In this document: positions 1 to 64,000 of the stretch, one piece after another
How the letters are laid out: each line of letters begins with the position of its first letter
How positions within the stretch are numbered: the first letter of the stretch is position 1
NCBI GenBank assembly: GCA_030425285.1
Contig: JAUIAY010000005.1
Location: 107,447-171,446, forward strand
Direction of reading: 5' to 3'
Length of the DNA: 64,000 nucleotides
DNA from: Bacteroidia bacterium
GTDB lineage: Bacteria; Bacteroidota; Bacteroidia; Flavobacteriales; Flavobacteriaceae
Position numbers and translations under genes: made by a program
Notes under the pieces: model-generated
The model's database searches: none
Told to the model about the DNA's origin: nothing
The model's input: the letters and a program-made list of their open reading frames with translations, nothing else

Positions 1-884
1 CTAGTTTGTAAATGCTCTTTTTCGGCATCACTTAAGTCAATTTCAACTACTTTTTCAATACCGTTTCTTCCTAAGATGACTGGTGCACCAATACAAATAT
101 CATTTAAACCATACTCTCCTTCCAACAAAGTTGAACATGGGAATAATTTCTTTTGATCACATGCGATAGCTTGAACCAAGCCACTAACTGCTGCTCCTGG
201 CGCATACCAAGCTGATGTTCCCAATAATTTAGTTAAGGTGGCACCACCAACTTTAGTATCTTCCTTTACTTGATTTAATCTATCTTCAGATAAGAATTCA
301 GAAACCAAAACACTGTTTCTAGTCGCCAAACGTGTTAACGGTACCATACCTACATCACTATGACCACCAATTACCATGCCATCTACATCGCTAATAGGCG
401 CACCTAATGCTTCAGCTAAACGGTATTTAAAGCGGGCTGAATCTAAAGCACCGCCCATTCCAATGATTCTATGCTTTGGCAAATTGGTTGTTTTATGAAC
501 CAAATAAGTCATAGTATCCATTGGGTTACTTACTACAATAATGATTGTATTTGGAGAGTGTTCAATCAAGCTTGAAGAAACCGATTTTACAATTCCAGCG
601 TTAATACCAATCAACTCCTCACGAGTCATCCCTGGCTTTCTTGGAATACCTGAAGTAATCACACAAATATCACTATTAGCAGTTGCTGAATAGTCATTAG
701 TAATTCCCGTGATTTTTGTATCGAAACCATTTAAAGACGCTGTTTGCATCAAATCCATTGCTTTACCTTCAGCAAAGCCTTCCTTAATGTCTAATAAAAC
801 TACTTCGCTAGCAAAATTCTTAATGGCAATATATTCGGCACAACTAGCACCTACTGCTCCTGCTCCAACTACTGTTACTTTCAT
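1..884 (-). CDS. mdh: malate dehydrogenase, 3' end cut by window edge
   Basis: NAD-dependent malate dehydrogenase of the citric acid cycle, oxidising malate to oxaloacetate in the cytoplasm. The translation opens MKVTVVGAGAVGAS with the Rossmann glycine loop at residues 7-12 and an Asp near residue 32 that selects NAD over NADP. Substrate arginines lie in PRKPGMTREE (about 81-90) and the catalytic His in IGGHSDVG (about 175). This is the lactate-dehydrogenase-like (bacterial/Chlorobi type) family of about 308 residues; 294 codons are visible, so roughly the last 14 residues are outside the window. The start is followed upstream by a good -7 box at 921-928. It is transcribed in the same direction as gyrB and the gene between them. 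Confidence 0.95.
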   Translation of the reverse strand, partial: MKVTVVGAGAVGASCAEYIAIKNFASEVVLLDIKEGFAEGKAMDLMQTASLNGFDTKITGITNDYSATANSDICVITSGIPRKPGMTREELIGINAGIVKSVSSSLIEHSPNTIIIVVSNPMDTMTYLVHKTTNLPKHRIIGMGGALDSARFKYRLAEALGAPISDVDGMVIGGHSDVGMVPLTRLATRNSVLVSEFLSEDRLNQVKEDTKVGGATLTKLLGTSAWYAPGAAVSGLVQAIACDQKKLFPCSTLLEGEYGLNDICIGAPVILGRNGIEKVVEIDLSDAEKEHLQT

Positions 885-920
885 GATAATTTATAATGTT
901 TTTATTGTTTTTATTTTTTG

Positions 921-928
921 CAAATGTA
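921..928 (-). promoter_or_regulatory. putative -7 box of mdh promoter
   Basis: On the minus strand the sequence reads TACATTTG, a perfect match to the Bacteroidota -7 consensus TAnnTTTG, 36 bases before the mdh start codon. No TTG is present at the usual 17-23 base distance, so only half of the promoter is supported. Confidence 0.45.
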
Positions 929-959
929 TGAATTTGAATATGATTAGAAGGTTGAAACC

Positions 960-3921
<2,962 letters not shown>

Positions 3922-3924
3922 TTA

Positions 3925-3932
3925 CAAATATA
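3925..3932 (-). promoter_or_regulatory. putative -7 box of gyrB promoter
   Basis: The minus strand reads TATATTTG, a perfect TAnnTTTG. The predicted transcript would begin near 3918, immediately before the hairpin at 3915-3888. No TTG is seen 17-23 bases upstream. The rest of the 3853-4140 gap holds no ORF that I can support; an 11-base direct repeat GCTTAAATCGT occurs at 4011 and 4091. Confidence 0.45.
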
Positions 3933-4140
3933 CGAATAAATAAAGCTTATAGAAAGGCTTTTAGTAAGTTTGACTGTTTTTTATTAACATTTGTTAATTA
4001 ATCAAAAATTGCTTAAATCGTCTAAAAAGCACCTTAAACTTGATTTTGGAATATTTTAACCAAACTTCAAAAGCTGAAATTTCAAAAAAGGCTTAAATCG
4101 TTTCTTTTTGATTATTATTTTCTCAAAATAAAGACAAAAA

Positions 4141-5175
4141 CTACATCAAAATTCCATTTTTAGACTCAATACTTGGTGGCAAATCTGTTTCACCCAACAT
4201 CTCCCTCAAGTCAATCTCTATAACGCGACATAGGGAAAGCATGGGAATGTCATTTGCCATACTAGAAAACGGATTTTCAGAATAGTCACCAACCAATTCC
4301 ATAGCCACATACACCCAACCTATCAACACAACTACAGGAACAGCCAACCACAATCCTAAACTACTAGCATTCATCATTTCAGGAATAAGGCTAAAGGGCA
4401 ATAACACTATAAAAATTCCAATAAAATACCGACTCATATTAGAATATTGCCTTGGTAATGGAAATTTTTTAATACGCTCATTTTTGCCTTGAAGTTCATA
4501 AAAAGTTCGTAGAATGTTTTCCATCTCAACATGGCGAAAATCATCTATCAAACCCTCTTCTCGCAATGCGCGTAAATCTCTTGACTGCTCGTTAACAATT
4601 TGAGTAGCCGTGTTTACTGCATTAATTAAACGGTCATGTTCTTCAGGCTGTAAAAACGAATGCAAACTACTTCTAGTTTCATCATCATCTATTAAACCAA
4701 CTCCAAATTGTTGTTGGAGTTTTTCTGCTACTTTTTTGTAATGCCCAGTCTGATTGATATGCTCCCATGTGGTAGGAATCAACAATTGACTTCGATGCGC
4801 ATATAACCAAGCTATATGCCTATATATTAAACGCCTTTTTATGTCATGTATTTCTTTGTCAGATTTTCTTGTTTCGACAAATTGATTGGTTATATAGCCA
4901 TCTACCATCATACCCCAAGTACGACTATCATTCACAATACCTCCCCAAATTTTTCTAGCTTCCCATAAGCGGTCATAGGACTGATTATTTTTAAACCCTA
5001 CATAAAAGGCTACAGCTGTACCTATTACAGACACAGGAATCCAAGGGATTTTAAAATTTATAATGTTGAAATAATAAAATAACGCAATTCCCCCCATTAA
5101 AGGCACAAGCCACAGGAAGTGTCTTCCCGTAAAACCCATCATCCTTCTGAAGCTTATATTTTTAGTAACAATCAT
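4141..5175 (-). CDS. bestrophin-family anion channel protein
   Basis: A 344-residue member of the bestrophin / UPF0187 family (RFP-TM), predicted to form a pentameric channel in the inner membrane; bacterial homologues conduct anions or, in some cases, cations. Visible signs are the N-terminal hydrophobic helices (about residues 18-65), the family signature SVIGTAVAFYVGFKNNQSYDRLWEARKIWGGIVNDSRTW split over residues 50-88, two further membrane helices near 248-295, and ENPFSSMANDIPM (about 303-315), the bestrophin C-terminal Asn-Asp-Pro-like stretch. It resembles the second copy at 11870-12928. Its own transcription unit: flanked by gaps of about 110 and 290 bases. Confidence 0.88.
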   Translation of the reverse strand: MIVTKNISFRRMMGFTGRHFLWLVPLMGGIALFYYFNIINFKIPWIPVSVIGTAVAFYVGFKNNQSYDRLWEARKIWGGIVNDSRTWGMMVDGYITNQFVETRKSDKEIHDIKRRLIYRHIAWLYAHRSQLLIPTTWEHINQTGHYKKVAEKLQQQFGVGLIDDDETRSSLHSFLQPEEHDRLINAVNTATQIVNEQSRDLRALREEGLIDDFRHVEMENILRTFYELQGKNERIKKFPLPRQYSNMSRYFIGIFIVLLPFSLIPEMMNASSLGLWLAVPVVVLIGWVYVAMELVGDYSENPFSSMANDIPMLSLCRVIEIDLREMLGETDLPPSIESKNGILM

Positions 5176-5282
5176 AATTCAGTTATTATTTTAAACATTT
5201 TTTATACTTAAAGTACAACTCTAATTTATGATATTTTTTACAAACGTTTTAGAAGATTTTTAATGTGGATTTGGCTGATAAA

Positions 5283-5663
5283 TTATATTTTGCTTCGAAC
5301 AAAAGACAAATCATTCCATTTCCAAATTAGAAATGTTACCAGTAAATAAAAGCCATTGAATAAAATCAACATAGTAATAAAAGGAGTCCACGTATCAAAC
5401 ATAACCGTATTGGGAATAAAAAAGATACTCTCACCTGAATTATCACTACTTATTAAATGCCGTGTAGCCCAATTATTACCCAAGTGAAGACCAATAGGAA
5501 AGTATAGCGTTTTAGATTTTAACAATCCTGTAGCAAATAGCAAATGTCCCACAGGTATTGAAACACCCAACATAATAATCATACCCATGTTACTCAACAC
5601 ACCTTCATCTAAAGCATGAATAAGCATAAATAAGATAGAAAAAATCACGTTTGCTATGACCAC
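5283..5663 (-). pseudogene. CPBP intramembrane protease, C-terminal half (frameshifted)
   Basis: The second part of a CPBP (Abi / type II CAAX prenyl endopeptidase-like) membrane protease whose first part ends at 5654. This frame carries the later conserved motifs, with His in MLIHALDEGV and HLGNNWA, plus membrane helices. The apparent start is a GTG inside the coding region, overlapping the first half by 10 bases, so it is probably not a true start. Adding one base to the T6 run at 5681-5686 (A6 in the gene) joins the halves as FKKTIEVSSVVIANV, giving one protein of about 272 residues. It is either a real null allele, a sequencing or assembly error in the homopolymer, or a phase-variable switch. 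Confidence 0.8.
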
Positions 5664-6100
5664 ACTAGAAACTTCAATCGTTTTTTAAACAAGTAACCTC
5701 TAAATAACAATTCTTCAGTGGCAACTTGTGGTAAAATAAAGTAGAACGCATATAATATTGTGGAATAATCAATTGAAACCGATAATTCAAAGGTTTCACC
5801 AACCAATAAAGTTCTTAAACATTTAGCTCCAAAAAAGGCAAAAGCCCCAATTAAAATACCTAGCGGTAGAAACAATAAATTCCTTAAGTTAAAATTTAAC
5901 CCAATAGTTTTTAGTGTTTTCCCTTCTCCTTTATACATAAACCAAGTAGCTACAAACAAGAGGATTGGTGCCGCATAAGGAAAATACTGTTTAACTACGC
6001 CTTTGTTAAAAATAGTGCTTAATCCCAATGCAACGGCAAATAGTAAGATTGCTAAAACAATACTCAATACATTGGGATATTGTGCAAACAGTCGTTTCAT
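5654..6100 (-). pseudogene. CPBP intramembrane protease, N-terminal half (frameshifted)
   Basis: First 148 codons of a CPBP-family membrane protease. It has four hydrophobic helices and the diagnostic first catalytic motif EELLFRGYLF (about residues 128-137), then leaves the frame after FKK to end in a short foreign tail RLKFLVWS. The two catalytic histidines are in the other frame (5283-5663). The start ATG overlaps the stop of the upstream CPBP gene in an ATGA arrangement, so it belongs to the regulator-protease operon 7403-5283. As it stands the product lacks the metal-binding or catalytic His residues and should be inactive. Confidence 0.82.
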
Positions 6101-6810
6101 AATTGACTACTTTTGGATTTTAATATAGTCTTTGATTTAATTAAATAATTCACACATACTAGTGTTATGATAGATGGCAATAACCCTTTAGACAGATTAA
6201 AGAAAATCCAATCCCAATCCTGTAAAGAGGTTTTTGACAACTCTATAAAAACCAATTCTCCATATGGATAGGATTCATAAAAGAACGTCATTAAAAAATT
6301 GTACCCCAAATGAAACCCTAAACCTAACATTATTGACTTGGTTTTATAAAATGTATAGGCCCAAACATAACCTGTAAAACCTGTTACCAAAATCACATAA
6401 ACTATAGGAATTATTCCTTCTCCCATCATACCATACGAGAATACATGATAAACACCAAAACACAATGCTGATAGCAGAATAGCCTTTTTTGACCCAATTC
6501 TTTGAATCAATACATACAATATTGCTCCTCGAAAGACCAAATCTTCGGTTAAAGCTGATCTGATATGATAAACGAAAGATTGAAAGATTAAACTGTAATC
6601 AATAGTCTCCTTTTGTTTCCACTCTACATTTAAAATATATGTTTCAGCAGCAACCATCAAGAGGCACAGAAGCACCATAAAGATCAGTCCAATAAAAAAT
6701 TGAAGTATTCTATTTGGATAAGGAATGAGACCTAAAACATCGATATTTTTTTTCTCAATAAAGCGTAGAAGCGCCCATGAGATTACTATTATTATTAATA
6801 ATCCTAACAT
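6097..6810 (-). CDS. CPBP family intramembrane metalloprotease
   Basis: Intact 237-residue CPBP membrane protease (Abi family). Hydrophobic helices run through the length. Motif 1 reads EDLVFRGAILY near residue 89 (Asp in place of the second Glu of the usual EExxxR), motif 2 FGVYHVFSYG and motif 3 GFHLGYNF carry the two histidines. Family members cleave prenylated or unmodified substrates within the membrane, and some are linked to bacteriocin immunity; no substrate can be named here. It lies 23 bases after the XRE regulator gene and overlaps the next CPBP gene by 4 bases, so the three are probably one operon. Confidence 0.85.
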   Translation of the reverse strand: MLGLLIIIVISWALLRFIEKKNIDVLGLIPYPNRILQFFIGLIFMVLLCLLMVAAETYILNVEWKQKETIDYSLIFQSFVYHIRSALTEDLVFRGAILYVLIQRIGSKKAILLSALCFGVYHVFSYGMMGEGIIPIVYVILVTGFTGYVWAYTFYKTKSIMLGLGFHLGYNFLMTFFYESYPYGELVFIELSKTSLQDWDWIFFNLSKGLLPSIITLVCVNYLIKSKTILKSKSSQL

Positions 6811-6833
6811 TTGAAATACGTTTTAAATTAAAG

Positions 6834-7403
6834 TTACACCTCTTTTGGTTTCAAAAAAGGAATTGAAAAGGGATACTTAAAAGTTCCTGTTTGCAGTGAT
6901 CTTGAGATATTATATATCGTGGTGATGATACCAAAAAGCACAATCGTTCCAGAAATAAAAAAATTATAACCTGGAATAATAAAAAATGAAAGTAATGACA
7001 ATATGAACAGCAAGGTAATTGTCCCATGAAAGTTTACAACAGCTCTACCATGCGCATCATACACCTTACTATCTTCAGCTTTATGAATCCAAAGAAACAG
7101 CGGAAACAAAATACTTCCAAAGGGAATGATTAATCCTAAAAAAGGAGAACCATGAAGTAACAACATCCATTTGCGTTGTATGACTTCCTCTTTGGGATCT
7201 TCAAGAATTAACAATTCGTCAATCTCTATTTCAAGGCCAGCTGCCAATAATTTTACCGTTTGAAGATGCGGCTGTACATCACCTTTTTCTATACGTTGAA
7301 TGGTTCTAACCGTAACAGTAGTTTTATCAGAAAGTTGCTCTTGCGTATATCCTTTTAGCTTTCGCTGATAGGTTAAGTTTTCGCTTAAAGAATTTTTATT
7401 CAT
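6834..7403 (-). CDS. XRE-type regulator with DUF4870-like membrane domain
   Basis: A 189-residue protein made of an N-terminal helix-turn-helix (about residues 8-62: YQRKLKGYTQEQLSDKTTV and RTIQRIEKGDVQP are typical XRE helices) and a C-terminal membrane part with three hydrophobic helices (about 84-103, 127-145, 148-165) and the YDAHGRAVVNFH signature resembling DUF4870. This would be a membrane-tethered DNA-binding protein. It heads an operon with two CPBP membrane proteases, which suggests that one of them may release or degrade the regulator; that is inference. A TAGATTTG -7 box lies at 7423-7430 and a 14-base perfect palindrome at 7455-7468. Confidence 0.85.
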   Translation of the reverse strand: MNKNSLSENLTYQRKLKGYTQEQLSDKTTVTVRTIQRIEKGDVQPHLQTVKLLAAGLEIEIDELLILEDPKEEVIQRKWMLLLHGSPFLGLIIPFGSILFPLFLWIHKAEDSKVYDAHGRAVVNFHGTITLLFILSLLSFFIIPGYNFFISGTIVLFGIITTIYNISRSLQTGTFKYPFSIPFLKPKEV

Positions 7404-7422
7404 TTTGATTATTTTTCTGATA

Positions 7423-7430
7423 CAAATCTA
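7423..7430 (-). promoter_or_regulatory. putative -7 box for the XRE / CPBP operon
   Basis: The minus strand reads TAGATTTG, matching TAnnTTTG, 19 bases before the start of the regulator gene. No TTG at the expected distance. Confidence 0.4.
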
Positions 7431-7454
7431 CTTCAGGTAATTGGATTTTAACAC

Positions 7455-7468
7455 GACATTTAAATGTC
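7455..7468. promoter_or_regulatory. 14-bp perfect palindrome, candidate operator
   Basis: GACATTTAAATGTC is a perfect palindrome 24 bases upstream of the -7 box of the XRE regulator, in the -33 to -45 zone. Two further TGTCATTT copies follow at about 7476 and 7527. This is a plausible binding site for the regulator encoded downstream, though no experiment is implied. Confidence 0.4.
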
Positions 7469-7624
7469 ACCTAGCTGTCATTTGCAAGTATCATAATGGT
7501 TTATAAAGCACAAGCATCCTTCTTCTGTCATTTCTGTTGTTAAAATGAATATATCTAAAGGTTTTATTTTCCTTGTGAAATGATTAACGAATATGTTAAA
7601 AAAATTTAATTATATTTTTCTAGA

Positions 7625-8380
7625 TTAATTTAGGTATTCATCAATCGCATCTATTAATTGCTGATTGATTTCAAGCAGATAGTCAAGTTTTACTACAAGA
7701 CTTGGATTTGCCAATTCGTTTCTCCTTAATATACCCTCAAGAGCCTTTTGTCCATTTGATTCATTAGATATTATTTTTGGTATTTCACCTTTAAACTTGG
7801 ATAGATCAATTTCATTAATCAATGAAGTAAAGGTTTCTCTATTATCCACTATAAATCCTTGGGTCCATAAAATAAATTCTGCATTTTCACTAAACGTATT
7901 TAGGCGGTTTTCCTCTTGTTTCATTTCTGCTATTTTATTAACATAGTGTAGTTCTAATTTATTTATTATGGCTTCATTTTTACCTGAATAGTATTTTGTT
8001 ATAGACGTTTCACTTCTTTCAATGGTTGTAATAAAATAGCGTTCTATAAAAATTAGGTAAATAATTTTTGTAAACGAAACAACATCAACATTTTGAATAC
8101 CTTTATTTAACACATACGTGCTTTTTTCTGCTTTATCTTGTCTAATTTTTCTTATTTCAATTAAACGCGCCCTATCTTCTTTGAGATTATCAAGTTTTTG
8201 GTTTAGATAAGTATTAATTTCCTTTTGTAACTTTCTTGACTCATTCCAATTGTTGATTTGGAGTGCAATGAGAATACCAATAACAACAAGGAAAATCTCA
8301 CCAACAGCGTATTTGAAATATTTGGATGTCTTATTTTCCATAACTAGATTTTGACGAATTTTTCGGAAGAATTTAATCAT
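7625..8380 (-). CDS. DUF6090 family protein (copy 2 of tandem pair)
   Basis: A 251-residue protein of the Bacteroidota family DUF6090. It begins MIKFFRKIRQNL, followed by a single membrane helix YAVGEIFLVVIGILIALQI (about residues 25-43) and NNWNE, the family signature, then a long helical soluble domain. The single helix with basic residues before it suggests an inner-membrane anchor with the rest on the periplasmic side. Function unknown. The start overlaps the preceding DUF6090 gene by 8 bases. Its N-terminal 45 residues nearly match that neighbour, while the rest diverges strongly. Confidence 0.85.
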   Translation of the reverse strand: MIKFFRKIRQNLVMENKTSKYFKYAVGEIFLVVIGILIALQINNWNESRKLQKEINTYLNQKLDNLKEDRARLIEIRKIRQDKAEKSTYVLNKGIQNVDVVSFTKIIYLIFIERYFITTIERSETSITKYYSGKNEAIINKLELHYVNKIAEMKQEENRLNTFSENAEFILWTQGFIVDNRETFTSLINEIDLSKFKGEIPKIISNESNGQKALEGILRRNELANPSLVVKLDYLLEINQQLIDAIDEYLN

Positions 8381-9128
8381 TTGTTTTCTTTAGTTCGATT
8401 TCGTTATTAAACCTAATTAGCATAGCTACAGCCCTATTGAGGTCTGCCTCAAAAACAGCTTTTATACTATTTAAAGCACCTATTCTAAATCGTACAGCAT
8501 TTCGAAAAAATACATTATCACCATATTTAATAGGTGGTAAACGCTGAATATCTTCATTTAAAAAAGTCTCTTTTGGCGCAAAAAACGAAAGGTCATCAAA
8601 CTCAAAAAATTTTGGTGCCAAAATGCCTCTATTATAGCTCTGAAATCCCTCAACCCAATTTTGGTTTACATTTTCAAATGTTTTATAATATGCTTGTAAA
8701 GAATCTAAAAGGGTTCTATTCTTTATTAAACCCAGTTTACCTGTAGACTTTAAATTTTCCCAAGTAGTCGTTTCCAAATTCGTACCAACCAAACCCAATA
8801 AAGGTTCAGTCAATTCAATTGAAAAATTATACAAAGTTTCATCTTTCATTTCCTGCTCAATAACTTTTAAATCATCTAAAAGCGACTGAATTCTTAATAT
8901 GCTGTTTTTTAAGTTTGTGGTATCTGTTTTAAGATTTTCTTGTAATTTTTCTAAAACAAAATATTCCTCTTTAGAGTCTTTATGATTTTGATTCCATGTG
9001 TTAATTTGTAAGGCAATCAATATTCCAATTACCACAAGAATTATTTCACCAATGGCGTATTTGAAATATTTGGATGTCTTATTTTCCATGAGTAAGTTTT
9101 GACGGATACCTCTGAAGAACTTAATCAT
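8373..9128 (-). CDS. DUF6090 family protein (copy 1 of tandem pair)
   Basis: 251 residues with the same architecture as its downstream neighbour: MIKFFRGIRQNL, membrane helix YAIGEIILVVIGILIALQI, NTWNQ, then a mainly helical soluble domain. The conserved N-terminus and divergent C-terminus suggest the helix is the common element and the soluble part recognises something different in each copy; that is inference. First gene of a two-gene unit, with the second gene starting inside its last codons. Confidence 0.85.
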   Translation of the reverse strand: MIKFFRGIRQNLLMENKTSKYFKYAIGEIILVVIGILIALQINTWNQNHKDSKEEYFVLEKLQENLKTDTTNLKNSILRIQSLLDDLKVIEQEMKDETLYNFSIELTEPLLGLVGTNLETTTWENLKSTGKLGLIKNRTLLDSLQAYYKTFENVNQNWVEGFQSYNRGILAPKFFEFDDLSFFAPKETFLNEDIQRLPPIKYGDNVFFRNAVRFRIGALNSIKAVFEADLNRAVAMLIRFNNEIELKKTND

Positions 9129-9172
9129 TTAATTTAGTTGGTTAATGTCTAAAGATAAGTAATTTATATAAT

Positions 9173-9199
9173 AAAAAAAGTCAGCTTTTAACCGGCTTT
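9173..9199 (-). terminator. intrinsic terminator after the 11.8-9.3 kb operon
   Basis: On the minus strand AAAGCCGGTT, loop, and GCTGACTTT form an imperfect stem (one mismatch, two G-U) followed by seven T. It lies about 70 bases after the stop at 9267 and before the DUF6090 pair. Confidence 0.5.
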
Positions 9200-9266
9200 C
9201 AATCTTAAAAACCATCAAACCTTTTTGTCACAGCTATTTTCTTAATTTATCATTTTGCCCTGCCAA

Positions 9267-9569
9267 TCAATCCATCTTAAGTTTTTGTAGCATTTCGTTG
9301 GTAATGGTTTCGGTATAAATACCATAACCGTTTACCAACTGTCCTTTTAAACCATACTTTTCTGATGAAATGGCATATAGTATACTATTATCTCCTGGAT
9401 CGCTCATGCCTTCAAAACGGAAATACTCGTCTATTTCAAACTCATTATGAAATACTGTATACTCACCATTTCTACACTCAATACAGTTTTGCTTAAGGTT
9501 AAAGTCTTCAACATAGCCTTCTTCGCGTAGCGCGTTCATAGCTTGACTTAAGGTTTCAAAATCTCTCAT
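9267..9569 (-). CDS. small conserved Bacteroidota protein (often misnamed PRPP synthetase)
   Basis: 100 residues with the pattern FETLSQAMNALREEGYVEDFNLKQ, then ECRNGEY, FEIDEYFRFEGMSDPGDNSILYAISS and GLKGQLVNGYGIY. I recognise this as a small conserved Bacteroidota protein that databases often label phosphoribosylpyrophosphate synthetase; it has no PRPP-binding motif and is far too short for that enzyme. No signal peptide or membrane segment. It is the last gene of the operon that includes TMEM175, OsmC, pirin and GNAT genes, 11 bases behind the channel gene. Function unknown. Confidence 0.75.
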   Translation of the reverse strand: MRDFETLSQAMNALREEGYVEDFNLKQNCIECRNGEYTVFHNEFEIDEYFRFEGMSDPGDNSILYAISSEKYGLKGQLVNGYGIYTETITNEMLQKLKMD

Positions 9570-9580
9570 AGTTTCATGTT

Positions 9581-10177
9581 TTAATATTGTTCATCCAACT
9601 CATCCATAAGTTCTTCTAGCTTTCTCTCTGGCATTAACCAAATAATAGCTACAATTACATAGCATAACACAGAGAACCATGTATTTACATAAGCTAATGG
9701 TAATGCTAACAGATATAGACCTACAGAAACAAAGTCTTTTAGTTTTGATTTGCTTAATTGCTTTAACGCATAGTTGTCGTCATGGTGTTTTTTTAAAGTG
9801 TTTTCTAAAATAAAATATGCCATAGCACACATAAATAACACAAAACCATAGGTAGCAATTGGTAAAGGCTCAACATAATGCTGATGTTCACCAATCCAAC
9901 TTGTAGTAAATGGTATAAGTGACAACCAAAATAGCAAGTGCAAATTTGCCCAAAGAATTTTACCATTTACCTTTTTGGTAACCTGCATTAAGTGATGATG
10001 ATTATTCCAGTAAATACCTAAATAAATAAAACTCAATAGATAACTAATAAACACTGGAGCAACAGATAGCAATCCTTCATAAGAGGTGTCTTCTGGGGCT
10101 TTCATTTCTAGTACCATAATGGTTATAACAATGGCTAAAACACCATCACTAAAGGCTTCGAGTCGTCCTGTTTTCAT
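9581..10177 (-). CDS. TMEM175-family potassium channel-like protein
   Basis: A 198-residue membrane protein of the TMEM175 (DUF1211) family. The signature RLEAFSDGVLAIVITIMVLE at residues 4-23 is the conserved first helix with the FSD motif that, in studied homologues, lines the pore of a K+ channel. Five or six membrane helices follow, with a His-rich stretch NNHHHLM after helix 2, as usual in the family. The single six-helix unit is the usual bacterial form, expected to assemble as a tetramer. It starts within the last codon of osmC (ATGA overlap), so the two are co-translated. Confidence 0.88.
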   Translation of the reverse strand: MKTGRLEAFSDGVLAIVITIMVLEMKAPEDTSYEGLLSVAPVFISYLLSFIYLGIYWNNHHHLMQVTKKVNGKILWANLHLLFWLSLIPFTTSWIGEHQHYVEPLPIATYGFVLFMCAMAYFILENTLKKHHDDNYALKQLSKSKLKDFVSVGLYLLALPLAYVNTWFSVLCYVIVAIIWLMPERKLEELMDELDEQY

Positions 10178-10569
10178 GATTTTAATGTTGATTCTACTTT
10201 AATTTCACCAGTAATCATTTTTTCAATAGGACATTTTGAACCCATTTGTAAAAGCTTTTGACGTTGTTCATCATCAAGGTTACCAATGAGTTCAATCTCC
10301 TTTTTAAAGGTTACCGTTTGTGTAGTTATATTGCGTTTAAAACCAACATTAACAATTACTTGTTGTAAATCCCATTCCTTTCTATTGGCATACATCCTGA
10401 TAGTCATAGCAGAACATGCAGCTAATGACGACTCTAACAACTCGGTTGGTGTTAAGCCTAAATTTTGCCCGCCAACGGATTCTGGCTCATCGGCAGTTAT
10501 AATATGATTTTTAGCTTGAATTTCGGTTTTATAAAGTTGTGTGCCAATCGTTGCTGATACGGTTTTCAT
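10174..10569 (-). CDS. OsmC family protein (peroxide-reducing type)
   Basis: 131 residues of the OsmC/Ohr superfamily. The family's two redox cysteines are visible, in LAACSAMTIRMYA (about residue 52) and in SKCPIEKMI (about 115), together with the GLTPTELLESSLAAC helix. Such proteins reduce organic or fatty-acid hydroperoxides with lipoylated or thiol partners in the cytoplasm. The MYANRKEWDLQQV segment is typical of the OsmC/YhfA branch rather than Ohr. It lies 29 bases after the pirin gene and overlaps the TMEM175 gene by 4 bases, consistent with a stress-related operon. Confidence 0.88.
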   Translation of the reverse strand: MKTVSATIGTQLYKTEIQAKNHIITADEPESVGGQNLGLTPTELLESSLAACSAMTIRMYANRKEWDLQQVIVNVGFKRNITTQTVTFKKEIELIGNLDDEQRQKLLQMGSKCPIEKMITGEIKVESTLKS

Positions 10570-10598
10570 ATAAAATATTGGTTGTTAAAAGTTAAGGT

Positions 10599-11486
10599 TT
10601 ATCCTCCAAAGCGTTTAGGTTCTGGCAAAGGAATACGAACGGTTTCGGTTGGTACACTTGGAAATTTATTGTTCTGCCAATCTTGTTTGGCTTTCTCAAT
10701 AAGCGCTTTGTCTGAAGCTACAAAATTCCATTCAATAAAACGTTCTTCCGGAAAGGCGTCACCACCAAAAATATACACGGTTGAATTGGCTTCAATTTCA
10801 AAAGCACAAAGTGTCGCATCTTTAGCTACCAAAAGTTGTTTAGGTCCATAGGTATGACCATCGCTAGTAATGCTACCTTCTAGAATATAAAGCGCGCTTT
10901 CGCCAAATAAATGTTCGCCAATGGAAACGGTTTTGGTTTCGGTTGTTTTAATTTCAATAAAATACAACGGACTATACACAGGCACAGGCGACTGCTTACC
11001 AAAGGCTTTACCTGCTATGAGTTTAAATTGTACGTTATTGTCTGTCCAACTAGGAATGTCGTTTGCAGAAACGTGTGTAAACGATGGTTCGCATTGCTCA
11101 TCGGCTTTTGGTAAAGCCACCCAAATTTGTAACCCATGAAGCATTTTTTTGGAATCTCGTAAACGGTCTGGTGTACGCTCCGTATGTACAACGCCTTTTC
11201 CTGCAGTCATCCAGTTTACAGCTCCAGGAGTAATTTCCATAGCTGTTCCTAAACTATCGCGATGCATTACAACACCTTCGAACAAAAAGGTTAAGGTAGA
11301 TAAGCCAATATGCGGATGCATGGCAATATCCATATTATCTTGGTCGCTCATACAAACAGGTCCCATATGATCAATAAAAATGAATGGTCCTACCATTCGT
11401 TTTTGACGAAAAGGCAACAATCTACCAACAATAAAATTTCCAATGTTAGCTGCGCGTTCTTCAATTATTAATTTGGTATTAGACAT
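10599..11486 (-). CDS. pirin family protein
   Basis: 295-residue bicupin of the pirin family. The N-terminal cupin metal site is intact: HPHIGLSTLTF near residue 57 and GKGVVHTERTPD near 96 supply three His and one Glu. Bacterial pirins bind Fe or Mn and some have quercetin dioxygenase activity or bind pyruvate dehydrogenase; the substrate here is unknown. The C-terminal cupin lacks an obvious metal site, as is usual. It follows the GNAT gene by 15 bases and precedes osmC by 29, in one operon. Confidence 0.9.
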   Translation of the reverse strand: MSNTKLIIEERAANIGNFIVGRLLPFRQKRMVGPFIFIDHMGPVCMSDQDNMDIAMHPHIGLSTLTFLFEGVVMHRDSLGTAMEITPGAVNWMTAGKGVVHTERTPDRLRDSKKMLHGLQIWVALPKADEQCEPSFTHVSANDIPSWTDNNVQFKLIAGKAFGKQSPVPVYSPLYFIEIKTTETKTVSIGEHLFGESALYILEGSITSDGHTYGPKQLLVAKDATLCAFEIEANSTVYIFGGDAFPEERFIEWNFVASDKALIEKAKQDWQNNKFPSVPTETVRIPLPEPKRFGG

Positions 11487-11501
11487 ATTTCTATTTTCTG
11501 T

Positions 11502-11819
11502 TTAAAGTTTATCGTAACCTTTAAATTTGGGACTCACAAGACGTTTCCATTCAGAATGTTTTTTGATGTAAGCGAATACATAAGGGCAAAATGGTAAAAG
11601 TGAGTTGCCTTGTTCTTCAATATACTTTAAGGTTTTCTCTACCAATGCCGAAGCAACGCCTCTACCTCCCAAAACTTCAGGAACTTCGGTATGGACTAAT
11701 GCGATTTGATTACCAAATTCGCCATAATTGATAAAAGCAAAATAACCATCTACCTCTATCTCAAAACGTTTTTTGGTTTCGTTTTTTACTAACGGAATAG
11801 TTTTAAAGTCTTCTCTCAT
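11502..11819 (-). CDS. short GNAT N-acetyltransferase (YjdJ-like)
   Basis: 105 residues matching the short GCN5-related acetyltransferase family (PF14542 type). The acetyl-CoA loop appears as VPEVLGGRGVASALVEKTL (residues 47-65) and the core is followed by LPFCPYVFAYIKKHSEW, typical of this small family. The substrate is unknown. It is the first gene of the operon running to 9267 and sits just after the terminator of the bestrophin gene, so a promoter must lie in the short gap or inside the terminator region. Confidence 0.85.
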   Translation of the reverse strand: MREDFKTIPLVKNETKKRFEIEVDGYFAFINYGEFGNQIALVHTEVPEVLGGRGVASALVEKTLKYIEEQGNSLLPFCPYVFAYIKKHSEWKRLVSPKFKGYDKL

Positions 11820-11832
11820 TTCTTAAAGATAT

Positions 11833-11867
11833 AAAAAAAAGCAGCTCATTTTTAAGCTGCTTTTTTG
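11833..11867 (-). terminator. intrinsic terminator after bestrophin gene
   Basis: AAAAAAGCAGCT (11835-11846) and AGCTGCTTTTTT (11855-11866) form a perfect 12-bp stem with an 8-base loop. On the minus strand a run of eight T follows. It starts 3 bases past the bestrophin stop codon. Confidence 0.9.
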
Positions 11868-11869
11868 GT

Positions 11870-12928
11870 TTACATTTGCGTGTGGTTTCTAACTTCAAAA
11901 GGTGCTGGAATATCTTCTTTGGGCTCACCTAAATTTTGGCGCATATCAATTTCAATGCCTCTTGCTATGGTTGAAATTGGTACGTCGTTTGCAGAACCTT
12001 CAAACGGATTTTCGCCAACACGTCCTATTCTATTCATGGTATGAAATACCCACATTACAGCCATTGAAAACGGAACTGACAACCAGATAATCCAATCTGG
12101 ACAAGAACCTATTTTACCTGCAATCTTTACTGCTATTTCTCCAAATTGCGATGCCATTGCCAAAGGCAAAATCAATAAGAAAATCCATGTGAAATAATGC
12201 ATTAACGAAGCAAACTGTCTTGGATATGGGAAGTTCTTAATGCGTTCAGATTTTCCTTGATGTGTAAACAATTCTTCCAATACGTTTTCTAACTCTAAAA
12301 ATGAGAATTCCCAAATGAGTCCGCGTTCTTTTAATTTACGTAAATGGTTAGATTGTAAATATAGCACTGCGGTTTGCTTGTTGCCTTTGTCTGAAAGGTA
12401 TTTAAAATCTTCTTCTGTAAGATAGTTTTTTATAGTAGCATCAAAGTCTTCGTTAAATTCAGGTACATATATCTTTTTTGCCCATTCTTTGTTGGTGTGT
12501 TCTCGCATCACATATTCCCAAGGTTTTGATTGCCTCATAGAATAGCGTAAAGCGGTTAACCAAGCAATGTGCCTATGGATAACTATTTTACGTTCGTTTT
12601 GGAGCTCTTCTTCCGAGATAGGATTTTTAGCGTGATCGTTATTGATAAAATCTTGAGCCATCATACCGAATGTTCTTGACGAATTGACAATTGCTCCCCA
12701 AATTTGTCTAGCTTCCCAAATACGACCATAAGCCGAATTACTCTGAAAACCTATAATAAACGCTACAGCTGTACCGATGAGCGCTACAGGAGTAAATGGA
12801 AATTGAATAAGTTGGTCGCTCCATACAAATAGCGCCACCTCAATAATTGCTATTATTAAAAATACAATAGTTTCATAGCGTGTCCATAACGCCATGTCTT
12901 TAATGCCAAAAATTTTTTTAGTGTACAT
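11870..12928 (-). CDS. bestrophin-family anion channel protein
   Basis: 352 residues and the second bestrophin-like channel of the window. The family core is clear: PVALIGTAVAFIIGFQSNSAYGRIWEARQ-IWGAIVNSSRTFGMM (about residues 46-91), HRHIAWLTALRYSMRQ, and ENPFEGSANDVPISTIARGIEIDMRQNLGE near the C-terminus. Four membrane stretches are visible (two near 20-65, two near 238-300). It shares its plan with the gene at 4141-5175 but is clearly diverged, so this is an old duplication or two separate subfamilies. Monocistronic: a terminator follows the stop directly and another terminator lies upstream at the asnB end. Confidence 0.88.
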   Translation of the reverse strand: MYTKKIFGIKDMALWTRYETIVFLIIAIIEVALFVWSDQLIQFPFTPVALIGTAVAFIIGFQSNSAYGRIWEARQIWGAIVNSSRTFGMMAQDFINNDHAKNPISEEELQNERKIVIHRHIAWLTALRYSMRQSKPWEYVMREHTNKEWAKKIYVPEFNEDFDATIKNYLTEEDFKYLSDKGNKQTAVLYLQSNHLRKLKERGLIWEFSFLELENVLEELFTHQGKSERIKNFPYPRQFASLMHYFTWIFLLILPLAMASQFGEIAVKIAGKIGSCPDWIIWLSVPFSMAVMWVFHTMNRIGRVGENPFEGSANDVPISTIARGIEIDMRQNLGEPKEDIPAPFEVRNHTQM

Positions 12929-13057
12929 AGGTTTACTTTAATTTAAGGTAATTCAATATTTAAAGATATTACGAAGCTAATATTCTAAATGTGGAAAAAC
13001 AACTATTGATTTTTTTTGATATTATTCAATGAGTTAAAAAAGTATACATTCCCAATT

Positions 13058-13083
13058 AAAAAGCCAGTTAAAAACTGGCTTTA
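13058..13083 (-). terminator. intrinsic terminator after asnB
   Basis: AAAGCCAGT (13060-13068) pairs with ACTGGCTTT (13074-13082), a perfect 9-bp stem with a 5-base loop and a T tract on the minus strand. It lies 22 bases past the asnB stop. Confidence 0.85.
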
Positions 13084-13104
13084 AATCTCATAAATCAATT
13101 AAAA

Positions 13105-14766
13105 TTAATACGCATCAGTATGCACTTTTGCCACTGCTCTACCACTTGGATCATTCATGTTTTTAAATGCTTCATCCCACTCTAAAGCAATTTTTGTACT
13201 GCATGCTACACTAGGTTCTTGAGGTACACTTAATGCTGCTGCGTCACTTGGAAAATGCTCTTCAAAAATAGAGCGATAATAAAACTCTTCTTTATTTTGA
13301 GGTGTTTGAATTGGAAACCTAAAATGGGCGTTTTTCATTTGCTCATCGGTTACTTCCTCATTTACAACTTCTTTTAAAGTATCAATCCAACTGTAACCAA
13401 CACCATCGCTAAACTGTTCTTTTTGTCTCCAAGCTACGCTTTCTGGCAACATATCTTCAAAAGCTTTTCGCACTACCCATTTTTCCATACGCTCTGGTGT
13501 AATCATTTTATCTTGAGGGTTGATACTCATTGCAACGTCCATAAATTCTTTATCTAAAAATGGTACACGACCTTCAATTCCCCAAGCTGCTAAACTTTTG
13601 TTTGCTCTTAAGCAGTCATACATATGCAATTTACTCAACTTACGAACCGTTTCTTCATGAAACTCTTTGGCATTTGGTGCTTTATGAAAGTAAAGATAAC
13701 CACCAAACAACTCGTCAGCACCTTCACCAGACAACACCATTTTTATTCCCATAGACTTAATAACTCTTGCCATTAAATACATTGGTGTACTCGCGCGAAT
13801 AGTTGTAATATCATAGGTTTCTAGCTGATAAATTACATCTCTTACCGCATCCAATCCTTCTTGAATGGTAAACTTTATTTCGTGGTGAACGGTCCCAATA
13901 TGGTCTGCTACTTTTTGTGCTGCAGCCAAATCTGGTGATCCTTCAAGCCCTACTGAAAAGCTATGCAATTGAGGCCACCAAGCATCTGAAGTGTCATCAC
14001 TTTCAATACGTTTTTGAGCATATTTCTTTGCAATTGCTGAAGTCACCGAAGAATCTAATCCTCCTGAAAGCAGAACACCATAAGGTACATCACTCATTAA
14101 CTGTCTGTGAACAGCTGCTTCAAGCGCTTCTTTTATTTTTGCAATGCTTGTCTTGTTGTCTTTTACTGTATCATAATCAGTCCACTCACGTTTATGCCAT
14201 TGCACAAACTCACCATCTTTACTAGACATATAATGACCTGGAGGAAATAGCTCAATTTTTGTACAAACACCTTCAAGTGCTTTCAATTCTGATGCTACAT
14301 AAAAGGTTCCGTTTTGATCCCAACCAATATATAATGGAATGATTCCCATATGGTCTCTAGCTACAAAATATTCGTCTTTTTCAACGTCATAAATTGCAAA
14401 ACCAAAAATACCATTAAGTTCGTCAACAAAATCAGTTCCTTTTTCTTGATACAATGCTAAAATAACCTCACAATCACTTTCAGTTTGAAACTTGTAATCA
14501 GGAAATTGTTTACGCAACGCTCTGTGGTTATATATCTCTCCATTAGCCGCTAAAACAAACCTCTTATCCTCCGAAAACAAAGGTTGCTTTCCTGAAGCAG
14601 GATCAACAATAGCTAACCGCTCATGCGCCATAATTGCTTTATCGTTATCAAAAATTCCGCTCCAGTCTGGACCACGATGACGGATTCTTTTTGACATTTC
14701 TAATATTTGAGGTCTTAAGTCTTCAGCTTTTTGTTTTAAATCAAACGCACATACAATTCCACACAT
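13105..14766 (-). CDS. asnB: asparagine synthase (glutamine-hydrolysing)
   Basis: 553-residue AsnB, which makes asparagine from aspartate, ATP and glutamine in the cytoplasm. Cys2 in MCGIVCAFD is the glutaminase nucleophile, with RHRGPDWSG (30-37) and NGEIYNH (75-81) completing the N-terminal amidotransferase domain. The synthetase domain carries the PP-loop SGGLDSS at 234-240 and GEGADELFGGY. Length is right for the E. coli AsnB type. Single-gene unit with its own terminator. The 263-base gap to the divergent DUF2911 gene (14767-15029) is AT-rich and must hold both promoters, but I could not assign a full consensus. Confidence 0.97.
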   Translation of the reverse strand: MCGIVCAFDLKQKAEDLRPQILEMSKRIRHRGPDWSGIFDNDKAIMAHERLAIVDPASGKQPLFSEDKRFVLAANGEIYNHRALRKQFPDYKFQTESDCEVILALYQEKGTDFVDELNGIFGFAIYDVEKDEYFVARDHMGIIPLYIGWDQNGTFYVASELKALEGVCTKIELFPPGHYMSSKDGEFVQWHKREWTDYDTVKDNKTSIAKIKEALEAAVHRQLMSDVPYGVLLSGGLDSSVTSAIAKKYAQKRIESDDTSDAWWPQLHSFSVGLEGSPDLAAAQKVADHIGTVHHEIKFTIQEGLDAVRDVIYQLETYDITTIRASTPMYLMARVIKSMGIKMVLSGEGADELFGGYLYFHKAPNAKEFHEETVRKLSKLHMYDCLRANKSLAAWGIEGRVPFLDKEFMDVAMSINPQDKMITPERMEKWVVRKAFEDMLPESVAWRQKEQFSDGVGYSWIDTLKEVVNEEVTDEQMKNAHFRFPIQTPQNKEEFYYRSIFEEHFPSDAAALSVPQEPSVACSTKIALEWDEAFKNMNDPSGRAVAKVHTDAY

Positions 14767-15029
14767 AATTCTATTACTTATTATATTTATAAAGCAAATA
14801 TGATTTAAAATTTATCATAATAAATCATTTAATATATTTTAAATTACAAATTAAAACTTTTTTTGTTCATTTAAGTAAATATTGAAATTAGATAAACAAG
14901 AAAAATTGTCTTTTGGTATTAGCTTGAAACTTTAACAAATCCTTTCGAATTTAGAAAGCGCCTATTCAATACCTTTATAACTATTAATTAACCTATTTTC
15001 ACAACAGTGGAAATGAAAACTATCTTTCT

Positions 15030-15575
15030 ATGAAAAAAATATCAATTTTTACAGTATCAGTATTGGCTTTTATGATGCTACTTTCTTTAAATGTTTCAGC
15101 TCAAAATTTTCCAAAAATGGATGCCAGCCCTATGGATGCTGCTGCCTTTCCATCTAGTTATAAGGAATCCAATAAGCTTATTAAAATAACTTACAGCAGA
15201 CCTCAACTAAAAGGCCGTGAGGTTAGCACATTAGCACCTAATGGCGAAGTTTGGAGAACAGGAGCCAATGAAGCAGCAGAACTAACCCTTTATACTGCCA
15301 TGAATTTGGGCGGCACAAAAGTTCCTGCTGGAACCTATACATTTTATGTTATTCCAGGTGATTCTGAATGGACAGCAATTATTAGTAAAGACTTAAATGT
15401 TTGGGGAAGTTATTTTTACAATGAGGCCAATGATGTTGCTCGCCTTAAAGTGCCTGTTACCCAAAGTGATGATTCTGTCGAAGCATTTTCTATAGTTTTT
15501 GACGAAGCCAAAAACGGTGTGAACATGCATTTGGGTTGGGGCAAAACTAGAGTAACCGTTCCATTCACAAAATAA
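15030..15575 (+). CDS. DUF2911 domain secreted protein
   Basis: 181 residues with a signal peptide (MKKISIFTVSVLAFMMLLSLNVSAQ) and no lipobox. The body matches DUF2911: ITYSRPQLKGREV, GEVWRTGANEAAELTLYTAMNLGGTKVPAGTYTFY split over about residues 72-107, and WGSYFYNEANDVARLKVPV. Members are common exported proteins of Bacteroidota with no known function. Single-gene unit facing asnB head to head and ending at a bidirectional terminator shared with queE. Confidence 0.88.
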   Translation: MKKISIFTVSVLAFMMLLSLNVSAQNFPKMDASPMDAAAFPSSYKESNKLIKITYSRPQLKGREVSTLAPNGEVWRTGANEAAELTLYTAMNLGGTKVPAGTYTFYVIPGDSEWTAIISKDLNVWGSYFYNEANDVARLKVPVTQSDDSVEAFSIVFDEAKNGVNMHLGWGKTRVTVPFTK

Positions 15576-15604
15576 TTTACCGGTAAGTATACAACAACAT
15601 GAAT

Positions 15605-15636
15605 AAAAAATGCCTTGAAAATTCAAGGCATTTTTT
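15605..15636. terminator. bidirectional intrinsic terminator
   Basis: AAAAAATGCCTTGAA (15605-15619) and TTCAAGGCATTTTTT (15622-15636) are perfectly complementary, with T tracts on both strands. It separates the convergent DUF2911 gene and queE. Confidence 0.92.
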
Positions 15637-16269
15637 TTATGGTATGTTTAAATATTTATGCGTTTGCAGACTAACCTTCCATTTTGGGTTTGCCATAACA
15701 TAGTCAACAATTTCTGGCACTACCTTATCACGTTTACTCCATTCGGGCTGTAAATATAACTTACAATGGTTATTGACTTTAGCTGCCTGTTCTTCTGCAA
15801 ATTTAAAATCACTTTTATTGTAGATTATCATTTTAAGCTCGTTGGCTTTTGAATAAATTTCTTCGGTAGGTAGTTTTAATTTTTTTGGAGATAAACAAAT
15901 CCAATCCCAAGTACCTGTTAATTTGTAGGCTCCCGAAGTTTCAATATGTGTTTGAACATTTTTGGCTTTCAATTGTGCCGTTAACTCGGTCATATCCCAA
16001 GTTAAAGGTTCGCCACCTGTAACCACAATAGTATCACTATACTTAACTGCGTTTTCAACTATCTGGCGTGTTTCAGTAGGTGGATGTAATTCTGCCAACC
16101 AACTTTCTTTTACATCACACCAATGACACCCAACATCACAACCGCCAATTCTAACAAAGTAAGCAGCCGTTCCCTTATGGTAGCCTTCTCCTTGAATGGT
16201 GTAAAACTCTTCCATTAACGGCAACAATAACCCTTTATCTATCAGCTCTTGTCTTTCACTTCTTGTCAT
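15637..16269 (-). CDS. queE: 7-carboxy-7-deazaguanine synthase
   Basis: Radical-SAM enzyme of queuosine precursor synthesis that converts carboxytetrahydropterin to 7-carboxy-7-deazaguanine. The cluster-binding motif is CDVGCHWC (CxxxCxxC) within FVRIGGCDVGCHWCDVKES, after MEEFYTIQGEGYHKGTAAYF; VVTGGEPL binds SAM. About 210 residues, normal. The frame is open to 16293, but a perfect -7 box (16276-16283) lies between that codon and the ATG at 16269, so 16269 is the better start and the mRNA would be nearly leaderless. No other queuosine gene is nearby. Confidence 0.93.
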   Translation of the reverse strand: MTRSERQELIDKGLLLPLMEEFYTIQGEGYHKGTAAYFVRIGGCDVGCHWCDVKESWLAELHPPTETRQIVENAVKYSDTIVVTGGEPLTWDMTELTAQLKAKNVQTHIETSGAYKLTGTWDWICLSPKKLKLPTEEIYSKANELKMIIYNKSDFKFAEEQAAKVNNHCKLYLQPEWSKRDKVVPEIVDYVMANPKWKVSLQTHKYLNIP

Positions 16270-16275
16270 AGTGGG

Positions 16276-16283
16276 CAAAGATA
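16276..16283 (-). promoter_or_regulatory. putative -7 box of queE
   Basis: The minus strand reads TATCTTTG, matching TAnnTTTG, 7 bases before the ATG at 16269. It decides against the upstream start codon at 16293. Confidence 0.5.
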
Positions 16284-16371
16284 GTTTACACATTTAAGTT
16301 TCTTGTTAAAATGTTGAAAAGATTTTTATGGTATTGCTTCAAGATTAGTATTTTTATGGAAATTTTTGAAT

Positions 16372-17910
16372 ATGAGCAGACAGGAAGATTTCTTTAACCA
16401 TATAGTTGAAGGCAATACAAACAAAGGTGAGTTTATTACACTTGGATCAGCTATGCTGGATGGCAAAACCGTTAAAAACGCCTATGTCAATGTTCCACTA
16501 AAAACCATGAACCGTCATGGTTTGATAGCTGGAGCTACCGGAACAGGAAAAACAAAAACCCTTCAAGTATTAGCGGAAAACCTCTCGGAAAAAGGTATTC
16601 CTGTGTTACTAATGGATATTAAAGGCGATTTAAGCGGTTTGGCACAACCAAGTCCTGGTCACGTTAAAATAGATGAACGTCACGAAGCCATAGGACTGCC
16701 CTTTGAACCTAAAGCCTTTCCTGTTGAAGTCCTAACATTATCAGAACAGGATGGCGTTAGATTGCGCGCGACCATCAGTGAGTTTGGACCTGTACTCATC
16801 TCAAGAATTTTAGATGTTACTGAAACACAAGCTGGAATTATTTCGGTGATTTTTAAATACTGTGATGACAACAAATTACCTTTATTGGATTTAAAAGACT
16901 TTAAAAAAATATTACAGTATGCTACCAGTGAAGGTAAGGAAGAGTTTGAAGAAGCCTACGGCCGAATTTCCACAGCGTCAACTGGTGCCATTTTGCGTAA
17001 AATAGTTGAAATTGAGCAACAAGGTGGCGAACTGTTCTTTGGTGAAAAATCATTTGAAGTTGATGATCTGTTACGTGTAGATAAAGAAGGTAGAGGCTAC
17101 ATAAATATTATTCGCCTAACCGACATCCAAGATAAACCCAAATTATTCTCAACCTTTATGTTGAGTTTATTGGCAGAAATTTACTCTACTTTCCCGGAGC
17201 AAGGCGATACTGGCAGACCTGAACTGATTATGTTTATTGACGAGGCTCATTTAATTTTTAATGAAGCTTCAAAAGCACTTTTAAGTCAAATAGAAAGTAT
17301 TGTTAAGTTAATTAGAAGTAAAGGTGTTGGTCTTTACTTTGTAACCCAAAATCCAACAGATGTTCCTGAAGCCGTTTTAAGTCAATTAGGCCTTAAAGTA
17401 CAACATGCGCTTCGTGCTTTCACAGCAAAAGACCGAAAAGCCATCAAACTTACAGCTCAAAATTATCCTGATACCGAATATTACGACACCGCTGATGTTT
17501 TAACTTCATTGGGAACAGGAGAAGCATTAGTTTCTGCTTTAAATGAAAAAGGTCGCCCAACTCCATTGGCAGCCACTATGATGCGAGCACCTATGAGCCG
17601 TATGGATATTTTAACCGATTCTGAATTAAGCAGCTTACTATCTGATTCCAAATTGGTTAAAAAGTACAATGAAGAAATTGATCGGGAAAGTGCCTATGAA
17701 CTATTAAACAAAAAAATTGAACAAGCTGAAGCCGAAGAGGCCAAAGAAAAAGCCAGACAAGAACAAGAAGCCCTCAAAAAAGCAGAGTCCAAAAGAAAAA
17801 CCCAAACAACACGAAGAAAAAGCACCCGAATGAACCCAATAGTCAAAGTGTTGACCAGTGCTACCTTTATAAGAAGTGTTTTTGGCATCCTTACCAAAGT
17901 CATGAAATAA
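16372..17910 (+). CDS. HerA-like ATPase, DUF853 / YjgR family
   Basis: 512-residue P-loop ATPase of the HerA/FtsK superfamily, the DUF853 (E. coli YjgR) branch. Walker A is GATGTGKT at residues 54-61 and Walker B is LIMFIDEAHLIF (about 283-294), with an arginine-finger region after it. The C-terminal 60 residues are a charged Lys/Glu-rich coiled coil ending in a basic tail. The role is unknown; the family is related to DNA-translocating helicases and partners nucleases in some genomes, but no nuclease gene is next to it here. An in-frame TTG lies 6 bases upstream; ATG at 16372 is preferred. First gene of a plus-strand run to 22347. Confidence 0.88.
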   Translation: MSRQEDFFNHIVEGNTNKGEFITLGSAMLDGKTVKNAYVNVPLKTMNRHGLIAGATGTGKTKTLQVLAENLSEKGIPVLLMDIKGDLSGLAQPSPGHVKIDERHEAIGLPFEPKAFPVEVLTLSEQDGVRLRATISEFGPVLISRILDVTETQAGIISVIFKYCDDNKLPLLDLKDFKKILQYATSEGKEEFEEAYGRISTASTGAILRKIVEIEQQGGELFFGEKSFEVDDLLRVDKEGRGYINIIRLTDIQDKPKLFSTFMLSLLAEIYSTFPEQGDTGRPELIMFIDEAHLIFNEASKALLSQIESIVKLIRSKGVGLYFVTQNPTDVPEAVLSQLGLKVQHALRAFTAKDRKAIKLTAQNYPDTEYYDTADVLTSLGTGEALVSALNEKGRPTPLAATMMRAPMSRMDILTDSELSSLLSDSKLVKKYNEEIDRESAYELLNKKIEQAEAEEAKEKARQEQEALKKAESKRKTQTTRRKSTRMNPIVKVLTSATFIRSVFGILTKVMK

Positions 17911-17943
17911 TTAAACTTCTAAACAAACATTTATTATACCTAT

Positions 17944-18501
17944 ATGAACAAGTATTTTTTACCATTTATATTTAGTGCGGTCTTATTGATTACCGTTAGT
18001 TGTGAAAAAGAAAAAGACCCGTTTTTGATTAGTAAGAAAAGTATTGGCCTCCTAACCGATTCTACCCAAGTGAGTCAGCTAAAAACCATTTACAATAATG
18101 ATTCATTGGTTTTTGTGAAAGACAAAAGTGAATTTATTGATGATGGTCGCGATATCGAAATATATGATAAAACAGGCAAACCACTTTTGGTTTTAACCCC
18201 TAGCAAAGCATCTGATTCATTGGCCACCATTCAGACCATAAAAATAATGGACCCACGATACAAAACAGCTAAAGGATTGTCTACATTAAGTACATTTGCT
18301 GACATTGAGAACAATTATAAGATATCAAGCATCCAAAATACCTTTAAAAATGTAGTTGTTTTTGTAAATGAAATTGATGCCTTTTTTACCATTGACAAAA
18401 AAGAACTTCCTGCTGAATTACAATTTAATTTGGACGCGAAGATTGAAGCTGTTCAAATTCCTGACAAAGCTAAAATTAAGTATTTCATGATTGGTTGGTA
18501 A
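17944..18501 (+). CDS. hypothetical lipoprotein
   Basis: 185 residues starting MNKYFLPFIFSAVLLITVSCEKEKDP, a signal peptide with lipobox cysteine near residue 20, so probably an SPII lipoprotein of the periplasm or outer membrane. I do not recognise a domain. The body contains KTIYNNDSLVFVKDKSEF and IYDKTGKPLLVLTP, which look like a small beta domain. It lies 33 bases after the HerA-like gene and 20 before yitT. No function can be named. Confidence 0.75.
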   Translation: MNKYFLPFIFSAVLLITVSCEKEKDPFLISKKSIGLLTDSTQVSQLKTIYNNDSLVFVKDKSEFIDDGRDIEIYDKTGKPLLVLTPSKASDSLATIQTIKIMDPRYKTAKGLSTLSTFADIENNYKISSIQNTFKNVVVFVNEIDAFFTIDKKELPAELQFNLDAKIEAVQIPDKAKIKYFMIGW

Positions 18502-18521
18502 TCATTATCTTTTAGACCAAT

Positions 18522-19496
18522 ATGAGATCATCCTTAATTTCAAAATTATTAGGCTATGTTGCCAAGAAAAAATTAGAAGCAAAATCCGCCTCTAAAAGTA
18601 TTTCTAATAGGCAGTTGGTTCCGCTAATACGTAGCCTACGTGTTGAGTTGGAACATGCCATTAAGGAGTATATTTTTATTACTATAGGTGTTTTTGCAGC
18701 TGGATTTGGCCTAAAAGGATTTCTTTTACCTAACAGATTTATAGATGGCGGTGCAACAGGTATCTCGCTACTTTTAGAAAACATAACCGATTTGGAATTG
18801 GGCTTCTTATTGGTTTTGGTCAACATTCCATTTCTTATTTTGGGAGCAAGAACTTTTAATTTAAGGTTTGCTTTGAAGAGTATTGTTGCCATCACATTTT
18901 TGGCTATTGTTGTCCACTTTGTAGAATATCCAACTATAACTGACGACAAATTGTTAATTGCCGTTTTTGGAGGCTTCTTCCTAGGTTTGGGAATAGGTAT
19001 GGCTATGAGAGGTGGTAGTGTTATTGATGGTACCGAAGTTTTAGCTATTTACTTAAGTAGAAAGTTTTCTATTACCGTTGGTGATGTATTATTGCTAATC
19101 AATATTTTGATTTTTTCTTTTGGAGCCTATATTCTTTCTATTGAAACAGCATTATATGCTATTTTGACTTATTTGGCAGCTGCCAAAACTGTTGATTTTG
19201 TAGTTGATGGCGTTGAAGAATATGTAGGAGTTACCATCATATCTACAAAACATGAAGAATTACGAGTCATGATTATTGATAAATTAAGACGTGCTTGCAC
19301 AATTTATGCCGGAAAAGGCGGTTATGGTACAAGCGGTAAAAGTTATGATAAGGATATTATTTACACCGTTGTAACCAGATTAGAACTCGCTAAGCTACAC
19401 ACTGAAATTGATAAAATTGACAAAAAAGCGTTTATCATAATGGGAATCGTAAAGGATTTACGTGGAGGTATGATAAAGCGCAAACCGTTAAAATAG
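18522..19496 (+). CDS. YitT family membrane protein (DUF2179)
   Basis: 324-residue integral membrane protein. Five to six helices occupy about residues 46-225, with GFGLKGFLLPNRFIDGGATGISLLL and GSVIDGTEVLAIYLSRKF, both typical of the YitT/DUF161 family. The soluble C-terminal DUF2179 domain follows: GVEEYVGVTIISTKHEEL, YAGKGGYGTSGKSYDKDIIYTVV and AFIIMGIVKDLRGG (about 228-318). Function unproven. An N-terminal basic extension of about 45 residues, longer than usual, precedes the first helix; the start may be further in. The cupin gene begins 1 base after its stop. Confidence 0.88.
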   Translation: MRSSLISKLLGYVAKKKLEAKSASKSISNRQLVPLIRSLRVELEHAIKEYIFITIGVFAAGFGLKGFLLPNRFIDGGATGISLLLENITDLELGFLLVLVNIPFLILGARTFNLRFALKSIVAITFLAIVVHFVEYPTITDDKLLIAVFGGFFLGLGIGMAMRGGSVIDGTEVLAIYLSRKFSITVGDVLLLINILIFSFGAYILSIETALYAILTYLAAAKTVDFVVDGVEEYVGVTIISTKHEELRVMIIDKLRRACTIYAGKGGYGTSGKSYDKDIIYTVVTRLELAKLHTEIDKIDKKAFIIMGIVKDLRGGMIKRKPLK

Positions 19497-19497
19497 T

Positions 19498-19863
19498 ATG
19501 AAAAAGTTCCTCCTTCAAAAATCACCCTTCAAGGTTCCAACAACCGATGGCAAAACGATCTTGGAACATTTTGGTATTGCCAGTAGTGACAGTTCTGACT
19601 TAAGCATTGCCCATATGACAGCACCTCCTGGTTGGAGCGAACCCTTTCAAACCCCTGAATTTGACGAATACACATTTATCATAAAAGGTAAAAAACAATT
19701 TATTATTGAAGGCGAAACTATCGTCTTAGAAGCAGGTCAATCAATTAAAATTGAAAAAAGTATACGTGTTCAATATTCCAACCCATTTGACCAACCTTGT
19801 GAATATTTGGCGATTTGCAAACCAGCATTCTCAATAGATTTAGTTAACAGAGAGGAGTCATGA
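19498..19863 (+). CDS. cupin domain protein
   Basis: 121 residues with a single cupin barrel. Motif 1 is TPEFDEYTFIIKGKKQFIIEG and motif 2 is EAGQSIKIEKSIRVQYSNPF. The usual metal-binding His pair of motif 1 is missing (the Glu is kept), so metal binding is doubtful. It sits between yitT and a hydrolase with 1-base and 4-base junctions, so it is surely in the same operon. Substrate unknown. Confidence 0.8.
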   Translation: MKKFLLQKSPFKVPTTDGKTILEHFGIASSDSSDLSIAHMTAPPGWSEPFQTPEFDEYTFIIKGKKQFIIEGETIVLEAGQSIKIEKSIRVQYSNPFDQPCEYLAICKPAFSIDLVNREES

Positions 19864-20684
19864 TCATCATTCAAAAGGCAATAGGTATACTAGTGAATTT
19901 TATTGGTTTATTCTCCCGAAAATTAGCGGCGAGAATAGCCTTATTTCTATTTACCAAACCTTTTAAAGGTCGTATTAATGAGAAGCAATCTGACTTTTTA
20001 GATACATCATTTCGAGAAGAATTGACAGTAAATGGACTTCCCGTCATGACTTATCGCTGGTTGGGAAAGGGCAAAACTATTCTTTTGGCCCATGGGTGGG
20101 AAAGCAATGCCGCTAGATGGCAATACTTAATTGAACCACTGCAAAAACTAAACTACAATATTATAGCACTGGATGCACCTGCCCATGGCAGGTCTGGTAG
20201 TAATAGATTTAACGCTTTACTTTATGCCGAATTCATAAATAATGTTTCCAAAAAATTCAATCCAGATATTATAATTGGACATTCGGTTGGTGGTATGGCA
20301 TCGGCTTTCTCCAACTCCAATCATGAAGATTCACGTTTAAAGAAGCTTATTCTAATTGGTGCGCCTTCTGAATTTACGGATGTTTTAAAACGCTACTTTA
20401 ATATGATGGGTTATAGTAAACGTATACAAAATGCTATAATCAATCTCATAAAAAACCGTTACAAAGTAGATTCCATTTCATTTTCTACAGCAAAACAATT
20501 GGAACGGTTTCACATTGAAGGGCTTATTTTACACGATGAGAACGACAGGGTTATTCCCTATTCAGATGCCCTATTAATCAGCAAAAGCTTTAAAAACAGC
20601 ACATTGATTACAACATCCGGAATGGGTCATTCCATGGTGCACGAAAGTATCTCAAACCATATCTATGAGTTTTTAGAAGGTTAA
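19860..20684 (+). CDS. alpha/beta hydrolase
   Basis: 274 residues of the alpha/beta hydrolase fold. LLAHGWESNAARW (75-87) forms the oxyanion region, GHSVGGMASA (140-149) contains the nucleophile Ser142, HDENDRVIPYSDA carries the acid and GMGHSMVHE the catalytic His. A hydrophobic N-terminus (residues 3-34) may anchor it to the membrane. Substrate unknown; esterase or lipase activity is the likely class. Start ATG overlaps the cupin stop (ATGA). Confidence 0.87.
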   Translation: MIIIQKAIGILVNFIGLFSRKLAARIALFLFTKPFKGRINEKQSDFLDTSFREELTVNGLPVMTYRWLGKGKTILLAHGWESNAARWQYLIEPLQKLNYNIIALDAPAHGRSGSNRFNALLYAEFINNVSKKFNPDIIIGHSVGGMASAFSNSNHEDSRLKKLILIGAPSEFTDVLKRYFNMMGYSKRIQNAIINLIKNRYKVDSISFSTAKQLERFHIEGLILHDENDRVIPYSDALLISKSFKNSTLITTSGMGHSMVHESISNHIYEFLEG

Positions 20685-20686
20685 AC

Positions 20687-20694
20687 TATCTTTG
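20687..20694 (+). promoter_or_regulatory. putative -7 box of rluF
   Basis: TATCTTTG, a perfect TAnnTTTG, lies only 4 bases before the rluF start codon, giving a nearly leaderless transcript like that of queE. Confidence 0.45.
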
Positions 20695-20698
20695 CCTT

Positions 20699-21460
20699 AT
20701 GGATCAAAATTTAACCCGACTCAACAAATACTTAAGCGAAGCTGGTTATTGCTCACGTCGTGAAGCTGACAAACTCATAGATGCAGGTCGTGTAACCATT
20801 AATGGTGAAGTTCCAGAAATGGGCACTAAAGTAGCAACTGGTGATGATGTGCGAGTTGATGGCAAAGCCATTAAGAACACAAAAAACGATTTTGTTTATT
20901 TGGCATTCAACAAACCCGTTGGGATTGTTTGTACAACCGATACACGAGTTGAGAAAGACAACATTATTGACTTTATAAATTATCCGAAACGTATTTTTCC
21001 AATCGGTAGATTAGACAAGCCCAGTGAGGGCTTAATTTTCCTAACTGATGATGGCGATATTGTAAACAAAATCTTGAGAGCCAGCAATAATCACGAAAAG
21101 GAATATATAGTATCTGTTAACAAGCACATCTCACAAACTTTTATTCAACGCATGTCAAACGGCATTCCAATTCTTGATACAGTTACCAAAAAATGTCATG
21201 TTGAAAAATTAGATAGCCATACTTTTAAAATTATCTTGACCCAAGGATTGAATAGACAAATTAGAAGGATGTGTGAGTATCTGGATTATGAAGTTCAAAC
21301 ATTAAAACGGGTTAGAATTATGAACATTAGTCTGGATGTTCCTCTTGGAAAATATCGTGAATTTACCCAAGATGAAATAACTGAACTTAATAAATTACTG
21401 GAAAACTCAATCAAAACGTTCAATCCTAATAAGCGATTAAATAGACGAAACAAATCTTAA
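20699..21460 (+). CDS. rluF: 23S rRNA pseudouridine synthase RluF-like
   Basis: 253-residue RsuA/RluB/F-type pseudouridine synthase. An S4 RNA-binding domain (RLNKYLSEAGYCSRREADKL, about 7-60) is followed by the catalytic domain with the nucleophile Asp106 in PIGRLDKPSEGLIFLT and the motif LTQGLNRQIRRMC. The lack of a long C-terminal extension and the wording FPIGRLDKPSEGLIFLTDDGD fit RluF, which modifies U2604 of 23S rRNA; RluE/RluB is the alternative. Its stop shares one base with the next ATG (TAATG), so the LytTR gene is translationally coupled. Confidence 0.9.
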   Translation: MDQNLTRLNKYLSEAGYCSRREADKLIDAGRVTINGEVPEMGTKVATGDDVRVDGKAIKNTKNDFVYLAFNKPVGIVCTTDTRVEKDNIIDFINYPKRIFPIGRLDKPSEGLIFLTDDGDIVNKILRASNNHEKEYIVSVNKHISQTFIQRMSNGIPILDTVTKKCHVEKLDSHTFKIILTQGLNRQIRRMCEYLDYEVQTLKRVRIMNISLDVPLGKYREFTQDEITELNKLLENSIKTFNPNKRLNRRNKS

Positions 21461-22347
21461 TGTTTCAAAATTTAAACATATCAAACCCAAAACGAACAGT
21501 TTTCATAATTGTAACCGTGATTTTTATTGGGATTGTGTTTGAGTCCTTTCAACAATTGTATTACATCAATAGATACCAGCTTTCTGACGATGCCACCTTT
21601 TTTGGTCTATTAAAATATCAAGCCTTAAGATGGGTTATATGGCTGCTCTTTTCAATAATACTCTTTCAATTTTCAAAATATCGTGTTTCTAAAAACGAGT
21701 TAACTACCCTTGATTTACTGAAATACTTCTTACTTATTGGCTCTTTGGTTATTTTGTCCATTTTCACCATTTCCTGTTTACAATTATTATTGTCCAGTAG
21801 TAAATTCTCTTTAGAATTATTGTTTACAGAATTTGTCCCATTTTTTACATTTCAGAAAGCGCCAATATACACTTTAGGGTATATAGCCATTGCTATTATA
21901 CTTCATTTTCATTTTACTAACGAACAACTTCAAATTGAAGTTCAAAAATTAAGTGAATTAAAAGATTCTCATAAAAAAGAATATGAAAGTTTACGCTCTA
22001 ATATTGATGATAAAGCCAAAATATTGAATATAAAGATTGGAAATAAACATAAAATTATTGCAGTAGATACCATCAACTGGATTGAGTCTGACGACTATTG
22101 TGTAAAGGTTCATACCATCGATGGAGCAGCATACTCCATGCGTAGCTCATTAAAGGCTCTAGAAACAAAATTAAACGGTCAGTTTTTACGTGTTCACCGT
22201 ACTGCAATAGTCAATATGGACAGAGCTCAATCTTTAAACAATTCCAATACACCGAGTATAACCCTTTTTGACAAATCAACAATATCGGTTTCAAAAAGCA
22301 ATCTGAAAAAAGTGCGAGATTATCTGCAAAAAAATTCCAGTAATTAG
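21460..22347 (+). CDS. membrane LytTR-family transcription regulator
   Basis: 295 residues. The N-terminal half has four hydrophobic helices (about 13-30, 48-68, 82-104, 128-148) and the C-terminal third is a LytTR DNA-binding domain: NIKIGNKHKIIAVDTINWIESDDYCVKVHT, MRSSLKALETKL and FLRVHRTAIVNMDRAQ. There is no response-regulator domain, so this is a one-component membrane-anchored regulator. Targets unknown; the secreted protein 100 bases downstream is a candidate. Starts in the stop codon of rluF. Confidence 0.87.
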   Translation: MFQNLNISNPKRTVFIIVTVIFIGIVFESFQQLYYINRYQLSDDATFFGLLKYQALRWVIWLLFSIILFQFSKYRVSKNELTTLDLLKYFLLIGSLVILSIFTISCLQLLLSSSKFSLELLFTEFVPFFTFQKAPIYTLGYIAIAIILHFHFTNEQLQIEVQKLSELKDSHKKEYESLRSNIDDKAKILNIKIGNKHKIIAVDTINWIESDDYCVKVHTIDGAAYSMRSSLKALETKLNGQFLRVHRTAIVNMDRAQSLNNSNTPSITLFDKSTISVSKSNLKKVRDYLQKNSSN

Positions 22348-22446
22348 GAAAGTCTTAACGCTGTTAACTGCAAATTTCATTCAGCTCTCTGCAAAATCTG
22401 TTTTCAATACTGAAGAATTCACGTAATTCGAGTAAAATCTTTACTT

Positions 22447-23016
22447 ATGAAAACAACTATTATTACTCTGCTTTTATCACTTTCCACCTTAACATTAGTA
22501 GCACAATATAACTATGAGGCTTCAGAAGATTTTCCTTTTGGGAGAGCGAATCCAGAAGCTCCAAAGCAAATTAAGGATTTCGAACCTATGATTGGGCTTT
22601 GCAATTGTAAATCATCTGCCAGAAACCAAGATGGTTCTTGGGGAGAACCCATTGACATGTTTTGGAAGTTTAAATATACTGCTAATGGCATGATTGTGCA
22701 GGACGAAACACTTAAATCGGATGGCACTCATTCAGGAAGCATCAGACAATTCAATACTGATAGCAGTAAATGGTATGTTCATTATTATACTACCAAAATA
22801 GCATCTCCTACACTTTCCGCTTGGGAAGGCAACAAACAGGAAAACGGTAACATTGTCTTGTACAAGGAACAAGCTGCGCCAAATGGTACTGAAGGTTTCT
22901 ACCGATTGACTTTTTATGACATCAGTAAATCTGGCTACAAATGGGTTGGTGAATGGGTAAGTAAAGACGAAAGTTTCACATATCCAACCTGGAAAATTGA
23001 CTGCAAAAAAGAATAG
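22447..23016 (+). CDS. secreted protein, DUF1579-like
   Basis: 189 residues with a signal peptide (MKTTIITLLLSLSTLTLVAQ). The body reads FEPMIGLCNCKSSARNQDGSW, MFWKFKYTANGMIVQDET, WYVHYYTT and GFYRLTFYDISKSGYKWVGEW, a lipocalin-like beta pattern resembling DUF1579 proteins; that is a weak family guess. It is on the plus strand 99 bases after the LytTR regulator and ends only 7 bases before the convergent folD stop. Confidence 0.72.
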   Translation: MKTTIITLLLSLSTLTLVAQYNYEASEDFPFGRANPEAPKQIKDFEPMIGLCNCKSSARNQDGSWGEPIDMFWKFKYTANGMIVQDETLKSDGTHSGSIRQFNTDSSKWYVHYYTTKIASPTLSAWEGNKQENGNIVLYKEQAAPNGTEGFYRLTFYDISKSGYKWVGEWVSKDESFTYPTWKIDCKKE

Positions 23017-23023
23017 ATGAATT

Positions 23024-23902
23024 TTACTGGTTATGAATTTCTCTAGCAAGCAAAGTATTCTTTAATAGCATCGCAATGGTCATTGGACCAACACCACCAG
23101 GTACAGGTGTAATGTAACTAGCTTTTTTGCTGACATTTTCAAAGTCAACATCGCCAGTAATCACATAACCTTTTGGCGATGATTCATCAGCAACACGTGT
23201 GATTCCAACATCAATAATGACCACATCGTCCTTAACCATTTCGGCTTTAAGAAAACCAGGAACTCCCAATGCGGTTATAATAATGTCAGCTTGCGAAGTA
23301 ATTTGTGTAATATTTTTGGTATGACTATGAGTTAATGTCACCGTTGAATTACCCGGAAATCCTTTTCGCCCCATTAAAATACTCATCGGTCTTCCGACTA
23401 TATGTGAACGCCCAATGACTACTGTATGTTTACCTTTAGTTTCAACGTTATATCGATCCAATAATTCTAAAATTCCAAAGGGTGTTGCTGGAATAAAAGT
23501 TGACATATCCAATGCCATTTTACCAAAATTTTCCGGGTGGAATCCATCAACATCCTTATTCGGATCTACAGCCATCAAGACTTTTTGCGTATTAATTTGA
23601 GGAGGCAAAGGTAATTGAATGATAAACCCATCGATATCTGGATTTTCGTTTAATTCTTCAATTTTATCCAACAATTCAATTTCACTGGTTGTATTGGACA
23701 TTCTAACCATGGTTGACTCAAACCCTACACGTTCACAAGCTCTTACCTTACTACCCACATAAGTTAAACTAGCGCCATCGTTACCAACAATAACCGCAGC
23801 CAAATGAGGAACCTTCTCCCCTTTTGCCTTCATTTTTTTTACTTCTTCTGCGATTTCATCCTTGATATCGTTGCTGATTTTTTTTCCGTCTAAAATGGTC
23901 AT
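23024..23902 (-). CDS. folD: bifunctional methylenetetrahydrofolate dehydrogenase/cyclohydrolase
   Basis: 292-residue FolD, which interconverts 5,10-methylene-, methenyl- and 10-formyl-tetrahydrofolate using NADP. The catalytic Lys is in YVGSKVRACERVG (about 52-64), FIIQLPLPPQI is the family signature 1 and PGGVGPMTIAMLL near the C-terminus signature 2. The nucleotide loop is VIGRSHIVGRP. Length and motifs are standard. It lies 43 bases behind ffh, separated by the ffh terminator. Confidence 0.97.
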   Translation of the reverse strand: MTILDGKKISNDIKDEIAEEVKKMKAKGEKVPHLAAVIVGNDGASLTYVGSKVRACERVGFESTMVRMSNTTSEIELLDKIEELNENPDIDGFIIQLPLPPQINTQKVLMAVDPNKDVDGFHPENFGKMALDMSTFIPATPFGILELLDRYNVETKGKHTVVIGRSHIVGRPMSILMGRKGFPGNSTVTLTHSHTKNITQITSQADIIITALGVPGFLKAEMVKDDVVIIDVGITRVADESSPKGYVITGDVDFENVSKKASYITPVPGGVGPMTIAMLLKNTLLAREIHNQ

Positions 23903-23933
23903 CTGTTAAATTGAATATTGGTTTTTATAAATA

Positions 23934-23960
23934 AAAAAACATGAGTTACCTCATGTTTTT
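23934..23960 (-). terminator. ffh terminator overlapping its own 3' coding end
   Basis: AAAAAACATGAG (23934-23945) pairs with CTCATGTTTTT (23950-23960) around TTAC. The upstream arm lies within the last codons of ffh and the loop includes the stop codon; seven T follow on the minus strand. Confidence 0.85.
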
Positions 23961-25274
23961 CATAGCTTGCATCATACGTTTTCCGCCACCACCTTGCATC
24001 ATTTTCATCATTTTGCTCATTTGGTCAAATTGCTTCAAAAGCTGATTGACTTCCTGAACCGAAGTTCCCGAACCTTTTCCTATTCGTTTCTTACGACTAG
24101 AATTAATGATGGATGGGTTAGCTCGCTCTTTTGGTGTCATTGAATGAATAATGGCTTCAATCCCTTTAAACGCATCATCATCAATATCAATGTTTTTCAT
24201 CATTTTTCCAGCTCCGGGAATCATGCCAATCAAATCCTTCATGTTACCCATTTTCTTGATTTGCTGAATCTGTTTTAAGAAATCATCAAATCCGAATTGG
24301 TTTTTGGCTATTTTCTTTTGAAGTTTTCTGGCTTCTTCTTCATCGTACTGTTCTTGGGCTCTTTCTACAAGAGAGACAACGTCACCCATTCCAAGAATAC
24401 GATCAGCCATACGTGAGGGATAGAACACATCAATAGCTTCCATCTTCTCGCCTGTACCAATAAACTTAATTGGCTTGTTTACAACAGACTTAATTGAAAT
24501 AGCAGCACCACCTCTTGTATCACCATCTAATTTGGTTAAAATAACACCATCAAAATTTAAAACATCATTAAAGGCTTTTGCAGTATTTACAGCATCTTGA
24601 CCAGTCATAGAATCAACCACAAACAAGGTTTCCTGTGGCTGAATAGCTTTATGAATATTAGATATCTCGGTCATCATGGCCTCATCTACAGCCAAACGAC
24701 CAGCAGTATCTATAATAACCACGTTGTGACCATTGGCCTTGGCATGAGCAATACCAGCTTGTGCAATGGCAACAGGGTCTTGGTTTCCTTTATCACTAAA
24801 AACCTCAACATTTATCTGATCACCTACAACATGCAACTGATCAATCGCTGCTGGACGATACACGTCACAGGCAACCAGCAAAGGTTTCTTGGTCTTTTTG
24901 TTCTTTAAGTAATTGGCTAGTTTACCAGAAAAAGTAGTTTTACCAGAACCTTGCAAACCAGACATTAAAATAATGCTAGGATTCCCTGACAGGTTTATGC
25001 CTTCGGCATCGCCACCCATCAATTCAGTTAATTCATCCTTAACAATTTTAACCATTAATTGGCCTGGTTGTAAGGTTGTCAATACATCTTGACCAAGCGC
25101 TTTTTCCTTAACTGTATTGGTAAATTCTTTAGCAATTTTAAAGTTAACATCGGCATCTAAAAGCGCTCTTCTAACCTCTTTTAATGTCTCGGCTACGTTT
25201 ACCTCTGTAATACTACCATGACCTTTTAAGACGTGTAACGCTTTATCTAACTTTTCACTTAAATTATTAAACAT
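23946..25274 (-). CDS. ffh: signal recognition particle protein
   Basis: 442-residue SRP54-type GTPase that binds 4.5S RNA and signal sequences and docks on FtsY. N domain (1-85), G domain with GLQGSGKTTFSGKLA (about 107-121), DTAGRLAVD and TKLDGDTRGG, and a methionine-rich M domain ending KRIGKGSGTSVQEVNQLL ... QFDQMSKMMKMMQGGGG. All functional motifs are intact. Its terminator hairpin uses the last codons. A -7 box lies at 25300-25307. Confidence 0.98.
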   Translation of the reverse strand: MFNNLSEKLDKALHVLKGHGSITEVNVAETLKEVRRALLDADVNFKIAKEFTNTVKEKALGQDVLTTLQPGQLMVKIVKDELTELMGGDAEGINLSGNPSIILMSGLQGSGKTTFSGKLANYLKNKKTKKPLLVACDVYRPAAIDQLHVVGDQINVEVFSDKGNQDPVAIAQAGIAHAKANGHNVVIIDTAGRLAVDEAMMTEISNIHKAIQPQETLFVVDSMTGQDAVNTAKAFNDVLNFDGVILTKLDGDTRGGAAISIKSVVNKPIKFIGTGEKMEAIDVFYPSRMADRILGMGDVVSLVERAQEQYDEEEARKLQKKIAKNQFGFDDFLKQIQQIKKMGNMKDLIGMIPGAGKMMKNIDIDDDAFKGIEAIIHSMTPKERANPSIINSSRKKRIGKGSGTSVQEVNQLLKQFDQMSKMMKMMQGGGGKRMMQAMKNMR

Positions 25275-25299
25275 AAGATTCTTGAAATTTTAAGAAATG

Positions 25300-25307
25300 C
25301 AAATTTA
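25300..25307 (-). promoter_or_regulatory. putative -7 box of ffh
   Basis: The minus strand reads TAAATTTG, matching TAnnTTTG, 25 bases before the ffh start. No TTG at the expected spacing. Confidence 0.4.
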
Positions 25308-25342
25308 CATATTTGTGGCGTATTTATAAAGTTTCTGCTTAC

Positions 25343-25372
25343 AAAAAAAAGCTACTGTTTCCAGTAGCTTTT
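25343..25372 (-). terminator. intrinsic terminator after LamG lipoprotein gene
   Basis: AAAAGCTACTG (25347-25357) and CAGTAGCTTTT (25362-25372) form a perfect 11-bp stem with a TTTC loop and eight T on the minus strand, 29 bases after the stop at 25402. Confidence 0.9.
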
Positions 25373-25401
25373 CACCTAATTTAATTAACCAAAAATTAGC
25401 A

Positions 25402-27753
25402 TTATAAGCAAGTATGGCAATCTGCTTCTAAATTGTATAAGTCACCTACTTCATTATCGCTTAATGCACGTTTGTAGACTCGTAAATCATCTAAATGACC
25501 CGTAAACCATTGTCCTAGTAAGTAATTACTTAATGGATCAGAATCCACGTTGAAATTAGAATTTTCATCGATATTACGCAATTGTCCGTCTCTATAAAGG
25601 CGAATGGTATTGTTTGAATCTCTAGTTACCACCAAATGGTGCCAGTCGGTGTTATCCCAAACCACATCGACCTCTTGATTCCAATCATTGTCCCAAAGCC
25701 CATAACCGTTGGTTGTATCGCTTACCAAAGGTGTATTTAAATCATAAACACCCAGTTGAAATCCTTCACTAGTTGCTTCTCCTTTTTGAAAAATGGTTTC
25801 AAAATTTCCGGCATCAGTATTTTGCATTTTAAACCAAATACTTACGGAAAAGTTATCACCTTGTACAATTTGATTAAAAGCCGAAACTGGGATAGAGACA
25901 CTTTGTGTACCATCAAAAGCAGTAGCACATGATTCGTTTCCAGCTCTATCGGTAACATAGGTTCCTGTTCCTACGATGACTTCAGCAGAATCGTTCATTA
26001 AATCGTTTGTTTCATTAGAAAACGGTATATAAATTACCAAACCATCAGTCAATATTCCTGGATTATCACAATTAGCACAATCCTGCTCCATAACCATTGT
26101 AATATTACTATTTACAGCTTGCATCACCAATCTATCATCACGGCAATCAACTATTAACCAACTACCTGTAATAGCTTGAATAATTCCTCCATTTACATTA
26201 CTAAATTCCACAATAGTCCCAGAACCCGATTGTGATGTTGACCATGTAGCACTTATTGTCATACCATTGCCAGTTATTTCGACTGTTGAATTTGAAATAA
26301 AATCAAAATCAAACATTATCAATTCATCACTACCTTCATAATCTACAACATTCCAAATGCATTGTTGCAAATAAGTATCGACATCCATTTCAGAGCAGTC
26401 ACTTCCACAGTTTGAAACTATCAATTCCCTTGGTATGATTTGATAATTATTAGGATCACTAACTAACTCAACACGAACATAAATGATTTGATAATTTTGA
26501 TTGTTAATATACTCATATGGATTATCGATAGGGTTAATATTGACTTCAGCATTAGTACTACTTAAATGAAAAGAAATATTATAAATATTGGGGTTAACGC
26601 AATCCTGAAGACCATTTGTCAAATCAAAAATAGCAGTATCATTATTTGGAATATTATCAGAATCATCACAAGAAATTATTTGTGATAAATCATAATAAAT
26701 TGAATTAAAACATTCAAAAGGACTTGTTAGCTCACAATCTTGCTCTAAAACCATCGTGTTCTCATTTCCTGTAGTAGCGTCTGTTTGGGTGAATTGAAAG
26801 ATTTCTTCATCACAACTGTCAATTAACCAAGAGCCGTTTACATCATCAATAAAATTAGAAATAACCAATTCTGGAGAACCTGTATTACTACTTGACATTA
26901 CCCAATTGGCTTCAATAGTTGAAAAATTAGGAGTCGTAACTTGTAGTGAATCATGCCCTTTAAAGTTCAATATATACTCTGACAAATCACTACTATTATT
27001 ATAACTTGTTATATTCCAATAGCACTCTTGTAAGTTTGTCACAACAAATTCTTCGGTGCAATCAGTGTCACAATTCTCATTGGCAGCACTGATAGCTTCT
27101 TCCAGTTCTTGATTATTAGTAACTTCAACTGTATTACCATTTACATAAACAAGAGAGACTGGAAAATTTAAACTAGCCAATACAGCTCCTTGATTATCCG
27201 TTTCCAATCCTTCCAAAAAGATATACAGTTCGTAATCATTATTGACCTCAACCGTATCGATTACCTGAAAATTGGTATTATAAATTGAAAACACCAAAGG
27301 ATAAACAAAATCCACACATTCTATTACGTCTTCATTAGCCACACAACTCTCAATAAAAGCATCTAGTTCTTCTACCGATTCAATGGTTATTTCGGTGTAA
27401 TCGTTCAAAATAATTGTAATGGGAAACAGAAACTCAATAGTATCCTCATTAGTGTTATTTTCATCAAAAATGGCTTCAATTAAACTAAAATCATCTATCG
27501 ATTCGATAGTCAATGTAATACCATTAGCAACAATGGTTACTGGTAAATTCACCGAAAAACAATCGCTACCATCCATGATATTGTCAATCGTTCCATCATT
27601 GGATGATGTGTGCCGCATCAAATTGGCCAAAGTCGAATTTGGCGCAATGGTTTCTTCTTGATTTGGAGGGGTTTCTTCATTAGCTTCTTCTTGACAGGAT
27701 ACGCCAACAAATAGCATCATAAGTAGTAACAAAAGTGATAATCTAAATTTCAT
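25402..27753 (-). CDS. LamG-domain lipoprotein, ECF-regulated
   Basis: 783-residue exported lipoprotein: signal peptide MKFRLSLLLLLMMLFVGVSCQ with lipobox Cys20. The first half contains four related units of about 40-50 residues (NLPVTIVANGITLTIES, FLFPITIILNDYTEITIES, VYPLVFSIYNTNFQVIDT, NFPVSLVYVNGNTVEVT), each followed by an acidic helix. Two longer units of about 110 residues follow, both ending with GSWLI..C and MV(L/M)EQDC. The C-terminal 190 residues are a LamG / concanavalin-A-like domain with NFSVSIWFKMQNTDAG, WHHLVVTRDSNNTIRLYRDG and LDDLRVYKRALSDNEV. Probably a surface binding protein. It is divergent from the sigma gene and carries the same promoter motif as fecR. Confidence 0.85.
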   Translation of the reverse strand: MKFRLSLLLLLMMLFVGVSCQEEANEETPPNQEETIAPNSTLANLMRHTSSNDGTIDNIMDGSDCFSVNLPVTIVANGITLTIESIDDFSLIEAIFDENNTNEDTIEFLFPITIILNDYTEITIESVEELDAFIESCVANEDVIECVDFVYPLVFSIYNTNFQVIDTVEVNNDYELYIFLEGLETDNQGAVLASLNFPVSLVYVNGNTVEVTNNQELEEAISAANENCDTDCTEEFVVTNLQECYWNITSYNNSSDLSEYILNFKGHDSLQVTTPNFSTIEANWVMSSSNTGSPELVISNFIDDVNGSWLIDSCDEEIFQFTQTDATTGNENTMVLEQDCELTSPFECFNSIYYDLSQIISCDDSDNIPNNDTAIFDLTNGLQDCVNPNIYNISFHLSSTNAEVNINPIDNPYEYINNQNYQIIYVRVELVSDPNNYQIIPRELIVSNCGSDCSEMDVDTYLQQCIWNVVDYEGSDELIMFDFDFISNSTVEITGNGMTISATWSTSQSGSGTIVEFSNVNGGIIQAITGSWLIVDCRDDRLVMQAVNSNITMVMEQDCANCDNPGILTDGLVIYIPFSNETNDLMNDSAEVIVGTGTYVTDRAGNESCATAFDGTQSVSIPVSAFNQIVQGDNFSVSIWFKMQNTDAGNFETIFQKGEATSEGFQLGVYDLNTPLVSDTTNGYGLWDNDWNQEVDVVWDNTDWHHLVVTRDSNNTIRLYRDGQLRNIDENSNFNVDSDPLSNYLLGQWFTGHLDDLRVYKRALSDNEVGDLYNLEADCHTCL

Positions 27754-27779
27754 AACATGAATTTTATTGGTTATTTACA

Positions 27780-27810
27780 ATATAACAGTTGCATTTAAAA
27801 ATGTCCTACC
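27780..27810 (-). promoter_or_regulatory. candidate ECF-sigma promoter of the LamG lipoprotein
   Basis: On the minus strand GGTAGGA (27810-27804), 14 bases, ACTGTTATAT (27789-27780), 26 bases before the lipoprotein start. The same two boxes with the same 14-base spacing lie before fecR on the plus strand. Confidence 0.75.
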
Positions 27811-27854
27811 TCTGTATTTCTTTTTTTATACATTTACGAGCATAAAACCTAAAA

Positions 27855-28370
27855 ATGCCCAAAGATTTAAACAATCATATATGCGATGAAGCCCTGTTTT
27901 CAAAGGCGTTTAATAGCTATGCAAAAGATTTACACGACTTCCTATACTACAAATTTGGCAGTCACATAAATCCGCAGGACAAGGTTCAGGAAGCTTTTGT
28001 GAAACTATGGCAAAAATGTCAGGATGTTGCGCCTTCAAAAGCTAAATCATTTTTATTTACGGTAGCCAATAATTTAACTTTAAACGACTTGGCCCACCAA
28101 AAAGTGGTTTTAAAATTTCAGGAAACCAAACCCAAATCGTCAACATATGAAGATCCAGAATTCCTAATGCAGGAGCAAGAGTATAAATTGAAATTACAAA
28201 ATGCCATTGCCAATTTATCCGAAGCCCAACGCGTAGCTTTTTTAATGAACCGCATTGAAGGCAAAAAACATAAGGAAATAGCCGAAATTCTCAATATCTC
28301 TCAAAAAGCTGTTGAAAAACGTATTTATGGTGCTTTGAAACAATTGCGAAAAGAAATTGACGGTATTTAA
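27855..28370 (+). CDS. ECF-type RNA polymerase sigma factor
   Basis: 171-residue sigma-70 family protein with regions 2 and 4 only. Region 2 covers about residues 14-85 (LHDFLYYKFGSHINPQDKVQEAFVKLWQ split by the usual D-x-x-Q-E-x-F core) and region 4 about 105-165 (LSEAQRVAFLMNRIEGKKHKEIAEILNISQKAVEKRI). It precedes a FecR anti-sigma and a TonB-dependent receptor, the classical cell-surface signalling arrangement. A near-consensus TACATTTA lies at 27829-27836 and may be the house-keeping -7 box. Confidence 0.92.
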   Translation: MPKDLNNHICDEALFSKAFNSYAKDLHDFLYYKFGSHINPQDKVQEAFVKLWQKCQDVAPSKAKSFLFTVANNLTLNDLAHQKVVLKFQETKPKSSTYEDPEFLMQEQEYKLKLQNAIANLSEAQRVAFLMNRIEGKKHKEIAEILNISQKAVEKRIYGALKQLRKEIDGI

Positions 28371-28379
28371 AAATATTAA

Positions 28380-28410
28380 GGTAGGAGAATTTAAGACATA
28401 ACTGTTATAT
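28380..28410 (+). promoter_or_regulatory. candidate ECF-sigma promoter of fecR and receptor
   Basis: GGTAGGA (28380-28386), 14 bases, ACTGTTATAT (28401-28410), ending 17 bases before the fecR start. It is identical in boxes and spacing to the site at 27780-27810 on the other strand, while the 14-base spacers differ. Confidence 0.75.
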
Positions 28411-28427
28411 AAGTAAGTTAGCCCATT

Positions 28428-29330
28428 ATGGACAGAGAGTATTTAATAAAAAAATGGTTGGATCACGACTTGAATGCTGAAGAACTCAAGGCATTTAAGG
28501 CTTTGGATGATTATAACGAACTCACAAAATTATCGCGTTCCCTAGAAGATTTCAAGGCTCCAAATTTTGATGACAAGGCTGTTTATGACCATATTCAAAA
28601 ACGTATTGCTGAAGAAAAAGTCAGTTCCTCTAAAACACAATGGTTTAAACCATTTTTACGAATTGCTGCTGTGATAGTGGTTGTTCTATCTGTTTATTAT
28701 TACAACGCAACTATTGATACAACAACGCAAACACTTTTAGCTGAAAAAACAGAAATCAGTTTACCCGACCAAACCAAAGTGAGTCTGAATGCTGAATCTA
28801 GCCTGACTTACAACAAAAGTAAATGGCAATCCAATCGCGATGTTAATTTAGATGGTGAGGCTTTCTTTGATGTAGAAAAAGGCTCGGAATTCAATGTAAT
28901 TACAAACAACGGAACCGTTACTGTTTTAGGAACAGAATTTAATGTTAATAATAGACCAGACTTTTTTGAAACCGTTTGCTATGAAGGTTCCGTAAAAGTT
29001 GTCACTACTTCAGAAACAAAAATTTTAAAACCTGGCGATAGGTTTTTAATGATTGATGGGAAATATATTGCTCAAGAAAAAGAAAAAAACACACAACCTA
29101 GCTGGTTGCAAAATGAAAGTTATTTTAAGAGTATTCCTTACAAGTATGTTCTGGATGAGTTTGAACGTCAGTATCAGGTGACATTCAAATCTGATGTTAT
29201 TGACAGCAACACACTTTACACAGGAAGTTTTGTACACAATAACAAAGAATTGGCACTAAAAGCCATTACATTACCTCTAAACATTAACTTTACCATTAAA
29301 AATAATGTGATTGTACTATATCGTGAATAG
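28428..29330 (+). CDS. FecR family anti-sigma factor
   Basis: 300 residues with the FecR plan: a short cytoplasmic N-terminal part (1-78) that would bind the sigma factor, one membrane helix (about 79-95, FLRIAAVIVVVLSVYYY), then the periplasmic FecR domain (EISLPDQTKVSLNAESSLTYN, GEAFFDVEKGSEFNVITNNGTVTVLGTEFNV in pieces, about 107-175) and the C-terminal DUF4974-like STN-related domain (SIPYKYVLDEFERQYQVTFKS). It transmits the receptor state to the sigma factor. The next gene starts within its last codons. Confidence 0.92.
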   Translation: MDREYLIKKWLDHDLNAEELKAFKALDDYNELTKLSRSLEDFKAPNFDDKAVYDHIQKRIAEEKVSSSKTQWFKPFLRIAAVIVVVLSVYYYNATIDTTTQTLLAEKTEISLPDQTKVSLNAESSLTYNKSKWQSNRDVNLDGEAFFDVEKGSEFNVITNNGTVTVLGTEFNVNNRPDFFETVCYEGSVKVVTTSETKILKPGDRFLMIDGKYIAQEKEKNTQPSWLQNESYFKSIPYKYVLDEFERQYQVTFKSDVIDSNTLYTGSFVHNNKELALKAITLPLNINFTIKNNVIVLYRE

Positions 29331-31611
29331 TAGTATAAAAACCATAATTTTTAGCGGGTTGCTTATCCTGAATAGCTTTTTAGTTGCGGCACAAAATCAA
29401 ACCGACCAAAAGCAGCCGCTATCTGATGCCCTGGAACAAATATCCCAAAGACATCAAGTACGCTTTTCTTATGCCGATGAATCTTTGGAAGGCAAAACCA
29501 TAACATTGCCTGATGAAAACCTAACGCTTGAAGCTCTACTTAATTATTTACAAACAGAAACCAAGCTTGTTTTTCAGGAAATCAGTCCGAAAAACTACGT
29601 AATCAGAAACCCAATTTCTCAAACCCAATTTTTAGACGAAGTACTAATCACTAAATACCTCACCGAAGGTATTTCATTACAAACAGATGGAACCTCTAAA
29701 ATTAATTTGGATGAATTTGGTATTCTACCAGGCTTAATAGAACCTGACGTCCTACAGACTATACAAGCGCTACCAGGTATAATTAGTGTTGACGAACGTG
29801 TATCCAACCTGAACATTCGTGGTGGTACCAATGACCAAAACTTAATTTTATGGGATGGTATCAAAATGTACCAATCGGGACATTTTTTTGGATTGATTTC
29901 AGCGTTCAATCCATCTCTGATTCATGATATTTCTATTTCAAAAAATGGCAGCAGTGCACAATATGGTGATGGTGTTTCTGGAATCATCGATATGCACAGT
30001 TCCGATCAAATAAATACAAAAATACAAGGTGGTTTAGGCAGCAATCTTATTGCTGCCGATGGGTTTGCCAAAATTCCTATTGGCAAAAAAATTGGTTTTC
30101 AAGTTTCGGCCAGACGTTCATTGACCAATGTATTCAACACACCTACCTACAACCAATATTTCGACCGTATTTTTCAGGATTCCGATTTAACACAACAATC
30201 CAACGAGCGTGTCACCCAAGATGAACGTTTTTACTTTTATGATGTTTCTTCGAAACTTATATATAAGCCTTCTGACAAAGACCAATTAACCGTTAGTGGA
30301 CTAAAAATATTTAATTCACTGGACTATAGAGAAACAGCTATTGACAACAACCAATCATCAACCAGTAAACTCGTACAAGAAAGTATGGCTGCCAGTATAA
30401 CCTATCAGCGACAATGGCATTCCAGGTTTCAAACAACGATCAAGGCTTCCATGTCCAACTACGATTTAAACTCAAAAAATAATGATATTGGCAATGACCA
30501 ACAGTTGATACAAGAAAATAATGTTCGTGACAATCGGTTTGAATTGCAAGCCAATTATCAGATTAATCAAAATTTGAATTATTTGGGTGGCTACCAATAT
30601 GCAGAAATCGGCATGAGCAATTTAGAAGATGTCAATAATCCTGAATACAGACGATACATCAAAGACGTTTTACGCTCCCACGGACTTTACAACGAGGTTA
30701 GCTTTAAGTCGAATTCAGGAAACTCGTATGCAAGATTAGGGTTACGAGCCAATTACATTGAGCAATTCTCCGATTTCTTTTTGGAACCGCGCTTTGTCTT
30801 TAATCAAAAACTATCCAAGAACTTTAGAGTTGAACTACTTGTGGAATTAAAAAGCCAAACCGCTTCACAAATTATAGATCTACAGGATGACTTTTTGGGT
30901 GTTGAAAAAAGGCGTTGGATTCTATCAAACAATAACGACATTCCCATAATTCAAAGTCAGCAATTGTCGTTGGGTGGTCATTACCAAAAGAAATCACTTT
31001 TGGTCAGTTTGGAAGGCTACATCAAACACGTTGATGGCATCACATCACGAAGTCAAGGATTTCAAAATCAGTACCAGTATACCGATGTAAGTGGTTCATA
31101 TCGCATAACTGGATTGGATTTTTTAATCAACCAACAATTTGATAATTGGAGTGCCTGGTTAAGCTATTCATTAAGTAAGAATGATTACACTTTTGATGAT
31201 CTTAACGATGGAAACCAATTTCCGAATAACATAGACATTAGACATCAGGTAACATTTGCAGGCACCTACAGCATCAATAATCTAAAACTGGCATTGGGAT
31301 TCAATTGGCATTCTGGGAGACCTACAACCTATTATGATATGTCCAATCCAATTTCTGCAGGTGACATTAATTATTTAGAGCCCAATGGCTCAAACCTTTC
31401 CAGTTATTTTAGGACAGATTGCTCGGCGACCTATAAGTTTAAGATTGCAAAAAATTGGCAAGCACACATTGGTGCCTCTTTATGGAATATCTTCAACACC
31501 AAAAACACCATTAACCGTTACTACCGCATAACAGACCAAAATACTGTTTCAGAAATTAACACCAAGTCTTTGGGCATCACGCCCAACCTGACTTTTAGGG
31601 TGAGTTTTTAA
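29323..31611 (+). CDS. TonB-dependent outer membrane receptor (signal-transducing type)
   Basis: About 762 residues. Signal peptide (SIKTIIFSGLLILNSFLVAAQ), an N-terminal STN-like signalling domain (LSDALEQISQRHQVRFSYADES ... about 25-95), then plug (DVLQTIQALPGIISVDERVSNLNIRGG, YQSGHFFGLISAFNP) and a 22-strand-type barrel ending in the terminal aromatic NLTFRVSF. The STN domain and the upstream sigma / FecR genes mark it as a transducer that senses its substrate. No SusD partner is present; the co-regulated LamG lipoprotein may take that role. Start: no ATG fits; GTG at 29323, overlapping the fecR stop, gives a clean signal peptide, while an alternative TTG lies at 29311. Confidence 0.88.
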   Translation: MNSSIKTIIFSGLLILNSFLVAAQNQTDQKQPLSDALEQISQRHQVRFSYADESLEGKTITLPDENLTLEALLNYLQTETKLVFQEISPKNYVIRNPISQTQFLDEVLITKYLTEGISLQTDGTSKINLDEFGILPGLIEPDVLQTIQALPGIISVDERVSNLNIRGGTNDQNLILWDGIKMYQSGHFFGLISAFNPSLIHDISISKNGSSAQYGDGVSGIIDMHSSDQINTKIQGGLGSNLIAADGFAKIPIGKKIGFQVSARRSLTNVFNTPTYNQYFDRIFQDSDLTQQSNERVTQDERFYFYDVSSKLIYKPSDKDQLTVSGLKIFNSLDYRETAIDNNQSSTSKLVQESMAASITYQRQWHSRFQTTIKASMSNYDLNSKNNDIGNDQQLIQENNVRDNRFELQANYQINQNLNYLGGYQYAEIGMSNLEDVNNPEYRRYIKDVLRSHGLYNEVSFKSNSGNSYARLGLRANYIEQFSDFFLEPRFVFNQKLSKNFRVELLVELKSQTASQIIDLQDDFLGVEKRRWILSNNNDIPIIQSQQLSLGGHYQKKSLLVSLEGYIKHVDGITSRSQGFQNQYQYTDVSGSYRITGLDFLINQQFDNWSAWLSYSLSKNDYTFDDLNDGNQFPNNIDIRHQVTFAGTYSINNLKLALGFNWHSGRPTTYYDMSNPISAGDINYLEPNGSNLSSYFRTDCSATYKFKIAKNWQAHIGASLWNIFNTKNTINRYYRITDQNTVSEINTKSLGITPNLTFRVSF

Positions 31612-31614
31612 GAT

Positions 31615-32088
31615 TTATATTTTTTCAAATACCAGTTCGTCGGTACCATCATTGGTCAGCTCAATCCTAGAATCTGTATAAGATTCAACATGCCAATCAT
31701 CAGATAGTTCTTCATAATTAGGTGGCGAATCAAATCCTAAATTGAAATTAACACCATCATTATTGGAGTTCGGAGCTACCAACCAAATACCATTATGTGT
31801 ATCAATACCATCAGAAGCAGCCACAGTTCCTTGTGCATTAAACACAAAGCCAAAAGTGGTATAATTGCTAGTTTCCTCATGGTCAGTATCAAAATAAAAT
31901 GCCACACGCCATGAGTTTTGTTGCATAAGAGCCTTTACCTGTTGCACTTGTACAGCCACATTATTACCACCAGAACCGCCTCCGCTTCCGTCGTCTCCAG
32001 TTGAATTATCGTCAGAACCTGAACAAGAACCCAGAACAAACAATAAGGATAAGAATAATATGTTTGTATGAGAAATAAGATGTTTCAT
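31615..32088 (-). CDS. hypothetical lipoprotein
   Basis: 157 residues with signal peptide and lipobox (LLFVLGSCSG, Cys near residue 22), followed by a Ser/Gly/Asp-rich spacer (SDDNSTGDDGSGGGSGG) typical of surface-exposed Bacteroidota lipoproteins. The rest reads WRVAFYFDTDHEETSNYTTFGFVFNAQGTV and GIWLV, a small beta-rich domain resembling the repeated unit WNI..Y..W of the LamG lipoprotein at 25402-27753; the resemblance is weak. It converges on the receptor gene with a 3-base gap. Confidence 0.75.
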   Translation of the reverse strand: MKHLISHTNILFLSLLFVLGSCSGSDDNSTGDDGSGGGSGGNNVAVQVQQVKALMQQNSWRVAFYFDTDHEETSNYTTFGFVFNAQGTVAASDGIDTHNGIWLVAPNSNNDGVNFNLGFDSPPNYEELSDDWHVESYTDSRIELTNDGTDELVFEKI

Positions 32089-32256
32089 AACACTATTTTT
32101 TTTATAAAAATATATAAATTTATCATACCGCTCATAGGGTTTACAGAATTAATTGTGTTGAAATTTACGTACAAGTACGTATTGAAATTGTGGATTTAAA
32201 AAACTAACTTCGCTTATCATCTGATATAAAACATAATAACGATTTCATATCATATC

Positions 32257-32263
32257 GTTGGGC
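32257..32263 (+). other. GTTRRRY-like core before the accessory ORF
   Basis: GTTGGGC matches the integron core consensus GTTRRRY and overlaps an inverted repeat AACGAT (32238-32243) / ATCGTT (32254-32259). It could be the left boundary of a gene cassette whose right boundary is the palindrome at 32915-33045. A second 14-base palindrome, ACGTAC-AA-GTACGT, lies at 32167-32180 in the same gap. Confidence 0.35.
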
Positions 32264-32337
32264 ACAATTTTGAGTTCACATAACTTTTTTAAGAAGAATT
32301 TCAAAACAAAATATTAAAATAGTTATTCAGCAATATT

Positions 32338-32901
32338 ATGAATGAACATAGATTTAAAGAACTTGCTTTAGACTACAATAGATGGATTAAAACATCTTCA
32401 CACAGTAAATTTGTGGGAGACTCACTTTTCCCTATTATTGATTCATTATACCAGGAATATTCAAAGGAATTTGAAACTTTAGGCTATATGAATAATGAAT
32501 TAATAAATAAGCTTCAAAGATGTGGAGCACTCGCTGATGCACGAGCTTTTCACTATGGAATTGCAATTGAAAATGCGTGTAAAGCTCGATTAATATATGA
32601 AGGAAATATCGTTTGTGATGGCGGGAAAATAAATGGATTAAGAAGTGACCACAATATAGAAGAAATGGCCAGACAATTAGGCGTAATTTCTCCAGAATCA
32701 GACCCGGAATTTCTAAAGTTAATTACCTATCAATTACAAACTCTATCTAAATACCCGATAGCTAAAAGCCTAAAAAAACAAAATGAATTTACGGGTAGAA
32801 CAAATGGGATTAGACATAAAGAAAGTGATTTAACGCAAAGTATTATACTGCAAATCCTAAAGTATACTGAATTACATGAAATATATGACAGCTATAACTG
32901 A
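32338..32901 (+). CDS. hypothetical protein, HEPN-like pattern
   Basis: 187 residues, no signal peptide or membrane helix, strongly helical. The order CGALADARAFHYGIAIENACKARLIYEG, then RSDHNIEEMARQLGVI and LITYQLQTLSKYPIAKS resembles HEPN-type proteins, in which a helix pair precedes HD(L/I)-x-x-(M/L)A and a later YPxxK stretch; the canonical RNase RxxxxH motif is not evident. The match is from pattern memory, not a search. It lies alone in an accessory pocket between a GTTGGGC core and an attC-like palindrome, so it may be a captured cassette. Confidence 0.65.
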   Translation: MNEHRFKELALDYNRWIKTSSHSKFVGDSLFPIIDSLYQEYSKEFETLGYMNNELINKLQRCGALADARAFHYGIAIENACKARLIYEGNIVCDGGKINGLRSDHNIEEMARQLGVISPESDPEFLKLITYQLQTLSKYPIAKSLKKQNEFTGRTNGIRHKESDLTQSIILQILKYTELHEIYDSYN

Positions 32902-32914
32902 AGATAAAAACTGT

Positions 32915-33045
32915 GCCCAACAAAATGTATAACTTATGGCAGGAAATCGAAATACGCAACGTCTCTACTCCGCTTCAACATTTTCTACGGTGGATAGAAA
33001 ACTGCGCCGCAAATTTGCCACAAGTCATACATGGAACCGTTGTGC
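32915..33045 (+). repeat. 131-bp imperfect palindrome resembling an attC site
   Basis: GCCCAAC (32915-32921) opens and GTTGTGC (33039-33045) closes the element; these are 6/7 complementary and fit RYYYAAC and (one mismatch) GTTRRRY. Inside them TGTATAACTTATGGCA (32926-32941) is complementary at 14 of 16 positions to TGCCACAAGTCATACA (33017-33032). Length and box order fit an integron attC. The 62-codon frame through this stretch is not a gene. Confidence 0.55.
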
Positions 33046-33108
33046 TTCATTATTTCTCACTCTTACGGAATAAAAAAATTATTCTAACTTTAGAGAAATA
33101 ACTAACCA

Positions 33109-33912
33109 ATGATAAAATTCTTTAGAAAAATTAGACAAAAATTACTCTCTGAAAATAAATTCAGTAAGTATTTGATTTATGCAGTTGGAGAAATCATTCT
33201 TGTTGTTATTGGAATACTAATAGCATTGCAAATTAACAACAGCAATGAAAGAAGTAAACAACGAAAAGTTGAAATAAGTTACTTAAAACGATTATTAGTT
33301 GATTTAAATAAAAACGAAATTCTATGGAAAGACACTCACACAAGACGTAAAACTCAAGTGCAGCATATACAAAATACAATAGCTCTTAATTTTAATAAAC
33401 AAAAAGATACCATTGACTATATAAAATTAGCAGAGAATTTGAAATTCGCTGTAACGTGGAATAATATTAATCCAACACAAGACACATTTTCAGAAATGTT
33501 GAGTAGTGGGAATTTAGACATCATAAAAAATGATTCCATTAAAATAAAACTAATTGCATTGAACAATAATTATACGTCGATAATAAATTGGGACAAAACA
33601 TCTGAAACTACTCACAAACGTATTATGCAGCATTCAGAAGGTCTTTATAATGCCAAAGATTTTGCGCCTTTAAGTCCTGTTTTTTCTGAATATGTAGATA
33701 TAAAATTCGCTAAAAAAGATTTTGAAAACGCAATGAGCGCTTTGAAAAACTCTATATCAAATATGATTGATAACAAACTTGTTATGAATAATTTAGACGT
33801 ATTAAGCGATAATTATCATAGACAATTAAGTGCTTTCAAAAAATTAGAAAGCGATGTCAGAGAATTAAATGATTTAATTGCATTGGAAATAGAGAACAGA
33901 GCCGATGATTAA
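33109..33912 (+). CDS. DUF6090 family protein
   Basis: 267 residues: MIKFFRKIRQKLLSENKFSKYLIYAVGEIILVVIGILIALQI with the same anchor as the two copies at 7625-9128, read here as residues 1-43 in pieces (basic start, one membrane helix, NNSNE), then a different helical soluble domain. It stands alone between two palindromic elements rather than in a tandem pair. Function unknown. The start is the first codon of the conserved MIKFFRKIRQ block. Confidence 0.85.
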   Translation: MIKFFRKIRQKLLSENKFSKYLIYAVGEIILVVIGILIALQINNSNERSKQRKVEISYLKRLLVDLNKNEILWKDTHTRRKTQVQHIQNTIALNFNKQKDTIDYIKLAENLKFAVTWNNINPTQDTFSEMLSSGNLDIIKNDSIKIKLIALNNNYTSIINWDKTSETTHKRIMQHSEGLYNAKDFAPLSPVFSEYVDIKFAKKDFENAMSALKNSISNMIDNKLVMNNLDVLSDNYHRQLSAFKKLESDVRELNDLIALEIENRADD

Positions 33913-33962
33913 GGTCTTTCGAAAAATCAAACAAATTATTTAAATAACGAAAGCACAATAAC

Positions 33963-34074
33963 GGCTATAGTTCATTACGGCTGAAATTCCTAATCGGAAT
34001 TTCGAGCCTTTTTGCTAAATTTATGGTTACGGCGGAATGATACTCGCGTACCATTCCGTAACGAAACCATAGCC
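33963..34074. repeat. nested palindromic element behind DUF6090
   Basis: GGCTATAGTTCATTACGG (33963-33980) is nearly complementary to CCGTAACGAAACCATAGCC (34056-34074), one base longer. Nested inside are GAAATTCC / GGAATTTC (33983-34003) and TTACGG..GGAATG / CATTCCGTAA (34027-34061). It could fold as a three-armed structure. It does not carry clear GTTRRRY ends. It fills the gap to argS. Confidence 0.6.
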
Positions 34075-34094
34075 AAAACCGATAAGCGTAACCC

Positions 34095-35873
34095 CTACAT
34101 TCTGTCTGGAACCTGAATTCCCAATAAAGCAAACGCCTGTTTAATGGTTCTGCCAACTACTTGTGATAATTGCACTCTAAATATTTTTTCAGTCTCATTG
34201 TCTGCTCCTAAAATCGATACGTTTTGGTAAAAGGAGTTAAATTCTTTAACCAAGTCATAGGTATAATTAGCAATCAAAGCTGGACTGTAATTAGCTGCTG
34301 CTTGTTGCACAATTTCCGGGAATAACTGCACCTGCTTAATAAGTTCACGTTCTTTATCATGCATACTATCAGGAGCTACTTGGCTGCTGTAATCAAAATT
34401 GGCCTTACGTAAAATCGCCTGAATTCGGGCATAAGTATATTGTATGAACGGCCCTGTATTTCCTTGAAAATCTACAGATTCTTTAGGATCGAACAGAATA
34501 CGCTTTCGTGGGTCAACCTTTAAGATGTAGTATTTTAAAGCTCCTAAACCAATGGTGTGATACAAATCTTGTTTATCAGCATCAGAATATCCATCCAGTT
34601 TACCCAACTCTTTAGAAATGTCTTCAGCAGTTTGTTCCATTTCAACCATTAAGTCGTCGGCATCCACAACGGTTCCTTCACGGCTTTTCATTTTTCCGCT
34701 TGGTAAATCGACCATACCATAACTTAAATGATACAGGTTTTCGGCCCATTCAAACCCTAATTTCTTGATAATTAGAAACAAGACTTTAAAATGATATTCC
34801 TGCTCATTACCAACCGTATAAACCATACCACCAACATCTGGATAATCTTTAACACGCTGTATGGCTGTACCAATATCTTGGGTAATATACACAGCTGTTC
34901 CATCGGCTCGTTGTACTATTTTTTCATCTAGACCTTCATCTGTCAAATCACACCAAACGGAGCCATCTTCTTTTTTATAAAAAACACCCGATTTCAATCC
35001 TTCGGCTACAAACTCCTTACCTAACAAATAAGTTTCGCTTTCGTAATATAGTTTATCAAAGTCAACGCCTAGATTTTTATACGTGATATCAAATCCGTCA
35101 TACACCCAACCGTTCATAGTTTCCCAAAGCTTGACAACTTCGGTATCACCAGCCTCCCATTGACGAAGCATATCTTGAGCCTCCAACAAAATAGGCGCTT
35201 CTTTTTTAGCTTCCTCTTCGGATTTACCTTGAGCGATTAAATCTGAAATTTCATTTTTATATTCTTGGTCAAATTTCACATAGTAGTTCCCAACCAATTT
35301 ATCGCCTTTTAAACCTGTACTTTCAGGTGTTTCTCCATTTCCAAATCGCTGCCATGCCAACATACTCTTGCAAATATGAATACCACGATCGTTAATTATC
35401 TGCGTTTTGTAAACCTTTTTACCAGAAGCTTTTATAATTTCAGAAACACTATATCCTAATAAGTTATTACGAATATGCCCTAAATGCAAAGGCTTGTTAG
35501 TGTTAGGTGATGAATATTCCACCATAACAGCTTTATCAGCAGGATTAGGTTTCACAATACCAAATTCAGAATCTTTTAGTATATCGTGGAAGCTTTCAAA
35601 GAAATAACCATCCTGAATCTCAATATTCAAAAAACCCTTAACAACATTGTAGCCCTTGACAAGGTCAACCTTTTCAGTTAGGTATTGGCCGATACTTTCC
35701 CCAATTTGAACAGGATTACCTTTAATCACTCGCAGCATTGAAAATACAACAACCGTAATATCACCAGCAAATTCCCTACGTGTTGCCTGAAATTCAACCG
35801 TAGGTAATTCTACATTATAGATATCTTTTACTGCTTGCTTTACAGACTCTAAAAGCGTTTCCTGAAGATTCAT
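34095..35873 (-). CDS. argS: arginyl-tRNA synthetase
   Basis: 592-residue class I synthetase that charges tRNA-Arg. The N-terminal additional domain (1-110) is followed by the HIGH motif as HLGH in SSPNTNKPLHLGHIRNN and, near residue 390, the family's degenerate KMSKS as KMKSREG. The C-terminal DALR anticodon-binding domain ends in RTIKQAFALLGIQVPDRM. All usual features are present. A TATCTTTG -7 box lies at 35893-35900. Confidence 0.97.
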   Translation of the reverse strand: MNLQETLLESVKQAVKDIYNVELPTVEFQATRREFAGDITVVVFSMLRVIKGNPVQIGESIGQYLTEKVDLVKGYNVVKGFLNIEIQDGYFFESFHDILKDSEFGIVKPNPADKAVMVEYSSPNTNKPLHLGHIRNNLLGYSVSEIIKASGKKVYKTQIINDRGIHICKSMLAWQRFGNGETPESTGLKGDKLVGNYYVKFDQEYKNEISDLIAQGKSEEEAKKEAPILLEAQDMLRQWEAGDTEVVKLWETMNGWVYDGFDITYKNLGVDFDKLYYESETYLLGKEFVAEGLKSGVFYKKEDGSVWCDLTDEGLDEKIVQRADGTAVYITQDIGTAIQRVKDYPDVGGMVYTVGNEQEYHFKVLFLIIKKLGFEWAENLYHLSYGMVDLPSGKMKSREGTVVDADDLMVEMEQTAEDISKELGKLDGYSDADKQDLYHTIGLGALKYYILKVDPRKRILFDPKESVDFQGNTGPFIQYTYARIQAILRKANFDYSSQVAPDSMHDKERELIKQVQLFPEIVQQAAANYSPALIANYTYDLVKEFNSFYQNVSILGADNETEKIFRVQLSQVVGRTIKQAFALLGIQVPDRM

Positions 35874-35892
35874 GTTTCTTTTTTTAAGACTG

Positions 35893-35900
35893 CAAAGATA
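35893..35900 (-). promoter_or_regulatory. putative -7 box of argS
   Basis: The minus strand reads TATCTTTG, matching TAnnTTTG, 19 bases upstream of the argS start. Confidence 0.45.
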
Positions 35901-35943
35901 CTATTTTATAATGAGCAGTAAAGATTATTATAATGCATTTACG

Positions 35944-35951
35944 TAACTTTG
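35944..35951 (+). promoter_or_regulatory. putative -7 box of the GH53 gene
   Basis: TAACTTTG, matching TAnnTTTG, lies 11 bases before the ATG at 35963 and downstream of the alternative start at 35933, which supports 35963 as the real start. Confidence 0.45.
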
Positions 35952-35962
35952 AAAGCACTATC

Positions 35963-37096
35963 ATGAAATACTCAATACACGTATTATTCCTTTTTATAGT
36001 CCTTGTTTCTTGCCAATCATCTGATGAAACGCATGACATTACTGTAGACCCAGAAAACAACAGCATATTTTATAAAGGAATGGATTTATCATTTCAATCA
36101 GAATTGGAAAACTACAATTTGAACTATAAAGACAGTTCAGGAAACCCTATAGACCTTTTGGATTTTGTATCATCGCAAGGTGTCAATTTAATTCGGTTAA
36201 GGTTGTGGCACACACCACAAAATAGACAAAACAGTCTTCAAGATGTCAAAGCTTATGCGCTACGTGCAAAGACTAAAAACATGGATTGGCTACTTGATAT
36301 GCACTACTCCGATTTTTGGGCTGATCCAGCAACACAAACGCCTCCAAGTGCTTGGGCAGGCATGACTTTTTTAGAGGTTAGAGATGCTGTATACAATTAT
36401 ACTAGGTCCGTTGTACAAGAACTTAACAATGCGAATGCCCTACCAAAAATCATTCAAATTGGTAACGAAACCGACAGTGGGTTTTTATGGGATTACGGCC
36501 GTGTTTGGGATGATTTTTCGGATAACTGGGAGAATTACAGTATTTTGGTTAATGAAGCCATTAGAGCCATTAGAGAAGTTGACACCAATGGCAACATAAA
36601 AATCATGCTTCATCACTCTAGTGTTGAAAATGCAATTTATTTTTTTGACGAGTTAAATGATTTTAATTTGAACTTTGACATCATTGGTTTATCCTATTAT
36701 CCGCAGTTCCAGACCAGGAACTTAAACTTAATACAACAAAAGATTTCAGAATTAGCCACTCGTTTCAACAAAGATATAATGATAGCAGAAACTGCTTATC
36801 CGTTTACTTTGGATTGGAATGATAACACTACAAATTTTATTGGTGATAATTCTCAAATTTTACAGGAATTCCCTCCCACACCCAATGGGCAAAAATTATA
36901 TTTGGATTGGATCGCTCAAACTATCAAAAACATTCCAAACGAACACGGATTGGGTTTTTGTTATTGGGCACCAGATTGGGTAGCTTTTTCAGGCAACGAA
37001 TCTACATCAACAGGTGGTAGTTCGTGGGAAAATCAGTGTACATTTGACTTTGACCATAAAGCGTTACCTATATTTAACGCCTTTAAAAATAATTGA
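35963..37096 (+). CDS. arabinogalactan endo-beta-1,4-galactanase, GH53 lipoprotein
   Basis: About 377 residues after choosing the start MKYSIH. Signal peptide with lipobox (FIVLVSCQSS), so an exported lipoprotein. The GH53 fold is marked by FYKGMDLSFQSELE, GVNLIRLRLWHTP, LLDMHYSDFWADP, the acid/base Glu in QIGNETDSGFLW and the nucleophile Glu in MIAETAYPFTLDW. It cleaves beta-1,4-galactan of plant or algal pectic side chains. No SusC/SusD or other glycosidase is next to it, so it is not part of a visible polysaccharide locus. Divergent from argS, separated by 89 bases. Confidence 0.93.
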   Translation: MKYSIHVLFLFIVLVSCQSSDETHDITVDPENNSIFYKGMDLSFQSELENYNLNYKDSSGNPIDLLDFVSSQGVNLIRLRLWHTPQNRQNSLQDVKAYALRAKTKNMDWLLDMHYSDFWADPATQTPPSAWAGMTFLEVRDAVYNYTRSVVQELNNANALPKIIQIGNETDSGFLWDYGRVWDDFSDNWENYSILVNEAIRAIREVDTNGNIKIMLHHSSVENAIYFFDELNDFNLNFDIIGLSYYPQFQTRNLNLIQQKISELATRFNKDIMIAETAYPFTLDWNDNTTNFIGDNSQILQEFPPTPNGQKLYLDWIAQTIKNIPNEHGLGFCYWAPDWVAFSGNESTSTGGSSWENQCTFDFDHKALPIFNAFKNN

Positions 37097-37118
37097 TTTC
37101 CCTGACCTTGCATTTCAT

Positions 37119-37137
37119 CGACAAAAGTGTCGTTTTT
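37119..37137 (+). terminator. short intrinsic terminator after the GH53 gene
   Basis: CGACA / TGTCG with an AAAG loop followed by five T, 22 bases past the stop. The stem is short. The rest of the 37097-37389 gap contains only an inverted repeat CATATCA / TGATATG at 37312-37335 of unknown meaning. Confidence 0.5.
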
Positions 37138-37389
37138 CCGAATTATTTGCCGTTAATCGAGTAGTATTTTTTTTACAAAAAGTTGGCTTTCCATTTCAAC
37201 TAATTTTTTGGTATTAAAACCTATAAATTAGCTTTTTGTGAGTGATTTGTTAATTTTTGTTTACGTAATGCTATTAATCCCCAAATTAATGGGCTTTCTT
37301 AAACTAACTAACATATCACAGGCTAGTATGATATGCTTGCATCCTTTCCTAGGGAAAACAAGTATTGATTTATGCTGTGTTTTTACTGT

Positions 37390-39459
37390 ATGAAGAAATT
37401 AATTACTATAATTACTTTCCTATCTGTCTTTACTGGTTTTTCCCAGACCATGGAACAGGATAGTCTTACTATACAGTTAGCCTTTCAAAAAGCAGACACT
37501 TCCAAAGTCAAAACTTCTTTACGTTTGGTCAAGGTACTTTATAATCAAGGTGATTATAATAAAGCCTTACAATACATTGGCCAAAGTGAAAAATTATCTA
37601 CCGACCTAAACTACGAACGTGGCATAGCTGAAATAACCTATTACAAAGCATTGATTTACGCCAAAAAAAATGATTACATCAATGCTATTGCCAATTATGC
37701 GAAATCCAAAGAACTGTTTTTGGCACAGCATGACACCTTGAGTGTTGCCAAAGTGAATAACAGCATTGGTCTAATTGAAATAGAACGCGGCAACTATAAT
37801 AAAGGTTTACAGTATTCACTTTCAGCCATTGAAGAACTTGAAAAAAGAAATCTGAAACGTGAACTATGTTCAGCCTATAAAAATCTTGCAACGGCTTACA
37901 ACAAAACTAATGACCGTACCAAAGCCATTGAATTTAATTTAAAACGCCTTGAAATTGAAGAAGATCTCAATAACCAACAAGGCGTTGTTCATACCTATAA
38001 GGTTCTTGCTGAATTATATTCCCAAGAAAAAGAAAACCGTAAAGCCATAGATTATTATGAGAAAGTACTGGATGCGATTGGTACTGAAAACGACTCTTTG
38101 AGAGGTGAAATTCTTCCTAGGCTAGGTGGCGAGTACCTTCAGTTTAAAGATTACGAACAAGCTTCCGCTTATTTGCTTGAAGGCTTACAGTTAAACCGAA
38201 AAACCAATAACCAGTTAGGCCTCCTAATCTCTTTAAACAATTTAGGTAAGCTGAACATTCAGCAAAGACGTGTTAAGCTAGCAGACATCAGATTGAATGA
38301 GGCTGGAAAAATTGCCGAAACAATTGACAATAAGAATGAGCTTTTAAAAAACTACGCCTTAAGAAGGCAATTGGATTCTACCAATAGAAATTACGAACGA
38401 GCTTTTAAATGGCAACGGGATTACTATGAGTTGAAAAAAGAACTGGATAATCAAAATACGGTAACACCAACTTATACAACTATTGACGAAGATGCCTTAA
38501 AAAGTCTAACCCAATCAAGTGCCAATAGTAACCTAGCGCTTGTTGAAGAACATAACAAAGAGAATTTAGCCAATGATAAAAAAATAAAGGATCTGAAATT
38601 ATTGGTTTATGCACTTGCAGCACTGACAGCTATTATTATTGTGTTCTTTATTTTGGCTTACTTGAAACGAAATAGTAACCTTCAATACACAAGAAATTTA
38701 GAGGATAAAAACAAGAAAATTGAATTGCAAAATGAAGCCATTCTGGAGCAAACTAAACATCTTGAGGATATCAATAAAGTAAAGGACAAGTTGTTTTCAA
38801 TAGTATCACACGATTTGAAGGACTCCTTGACTTCTATTAAAGGATTTATTGATTTATTAAAAGACGATCAATTATCACAAAGCGAATTCAATAGTCTAAT
38901 TCCTGAATTAAGCGAAAACGCCAACAATGCTTCCATGTTATTGTTCAATTTGTTGAATTGGTCCAAATCCCAAATGCAGTCACTGGAATCCAATCCGTCA
39001 TTATTTGATATCCAAGAAGTATTTGAGGAGAAGGTTCAACTATTAGAACAAAAAATGGACAAAAAGGGTATTCTATTACGAAACAAAACCCTTCGTGACT
39101 TTGTTTATGCTGATAGGAGCATGATTGAAATTGTCATTCAAAATCTATTGACAAACGCTATTAAGTTCAGTAAGGAAGGTGACACCATTACCATTTCAAA
39201 CCACATTAGCAGTGGCAAATCTATTATTAGCATCTCTGATACAGGAGTTGGTATTTCTCCAGAAAACCAGAAAAAATTATTTAAAAGCAGTACCTTCTCC
39301 ACTGTTGGCACTGGAAACGAAAAAGGAACTGGTTTAGGGTTAAGTATCTGTAAAGAGCTTGTAGATTTAAACCAAGGGAAAATTTGGGTAGAAAGTGACC
39401 TTAATAAAGGTAGTACTTTTTATGTAGAGCTTCCAAAATCCAATCCGCAAAACACCTAA
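37390..39459 (+). CDS. TPR-containing sensor histidine kinase
   Basis: About 689 residues. Signal peptide (MKKLITIITFLSVFTGFSQT), five to seven tetratricopeptide repeats (about 30-330; for example QYIGQSEKLSTDLNYERGIAE and KAIDYYEKVLDAIG), one membrane helix near 400-418 (LLVYALAALTAIIIVFFILAY), a coiled coil, then HisKA with FSIVSHDLKDSLTSIKGFIDLL and HATPase_c with N, G1 (ISDTGVGISPE) and G2 (GTGLGLSICKELV) boxes. This periplasmic-TPR kinase type is common in Bacteroidota. No response-regulator gene is adjacent, so the partner is unknown. An in-frame ATG 18 bases upstream is less likely because it precedes the signal peptide. Confidence 0.9.
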   Translation: MKKLITIITFLSVFTGFSQTMEQDSLTIQLAFQKADTSKVKTSLRLVKVLYNQGDYNKALQYIGQSEKLSTDLNYERGIAEITYYKALIYAKKNDYINAIANYAKSKELFLAQHDTLSVAKVNNSIGLIEIERGNYNKGLQYSLSAIEELEKRNLKRELCSAYKNLATAYNKTNDRTKAIEFNLKRLEIEEDLNNQQGVVHTYKVLAELYSQEKENRKAIDYYEKVLDAIGTENDSLRGEILPRLGGEYLQFKDYEQASAYLLEGLQLNRKTNNQLGLLISLNNLGKLNIQQRRVKLADIRLNEAGKIAETIDNKNELLKNYALRRQLDSTNRNYERAFKWQRDYYELKKELDNQNTVTPTYTTIDEDALKSLTQSSANSNLALVEEHNKENLANDKKIKDLKLLVYALAALTAIIIVFFILAYLKRNSNLQYTRNLEDKNKKIELQNEAILEQTKHLEDINKVKDKLFSIVSHDLKDSLTSIKGFIDLLKDDQLSQSEFNSLIPELSENANNASMLLFNLLNWSKSQMQSLESNPSLFDIQEVFEEKVQLLEQKMDKKGILLRNKTLRDFVYADRSMIEIVIQNLLTNAIKFSKEGDTITISNHISSGKSIISISDTGVGISPENQKKLFKSSTFSTVGTGNEKGTGLGLSICKELVDLNQGKIWVESDLNKGSTFYVELPKSNPQNT

Positions 39460-40392
39460 TTAAGCTTTAGGCAAAAACACTTCTGCCATCATACAACGTG
39501 CGCTTCCGCCTCCACATGTTTCAATGGTTTCCAAAGAACTGGAAATAATTGGGCAGAATTTTTCTATGTCAGCAATTTGCGCCTTTGTCAAACTATCATA
39601 AGCCGCTTGGCTCATAACCAAATATCGTTGATTTAAATGTCCTTGAACCTGTAACATATTGCCAGCAAACTGATGCATTTGTGATTCGGTAATGGCAATA
39701 ATTTCCTTACCATCTTCTTTAAGGCTTTTGACAACCTGTTTGCGTTCTTTTTTGTCATCAATACTATCCAAACAGATAACAGCAAACTTTTCAGCCAAGC
39801 ACATCATAACATTGGTGTGATAAATTGGTAGTCGCTTACCATCTACTGTTTGATTGGCTGTAAATACAATTGGCGAATATTCAAAATCCTCACAAAATTC
39901 AATAAATAAATCTTCATCCGCTCTTGGAGACAACGCACAATAGGCTTTATGGCTTCTTCTATCCAAAAGCAAGCTACCTGTTCCTTCCAAAAACACACCT
40001 TCGTCTTCAGCACTTGTGTAATCAATAATATTTTCAATTTTAAAACCTTCGTTTTCCAACCTAATGAAAACCTCATCACGACGTTCTTTACGTCTGTTTT
40101 CAGCAAACATTGGGTATAATGCTACATCACCATTTTCATGAAAACTTACCCAATTGTTGGGAAAAATGGAATCAGGCGTATCCATTAATTTATCATCATT
40201 TTCAACAATCACATTAACACCAACAGCACGCAATTTTTCAACAAACGCATCAAATTCCTCTTGCGCTTTGCTATTGATTTCAGCATTTTTGATATCTAAA
40301 TCCTCCTGAAAATAATTATTGACAGCTGTTTGTTCGTTCATCCTGAAATTCACAGGACGAATCATTAAAATAGTATTTGTGGTTTGTTGCAT
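39460..40392 (-). CDS. ctlX: citrulline utilization hydrolase CtlX / amidinotransferase-fold
   Basis: 310-residue protein of the guanidino-group modifying (arginine deiminase / DDAH) fold, matching the Bacteroidota CtlX type. PDSIFPNNWVSFH carries a substrate Asp, IYHTNVMMCL the catalytic His and the C-terminal ETCGGGSARCMMAE the nucleophile Cys. It probably hydrolyses a guanidino or ureido compound such as arginine or citrulline; the exact substrate is not shown by the sequence. Its stop is directly adjacent to the stop of the convergent kinase gene with no base between. A TAATTTTG -7 box lies at 40410-40417. Confidence 0.85.
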   Translation of the reverse strand: MQQTTNTILMIRPVNFRMNEQTAVNNYFQEDLDIKNAEINSKAQEEFDAFVEKLRAVGVNVIVENDDKLMDTPDSIFPNNWVSFHENGDVALYPMFAENRRKERRDEVFIRLENEGFKIENIIDYTSAEDEGVFLEGTGSLLLDRRSHKAYCALSPRADEDLFIEFCEDFEYSPIVFTANQTVDGKRLPIYHTNVMMCLAEKFAVICLDSIDDKKERKQVVKSLKEDGKEIIAITESQMHQFAGNMLQVQGHLNQRYLVMSQAAYDSLTKAQIADIEKFCPIISSSLETIETCGGGSARCMMAEVFLPKA

Positions 40393-40409
40393 GTTCTTTT
40401 AAAATTACG

Positions 40410-40417
40410 CAAAATTA
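40410..40417 (-). promoter_or_regulatory. putative -7 box of ctlX
   Basis: The minus strand reads TAATTTTG, matching TAnnTTTG, 17 bases before the start codon. No TTG at the expected spacing. Confidence 0.4.
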
Positions 40418-40496
40418 CTTTTTTTTAAAATGAAAATCACTGGTACAAAACAATAAAATTGTTAAATTGAGAAGCAATTGCGTTAAATGATTTTTA

Positions 40497-41006
40497 ATGA
40501 GATATTTATTTGTTGTCATATTATGTTCCTTGACTTTTTTTTCTTGTGAAAACAACAAGGAAATTAGCTCTATAAATCCAGTTAATTGGGAAAAAAGACG
40601 CGCTTCTGCAACTCTTCCAGACAGTTTGAGAAATGGGCAAAGCTATTTACCTGTTTACTCTGAAATATATAGTGAGTCGGAGCATTTGACCATAAATCTC
40701 ACGGCAACCGTAAGCCTAAGAAATATTAACCCTAGCGAGTCCATTTATCTTAAAAAGGCCTCTTACTACGACACAAAAGGCAATTTAATCCGTACATATT
40801 TTGATTTTCCCATTTATATCAAACCCTTGGAAACTATTGAAATAGTCATAGATGAAAGAGACACAACTGGTGGTGCTGGTGCCAATTTTGTTTTTGATTG
40901 GGCTGTAAAGGAACCTTTGCATGAGCCTTTTTTTGAAGCCGTTATGATTTCCACCATAGACCAATTGGGTCTTTCATTTACTACCCAAGGCGTAACCATC
41001 AACTAA
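40497..41006 (+). CDS. DUF3124 lipoprotein
   Basis: 169 residues with lipobox signal peptide (VILCSLTFFSCENN). The body matches DUF3124: LPVYSEIYSESEHLTINLTATVSLRN, YYDTKGNLIRTYFDFPIYIKPLETIEIVI and GGAGANFVFDWAVKEPL. The family is exported and of unknown function. The methyltransferase gene follows 8 bases later, so the two may be co-transcribed. Confidence 0.85.
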   Translation: MRYLFVVILCSLTFFSCENNKEISSINPVNWEKRRASATLPDSLRNGQSYLPVYSEIYSESEHLTINLTATVSLRNINPSESIYLKKASYYDTKGNLIRTYFDFPIYIKPLETIEIVIDERDTTGGAGANFVFDWAVKEPLHEPFFEAVMISTIDQLGLSFTTQGVTIN

Positions 41007-41014
41007 TCTAGTTA

Positions 41015-41713
41015 ATGAAAAAAGCACAAATTGATGATATTATAGGTTGGGATATTGTAAACTGGTCAAAAAGTTTCGCCTTTTGGGACAAACATTTAGA
41101 TGTTAAGGACAAAGATTATCAATGTCTTGAATTGGGTGCCAGACAAGGTGGATTGTCGCTTTGGTTAGCTTTAAACAACAATCAGGTAATTTGTTCGGAT
41201 GTAAGTTACACCGACCAGCAACATGAATTGGACAAAACCATTGCCCTACACAAAAAGCACAACTGTGATCAAAACATTAGCTACGAAGCTATTGATGCTT
41301 CGAACATACCTTATAAAAATCATTTTGATTTGGTCGTTTTTAAATCGGTTTTAGGAGGTGTCAGTATTGAATCGGAAAAGCGATTGGAACAACAAACCAT
41401 CGATTCCATTCATAAAAGTTTAAAACCTGGAGGTCGCGTGGTGTTTATAGAAAATTTAGAAGGATCCTTTTTACACATGTATGCGCGTAAAAAGTTTGTA
41501 GGCTGGGGAAGTAAATGGCATTACATGAAATTGAAAGATATAACTAATCTTTTTGATTCCTATAAAAGTTTAAAATACCAAACTGTTGGTTTTTTTGGCG
41601 CTTTTGGCAAAACAGAAAAGCAACGTCAGTTTCTGGGTCGTTTAGATACGTTGATCGAAAAAATCATCCCAAAACATAAGCGCTATGTCATGATTGGTAT
41701 CGCGGAAAAATAA
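41015..41713 (+). CDS. class I SAM-dependent methyltransferase
   Basis: 232 residues. The nucleotide-binding motif I reads CLELGARQGGLSLWLAL (about residues 38-54), followed by acidic motif Asp in VICSDVSY, and motif IV FDLVVFKSVLGG, then LKPGGRVVFIENLEGS. These are the landmarks of the methyltransferase-11/25 class. Substrate unknown. No membrane helix. Its stop is 1 base from the stop of the convergent SDR gene. Confidence 0.87.
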   Translation: MKKAQIDDIIGWDIVNWSKSFAFWDKHLDVKDKDYQCLELGARQGGLSLWLALNNNQVICSDVSYTDQQHELDKTIALHKKHNCDQNISYEAIDASNIPYKNHFDLVVFKSVLGGVSIESEKRLEQQTIDSIHKSLKPGGRVVFIENLEGSFLHMYARKKFVGWGSKWHYMKLKDITNLFDSYKSLKYQTVGFFGAFGKTEKQRQFLGRLDTLIEKIIPKHKRYVMIGIAEK

Positions 41714-41714
41714 A

Positions 41715-42398
41715 TCAAGGTGTCGAATTGGAAACTTGCAATGTTTTTCCATTATAGAATTTATGGCCTTTCAATACAAAATCAGATAAATATGTTGCCA
41801 TTTCTAAAGCTGAAGTTGGCGCTTGATAACCTGGGAATGCTTCCTCCAACATTTCTGTTTGCACAGCTCCTAAGGCCAAAACATTAAATGCTATTCCAGA
41901 ATCCTTATATTCTTCTGCCAATAATTCGGTTAAGGTAATTACTGCGCCTTTGCTAGAACTATATGCCGACAAGCCAGGAAATTTCACGCTTCCTTGTATA
42001 CCTCCCATAGAACTGATTGTCACCACATGACCCTGTTCTTTCATAAATGGCAACACAGTTCGAATCATTTCTGAAACACCAAATACGTTGGTTCGGTAAA
42101 CACTTTCAAAATCTGCCATAGTAGTATCTGAAAACGGTTTATTGAGTAACAAACCTGCGTTATTGACTAATGCATCAACATGCCCCCATTCTGTTTCTAT
42201 AAAATCTGAAACCTTTTGATAATGAGATTTATTACATAAATCAAAAGCCAATGACGTTATGTTTTCAAAATGCATATTGTTAACGGGTTGTGCATTTCTT
42301 GAAAGCGCCAAGACATTATAACCTTCTTTGGCAAACAAGTGTACCAACTCAAAACCTATACCTCGACTGGTTCCTGTAACTATGATATTTTTACTCAT
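41715..42398 (-). CDS. SDR family oxidoreductase
   Basis: 227-residue short-chain dehydrogenase. Cofactor motif GTSRGIGFELV (8-18), NNAGLLL, catalytic Ser in ISSMGGIQG and YSSSKG (Tyr-x-x-x-Lys, about 145-150). All catalytic residues are present. The NAD(P) preference is not settled. The start overlaps the M28 gene stop by 8 bases, so both are one transcript. Confidence 0.88.
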   Translation of the reverse strand: MSKNIIVTGTSRGIGFELVHLFAKEGYNVLALSRNAQPVNNMHFENITSLAFDLCNKSHYQKVSDFIETEWGHVDALVNNAGLLLNKPFSDTTMADFESVYRTNVFGVSEMIRTVLPFMKEQGHVVTISSMGGIQGSVKFPGLSAYSSSKGAVITLTELLAEEYKDSGIAFNVLALGAVQTEMLEEAFPGYQAPTSALEMATYLSDFVLKGHKFYNGKTLQVSNSTP

Positions 42399-43380
42399 CT
42401 TTTAATACAACTTCTTTGGTTTCAGCATTCATCATGCCTTCCAATGCAGGAATCATTTTAGCAATAAAATTTGCCATGTGGTCATAATCCATTTTATCAG
42501 CTTCATCATCTACATGATGATAATAATCAAAATTGGTAAAATCGAAAGTAGAGATGGCATGCGCTGGAATCTGTAATTCTTTAAAAAATGGAAAATTATC
42601 CGATCTCATAAATAGTTGATATTCTTTTGCCTTTGGAAAAAAGCCAACAACTTCCTCACCAGCATAGTTATTTAAAGTTTCAGCAAAGTTAGACCGTTCA
42701 TAACCACTCATGTATGACAAAGATTCATCTGAAGATCTTGGTACACCTATCATTTCAAAGTTAATCATGGTATAGGCATTAAATCCTTCATTCTTTAAAC
42801 GTTCGGCTAGATGTGCAGAACCCTTTAAACCCATTTCTTCGGCTGCGTACAGAGTTACTAAAATGCTACGTTTATTGGTTTTGGTTTTAGCAAAATGCTT
42901 GGCAAATTCCATCGCCGCAATAGTTCCAGAAGCATCATCATTGGCACCATTGGCTATTTTATCACCATTGACTTCTTTACCAAAACCAATATGATCATAA
43001 TGTCCGCCAAGAATAATGAATTCGTTTTTAAGTTTCGGATCATTTCCTTCCACAACACCAACTACATTATACCCAATGATATCTTTAAGCTTGAAACTAT
43101 CGCGATAGGTTTCAAAATAAGGTTTAATACCATTTTTCTTAAAATAGTTTTCAATATATACAGCCGCTTTTTCTATTCCTTCAGAACCTGTTGCTCGACC
43201 TTCCAATTCATCAGAGGCCAAGTATTCCATACTCTGTTTAATATCTAGCACTAATGAGGCCTGATTAATTGGCTCTTGGGCAGTTACTGTGTTCTGTGTT
43301 GTTTGTTCCGAAACCGGTTTCTTACTAGTTGAACACGATACCAGAATTAAAGTTAGCAGAAGTGAAAGAGTATATTTCAT
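42391..43380 (-). CDS. M28 family metallopeptidase lipoprotein
   Basis: 329 residues, with lipobox MKYTLSLLLTLILVSCSTSK. The zinc ligands of an M28 aminopeptidase are visible: GGHYDHIG (His, Asp), NGANDDASG (Asp), AAEEMGLKGS (catalytic Glu and ligand Glu) and DYYHHVDDEADKMD (His). It removes N-terminal residues from peptides at the cell surface or in the periplasm. The SDR gene starts inside its last codons. Confidence 0.92.
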   Translation of the reverse strand: MKYTLSLLLTLILVSCSTSKKPVSEQTTQNTVTAQEPINQASLVLDIKQSMEYLASDELEGRATGSEGIEKAAVYIENYFKKNGIKPYFETYRDSFKLKDIIGYNVVGVVEGNDPKLKNEFIILGGHYDHIGFGKEVNGDKIANGANDDASGTIAAMEFAKHFAKTKTNKRSILVTLYAAEEMGLKGSAHLAERLKNEGFNAYTMINFEMIGVPRSSDESLSYMSGYERSNFAETLNNYAGEEVVGFFPKAKEYQLFMRSDNFPFFKELQIPAHAISTFDFTNFDYYHHVDDEADKMDYDHMANFIAKMIPALEGMMNAETKEVVLKDE

Positions 43381-43407
43381 TCAAAAAAAATTTAAAGGCT
43401 TAAAGAT

Positions 43408-43444
43408 AAAAAAATCCCACTTGAAATGATTCGAGTGGGATTTT
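43408..43444 (-). terminator. intrinsic terminator after pdhC
   Basis: AAAATCCCACT (43411-43421) pairs with AGTGGGATTTT (43434-43444); a T run follows on the minus strand. It lies 25 bases past the pdhC stop and ends 28 bases before the M28 start. Confidence 0.9.
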
Positions 43445-43468
43445 AATTATTTATGATCACGTTTTTTA

Positions 43469-45100
43469 TTATACCAACATGGTAATCGGGTTTTCAATAT
43501 AACCTTTCAATGTCAATAGGAATTCAGCACCTGTTGCACCATCTACTGTTCTATGGTCACATGCCATAGTTAGCTTCATGGTATGACCTACTACGATCTT
43601 ACCATTTTTAACCACAGGCTTTTCTACAATTGCTCCAACCGATAATATCGCTGAATTAGGCTGATTGATAATAGACGTAAAACTTTCTATACCAAACATT
43701 CCCAAGTTGGAAATTGTAAAGGTACTGCCTTCCATTTCTTGAGGTGTCAATTTTTTGTTTCTAGCCTTGCCAGCATAATCCTTAACAGCCGCTCCAATTT
43801 GAGGCAAGCTTTGTTCATTGGCAAAACGCACAACAGGTACAACCAAACCATCAGGTACGGCAACTGCAACACCAATATGAACATGATTATTCAATTGCAT
43901 TCGGTCATCATACCATTGAGAGTTAACTTGTGGGTGCTGCTTTAACGCCATGGCACAAGCTTTAATAACAATATCGTTAAAGGATATTTTAGTATCTGGA
44001 ATAGAGTTGTATTGTTGACGGAATGCCATAGCATTTTCCATATCAAACTCTACATTTAAATAATAATGAGGCGCCGAGAATTTTGATTCTGCCAAACGCT
44101 TGGCAATTACCTTACGCATTTGCGAGTGCTTAACCTCATCAAAATCTTCTTGACCTGTTGGAACAAACTTTCCAACAGATGCTACCGAAGCAGCAGGATT
44201 ATAATTTTCTATATCGCGTTTAACAATACGTCCATTTTCGCCAGAACCTGCAACTTGTGACAGATTAATACCACGTTCTTCAGCCATTTTTTTAGCTAAA
44301 GGTGATACAAACACTCTTCCAGAAGATGACGTTGAAACCGAAGACGAAGTTGAAGCCTCAACTTTAGGGGTTTCAGCTTTTTCTTCTTTTTTCGGAGTTG
44401 ATTTTGGTTCAGGTTTAGCTTCTTCTTTTTTAGATTCAGAAGCTGACCCTCCTACCTTGAAGTTCTTGACTACGTTAGAAACATCAGTTCCTGCTGGGCC
44501 AATAACAGCTAATAATGCATCAACTTTCGCTGATTCTCCTTCTTGTAATCCAACATGCAATAAGGTTCCGGATTGAAACGATTCAAACTCCATAGTAGCT
44601 TTATCAGTTTCTATTTCGGCTAATATATCACCTTCTTCAACCGTATCACCAACTTTTTTCAACCACGTGGCAACGGTACCTTCTTCCATAGTATCACTTA
44701 AACGCGGCATAGTAACAACAGTAACGCCTTCAGGTAAATCTTCAGATTCTTCTTTAGACTCAACAGATTCATTAGAAGTAACAGTTGTCTCTTCTTTTTC
44801 TTCTTTGTCTTGAGATTTGGTTTCAGTGGCTTTTCCGTTTAGCAAACCGGAAATATCTTCACCTTCATCACCAATTATAGCCAATAGTTCATCTACTTTA
44901 GTAGTTTCACCTTCTTGAACACCAATATGCAACAAGGTTCCTTCATGAAAGGATTCAAACTCCATGGTTGCCTTATCGGTTTCTATTTCAGCCAATATAT
45001 CGCCTTCTTCAACTTTGTCACCCACTTTTTTCAACCAAGTAGCAACGGTTCCTTCCTCCATGGTGTCACTCAAACGAGGCATATTTATAATCTCTGCCAT
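43469..45100 (-). CDS. pdhC: pyruvate dehydrogenase E2, dihydrolipoamide acetyltransferase
   Basis: 543-residue E2 core of the pyruvate dehydrogenase complex. Two tandem lipoyl domains carry the lipoylated Lys as ETDKATMEF at Lys43 and Lys167; the two units are almost identical in sequence. They are linked by acidic/Lys-rich and Ala/Pro hinges to the peripheral-subunit-binding domain (FVSPLAKKMAEERGINLSQV) and the acetyltransferase catalytic domain with DHRTVDGATG (His, Asp). It starts 3 bases after pdhA. The E1 beta gene is not next to it and must be elsewhere. Confidence 0.95.
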   Translation of the reverse strand: MAEIINMPRLSDTMEEGTVATWLKKVGDKVEEGDILAEIETDKATMEFESFHEGTLLHIGVQEGETTKVDELLAIIGDEGEDISGLLNGKATETKSQDKEEKEETTVTSNESVESKEESEDLPEGVTVVTMPRLSDTMEEGTVATWLKKVGDTVEEGDILAEIETDKATMEFESFQSGTLLHVGLQEGESAKVDALLAVIGPAGTDVSNVVKNFKVGGSASESKKEEAKPEPKSTPKKEEKAETPKVEASTSSSVSTSSSGRVFVSPLAKKMAEERGINLSQVAGSGENGRIVKRDIENYNPAASVASVGKFVPTGQEDFDEVKHSQMRKVIAKRLAESKFSAPHYYLNVEFDMENAMAFRQQYNSIPDTKISFNDIVIKACAMALKQHPQVNSQWYDDRMQLNNHVHIGVAVAVPDGLVVPVVRFANEQSLPQIGAAVKDYAGKARNKKLTPQEMEGSTFTISNLGMFGIESFTSIINQPNSAILSVGAIVEKPVVKNGKIVVGHTMKLTMACDHRTVDGATGAEFLLTLKGYIENPITMLV

Positions 45101-45103
45101 AGC

Positions 45104-46102
45104 TTATAATTTATGTTGTAAAAATGGATAATCTTCCTGCTCATAAACCGTGTCGTACATAACATTCTTTTCTGGCCAAGGTGACTCTTCAGCAAACTTT
45201 TCACATTCACTCACCAAATCCTTGACGCGCTTATCGATCTTTTTCAAATCGGCTTCAGTAGCATATTTCTTTTCTAAAATAACATCCTTTACTTGTGTAA
45301 TAGGATCTATTTTCTTGTACTCTTCAACCTCATCCTTTGTTCTATAATGTTGCGCATCACTCATAGAGTGTCCTCTATAACGATAGGTTTTCATTTCCAA
45401 AAATGTTGGACCATCACCACGACGTGCACGCTCTATTGCTTCATGCATCGCTTCAGCAACTTTTACAGGATCCATACCATCAACTGGTCCACATGGCATT
45501 TCATAACCTAAACCTAACTTCCAAATATCAGTATGGTTGGCTGTTCTTTCCACGGAAGTACCCATAGCATAACCATTGTTTTCACAAACGAAAACAACTG
45601 GTAGTTTCCAGTTCATGGCCATATTAAAAGTTTCATGCAATGAACCTTGTCTCACGGCACCATCACCCATATAACATAAAGTCACTGCTCCTCTATCATA
45701 GTACTTATCACCAAATGCCATACCTGCTCCTAGCGGGATTTGGCCACCTACAATACCATGACCACCATAAAAACCGTGTTCTTTTGAGAATATATGCATC
45801 GATCCTCCCAATCCTTGAGAGGTTCCGGTAGCCTTACCATAAAGTTCGGCCATAACACGCTTGGGATCAACCCCCATACCTATAGGCTGCACGTGATTTC
45901 TGTAAGCCGTTATCATTTTATCCTTGGATAGGTCCATAGCATGTAAAGCACCAGCTAAAACTGCCTCCTGACCATTGTACAAGTGAAGAAATCCTCTCAC
46001 TTTTTGTTGAATGTAAACTGCAGCAAGTTTGTCTTCAAACTTTCTCCAGAACAACATATCTTCATACCACTTCAGGTAAACTTCTTTTGTTATTTTTTGC
46101 AT
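45104..46102 (-). CDS. pdhA: pyruvate dehydrogenase E1 alpha subunit
   Basis: 332-residue alpha subunit of the E1 heterotetramer. The thiamin-diphosphate motif GDGAVRQGSLHETFNMAMNWKLPVVFVCENN is visible in parts around residues 145-175, and YRYRGHSMSDAQHYR is the phosphorylation-loop-like region. Normal length. It leads a two-gene pdhA-pdhC unit with a TACTTTTG -7 box at 46131-46138. Confidence 0.96.
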   Translation of the reverse strand: MQKITKEVYLKWYEDMLFWRKFEDKLAAVYIQQKVRGFLHLYNGQEAVLAGALHAMDLSKDKMITAYRNHVQPIGMGVDPKRVMAELYGKATGTSQGLGGSMHIFSKEHGFYGGHGIVGGQIPLGAGMAFGDKYYDRGAVTLCYMGDGAVRQGSLHETFNMAMNWKLPVVFVCENNGYAMGTSVERTANHTDIWKLGLGYEMPCGPVDGMDPVKVAEAMHEAIERARRGDGPTFLEMKTYRYRGHSMSDAQHYRTKDEVEEYKKIDPITQVKDVILEKKYATEADLKKIDKRVKDLVSECEKFAEESPWPEKNVMYDTVYEQEDYPFLQHKL

Positions 46103-46130
46103 TGATTACGTTAATTAAGTAAACGATTAA

Positions 46131-46138
46131 CAAAAGTA
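46131..46138 (-). promoter_or_regulatory. putative -7 box of the pdhA-pdhC operon
   Basis: The minus strand reads TACTTTTG, matching TAnnTTTG, 28 bases before the pdhA start. Confidence 0.4.
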
Positions 46139-46192
46139 ACACTTTAGTTAGTAATGAAAAAACCGAAAATCGTAAAATTTGTTTCGAAAACG

Positions 46193-46675
46193 TTATAGAA
46201 ATGATTTATCAAAAACCAAAGGCAATAAATTTGCCAATGAATGTGATTTAACCACTTTTCCAGTTTCACCCATAAAATAAATTTCTATAGGCGCATCCTG
46301 TTTAACTTCATATTCGGCAATGGCTTGACGACATGCACCACAAGGAGGAATTGGCGATACTGTTTGCTTGGTTCTGGATCCAGCGGTTAATGCCATTCTA
46401 ATAATTTTAGCATTAGGAAATTGTGCTCCTGCATAATAAATGGCTGTTCGCTCGGCACAAAGCCCAGAAGGGTATGATGCATTTTCCTGATTATTGCCTG
46501 TAATGACCTCATCATTATCCAACAAAACAGCAGCTCCAACACTAAAGTTAGAATAAGGCGCATAGGCTTTTTCTCTGGCTGCCATAGCTTTCTTCATTAA
46601 AAACATGGCCTCTTCTGGAAGTTCATCAAAGTGCTCATAAACCTGTAAAACTGACTCTATTTTGACTTCTTTCAT
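46193..46675 (-). CDS. cdd: cytidine deaminase
   Basis: 160-residue zinc-dependent enzyme of pyrimidine salvage, converting cytidine and deoxycytidine to uridine forms. The motif CAERTAIYYAG (Cys and catalytic Glu) and PIPPCGACRQAIAEYE (two Cys) bind zinc, making three cysteine ligands as in the homotetrameric class. FSVGAAVLLDNDEVITGNNQENASYPSG precedes it. An N-terminal extension of about 20 residues is usual in Bacteroidota. Confidence 0.95.
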   Translation of the reverse strand: MKEVKIESVLQVYEHFDELPEEAMFLMKKAMAAREKAYAPYSNFSVGAAVLLDNDEVITGNNQENASYPSGLCAERTAIYYAGAQFPNAKIIRMALTAGSRTKQTVSPIPPCGACRQAIAEYEVKQDAPIEIYFMGETGKVVKSHSLANLLPLVFDKSFL

Positions 46676-46714
46676 AGAAAACTAAAATTACTAATTTAAG
46701 AAACTATTTTAGAC

Positions 46715-46744
46715 AAAAAAACTATTGCACAGGCAATAGTTTTT
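46715..46744 (-). terminator. intrinsic terminator after porV
   Basis: ACTATTGC (46721-46728) and GCAATAGT (46733-46740) with A/T extensions and a T run on the minus strand, 22 bases past the porV stop. Confidence 0.88.
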
Positions 46745-46765
46745 AAGTTAAGTTTATTCTATATA

Positions 46766-48034
46766 CTAATATTCGCGATAAGCTCCTCTATCAATATTAA
46801 ATGACAGTGAAAAACGCAAGGTATTTTCTAATGGGCTTCTTACTTTTGAAGCCGAGAACAGATAGGATAAATCAATACCTATAATATTGTACTTAAATCC
46901 TGCTCCCAATGCAAAGAATTGTCTAGCTCCTTTTTCCTCCGCTTCGTGGAAATAACCGGCACGAATAGCAAATGAATCTTGATAAGAATATTCAGCCCCT
47001 AAAGCCCAAGTCCACTCCTTCATCTCTTCACTAAAACCACCTGGCGCATCACCAAATGACTGGAACATACCTTGAAAAAATCCTACATCAGGGTCTTTAC
47101 CATCTACTATATAATTAGGGTCATAACTAATCAAAACATCCTCACCTGGTTGTGGGTTATTAGGGTCGATAGCTGGTTGATAACCTTCTTCTCCATCATT
47201 GTTCTCATATTCTAATCTCTCACCGTAAATTGGAGGTGTTGGCACCAATAATTTAGTTACTTCACCAGTTACAGAAATTTTATTGAAATCGTCTAAAATA
47301 AAATCGAATCCAGCTCCCAAACGCAAGGTTGTTGGTTGAAAGTTTTCCTGACCACCTTCATCATACTTAAACTTGGGTCCAATGTTTTGAATGGCAAAGC
47401 CAAAACGGGTTCTACCGTTAAAACTATTATATGCTTGCTCTTCACTTTGGTAATAACCTGAAATATCTACACCAAAAGTACTTGCTGGAATAGCTTCAGG
47501 GTCAACCGCATCAATTTTTAAATCTGAACGCAAGTAACGCATAGTTACAGCCATAGAAAACTGCTCGCTCAACTTCAATGCATAAGAGGCATCTATTGTA
47601 AGTTCATTCGGCTTTGTGATAAGTGCTTCAGAAAATTCGTCCTGCACCAACTCTATTTCCCCTAATGAGAAATACCTAAAACTGGCCGCAAAAGCACTTT
47701 TTTCATTAATTCTATTAAAATAGGTTATGTTACCTAAAAATATATCTTTTACAAGACTACTTAAATAAGGCGTATAACTCACACCAACTCCTTGTTTGGT
47801 TTCTGAAAATGCATATTTAGAAGGATTCCATTGTTGCGAAAACACATCAACAGAAGTTGCCACACCCATATCACCCATTGCAGCTGCTCGAGCATCAGCA
47901 GCAATTAAAACAAATGGCAATCCTGTAGTAATTACTCTTGAATCGAAAGGATTTGGAGTAATCTCTACAACAGTTTGGGCTTGGGTATATGTTGTAATGA
48001 ATAAAACAATCAGTATTAAAATTCGGTTTTTCAT
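46766..48034 (-). CDS. porV: type IX secretion system outer membrane protein PorV
   Basis: 422-residue FadL-like outer-membrane barrel of the type IX secretion system (also LptO), which shuttles cargo from the SprA translocon to PorU. Signal peptide MKNRILILIVLFITTYTQAQ, then the conserved TTGLPFVLIAADARAAAMGDMGVATSVD start of PorV (in pieces), QQWNPSKYAF, and a C-terminal strand LRFSLSFNIDRGAYREY. It follows porU by 33 bases but has its own full promoter in that gap. Confidence 0.95.
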   Translation of the reverse strand: MKNRILILIVLFITTYTQAQTVVEITPNPFDSRVITTGLPFVLIAADARAAAMGDMGVATSVDVFSQQWNPSKYAFSETKQGVGVSYTPYLSSLVKDIFLGNITYFNRINEKSAFAASFRYFSLGEIELVQDEFSEALITKPNELTIDASYALKLSEQFSMAVTMRYLRSDLKIDAVDPEAIPASTFGVDISGYYQSEEQAYNSFNGRTRFGFAIQNIGPKFKYDEGGQENFQPTTLRLGAGFDFILDDFNKISVTGEVTKLLVPTPPIYGERLEYENNDGEEGYQPAIDPNNPQPGEDVLISYDPNYIVDGKDPDVGFFQGMFQSFGDAPGGFSEEMKEWTWALGAEYSYQDSFAIRAGYFHEAEEKGARQFFALGAGFKYNIIGIDLSYLFSASKVRSPLENTLRFSLSFNIDRGAYREY

Positions 48035-48051
48035 GTATTCAATTTATTTAG

Positions 48052-48081
48052 CAAATATAATTTTTTATTATAGTATTACAA
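48052..48081 (-). promoter_or_regulatory. promoter of porV
   Basis: On the minus strand TTG (48081-48079), 19 bases, TATATTTG (48059-48052). Both boxes and spacing fit the Bacteroidota consensus TTG-N17-23-TAnnTTTG, 17 bases before the porV start; the TTG half lies inside the 3' end of porU. Confidence 0.65.
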
Positions 48082-51000
48082 GTTTCTCAATTTTTTCGAC
48101 GGTTTTGTTCAAAAAAGGCGATCTGACCGTTAACTTATAGATATAGACTCCCTTACCTATTTTATCACCAAAATCATCGCGACCGTCCCAAACAATATCT
48201 CGTGACAATGCCGATGTACCATTTCCACAGCATTCTGTTGTATTAGTTTGCCCATTTAAGGTTCTTACCAATTTACCTGAAACGGTGAATATCTGTACTG
48301 AAACGTCCAAAGGCTCAGAACTATTGTGGTTGAACCAAAATTCAGTGTAATTTACAAACGGATTTGGGTAATTAAGCACGTTATTTATCACCAAGCTTTG
48401 GTTTTCATCATGCACAACAAATTGTATTTCGGATGTAGACGAATTGTTATATACATCCCAAGCTTTAAGGGTCAAGGTATGTAAACCTGGTTCCAAATCT
48501 CGCAAAGGATAGGTGGCAGAACCTGCTTGATAATTATCAGTATCTGCTTGGTAGTAGTCATTTAGAACGTATTGATTAGTTTCATCACCATCAATAATAG
48601 CTACAATATCATGTCCAATTCCGTTAGCGGTGTTAATACCATTTTCGTCTTCTAGTTTTACCAACAAACTAGGAGACTCATTGGTGATGCCTCCTGAAAC
48701 AAAACTTTCGTCGTTCATATACAAATTAATAACGGGCCCAATGTTATCTTCTGGAGCGTTGGTATTTAATCCGCCAATAACTATATCTGTAATATTGGCT
48801 CCAGATTGGTCTTCAAGAGCATCATTTCTTTTGGCATAAAAACTTACTCTACCATTACCTTCTGGAATTTCAATATCTCGAGGTACAATAAATTCAAATT
48901 CAAACTGCCCGTTGGCAATAGTAGCCTGACCTCTAAAAATGGCCGCTCCTAATGTTTCAAAATCCATTCTAATTACACGGTTACCATCTCGTGTACCATC
49001 ATTTGCCAGAGTTTGACGTTCAATATTTTTATCGAATACTATAGCAGATAAGATGCCATTGTAATCATTAATCACATTTCCTTGAACATCAGTAACTTCA
49101 CCGGATAATTTGGCTCGACTTAAAGCCTGCAACACTTCATTTGACTGGCCTATTGGGACATCATTGATTTTAGTCAATCTAACATTTGGTTTGCCAAAGG
49201 CCAATTTCATTGCAGGATCGCCAATGAAGAAAACCAATCGTTTTTGTCCAGCACTTGATACTAACTCATCTATTTTGGTCAACCTTAATGCTTCAGCAAT
49301 AGATGGATATTCGTGGTCTTCGTAATTATCATTGTCACTAAAGGAAAACAGATATTCACTTAAGGCTTCGTTGAAATTCCTTCCAATATTCACAAAAATC
49401 TGTCTAGTTGTAGTAATCAAACCAATGGCTCCACCATCCTTATTCCAATAAGTGAACTCACCTGCAGTAGGTCTCAATGGATTGTCAAATCGTGTATATT
49501 CACAGGTTACAGTAACAAACAAGTTAAGCTTGCAAACATTGTTAAGTTCTTGTGCATCTATCTTTTCAAATATTCTTTCTTTTGCCAATCCGTCTTCTCC
49601 TCCATGTCCAAAGTAATTAACAACCAATGCACCATTTTCAATAGCGTTAACCATTACGGTATTGACACTTGGGTATCTATCGCCTCCAGCCGAAGATTCC
49701 TGCAAAAATGCATCCGAATGAATTTTAATTGCATTTATAAATGATTTCTCTTCAGTAACAACATTGGCAATCCTATCAGTTGTTAATTGTAAATCCTCCT
49801 CCCATGCTTCGTCAACATCATCAGATACTACAACAAAATTATTACGCCAGTTACCATATGAAGCTTCTATATAATACGATTCAATTTTATCGACCATTTG
49901 CTTGGCTCGTTGTGGTGTTTCTGCCAATATCCTTCCAACAGCAATATCCAGTTTGTTAAATGTTTGCATACCTCCTTCGTTTTCATCCATCATACCGTAA
50001 AAATCATCAGATACAAATGAACCTGTTAAATTGAAACTATCATAAGCATGCCAAGGCGGTACTATATTAGTATTGTATGAAAGCCTATTCTTGTAATCAT
50101 AGGAGCCGTCACCAAAAAGGCACAAATATTTTAATCGTCTTTCTGGACTACTGGCATTGTCATACACATACTTAACCAAATTTCTAATAGCACCAATATC
50201 TTGATTTCCGGTACTGAACTCTTTATAGATTTGACTTAATCTAACAACCTTGACATTCAAACCGTTTCGCGTTCTATTAATCTGTGCTAAACGTTCAGCC
50301 TGGCTGTATAAACTATTTGGGGTCACAATCAAGTAATCGATATCCTCAAAAATACCTTGAGAATTGTTAAAAATTGTTCCTTTCAAATTTTGGTTGGAAA
50401 CCGACGGGTTGGAAACCATAATAGGTTGATAATAGTTTCCACCTACAATAGCATACTTTTTTAAAGATCCCAAAGGAGATGTAAAACTTATTGTTGCTTC
50501 GGAATTAGCATTCACATAATTACCCACATTATATATGTCGGTAACATCCCAAATTTCATTTACTTGCGACGCATTGGCAACTTGATATTCACCAATCCCA
50601 GAAACCGTAGTTACATCATTGTTGTAAAAAGTAAACTGCGCCCCTGAATAGCTCAATGCTCTAGTAGCTTCCAGCGAAATATAATCTATATAGGCTTGAG
50701 CAGAAGGATTACCATTGTTGTTATAGGATAAACTAACCGTGACATTTTCACCACTTAAACTGATATCTTCATCATAGGTTGCTTCGCTAGCTAGTGCCGA
50801 ATCGTTTGTGGCAGGAATAGTCAAATTCACAACGGAATTCCCATTGACACCCACTTGCATGGTTGTTGGGATTTCAGAAGTAGAAGCCACATAAACCTTA
50901 AACCTTACTGGTTCAACTGTTACTAAATTAGGAAAATTGAATTCAAATGATTTATCGGTCTCTATACCAAATCTATCACCAAACCATCTCCTACCAACAC

Positions 51001-51937
51001 TCACTAAATTATATTCGTCAAGTTCGTGAAATTGATAATCTTGAAAGGTATCGATAACCATATCTATACTACCAGAAGGCTGAATAAACGGTTGAATACG
51101 TTTTCCATTACCAGGACTGATATTAATGTAATAATAGGTATTATCTGTGTAACAGTTGATATTAGTATTTCTTGAAGCATCGTAACCTCTAGGTCCTTCT
51201 GCATAAAACAAGATATAATCATGGTCATGAAAATACCCGTCTGTCTCCCCAATAATCCGAATGGCGTTTTCCTCAATATCAAACGGATAAGGTTCAGAAT
51301 TTTCATAAGGGATCATCCTTCCGCCATTGCCGTACAATTTAATACTTCTAGGGTCAACACCATCTACATTTATACCCAACTGTTCCAAAAAACTTCTTGA
51401 TAGTTTATAAACTCCCGTTTTATCTACTTGAAATCGATACCACGACCCAGAGCTCAAAGCAGAATTTGTTATAGTACGTCTGTTGGAATTTCTATTAACA
51501 ATACTAGAATTTCGGTAAGAAACCGTGAATGATGTTACCTTTTTATAATTGCCATTCTCTTTTACAATAGGTGATAATGTCAAAAAAGCCGTTTTTTTAT
51601 CACGCGCTATGGAATTATTAAGCTCAAACTTAATAGCATTTGGAATCAATCGTAAATCTAAACTTGCCAATTCAGCTCTAGAAATTGGCGCATAGGACAC
51701 ATTTTCCAGTTGAGTAGATGTTTCATCTACCATTTGTTGAATATCCCATTGGGCAACAAATTGGATACCTTGGGAGGGATCAAAACAAAAATTTTCAGCA
51801 TTAAAACTGGGTATCGAAACTCTATAAGATTCAGTTGCAACTGTTTTGGAATTCCCCCAAGTTATATTGAAAGATTTTTGCTGCGAAAAAGTCGCAAAAG
51901 AAGCGAGTATGGTTAGTAGAACTATTTTCTTTTTCAT
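48068..51937 (-). CDS. porU: type IX secretion system sortase PorU
   Basis: 1289-residue cell-surface peptidase that removes the C-terminal sorting domain from type IX cargo and attaches it to lipopolysaccharide. Signal peptide at the start (MKKKIVLLTILASFATFS), N-terminal beta domains, then a gingipain-like C25 catalytic domain with LCLFGDGSYDYKN, VNYFGHGGEDGLA (catalytic His) and TVTCEYTRFDNPLRP (catalytic Cys). The C-terminus NNVLNYPNPFVNYTEFWFNH ... GKGVYIYKLTV is a CTD-like domain. Adjacent to porV, as in other gliding flavobacteria, and divergent from gldJ. Confidence 0.97.
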   Translation of the reverse strand: MKKKIVLLTILASFATFSQQKSFNITWGNSKTVATESYRVSIPSFNAENFCFDPSQGIQFVAQWDIQQMVDETSTQLENVSYAPISRAELASLDLRLIPNAIKFELNNSIARDKKTAFLTLSPIVKENGNYKKVTSFTVSYRNSSIVNRNSNRRTITNSALSSGSWYRFQVDKTGVYKLSRSFLEQLGINVDGVDPRSIKLYGNGGRMIPYENSEPYPFDIEENAIRIIGETDGYFHDHDYILFYAEGPRGYDASRNTNINCYTDNTYYYINISPGNGKRIQPFIQPSGSIDMVIDTFQDYQFHELDEYNLVSVGRRWFGDRFGIETDKSFEFNFPNLVTVEPVRFKVYVASTSEIPTTMQVGVNGNSVVNLTIPATNDSALASEATYDEDISLSGENVTVSLSYNNNGNPSAQAYIDYISLEATRALSYSGAQFTFYNNDVTTVSGIGEYQVANASQVNEIWDVTDIYNVGNYVNANSEATISFTSPLGSLKKYAIVGGNYYQPIMVSNPSVSNQNLKGTIFNNSQGIFEDIDYLIVTPNSLYSQAERLAQINRTRNGLNVKVVRLSQIYKEFSTGNQDIGAIRNLVKYVYDNASSPERRLKYLCLFGDGSYDYKNRLSYNTNIVPPWHAYDSFNLTGSFVSDDFYGMMDENEGGMQTFNKLDIAVGRILAETPQRAKQMVDKIESYYIEASYGNWRNNFVVVSDDVDEAWEEDLQLTTDRIANVVTEEKSFINAIKIHSDAFLQESSAGGDRYPSVNTVMVNAIENGALVVNYFGHGGEDGLAKERIFEKIDAQELNNVCKLNLFVTVTCEYTRFDNPLRPTAGEFTYWNKDGGAIGLITTTRQIFVNIGRNFNEALSEYLFSFSDNDNYEDHEYPSIAEALRLTKIDELVSSAGQKRLVFFIGDPAMKLAFGKPNVRLTKINDVPIGQSNEVLQALSRAKLSGEVTDVQGNVINDYNGILSAIVFDKNIERQTLANDGTRDGNRVIRMDFETLGAAIFRGQATIANGQFEFEFIVPRDIEIPEGNGRVSFYAKRNDALEDQSGANITDIVIGGLNTNAPEDNIGPVINLYMNDESFVSGGITNESPSLLVKLEDENGINTANGIGHDIVAIIDGDETNQYVLNDYYQADTDNYQAGSATYPLRDLEPGLHTLTLKAWDVYNNSSTSEIQFVVHDENQSLVINNVLNYPNPFVNYTEFWFNHNSSEPLDVSVQIFTVSGKLVRTLNGQTNTTECCGNGTSALSRDIVWDGRDDFGDKIGKGVYIYKLTVRSPFLNKTVEKIEKLVIL

Positions 51938-52206
51938 TACACAAATAACGCGATTTAAGTAGTCTTATTATGAAAAAAACTATTTTTTTGAAAAACGTAT
52001 CAAATTTACAATAATAAAATAGAAAATTGGTCGTTATATGACACTAAAACAACGTTGAAATACACAAAAAACATCGGTGTAATGCATTATAAATAGGACG
52101 AAATGCACATTTTTTTGTTTAAAAATCAAAAAATTGCTTGTATTCTTAGGTTTAATTCTTATATTGCGACACCAAAAATATTAATGGCTTACTTAAAAGT
52201 ATGGAT

Positions 52207-53889
52207 ATGAAAAAAGTAATAACAGTCAAGATACTTCTAGTTTTAGCGGTATCGGTCACAATGGTTGGTTGTAAAAGATCATCCAGCTCTAACAGCTCCA
52301 GAGCTACTGGTTGGGACATAAATTCCAAAGATGGCGGTTTTCAATACAACACAAGTTATAAAGGGCAGGAAGCTGGACCTGGACTTGTAATGATTGAAGG
52401 CGGTACATTTACCATGGGTAAAGTTCAAGATGACGTTATGCATGATTGGAACAATACACCTAACCAACAACACGTACAATCATTCTATATGGATGAGACA
52501 GAGGTTACCAATTTAATGTACATGGAATATTTAGATTGGATTAAACGAGTTTACCCACCTACAGAAGATAATTTCAGACAAATATACAATGGTGCCTTAC
52601 CAGATACATTGGTTTGGAGAAACCGTTTAGGCTATAACGAAGTAATGACCGAAAATTATTTACGCCATCCAGGTTATGCAGAATACCCTGTTGTAGGTGT
52701 TAGTTGGATACAGGCTGTAGAATTTGCAAACTGGCGTTCTGATCGTGTAAATGAAGCTGCTTTGGAAGATGCTGGTTATATTAAAAGAGATGCAAAACTA
52801 AATGATGTGTCTTCAGATGCTACATTCAGCACAGATACTTATATTAATGCTCCTACCCAAGTTTATGGTGGAAATACAGAACTTACTGATCCTGCAAGCA
52901 CAGGAAACAGAAGAGTTCAAACAGATGCTAATGGAGATCCTATAGGAGTTTATGCAACCCGAGAAACTGGTATTATTTCTCCAAAATATAGACTGCCAAC
53001 TGAAGCAGAATGGGAATACGCAGCTCTAGGATTAACTTCCATTAGAAACTATAACGTTTATAGAGGTCGAAAAAAATATCCTTGGGATGGACAATATACA
53101 CGTTCTGGAAAACGTAAAGTACGTGGTGACCAATTAGCTAACTTCAAGCAGGGTAAAGGTGACTATGGCGGAATTGCAGGATGGTCTGATGATGGTGCCG
53201 ATATTACCAATGCCGTGAAGTCTTACGAACCAAATGATTTTGGTCTTTATGATATGGCTGGTAATGTTGCTGAATGGGTTGCTGACGTTTATAGACCGAT
53301 TGTTGATGATGAATTTAATGATTTCAACTATTATCGCGGTAACGTTTATACTAAAAATGAATTAAACGAAGATGGAACCGTAAAGGTCGTTATGCCAGGT
53401 GAAATTGTATTTGATACCCTATCTAACGGTAAAGTTGTTGCAAGAGATTTACCAGGTGAAATTTCCACTGTACCTGTTAATGAAGATGAAACCTATTTAA
53501 GAACCAACTTTGACAGAAGTGACAACAGAAACTTTAGAGATGGAGACCAAAGCTCTTCTAGATTCTATCGTGAAAGCTTTGATGAAGAAGAAGGTGGTGC
53601 TGGAATGAGTGATACTCGTAAAATGTATAATTCTCCAAAGCACAGTATCGAAACGGATTCTGCTGGACAAATGATAAAGGAATATGATAAGTCAGACAAA
53701 CGTACTTCTTTAATCAATGACGAAGTTCGCGTTTACAAAGGAGGTTCCTGGAGAGATCGTGAGTATTGGTTAGATCCAGCTCAAAGACGCTATTTCCCTC
53801 AAGATATGGCAACAGACTATATTGGATTTAGATGTGCTATGTCTCGTGTAGGATCAAAATCTGAAAGTAAAAATAAAACTAAAAACTAA
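52207..53889 (+). CDS. gldJ: gliding motility lipoprotein GldJ
   Basis: About 560 residues. Lipoprotein signal MKKVITVKILLVLAVSVTMVGCKR, then a formylglycine-generating-enzyme/sulfatase-modifying fold: MIEGGTFTMG, MDETEVTN, YPVVGVSWIQAVEFANW, YRLPTEAEWEYAA, LYDMAGNVAEWVAD and GGSWRDREYW. GldJ lacks the enzymatic role and is an outer-membrane-associated structural protein needed for gliding and type IX secretion. An ATG two codons upstream (52201) is equally possible. Divergent from porU across 263-269 bases (51938-52206), an AT-rich gap with no ORF. Confidence 0.95.
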   Translation: MKKVITVKILLVLAVSVTMVGCKRSSSSNSSRATGWDINSKDGGFQYNTSYKGQEAGPGLVMIEGGTFTMGKVQDDVMHDWNNTPNQQHVQSFYMDETEVTNLMYMEYLDWIKRVYPPTEDNFRQIYNGALPDTLVWRNRLGYNEVMTENYLRHPGYAEYPVVGVSWIQAVEFANWRSDRVNEAALEDAGYIKRDAKLNDVSSDATFSTDTYINAPTQVYGGNTELTDPASTGNRRVQTDANGDPIGVYATRETGIISPKYRLPTEAEWEYAALGLTSIRNYNVYRGRKKYPWDGQYTRSGKRKVRGDQLANFKQGKGDYGGIAGWSDDGADITNAVKSYEPNDFGLYDMAGNVAEWVADVYRPIVDDEFNDFNYYRGNVYTKNELNEDGTVKVVMPGEIVFDTLSNGKVVARDLPGEISTVPVNEDETYLRTNFDRSDNRNFRDGDQSSSRFYRESFDEEEGGAGMSDTRKMYNSPKHSIETDSAGQMIKEYDKSDKRTSLINDEVRVYKGGSWRDREYWLDPAQRRYFPQDMATDYIGFRCAMSRVGSKSESKNKTKN

Positions 53890-53909
53890 TTTTAGTTTTC
53901 AAATAAATC

Positions 53910-53941
53910 AAAAAGTCCTGACTGTTGTCAGGACTTTTTTT
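53910..53941 (+). terminator. intrinsic terminator after gldJ
   Basis: AAAAGTCCTGAC (53911-53922) and GTCAGGACTTTT (53927-53938) form a perfect 12-bp stem with a TGTT loop and seven T. It lies before the murF ATG. Confidence 0.93.
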
Positions 53942-53954
53942 ATACATTTATTTT

Positions 53955-55238
53955 ATGAATATTAACCAATTACACCAATATTATCTAGATTGTGATTCGA
54001 TAACCACAGATACGAGAAAAATATCAACAAACGCCATGTTTTTTGCCCTAAAAGGTGATAATTTTGATGGCAACACTTTCACCAAAGAAGCCATTGCAAG
54101 AGGTGCCAAATTTGTGGTTATAGACAATCCTCAATTTCAGGAAGAACCTTATACCATATTGGTAGATAATGTGTTGAAAACCTTGCAGCAACTCGCCTCT
54201 TTTCACAGGGATTATTTGGGGCTTAAAATTATAGCTTTAACTGGTAGTAATGGTAAAACCACCACCAAAGAGCTTATCAATGTCGTACTATCAACAACTT
54301 ATAAAACCAGTGCCACTATCGGTAATTTAAACAACCACATTGGTGTTCCATTAACATTGTTGAGCATGACTAAAGACACTGAAATAGGTATTGTGGAAAT
54401 GGGCGCAAACCATCAAAAGGAAATTGAACTCCTATGCAGTATAGCAAAACCTGATTTTGGGTATATAACAAATTTTGGTAAGGCTCATTTAGAAGGATTT
54501 GGTGGTATAGAAGGTGTTATAAAAGGAAAATCTGAAATGTACACCTATTTGATTTCAAACGATAAATCTATTTTTATCAATTCTGATGACCCTACTCAAG
54601 TTGAAAAAACTTCAGAAGGAGAAACAATCCGTTTTGGTACAAAACCTGATAATGAATCAATAATTACCTTAGTAAAAGCTGACCCATTTGTTGAAGTCAA
54701 ATTTATGGACACTATTATTCAAAGTAATTTAATAGGTGCTTACAATTTTGGAAACATATCTGCTGCTACAGCTATTGGAAACTACTTTCATGTTCCTGTA
54801 AGTCAAATTAAAAAAGCTATAGAAGGCTATATTCCTGACAATAATCGTTCTCAAATCATAAATAAAGGAACAACCAAAATAATTCTTGATGCCTATAATG
54901 CCAATCCCTCGAGTATGACGGCTGCACTACAAAATCTAGATAAACAAAATCACCCTAACAGGATGATTGTTTTGGGCGATATGTTTGAATTAGGTGATGC
55001 AGCGTATACAGAACATCAATCAATTAGAAATCTCGTAGAATCATTAGACTTTAATGTCAAAATTTTGATAGGCGAAAACTTCTATAAAACAAAAAACAAT
55101 ACTAGTACAATTGATTACTTTAAATCCTTTACAGATTTCAGAGAAGCCTCTGAAAAGTATGATTTTGAAAATACCTTAATATTGATAAAAGGATCCAGAG
55201 GTATGGCATTGGAACGTGTACTAGATTTATGGAACTAA
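53955..55238 (+). CDS. murF: UDP-N-acetylmuramoyl-tripeptide--D-alanyl-D-alanine ligase
   Basis: About 427 residues. MurF adds D-Ala-D-Ala to the UDP-MurNAc-tripeptide in the cytoplasm. The Mur-ligase P-loop LTGSNGKTTTKELI lies near residue 94, followed by TIGNLNNHIGVPLTLL, EMGANHQKEIELL and the C-terminal DAYNANPSSMTAALQNL. The frame is open upstream to 53925, but that lies within the gldJ terminator, so the ATG at 53955 is chosen. Single-gene unit ending at the terminator 55257-55291. Confidence 0.95.
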   Translation: MNINQLHQYYLDCDSITTDTRKISTNAMFFALKGDNFDGNTFTKEAIARGAKFVVIDNPQFQEEPYTILVDNVLKTLQQLASFHRDYLGLKIIALTGSNGKTTTKELINVVLSTTYKTSATIGNLNNHIGVPLTLLSMTKDTEIGIVEMGANHQKEIELLCSIAKPDFGYITNFGKAHLEGFGGIEGVIKGKSEMYTYLISNDKSIFINSDDPTQVEKTSEGETIRFGTKPDNESIITLVKADPFVEVKFMDTIIQSNLIGAYNFGNISAATAIGNYFHVPVSQIKKAIEGYIPDNNRSQIINKGTTKIILDAYNANPSSMTAALQNLDKQNHPNRMIVLGDMFELGDAAYTEHQSIRNLVESLDFNVKILIGENFYKTKNNTSTIDYFKSFTDFREASEKYDFENTLILIKGSRGMALERVLDLWN

Positions 55239-55256
55239 TTAGTTCTCTGTATAAAC

Positions 55257-55291
55257 AAAAAATCCTAATGCTGATGCATTAGGATTTTTTT
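55257..55291. terminator. bidirectional terminator between murF and tRNA-Val
   Basis: AATCCTAATGC (55261-55271) and GCATTAGGATT (55276-55286) with A and T tracts outside, stem perfect for 13 bp. It serves murF on plus and the tRNA pair on minus. Confidence 0.92.
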
Positions 55292-55292
55292 G

Positions 55293-55367
55293 TGGGTCAT
55301 ACTGGATTCGAACCAGTGACTTCTACCCTGTCAAGGTAACACTCTGAACCAACTGAGTTAATGACCC
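55293..55367 (-). tRNA. tRNA-Val (anticodon GAC)
   Basis: Read on the minus strand, acceptor GGGTCAT pairs with ATGACCC; D-loop CAGTTGG, anticodon loop TTGACAG (anticodon GAC, codon GUC), T-loop TTCGAATC. The CCA end is not encoded. The G-U pair in the anticodon stem is tolerated. Downstream member of a pair with the TAC tRNA. Confidence 0.9.
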
Positions 55368-55372
55368 AAAAT

Positions 55373-55401
55373 AAAAAAGTCCGCTTAAAAACGGACTTTT
55401 T
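55373..55401. terminator. hairpin between the two valine tRNAs
   Basis: AAAAGTCCG (55375-55383) and CGGACTTTT (55392-55400), perfect 9-bp stem with an 8-base loop, and T runs on both strands. It lies 5 bases past one tRNA and 2 before the next. Confidence 0.75.
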
Positions 55402-55402
55402 G

Positions 55403-55477
55403 TGGGCGATGAGGGATTCGAACCCCCGACCCCCTCGGTGTAAACGAGGTGCTCTGAACCAACTGAGCTAATCGCCC
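55403..55477 (-). tRNA. tRNA-Val (anticodon TAC)
   Basis: On the minus strand acceptor GGGCGAT pairs with ATCGCCC; anticodon stem CCTCG / CGAGG encloses loop TTTACAC with anticodon TAC (codons GUA/GUG). T-loop TTCGAATC. The CCA end is not encoded. First tRNA of the pair behind a full promoter. Confidence 0.93.
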
Positions 55478-55492
55478 TATGTAATTGGATTG

Positions 55493-55521
55493 CAAATATA
55501 AAGTAGTTTTTCTTACCGCAA
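55493..55521 (-). promoter_or_regulatory. promoter of the valine tRNA pair
   Basis: On the minus strand TTG (55521-55519), 18 bases, TATATTTG (55500-55493), 15 bases before the mature 5' end of tRNA-Val(TAC). A full match to the Bacteroidota consensus and spacing. Confidence 0.7.
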
Positions 55522-55541
55522 AACTTTTTTTGATAAAAAAA

Positions 55542-56759
55542 TCAAATTATTTCTGCCACTACAAAAGTGCTTCCGCCAATATAAATTAAATCGTCAGAAT
55601 TAGCCTTTAATTTAGCTTTTTCAAGAGCATCATTAACGCTATTACAAGCTTCACCCTCAAACCCAAAACCATCAAACTTGCTTTTTAAAACAGATACATC
55701 TAGTCCTCTAGGCACGTCTGGCTTACAATAAAAATAATAAGCATCATTTGGTAATAAATGAACTATTGAATTGATATCTTTATCATTGACAACCCCAAAA
55801 ACTAGGAACAAATTATTGAATTTTTCAGTTTGCAATTGTTTCATGACCAGTTGCAAACCTTCTTTGTTATGGGCTGTATCACATATAATTTTGGGATTGG
55901 TTTGTAAAACCTGCCATCTCCCTTTCAATCCCGTATTTTTGACTACGTTTAATAATCCATTTTGTATGGGCCTATCTTTAATATTATAGCCCAAGCTATT
56001 TAAAACCTCAATTGTTTTTACTACCGTTTTAATATTGTACTGTTGGTAATTCCCTTTTAAATCTGATTGATAGGTGGCAACACTTTCTTTATCTACAAAA
56101 AATATAGGCACTTTTTTACCCTTCGCTACATTTCTAAAAACGTGCTCCGTTTGTTTATGCCATTCACCAATTACAACAGGTGTTTGTTCTTTTATAATAC
56201 CCGCCTTTTCAAATGCAATTTTTTCTAAAGTATCACCCAAAAACTGCATATGGTCAAAACCTATATTGGTTATTACTGAAACTTCTGGATGGATGATATT
56301 TGTTGAATCCAACCGTCCACCCAATCCCACTTCTATTACAGCTATATCAACTTGTTGTTTAGCAAAATAGTCTAGAGCCATTCCTGAAGTCATCTCAAAA
56401 AAAGACAAGTGATTATGATTCAAAAATGCTTCATTGCGTTTAATGAAACCCATAACAAACTGCTTACTGACCATCTTACCATTGACCTTGATACGTTCCC
56501 TAAAATCCTTTAAATGAGGTGAGGTAAAGAGTCCTACATTTAAACCTGACTCTTGTAAAATGGAGGCTAGCATATGACTGGTTGAACCTTTACCATTGGT
56601 TCCAGCTACATGTATGAATTTTATTTTTTGTTGAGGGTTATTAAGATGATGGGCTAGTTTAATAGAATTCCCTAAATCTGCCTTATAAGCTGATTTACCT
56701 TGCCTTTGATACATTGGAAGTTTGGAAAACATCCAGTTTAAAGTATCTTGATATGTCAT
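55542..56759 (-). CDS. folC: folylpolyglutamate synthase / dihydrofolate synthase
   Basis: 405-residue Mur-ligase-fold enzyme that adds glutamate to dihydropteroate and to folates. P-loop HVAGTNGKGSTSHML (about 50-64), SPHLKDFRERIKVNG, AVIEVGLGGRLDSTNI and ITNIGFDHMQFLGDT are all family motifs; ICDTAHNKEGLQL marks the C-terminal domain. It lies 3 bases after tonB, so it is the last gene of the exbB-exbD-tonB unit. No dihydropteroate synthase gene is visible. Confidence 0.93.
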   Translation of the reverse strand: MTYQDTLNWMFSKLPMYQRQGKSAYKADLGNSIKLAHHLNNPQQKIKFIHVAGTNGKGSTSHMLASILQESGLNVGLFTSPHLKDFRERIKVNGKMVSKQFVMGFIKRNEAFLNHNHLSFFEMTSGMALDYFAKQQVDIAVIEVGLGGRLDSTNIIHPEVSVITNIGFDHMQFLGDTLEKIAFEKAGIIKEQTPVVIGEWHKQTEHVFRNVAKGKKVPIFFVDKESVATYQSDLKGNYQQYNIKTVVKTIEVLNSLGYNIKDRPIQNGLLNVVKNTGLKGRWQVLQTNPKIICDTAHNKEGLQLVMKQLQTEKFNNLFLVFGVVNDKDINSIVHLLPNDAYYFYCKPDVPRGLDVSVLKSKFDGFGFEGEACNSVNDALEKAKLKANSDDLIYIGGSTFVVAEII

Positions 56760-56762
56760 GAA

Positions 56763-57647
56763 TTATTGACCTAAACTAAAGTTAACTTCAACCCAGCCTA
56801 TTTGCGTTTGAGGCGCTTTAGAATCTGGAGGCCATTTATGGGATAACGCTGTCTTCCGTGCCGCTTCAAACAAGCAAGAATCTCCTGTAGTGCCACGTTT
56901 ACCAGGAATAGCCTTAATTACTTTTCCATCTCTATTAACGTGAATTTCTACTACCACACGACCTTCTTCTTGGCAGTCAGGAACAACTTTGGTAAAAGTA
57001 GCTCTTCCTCTACCACCCAAACCATAACCTTTACCGCCCGAACCACTTCCAGGATCTCCAAAATAGCTTGGCGCATAAGGATCGCCATCCAATTGCCCTT
57101 TATCTCCAGGTGAATTATCATTGCCTTCACCACCGGTTTCTGTTCCTTCGGATTTACTAACACCTCCAATTAAGGCGTCCAATTTTTTCTTCTTGGCTTC
57201 TTGTTCAGCTTTCTCTTTAGCAATACGTTCGGCTTCAGCCTTTGCTTTTGCATCTGCTTCAGCTTTAGCTTTTCTATCAGCATCCAATTGGGCTTTACGT
57301 TCAGCTTCTTTTTGTTTTTTTATAGCAATGGCTTCTTCGTTTTCCTGATTTAAAACTTCTTCAGTTTTAATATTTTCGGAAGTTGCAGGTTTTGAAGATT
57401 CTTGTTTAGGTTGCGATACTTCTTCTACGGGTTTGGTAATCTCTCTAGGCTCTGACTTTATTGGTTTTTTAGGTTGAACATTACCTTGCCCAACTGGACT
57501 ATTACCAAAATTGACAGCCACACCATATTCTATAGGAGGATCCATATATGGAGGTCCAACCACAAACAGTAGCAATAACAAAATCACCGCAATTAATGCA
57601 GTAATCTTTGCTGAATTACGTTCATGTTTGGTCTCTAAATACTTCAC
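56763..57647 (-). CDS. energy transducer TonB family protein
   Basis: 294 residues: short cytoplasmic start, one membrane helix (about 15-33, ITALIAVILLLLLFVVGP), a periplasmic Pro/Lys/Glu stretch, a long Ala-Lys-Glu helix (about 110-155) recalling TolA, a Gly-rich linker (DPGSGSGGKGYGLGGRG), and a C-terminal domain with VVEIHVNRDGKVIKAIPG. In the sequence it looks part TonB, part TolA. Together with ExbB and ExbD, it would energise outer-membrane receptors such as the one at 29323-31611. The exact role (TonB or TolA) is not settled. Confidence 0.87.
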   Translation of the reverse strand: MKYLETKHERNSAKITALIAVILLLLLFVVGPPYMDPPIEYGVAVNFGNSPVGQGNVQPKKPIKSEPREITKPVEEVSQPKQESSKPATSENIKTEEVLNQENEEAIAIKKQKEAERKAQLDADRKAKAEADAKAKAEAERIAKEKAEQEAKKKKLDALIGGVSKSEGTETGGEGNDNSPGDKGQLDGDPYAPSYFGDPGSGSGGKGYGLGGRGRATFTKVVPDCQEEGRVVVEIHVNRDGKVIKAIPGKRGTTGDSCLFEAARKTALSHKWPPDSKAPQTQIGWVEVNFSLGQ

Positions 57648-57648
57648 T

Positions 57649-58041
57649 TTAATTAGGTTTTACAGCCAATATGACTTTAATTTTGTTTCTATTAGCAATA
57701 TCCATGACCTTAACCACATTGTCAACAGGGACTGTTTTCTCGGCACGTAATACCAATGTTGGTTTTTCTTGGCTAGACAGAGCATTTAAAACTTCCGTCT
57801 CCAAAACACTTTCACCCACCAATTTCTCATCTACATAATAGCGTAAATCTTTGGTTATGCTAACAGCTACAGATTTTTTGTTCTCTGTTTTCCCACTGGC
57901 ATTTGGCAATATGATATCTATTGCACTGGTCGTTACCAACGTAGATGCTATCATAAAGAATATCAGCAACAAGAAAACAATATCAGTCATAGAAGACATA
58001 TTGAATTCAGGAGTTACCTTATTTCTACCTCTAATGTTCAT
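57649..58041 (-). CDS. exbD: ExbD/TolR biopolymer transport protein
   Basis: 130 residues with one membrane helix (about 17-38, MTDIVFLLLIFFMIASTLV) containing the proton-path Asp in SMTDIVFLLLIFFM, and a periplasmic domain ending VMDIANRNKIKVILAV. The two neighbours are ExbB (3 bases upstream) and the TonB-like protein (1 base downstream). Confidence 0.94.
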   Translation of the reverse strand: MNIRGRNKVTPEFNMSSMTDIVFLLLIFFMIASTLVTTSAIDIILPNASGKTENKKSVAVSITKDLRYYVDEKLVGESVLETEVLNALSSQEKPTLVLRAEKTVPVDNVVKVMDIANRNKIKVILAVKPN

Positions 58042-58044
58042 ATA

Positions 58045-58746
58045 TTAAATTGGTTCGTTTAAGTGGTCTAAAAATTCCAATGAATTCGCTTCCATTTGAT
58101 AAACAACCTTGTTCGTTCTAACTACAAGATGATTATAAGCTATATAGGCTACGATTCCAACAATCAAACCTGCAACCGTAGTAGTCATAGCTGTGTATAA
58201 TCCACTTGCAAGCACATCCATCTGAATGGTTCCTCCAGCATTGGCCAACTCAAATATTGCTAAAATCATTCCAATTACTGTACCAAGAAATCCAATCATT
58301 GGTGCTGCTCCTGAAATAGTCGCCAACATACTCACGTTTTTCTCCAAACCATAAATTTCCAAACGTCCAGCATTTTCAATAGCCGTATTGATGTCTTCCA
58401 AAGGCTTCCCTATTCTGGTAATCCCTTTACTAATCAATCGTGATACAGGCGAATTAACTTGAGCACAAAGCATTTGAGCCGAATCTATTTTTCCATTGCT
58501 TACATGATCCTTTATCTGATTCATAAAGTTGTTATCTATTTTAGAGGCGGCCTTTATGGCAAAAAGTCTTTCAAAGTAAATGTATGTTGCAACAATCAAT
58601 AACACAAACAAAAGCAATATTATCAGCATTCCTGCAGTGCCGCCACTGGTAATGAGTTCTATTATTGATAAGGTTTTTTCAACCGATTCTCCATCGGTTA
58701 AAACTTCTGAACCGTCTTGGACGTCTTGAATTATAGAATTTATCAT
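58045..58746 (-). CDS. exbB: MotA/TolQ/ExbB proton channel
   Basis: 233 residues with three membrane helices (about 37-60, 140-165, 185-208). The MotA/ExbB domain shows LEKNVSMLATISGAAPMIGFLGTVIGMI and GLYTAMTTTVAGLIVGIVAYIAYN (in pieces), typical of the channel that powers TonB or TolA. It heads the exbB-exbD-tonB-folC unit, 53 bases behind nhaD. Confidence 0.94.
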   Translation of the reverse strand: MINSIIQDVQDGSEVLTDGESVEKTLSIIELITSGGTAGMLIILLLFVLLIVATYIYFERLFAIKAASKIDNNFMNQIKDHVSNGKIDSAQMLCAQVNSPVSRLISKGITRIGKPLEDINTAIENAGRLEIYGLEKNVSMLATISGAAPMIGFLGTVIGMILAIFELANAGGTIQMDVLASGLYTAMTTTVAGLIVGIVAYIAYNHLVVRTNKVVYQMEANSLEFLDHLNEPI

Positions 58747-58799
58747 ATTATAATTAATCTATTTTAAACTTATAACGTGTGTTTTGTAACTAAATTATG

Positions 58800-60191
58800 T
58801 TAAAAGATGGTTCTTGTAAACATGAATGCCACAGCTCCTACTAAAAATCCAACAAGTGCTAGCCAAGATATCTTTTTTAGATACCAGAAAAAATCGATTT
58901 TTTCCATACCCATAGCAACAACACCAGCTGCAGAACCTATAATTAGCATACTGCCTCCTGTTCCTGCTGAATAAGCTATAAAGTGCCATAGTTCATTATC
59001 CATTGGCACAGAAAACATTCCTAAACTAGCTGCTACTAACGGTACATTATCTATTACAGCCGAACCAACTCCCAATAACAATACTACTAAATCTGAAACG
59101 CCTTCGTGATGTAGTTCGGTACCCAACATAGGCATATTCTCCTGTAAGGATGTGGCAAAACCAAATAATATTCCTAAAGATTCCAAAGCAGCTACAGCCA
59201 TTAAAATACCCAAGAAGAATAAAATACTTGGCATTTCTATTTTTGAAAGTGAATGATGAACAGGACTATGTGCTCCATGGGCATCATTGTCTTCTGAATC
59301 TAAACTAGATAAACTGAATTTTGAGGAACTATAAATTTCAGCAAAAACAGCCACAATACCTAAAGCTAGCATCATACCAACATATGGTGGTAAATGCGTA
59401 ACAGTTTTAAAAATCGGTACGGAAACAATACCTCCTAATCCTAAATATAGCATAGTTGAGCTAAAACGACTTTTAGGTTTGTAATCCTGATCTTCATACT
59501 CCAAATCGCCTTTGAATGCAGGCAAAAAGCTTGCAATAAAAAATGGTACCAGCATGCATAATAATGACGGCACAAACAGGTATACAAATAAATGTCCGGT
59601 TGAAACTTTCTTACCAATCCAAAGCATGGTGGTTGTCACATCGCCTATTGGGGACCAAGCTCCTCCTGCGTTAGCTGCAATTATGATTAAACCAGCATAC
59701 CAAATTCGTACGTTTCTATCAGGTACAATTTTTTGAAGTATGGAAATCAAAACTATTGTAGCTGTTAAGTTATCAATAATAGCCGAAAGGAAGAATGCCA
59801 AAAACCCAAAAATCCAAAGAATACGCTTTTTGCTTTTAGTCTTTATGAATGATTTTATGGTAGAGAACCCATCAAAATAATCAATGATTTCAACAATAGT
59901 CATGGCTCCAAGCAAAAACACAAGAATTTCGGCTGTTTTTCCAAGATGATGCAATAGTGTTTCTTCCATGAGGTGCATCTTCTCTTCATGATCTAACATG
60001 CCAAAATTTTCCAGTAAAGTATGCTTTGCAGAATCAAACCACTGGGGAAAATGTTCCAATCCTAAAGCTATGAGCGCCCAACAAACAGACATCATGACCA
60101 AGGCCGGAATGAGTTTGTCTATTTTTAAATTATGCTCTAAAGTTATAGCTAAATAACCTACAATAAATACGATGATAATTAACGATTCCAT
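58800..60191 (-). CDS. nhaD: NhaD-type sodium/proton antiporter
   Basis: 463-residue membrane protein of the NhaD family (ion transporter superfamily) with about 12 helices. Family signs are the paired re-entrant motifs FLSAIIDNLTATIVLISIL (about 155-173) and VLLLGVGSAVIDNVPLVAASLGMF (about 370-393), both with the conserved AIIDN/AVIDN core, and AANAGGAWSPIGDVTTTMLW. It exports Na+ (and Li+) in exchange for H+, fitting a marine organism. A His-rich cytoplasmic loop (DAHGAHSPVHH) is present. 53 bases before exbB. Confidence 0.93.
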   Translation of the reverse strand: MESLIIIVFIVGYLAITLEHNLKIDKLIPALVMMSVCWALIALGLEHFPQWFDSAKHTLLENFGMLDHEEKMHLMEETLLHHLGKTAEILVFLLGAMTIVEIIDYFDGFSTIKSFIKTKSKKRILWIFGFLAFFLSAIIDNLTATIVLISILQKIVPDRNVRIWYAGLIIIAANAGGAWSPIGDVTTTMLWIGKKVSTGHLFVYLFVPSLLCMLVPFFIASFLPAFKGDLEYEDQDYKPKSRFSSTMLYLGLGGIVSVPIFKTVTHLPPYVGMMLALGIVAVFAEIYSSSKFSLSSLDSEDNDAHGAHSPVHHSLSKIEMPSILFFLGILMAVAALESLGILFGFATSLQENMPMLGTELHHEGVSDLVVLLLGVGSAVIDNVPLVAASLGMFSVPMDNELWHFIAYSAGTGGSMLIIGSAAGVVAMGMEKIDFFWYLKKISWLALVGFLVGAVAFMFTRTIF

Positions 60192-60211
60192 ATATTTTTT
60201 CTTGTCTCTTT

Positions 60212-61438
60212 TTAAATTAATTGCCCTAAAGCAATTTCAAATGCTGTTTTACTTATCTCGGTTTTTGATTGGTTTTGTTTATTCACATTCAACAATGCAT
60301 TTTTAATAGTATTAGATGTATCATTGAAAATAGCCTCATCTGTCATTTGTACACGACGTTCCATGAAGTAGGCAAAAACCCTTGCCATACCGCAATTGGA
60401 GATGAAATCAGGTATTAAGCTAACTTTTCCATCTGTATACTCCATGATTGGGCCAAAGAAAATTTCTTTATCTGCAAATGGGACATTGGCTCCACATGAA
60501 ATAACCTCTAGACCGCTTTCTATCATTTCATCAATTTGACTTTTGGTAATCAACCTAGATGCTGCACAAGGCATAAACACTTCTGTCTCTAGAGACCAAA
60601 TTCTACGATTCATCTCTTCAAATGGAATAAGGTTATCAGCGACCAATGTATTACCATCCTTATTTAGAAATAAACTAGTTATTTCCTCAAACGAAAATCC
60701 ATCTTCATTTATCAATCCGCCACTTATATCAATAATTCCAACAACTTTAGCTCCCATTTTGGAAATATAAAAAGCTGCTGCCGAACCAACGTTTCCAAAA
60801 CCTTGAACAACTACACGTTTACCTTTGATATTTCCTCCATAAACATCATAATAATGCTTCACGGCTTCGGCCACACCAAAACCCGTAATCATATCAGCTA
60901 CTGTATATTTTCTAGATACGCTGGGAGAATAGTTAGGATTCTCTATTACTTTAATTACACCTTGTCGCAATTGGCCAATTCTATTGATTTTATCGGCTTG
61001 CGAAGGCCTAAAATGCCCTTCAAAAACACCTTCTTGAGGATGCCAAACACCACTCTCTTCTGTAATTGGAATCACCTCATGTATTTCATCTACATTTAAA
61101 TCGCCTCCTGTGCCATAGTAACTTTTCAGTAGTGGGGAAACAGCTTTATACCAGCGTTCCAAAACACCTTTTTTTCGTGGGTCTTTTGGGTCAAAATTGA
61201 TACCCGATTTAGCTCCTCCTATAGCAGGCCCTGACACTGTGAATTTAACTTCCATGGTTTTGGCTAATGACAATACTTCGTTCATATCCAAACCTTTACG
61301 CATACGAGTTCCGCCTCCGGCAGCTCCGCCACGCAAGGAGTTAATCACTGTCCAGCCTTCTGCTTCAGTTTCATGGTCTTTCCAATTAAAAATAATTTCA
61401 GGTGCTTTGTCTTCGTACTTTTGAAGTAAATCTTTCAT
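60212..61438 (-). CDS. Glu/Leu/Phe/Val dehydrogenase family enzyme
   Basis: 408-residue amino acid dehydrogenase. The substrate Lys region is MKFTVSGPAIGGAKSGINFD (read as VKFTVSGPAIGGAKSG), with the second Lys in DPKDPRKKG; the nucleotide loop VVVQGFGNVGSAAAFYI (about 215-231) is followed by VVGIIDISGG, whose acidic residue suggests NAD rather than NADP. It deaminates an L-amino acid such as glutamate, leucine or valine; specificity is not readable from the motifs. It precedes nhaD by 20 bases on the same strand. A -7 box lies at 61458-61465. Confidence 0.9.
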   Translation of the reverse strand: MKDLLQKYEDKAPEIIFNWKDHETEAEGWTVINSLRGGAAGGGTRMRKGLDMNEVLSLAKTMEVKFTVSGPAIGGAKSGINFDPKDPRKKGVLERWYKAVSPLLKSYYGTGGDLNVDEIHEVIPITEESGVWHPQEGVFEGHFRPSQADKINRIGQLRQGVIKVIENPNYSPSVSRKYTVADMITGFGVAEAVKHYYDVYGGNIKGKRVVVQGFGNVGSAAAFYISKMGAKVVGIIDISGGLINEDGFSFEEITSLFLNKDGNTLVADNLIPFEEMNRRIWSLETEVFMPCAASRLITKSQIDEMIESGLEVISCGANVPFADKEIFFGPIMEYTDGKVSLIPDFISNCGMARVFAYFMERRVQMTDEAIFNDTSNTIKNALLNVNKQNQSKTEISKTAFEIALGQLI

Positions 61439-61457
61439 GTAGTTAGTTATTCGTTAA

Positions 61458-61465
61458 CAAATATA
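61458..61465 (-). promoter_or_regulatory. putative -7 box of the amino acid dehydrogenase gene
   Basis: The minus strand reads TATATTTG, matching TAnnTTTG, 19 bases before the start at 61438. No TTG at the expected spacing. Confidence 0.42.
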
Positions 61466-61504
61466 AAAAACAAAAAATCGGTATATATTAAATTTATAAT
61501 AATT

Positions 61505-62569
61505 TTATGGGTAATGAATGGTTCCAGAACTATGGTCCTTGATAGCTCCAGTAACACTTGCCAAACAGTTATTTTCATTTCGAATTCTTAAAAGTCCCAA
61601 TAACCCAAAAATTAGAGCTTCTTTATATTCAATCAATTTTTCATCTGGTATGACAATTATATTCGAGGTCATTTTTTTTATTTCAGAAATCAAAAAATCA
61701 TTGTAGGATCCACCTCCTGTAATGAGTACTTTTGAATGGCTTTTTTTATTTATTTCCTTTGAAATTTGATAGGCTATGTGACTGACAAATGTTCTTAAAA
61801 TATCCTTTGTCTCTAAATTGAACGAATCGATTTTAGGAAAAACATGAGCTTTAACCCATTCAAACCCCAAAGATTTTGGATAATGATTATGATAGAACTT
61901 CAATGCATTTAATTCATCAAAAAGCTCTTTATTTACTGCACCTTCAGCTGCAATTTTACCTTTATCATCATAATCCAGTCCAAGTTTTTTTACATAATGA
62001 TTAAGGACAATATTAACAGGGCAAACATCATAGGCTATTCGTTCTTGATTCTCTTCAAAGGAAACATTTGCAAAGCCTCCAAGATTTAGACAAAAATCAT
62101 AGTCAGAAAACAATAATTTATCACCTATTGGAACCAAAGGTGCGCCTTGCCCATTAAAAGCCACATCCTGTGTTCGGAAATCACAAACCACTATCCGCTT
62201 GGTCAATAAAGCCAGATTTTTTAAATTTCCTATTTGATAAGTGATTTTGGCACTCGGATCATGTTTAGCTGTATGTCCATGAGAAGCTATGAAATCTATA
62301 TTTTCAATATTATTTTTAGAAATGAATTCATTTATTACATCAGCCAACAATCTAGTATACTCTATATCTATTTCATGCAAATCAACATCAGAAATATTGG
62401 TTAAATTTGATAAGATAACTGTCCAATTTTTAGAGTAAGGGACGGTTTCACAAGTCAATAGTTGATAACGCCATTTATGTGTTAATTCAAATTTTGTTAA
62501 TGCCAAATCAATTCCATCCAAAGATGTTCCCGACATAACCCCTAAAACAAAATATTCAGATTTTATCAT
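61505..62569 (-). CDS. anmK: anhydro-N-acetylmuramic acid kinase
   Basis: 354 residues of the AnmK family, which phosphorylates and opens anhydroMurNAc released during peptidoglycan turnover. Motifs are LGVMSGTSLDGIDLALTKF (7-25), ASHGHTAKHDP (about 94-104), NLGGFANVSF and LITGGGSYNDFL (ASKHA fold nucleotide motifs). Length is at the short end of the family (about 350-390). It is 66 bases before the dehydrogenase gene start. Confidence 0.93.
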   Translation of the reverse strand: MIKSEYFVLGVMSGTSLDGIDLALTKFELTHKWRYQLLTCETVPYSKNWTVILSNLTNISDVDLHEIDIEYTRLLADVINEFISKNNIENIDFIASHGHTAKHDPSAKITYQIGNLKNLALLTKRIVVCDFRTQDVAFNGQGAPLVPIGDKLLFSDYDFCLNLGGFANVSFEENQERIAYDVCPVNIVLNHYVKKLGLDYDDKGKIAAEGAVNKELFDELNALKFYHNHYPKSLGFEWVKAHVFPKIDSFNLETKDILRTFVSHIAYQISKEINKKSHSKVLITGGGSYNDFLISEIKKMTSNIIVIPDEKLIEYKEALIFGLLGLLRIRNENNCLASVTGAIKDHSSGTIHYP

Positions 62570-62593
62570 ATTCTGTAAAAATAAAAATCCTTA

Positions 62594-62624
62594 TTGAAAA
62601 AATGCTATTAATAGAGTATCTTTG
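62594..62624 (+). promoter_or_regulatory. promoter of acyl-CoA dehydrogenase gene
   Basis: TTG (62594-62596), 20 bases, TATCTTTG (62617-62624): full match to the Bacteroidota consensus and spacing, 37 bases before the ATG. Confidence 0.7.
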
Positions 62625-62661
62625 AACTCTTATTTTATCAAATCAACAATTTATTCAAATT

Positions 62662-63801
62662 ATGGATTTTAATCTTACTGAAGAACATATTATGATACGC
62701 GACGCAGCTCGCGATTTTGCCCAAACTGAATTACTTCCTGGTGTTATTGAAAGGGATAATACACAAACCTTTCCTGATGAATTAGTCCGTAAAATGGGCG
62801 AATTGGGATTCTTGGGTGTTATGGTTGACCCAAAATACGGAGGAAGTGGCATGGATGCTATCTCCTATGTTCTTATTATGGAAGAATTATCTAAAATTGA
62901 TGCATCTGCTTCTGTAATGGTATCTGTAAACAATTCATTAGTTTGTTATGGATTAGAGGCTTACGGAACAGAAGAACAAAAACAAAAATATCTTACAAAA
63001 TTAGCTACTGGTGAATATCTTGGTGCATTCTGTTTAAGTGAACCTGAAGCCGGAAGCGATGCAACTTCGCAAGCTACTACAGCTATAGATATAGGTGACC
63101 ATTATGTTATTAACGGCACCAAAAACTGGATAACAAATGGTGGCCGTTCGGATGTTTATTTAGTCATAGCTCAAACTGACAGAGATAAAGGTCACAGAGG
63201 GATCAATGCATTTATTGTTGAAAAAGGAATGGAAGGATTTGATATAGGTCCTAAAGAAGATAAGTTAGGCATTAGAGGTAGTGACACACATACACTTCAA
63301 TTTAATGATGTAAAAGTTCCAAAGGAAAATAGAATCGGTGAGGAAGGTTTTGGATTTAAATTTGCAATGAAAACACTTTCTGGAGGACGAATTGGAATTG
63401 CTGCTCAAGCTTTGGGTATTGCCGCTGGTGCATATGAATTAGCACTTAAATATTCTAAAGAGCGTAAAGCATTTGGCACTGAAATTCATAATCATCAAGC
63501 TATAGCTTTTAAATTAGCTGATATGCATACAGAAATTGAAGCTGCTCGAATGTTGGTTATGAAAGCCGCTTGGGATAAAGATCAAGGAAACAATTATGAT
63601 ATGTCAAGTGCAATGGCTAAACTTTACGCCAGTAAAGTAGCTATGGAACAAACTGTTGAAGCTGTTCAAATACATGGTGGTAATGGTTTTGTAAAAGAAT
63701 ACCATGTGGAACGATTAATGCGTGACGCCAAAATTACTCAAATTTATGAAGGCACTTCAGAGATTCAAAAAATTGTGATTTCTAGAGGTATTACTAGATA
63801 A
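62662..63801 (+). CDS. acyl-CoA dehydrogenase
   Basis: 379-residue FAD-dependent acyl-CoA dehydrogenase of beta-oxidation or branched-chain catabolism. FAD/substrate motifs AFCLSEPEAGSDATS (about 122-136) and NGTKNWITNGG (about 150-160), and the C-terminal QIYEGTSEIQKIVISR, with the catalytic Glu in the short/branched-chain position (QIYEGTSE, about 366). The length and motif order fit the short/medium-chain (BCD-like) class. Single-gene unit with its own promoter and terminator. Confidence 0.94.
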   Translation: MDFNLTEEHIMIRDAARDFAQTELLPGVIERDNTQTFPDELVRKMGELGFLGVMVDPKYGGSGMDAISYVLIMEELSKIDASASVMVSVNNSLVCYGLEAYGTEEQKQKYLTKLATGEYLGAFCLSEPEAGSDATSQATTAIDIGDHYVINGTKNWITNGGRSDVYLVIAQTDRDKGHRGINAFIVEKGMEGFDIGPKEDKLGIRGSDTHTLQFNDVKVPKENRIGEEGFGFKFAMKTLSGGRIGIAAQALGIAAGAYELALKYSKERKAFGTEIHNHQAIAFKLADMHTEIEAARMLVMKAAWDKDQGNNYDMSSAMAKLYASKVAMEQTVEAVQIHGGNGFVKEYHVERLMRDAKITQIYEGTSEIQKIVISRGITR

Positions 63802-63828
63802 CCAAATCATCTACATAATCATAAAAAG

Positions 63829-63861
63829 AAAAAGGCTTGGTTTATTACCAAGCTTTTTTTA
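63829..63861 (+). terminator. intrinsic terminator after acyl-CoA dehydrogenase gene
   Basis: GCTTGGT (63835-63841) and ACCAAGC (63847-63853), extended by A/T, with seven T after the stem, 27 bases past the stop. Confidence 0.88.
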
Positions 63862-63898
63862 GTTACATAAATTAAAAACCCTCACCTTACAAAAAAGC

Positions 63899-63931
63899 AA
63901 AAAACCCTTACTTTATCAAGTAAGGGTTTTC
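63899..63931 (-). terminator. terminator of the rRNA operon
   Basis: AAAACCCTTACTT (63901-63913) and AAGTAAGGGTTTT (63918-63930) form a perfect 13-bp stem with a TATC loop; T run on the minus strand. It lies 7 bases past the 5S 3' end. Confidence 0.9.
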
Positions 63932-63937
63932 AAAAAA

Positions 63938-64000
63938 GGCGGCGACCTACTCTCCCACGAGTGCAGTACCATCGGCGCTAACGGGCTTAACTACTCTGTT
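63938..64000 (-). rRNA. rrf: 5S ribosomal RNA, 3' part (5' end outside window)
   Basis: The minus strand reads AACAGAGTAGTTAAGCCC ... TGGGAGAGTAGGTCGCC, the conserved 3' half of bacterial 5S rRNA, with about 63 of roughly 110 bases visible. The 3' end is placed near 63938 by the pairing end GGCGACC. The rest of the operon (23S, 16S) would lie to the right of the window. Confidence 0.9.

Follow-up and report, generated by a model that had tools for sequence, protein, structure and literature searches.

The window, a stretch of 64,000 nucleotides from a marine bacterium, contains a locus in which a gene for an ECF sigma factor is followed by genes for a FecR-type regulator and a TonB-dependent receptor, with a predicted lipoprotein gene on the opposite strand. 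The features of the locus are as follows.

25343..25370, minus strand: hairpin and T run resembling an intrinsic terminator, 3' of the lipoprotein gene (AAGCTACTG-GAAA-CAGTAGCTT, then T)
25402..27753, minus strand: predicted lipoprotein gene, 783 aa (signal peptide and Cys20 recognised by eye)
27780..27810, minus strand: predicted ECF sigma promoter of the lipoprotein gene (GGTAGGA, N14, ACTGTTATAT), kept in relatives
27829..27836, plus strand: TACATTTA, an imperfect match to the housekeeping-sigma -7 box TAnnTTTG, before the sigma gene
27855..28370, plus strand: ECF sigma factor gene, 171 aa, recognition helix ISQKAVEKRIYGAL
28380..28410, plus strand: predicted ECF sigma promoter of the fecR-receptor operon (GGTAGGA, N14, ACTGTTATAT)
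28428..29330, plus strand: FecR-type anti-sigma factor or sigma regulator gene, 300 aa (Pfam FecR and FecR_C above cut-off)
29311..31611, plus strand: TonB-dependent receptor gene, 766 aa (Pfam Plug above cut-off)
31615..32088, minus strand: small predicted lipoprotein gene, 157 aa, beyond the receptor

The sigma factor matched Sigma70_r2 and Sigma70_r4_2 above cut-off, an ECF architecture with regions 2 and 4 only, and the product of the adjoining fecR gene matched PF04773 and PF16344 above cut-off. The N-terminus of the receptor (residues 34-98) resembles a signalling domain, although its FecR_C score of 24.3 bits falls 0.1 bit short of the 24.4 cut-off. The 157-aa lipoprotein is weakly related to the C-terminal modules of the large lipoprotein family (best E 5e-5), and a window search allowing up to three mismatches found no matching promoter before its gene; a similar-looking small lipoprotein gene follows the divergent lipoprotein gene at two related loci (L072 and L073). 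A predicted secreted GH53 galactanase is encoded 4.3 kb beyond the receptor at 35933-37096 on the plus strand (Pfam Glyco_hydro_53, 324.7 bits), and the window search found no site of the GGTAGGA motif before it.

The original prediction, made from the letters of the window, was that two identical pairs of boxes with a 14-base gap flank the sigma gene, and it was exact in its sequences, coordinates and distances. GGTAGGA-N14-ACTGTTATAT occurs without mismatch at 27780-27810 on the minus strand, 26 bases from the start codon of the lipoprotein gene, and at 28380-28410 on the plus strand, 17 bases from that of fecR. When up to three mismatches were allowed, these were the only two matches in the window, compared to a mean of 0.24 in shuffled windows, with two or more matches in 5 of 100 shuffles. 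The motif is likewise not common at random sites in the host genome (3,118,191 bases in 16 contigs), which holds the two perfect matches, none with one or two mismatches and nine with three; the reversed pattern, used as a control, gave a similar 10 matches at up to three mismatches. The looser pattern GGTAGGR-N16-TGTTNTA added a third match in the host genome, inside a reading frame of 680 residues. Because this remaining match lies in a reading frame, the host regulon defined by this pattern consists of the two promoters.

Relatives of the sigma factor, many of them distant, were found in 51 of 60 related genomes. The 40 regions around closer relatives were taken first; 39 contained relatives of fecR and the receptor and 32 a relative of the lipoprotein, among the matches listed, and many had related sites before both genes. 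A larger set comprised 80 loci with named records, of which 79 were scored after one (L174) was dropped for a stop in the sigma gene, and loci cut by contig ends were counted as misses. In the wider search, the strict pattern GTAGGR-N16-TGTTNTA was present after the sigma gene in 70 of the 79 loci, before it in 61 and on both sides in 56, so that the predicted occurrence of the motif before both fecR and the lipoprotein gene extends to most related loci. Within 200 bases it was found after the sigma gene in 68 of 79 and divergently before it in 60 of 79, whereas shuffles gave 0.0 and 0.0 and opposite-strand controls 0/79 and 0/79.

Many of the 23 loci missing one or both strict sites carry, by inspection, a site that is one or two bases off; in a few others, a contig end or masked bases interrupt the sequence. 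The inspected stretch contained no site after the sigma gene in L141, L157 and L192, or before it in L196. By eye, L078 and L081 retain GTAGGG in the divergent promoter but carry TGTCTTA instead of TGTTATA, as L078 does before fecR as well; this is a possible variant of the -10 box. The omitted locus L174 has in-frame stops in both the sigma frame and the lipoprotein N-terminal frame, and is either a decayed copy or a sequence error.

Since none of the 79 loci has a strict site reading into the sigma gene, this gene appears to lack a promoter of this motif of its own. The sequence TAnnTTTR occurs within 50 bases before the sigma gene in 36 of 79 loci, compared to 10.4 in shuffles, and exact TAnnTTTG in 6 of 79, compared to 1.2. 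These counts give a weak hint that a housekeeping promoter might drive the sigma gene.

The -35 box differs among relatives together with one residue of the sigma recognition helix. We pooled 178 entries with 163 non-identical sigma proteins and added six His-class loci, for 169 loci in all. The class of the downstream site matched the helix residue in all 155 loci with a site: GTAGGR in 121 of 121 with Lys, T[CA]AGGR in 28 of 28 with Tyr (TCAGGR in 24, TAAGGA in 4) and [CT]TGGGA in 6 of 6 with His (TTGGGA in 3, CTGGGA in 3), the last class being defined post hoc, with its downstream pattern read from the same loci and the six upstream entries made by hand. Fourteen pooled loci had no downstream site under these patterns. 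On the divergent side, the counts were 120 of 120 for Lys, 26 of 26 for Tyr and 6 of 6 for His, with one Arg locus carrying ATAGGG; here the Lys class was defined as NTAGGR and takes in two CTAGGR, two TTAGGA and the ATAGGG found with Arg. The two promoters of a locus were of equal -35 class in all 145 loci with both sites and had the same hexamer in 127. Six of the 169 loci had neither site under the patterns and 18 had one; the His locus L229 was scored as siteless, yet has TTGGGA on both sides in its sequence.

With the helix columns excluded from the tree, the -35 class shifts twice and the residue three times, and the test of independent pairs for this residue yielded a single pair. The match between helix and -35 box is thus perfect but rests on few evolutionary events. 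At a second helix position, agreement with the last base of GTAGGR holds in 115 of 121 loci: Tyr goes with A in 87 of 91, and the remaining residues go with G in 28 of 30. We do not regard this additional association as established, because the residue at this position differed in none or one of four independent pairs. We did not accept the independent-pair tests as proof of co-variation, as they contain too few events. In our alignment by eye, the helix residue that goes with the -35 class falls at T171 of SigW and S172 of sigma-E, the residue that contacts base -34 in crystal structures (PMC6713349). L266-L270, L273 and L229 represent another paralogue class, whose helix reads EHRIY and whose promoters on either side of the sigma gene carry TTGGGA, except that three of these loci have CTGGGA after the sigma gene; at L266-L270 and L273, this class is predicted to drive a lipoprotein of ~600 aa.

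Together, these data make it very likely that the sigma factor of this sigma/FecR/TonB-receptor locus transcribes two matched flanking promoters, those of the fecR-receptor operon and of the divergent predicted lipoprotein. The proposal that the boxes are promoters read by the intervening ECF sigma factor is supported by their conservation, strand and spacing and by their co-variation with the helix. Because both signals change together, in step with the helix, the sigma factor likely switches on both sets of genes. We infer the following course of signalling. A ligand would bind the receptor, whose N-terminal signalling domain would act on FecR, and FecR would then free the sigma factor. Region 4 of sigma would read GTAGGA and region 2 TGTTATA at both promoters, and output of the receptor, FecR and the predicted surface lipoprotein would rise. 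FecR lies inside the predicted induced operon and its induction would give negative feedback, while the sigma gene itself would be transcribed separately, without a motif of its own.

Other explanations for the paired boxes account for less of the evidence. Two identical boxes at a fixed spacing before two genes would also fit paired operators of a separate repressor or activator. This is very improbable: the order of the boxes and the 16-base gap correspond to -35 and -10 elements relative to each gene, the class of the boxes tracks the intervening sigma factor's recognition helix, and no other regulator gene adjoining sigma was noticed by eye among the gene maps listed. The sites could instead be promoters used mainly by another ECF sigma factor of the genome, with the neighbouring one a coincidence. 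The host genome does contain other, distant relatives of the sigma factor, with eight matches to the sigma query and the next best at 25% identity among the matches listed. We consider this about as improbable, as class and helix correspond at each locus even in genomes with two paralogues, and the pattern follows the sigma factor across genomes: 15 genomes with it hold 39 perfect matches to GGTAGGR-N16-TGTTNTA, 27 of them at the locus (reversed control 5), whereas 14 genomes of the family without the sigma clade hold 3, near the control of 2.

The 17 identical bases within one window might also suggest functionless sites that arose by chance or by a recent duplication. Both are negligible as explanations. 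A chance origin of the box pair is ruled out by the window and genome counts and by the shuffles, which gave 0 in relatives, and the sites are conserved across many genera. The spacers are unlike, as the original prediction had pointed out in arguing against mere duplication; across 139 loci, the 16-base spacers are 52% identical within a locus, compared to 45% for random pairs. Because the spacers differ, the sites are no copied block.

The divergent gene encodes a lipoprotein whose conserved part is its N-terminal domain. This domain (approximately residues 65-228) has four beta-beta-beta-alpha repeats in the predicted structure, with a pTM of 0.72 and a pLDDT mostly above 80 over residues 41-220. 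We read lipocalin-like modules and an Ig-like module in the model of the protein. A LamG domain at the C-terminus (residues 615-769) is the sole Pfam domain of the protein, and the gene had been described as encoding a LamG lipoprotein. That label is misleading: LamG appears in 23 of 120 listed homologues (350 were found), and the N-terminal part is what the homologues share. We rejected LamG as the key feature because of its rarity among the homologues shown and the conservation of the N-terminal domain. Among the matches listed, the closest named relative is a protein of Hanstruepera ponticola (95% over the N-terminal part), which makes Hanstruepera the probable genus of the window. A structure search with the N-terminal domain alone gave no PDB fold match at E<=0.001. 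With the whole lipoprotein, the best 50 rows were mainly concanavalin-A-like lectin folds, which we take to reflect the LamG end; this is a generic fold, some of the matches being to binding domains of unrelated toxins, and we assign no function from it. An acidic stretch after the lipoprotein Cys is a lipoprotein-export signal. Such a stretch in the 783-aa protein suggests that it is exposed on the surface.

The description of the lipoprotein as an output of the system is supported by sequence. It had also been suggested that the lipoprotein acts as a co-receptor in place of SusD, that is, as a lid of the TonB-dependent receptor, a role that we find possible but doubtful. It would suit a conserved divergent neighbour (the N-terminal domain was found in 64 of 80 loci) that is a predicted lipoprotein and has a promoter of the same class as the fecR side. 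Against it, the protein contains no SusD domain, its N-terminal domain lacks a solved counterpart as noted, and eleven loci keep the sigma gene without a lipoprotein gene. Ten of these eleven keep the site before fecR and the eleventh (L175) is cut by a contig end. Since the domain is absent from 16 of 80 loci, in eleven of which ffh directly adjoins sigma on the divergent side, a SusD-like co-receptor role does not look obligatory.

Loci without the lipoprotein gene point to a second possible type of output. One of the eleven with ffh (L196) lacks both the lipoprotein gene and the divergent site. The other ten (L151, L153, L160, L161, L164, L171, L175, L177, L194 and L198) have kept the promoter without the gene, as GTAGGR-N16-TGTTNTA in nine and with GTAGGT in L160. 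The promoter is followed by a conserved stretch containing no gene, of 91-96 bases in eight loci and 161 and 171 bases in two, that ends in a hairpin and T run in all ten. The ten loci thus have the order of promoter, stretch and terminator that we looked for in a sigma-dependent sRNA. The core GTTAGTTTTAGTTTTTAGTTGG is identical in seven loci and recognisable in the other three. In L131, where the lipoprotein gene is present, most of this core sits in the 3' region of that gene, and the stretch therefore looks like a left-over lipoprotein 3' region. Eight of the stretches align at 86% mean identity, with the terminator stem kept in all eight; double changes occur in three predicted pairs, of which just one belongs to the terminator stem, and the covariation term, at -0.25, is small. 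Rfam gave no match for the four loci tried, of which two (L153 and L177) are of the sRNA type. We regard the stretch as a candidate: a left-over 3' region that was kept and is possibly used as a sigma-driven sRNA. It might also have been retained merely by descent within one lineage.

Relocation of the lipoprotein with its GTAGGR promoter in Psychroserpens-like genomes was ruled out for the relatives checked. Relatives of ~600 aa in six such genomes lie at another sigma locus, with TTGGGA promoters.

The pattern also has matches beyond the locus. Nine of the 12 off-locus matches in the 15 genomes with the sigma factor were inspected: five lie before genes for secreted proteins (L112, L113, L115, L116 and L117), three inside reading frames, including that of the host genome, and one in an intergenic position (L123). 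Ten Psychroserpens-like genomes, seven of whose records are named Psychroserpens, contain 50 matches to the GGTAGGR pattern (control 0), 17 of them at the locus. Of the 30 such matches inspected, 7 precede fecR, 6 coincide with the former lipoprotein promoter and 6 precede a secreted protein of 153-158 aa, whose family also occurs in L116 and L117; large secreted proteins account for 5, a 61-66 aa peptide for 4, and the other 2 fall outside these groups. A conserved secreted protein of 153-161 aa with a GGTAGGR promoter ~89-98 bases upstream was seen in several genera (L283, L286, L290, L292, L294, L307, L116 and L117). The conserved 61-66 aa peptide ends in LAPTGS and has its GGTAGGR promoter 130-143 bases upstream (L296, L302, L309 and L310).

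Matches to TCAGGA, the pattern of the Tyr class, are noisier than those to GGTAGGR: of 50 across 29 genomes, 13 by our count lie at Tyr-class sigma loci and 14 in genomes without a Tyr-class sigma factor, against a reversed control of 10. The host genome has two TCAGGA-N16-TGTTATA sites, at G000:C7:48945-48973 (L349) and G000:C16:52508-52536 (L350), which precede lipoprotein-like genes of 62 aa and 225 aa; the TCAGGA-type site of the latter is kept in four other genomes of the genus. Despite these two sites, no Tyr-class sigma factor was found in the host genome, and either the sigma factor was lost or it falls in an assembly gap.

A tentative reading of these observations is that in the Psychroserpens lineage the output of the locus switched from a protein to a conserved sRNA that tunes surface-protein mRNAs, while the regulon grew. 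The lipoprotein gene would have been deleted between its promoter and 3' end, leaving a sigma promoter that would now yield GUUAGUUUUAGUUUUUAGUUGG and a terminator. This sRNA would tune the mRNAs of surface proteins as the sigma-E sRNAs of E. coli do, and the sigma regulon would have extended to secreted proteins elsewhere in the genome. Three -35 codes, GTAGGR, TCAGGA and TTGGGA, set by one helix residue, would keep the paralogous switches apart.

These loci provide a natural series of sigma factors with paired promoters. Within it, a helix residue and the -35 specificity of both sites of a locus changed in concert, so that specificity rules can be read and tested. The motif and its class could serve as a sequence handle for the regulons of paralogous surface-signalling switches in Flavobacteriaceae, and the promoter that was kept after loss of the protein may drive an ECF-dependent sRNA in Bacteroidota.

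Loci that combine an ECF sigma factor, FecR and SusC-SusD occur in Bacteroidetes. The locus described here shares with them the phylum and the order sigma-FecR-receptor. Unlike in those loci, the Pfam scan of 17 window proteins revealed no SusD family, and the divergent lipoprotein has another N-terminal domain, without a solved relative. The sigma-E sRNAs MicA, RybB and MicL of E. coli are ECF-driven short RNAs with a terminator, one of which derives from a 3' end. The candidate sRNA resembles them in its ECF promoter, short stretch and terminator, and differs in being known from sequence alone, at ten Psychroserpens-like loci. We found no description of the motif or of the lipoprotein pair in the titles and openings of abstracts covered. 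A predicted ECF promoter class in Flavobacterium psychrophilum, SM6, drives T9SS genes and has a CGT -10 box (PMC9723704). It too is a flavobacterial ECF-type promoter class inferred from sequence; the -10 box at the present locus is TGTTATA instead.

A close parallel is the E. coli Fec system, in which sigma-70 controls fecIR, FecI controls fecA, and fecIR is not autoregulated (PMC9249621). Like FecI-FecR-FecA, the locus combines an ECF sigma factor with a FecR-type regulator and a receptor of the TonB-dependent kind; judged by sequence, its sigma gene is not under its own promoter, and its receptor gene is predicted to be sigma-dependent. Unlike in Fec, a predicted promoter lies between sigma and fecR, so that FecR itself would be induced, the divergent lipoprotein gene is a second predicted target with a matched site, and no iron-transport genes were noticed among the neighbours scanned. 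We read the locus as a variant of the FecI/FecR/TonB-receptor switch in which the sigma factor would serve both the fecR-receptor operon and the divergent lipoprotein gene, though not its own gene.
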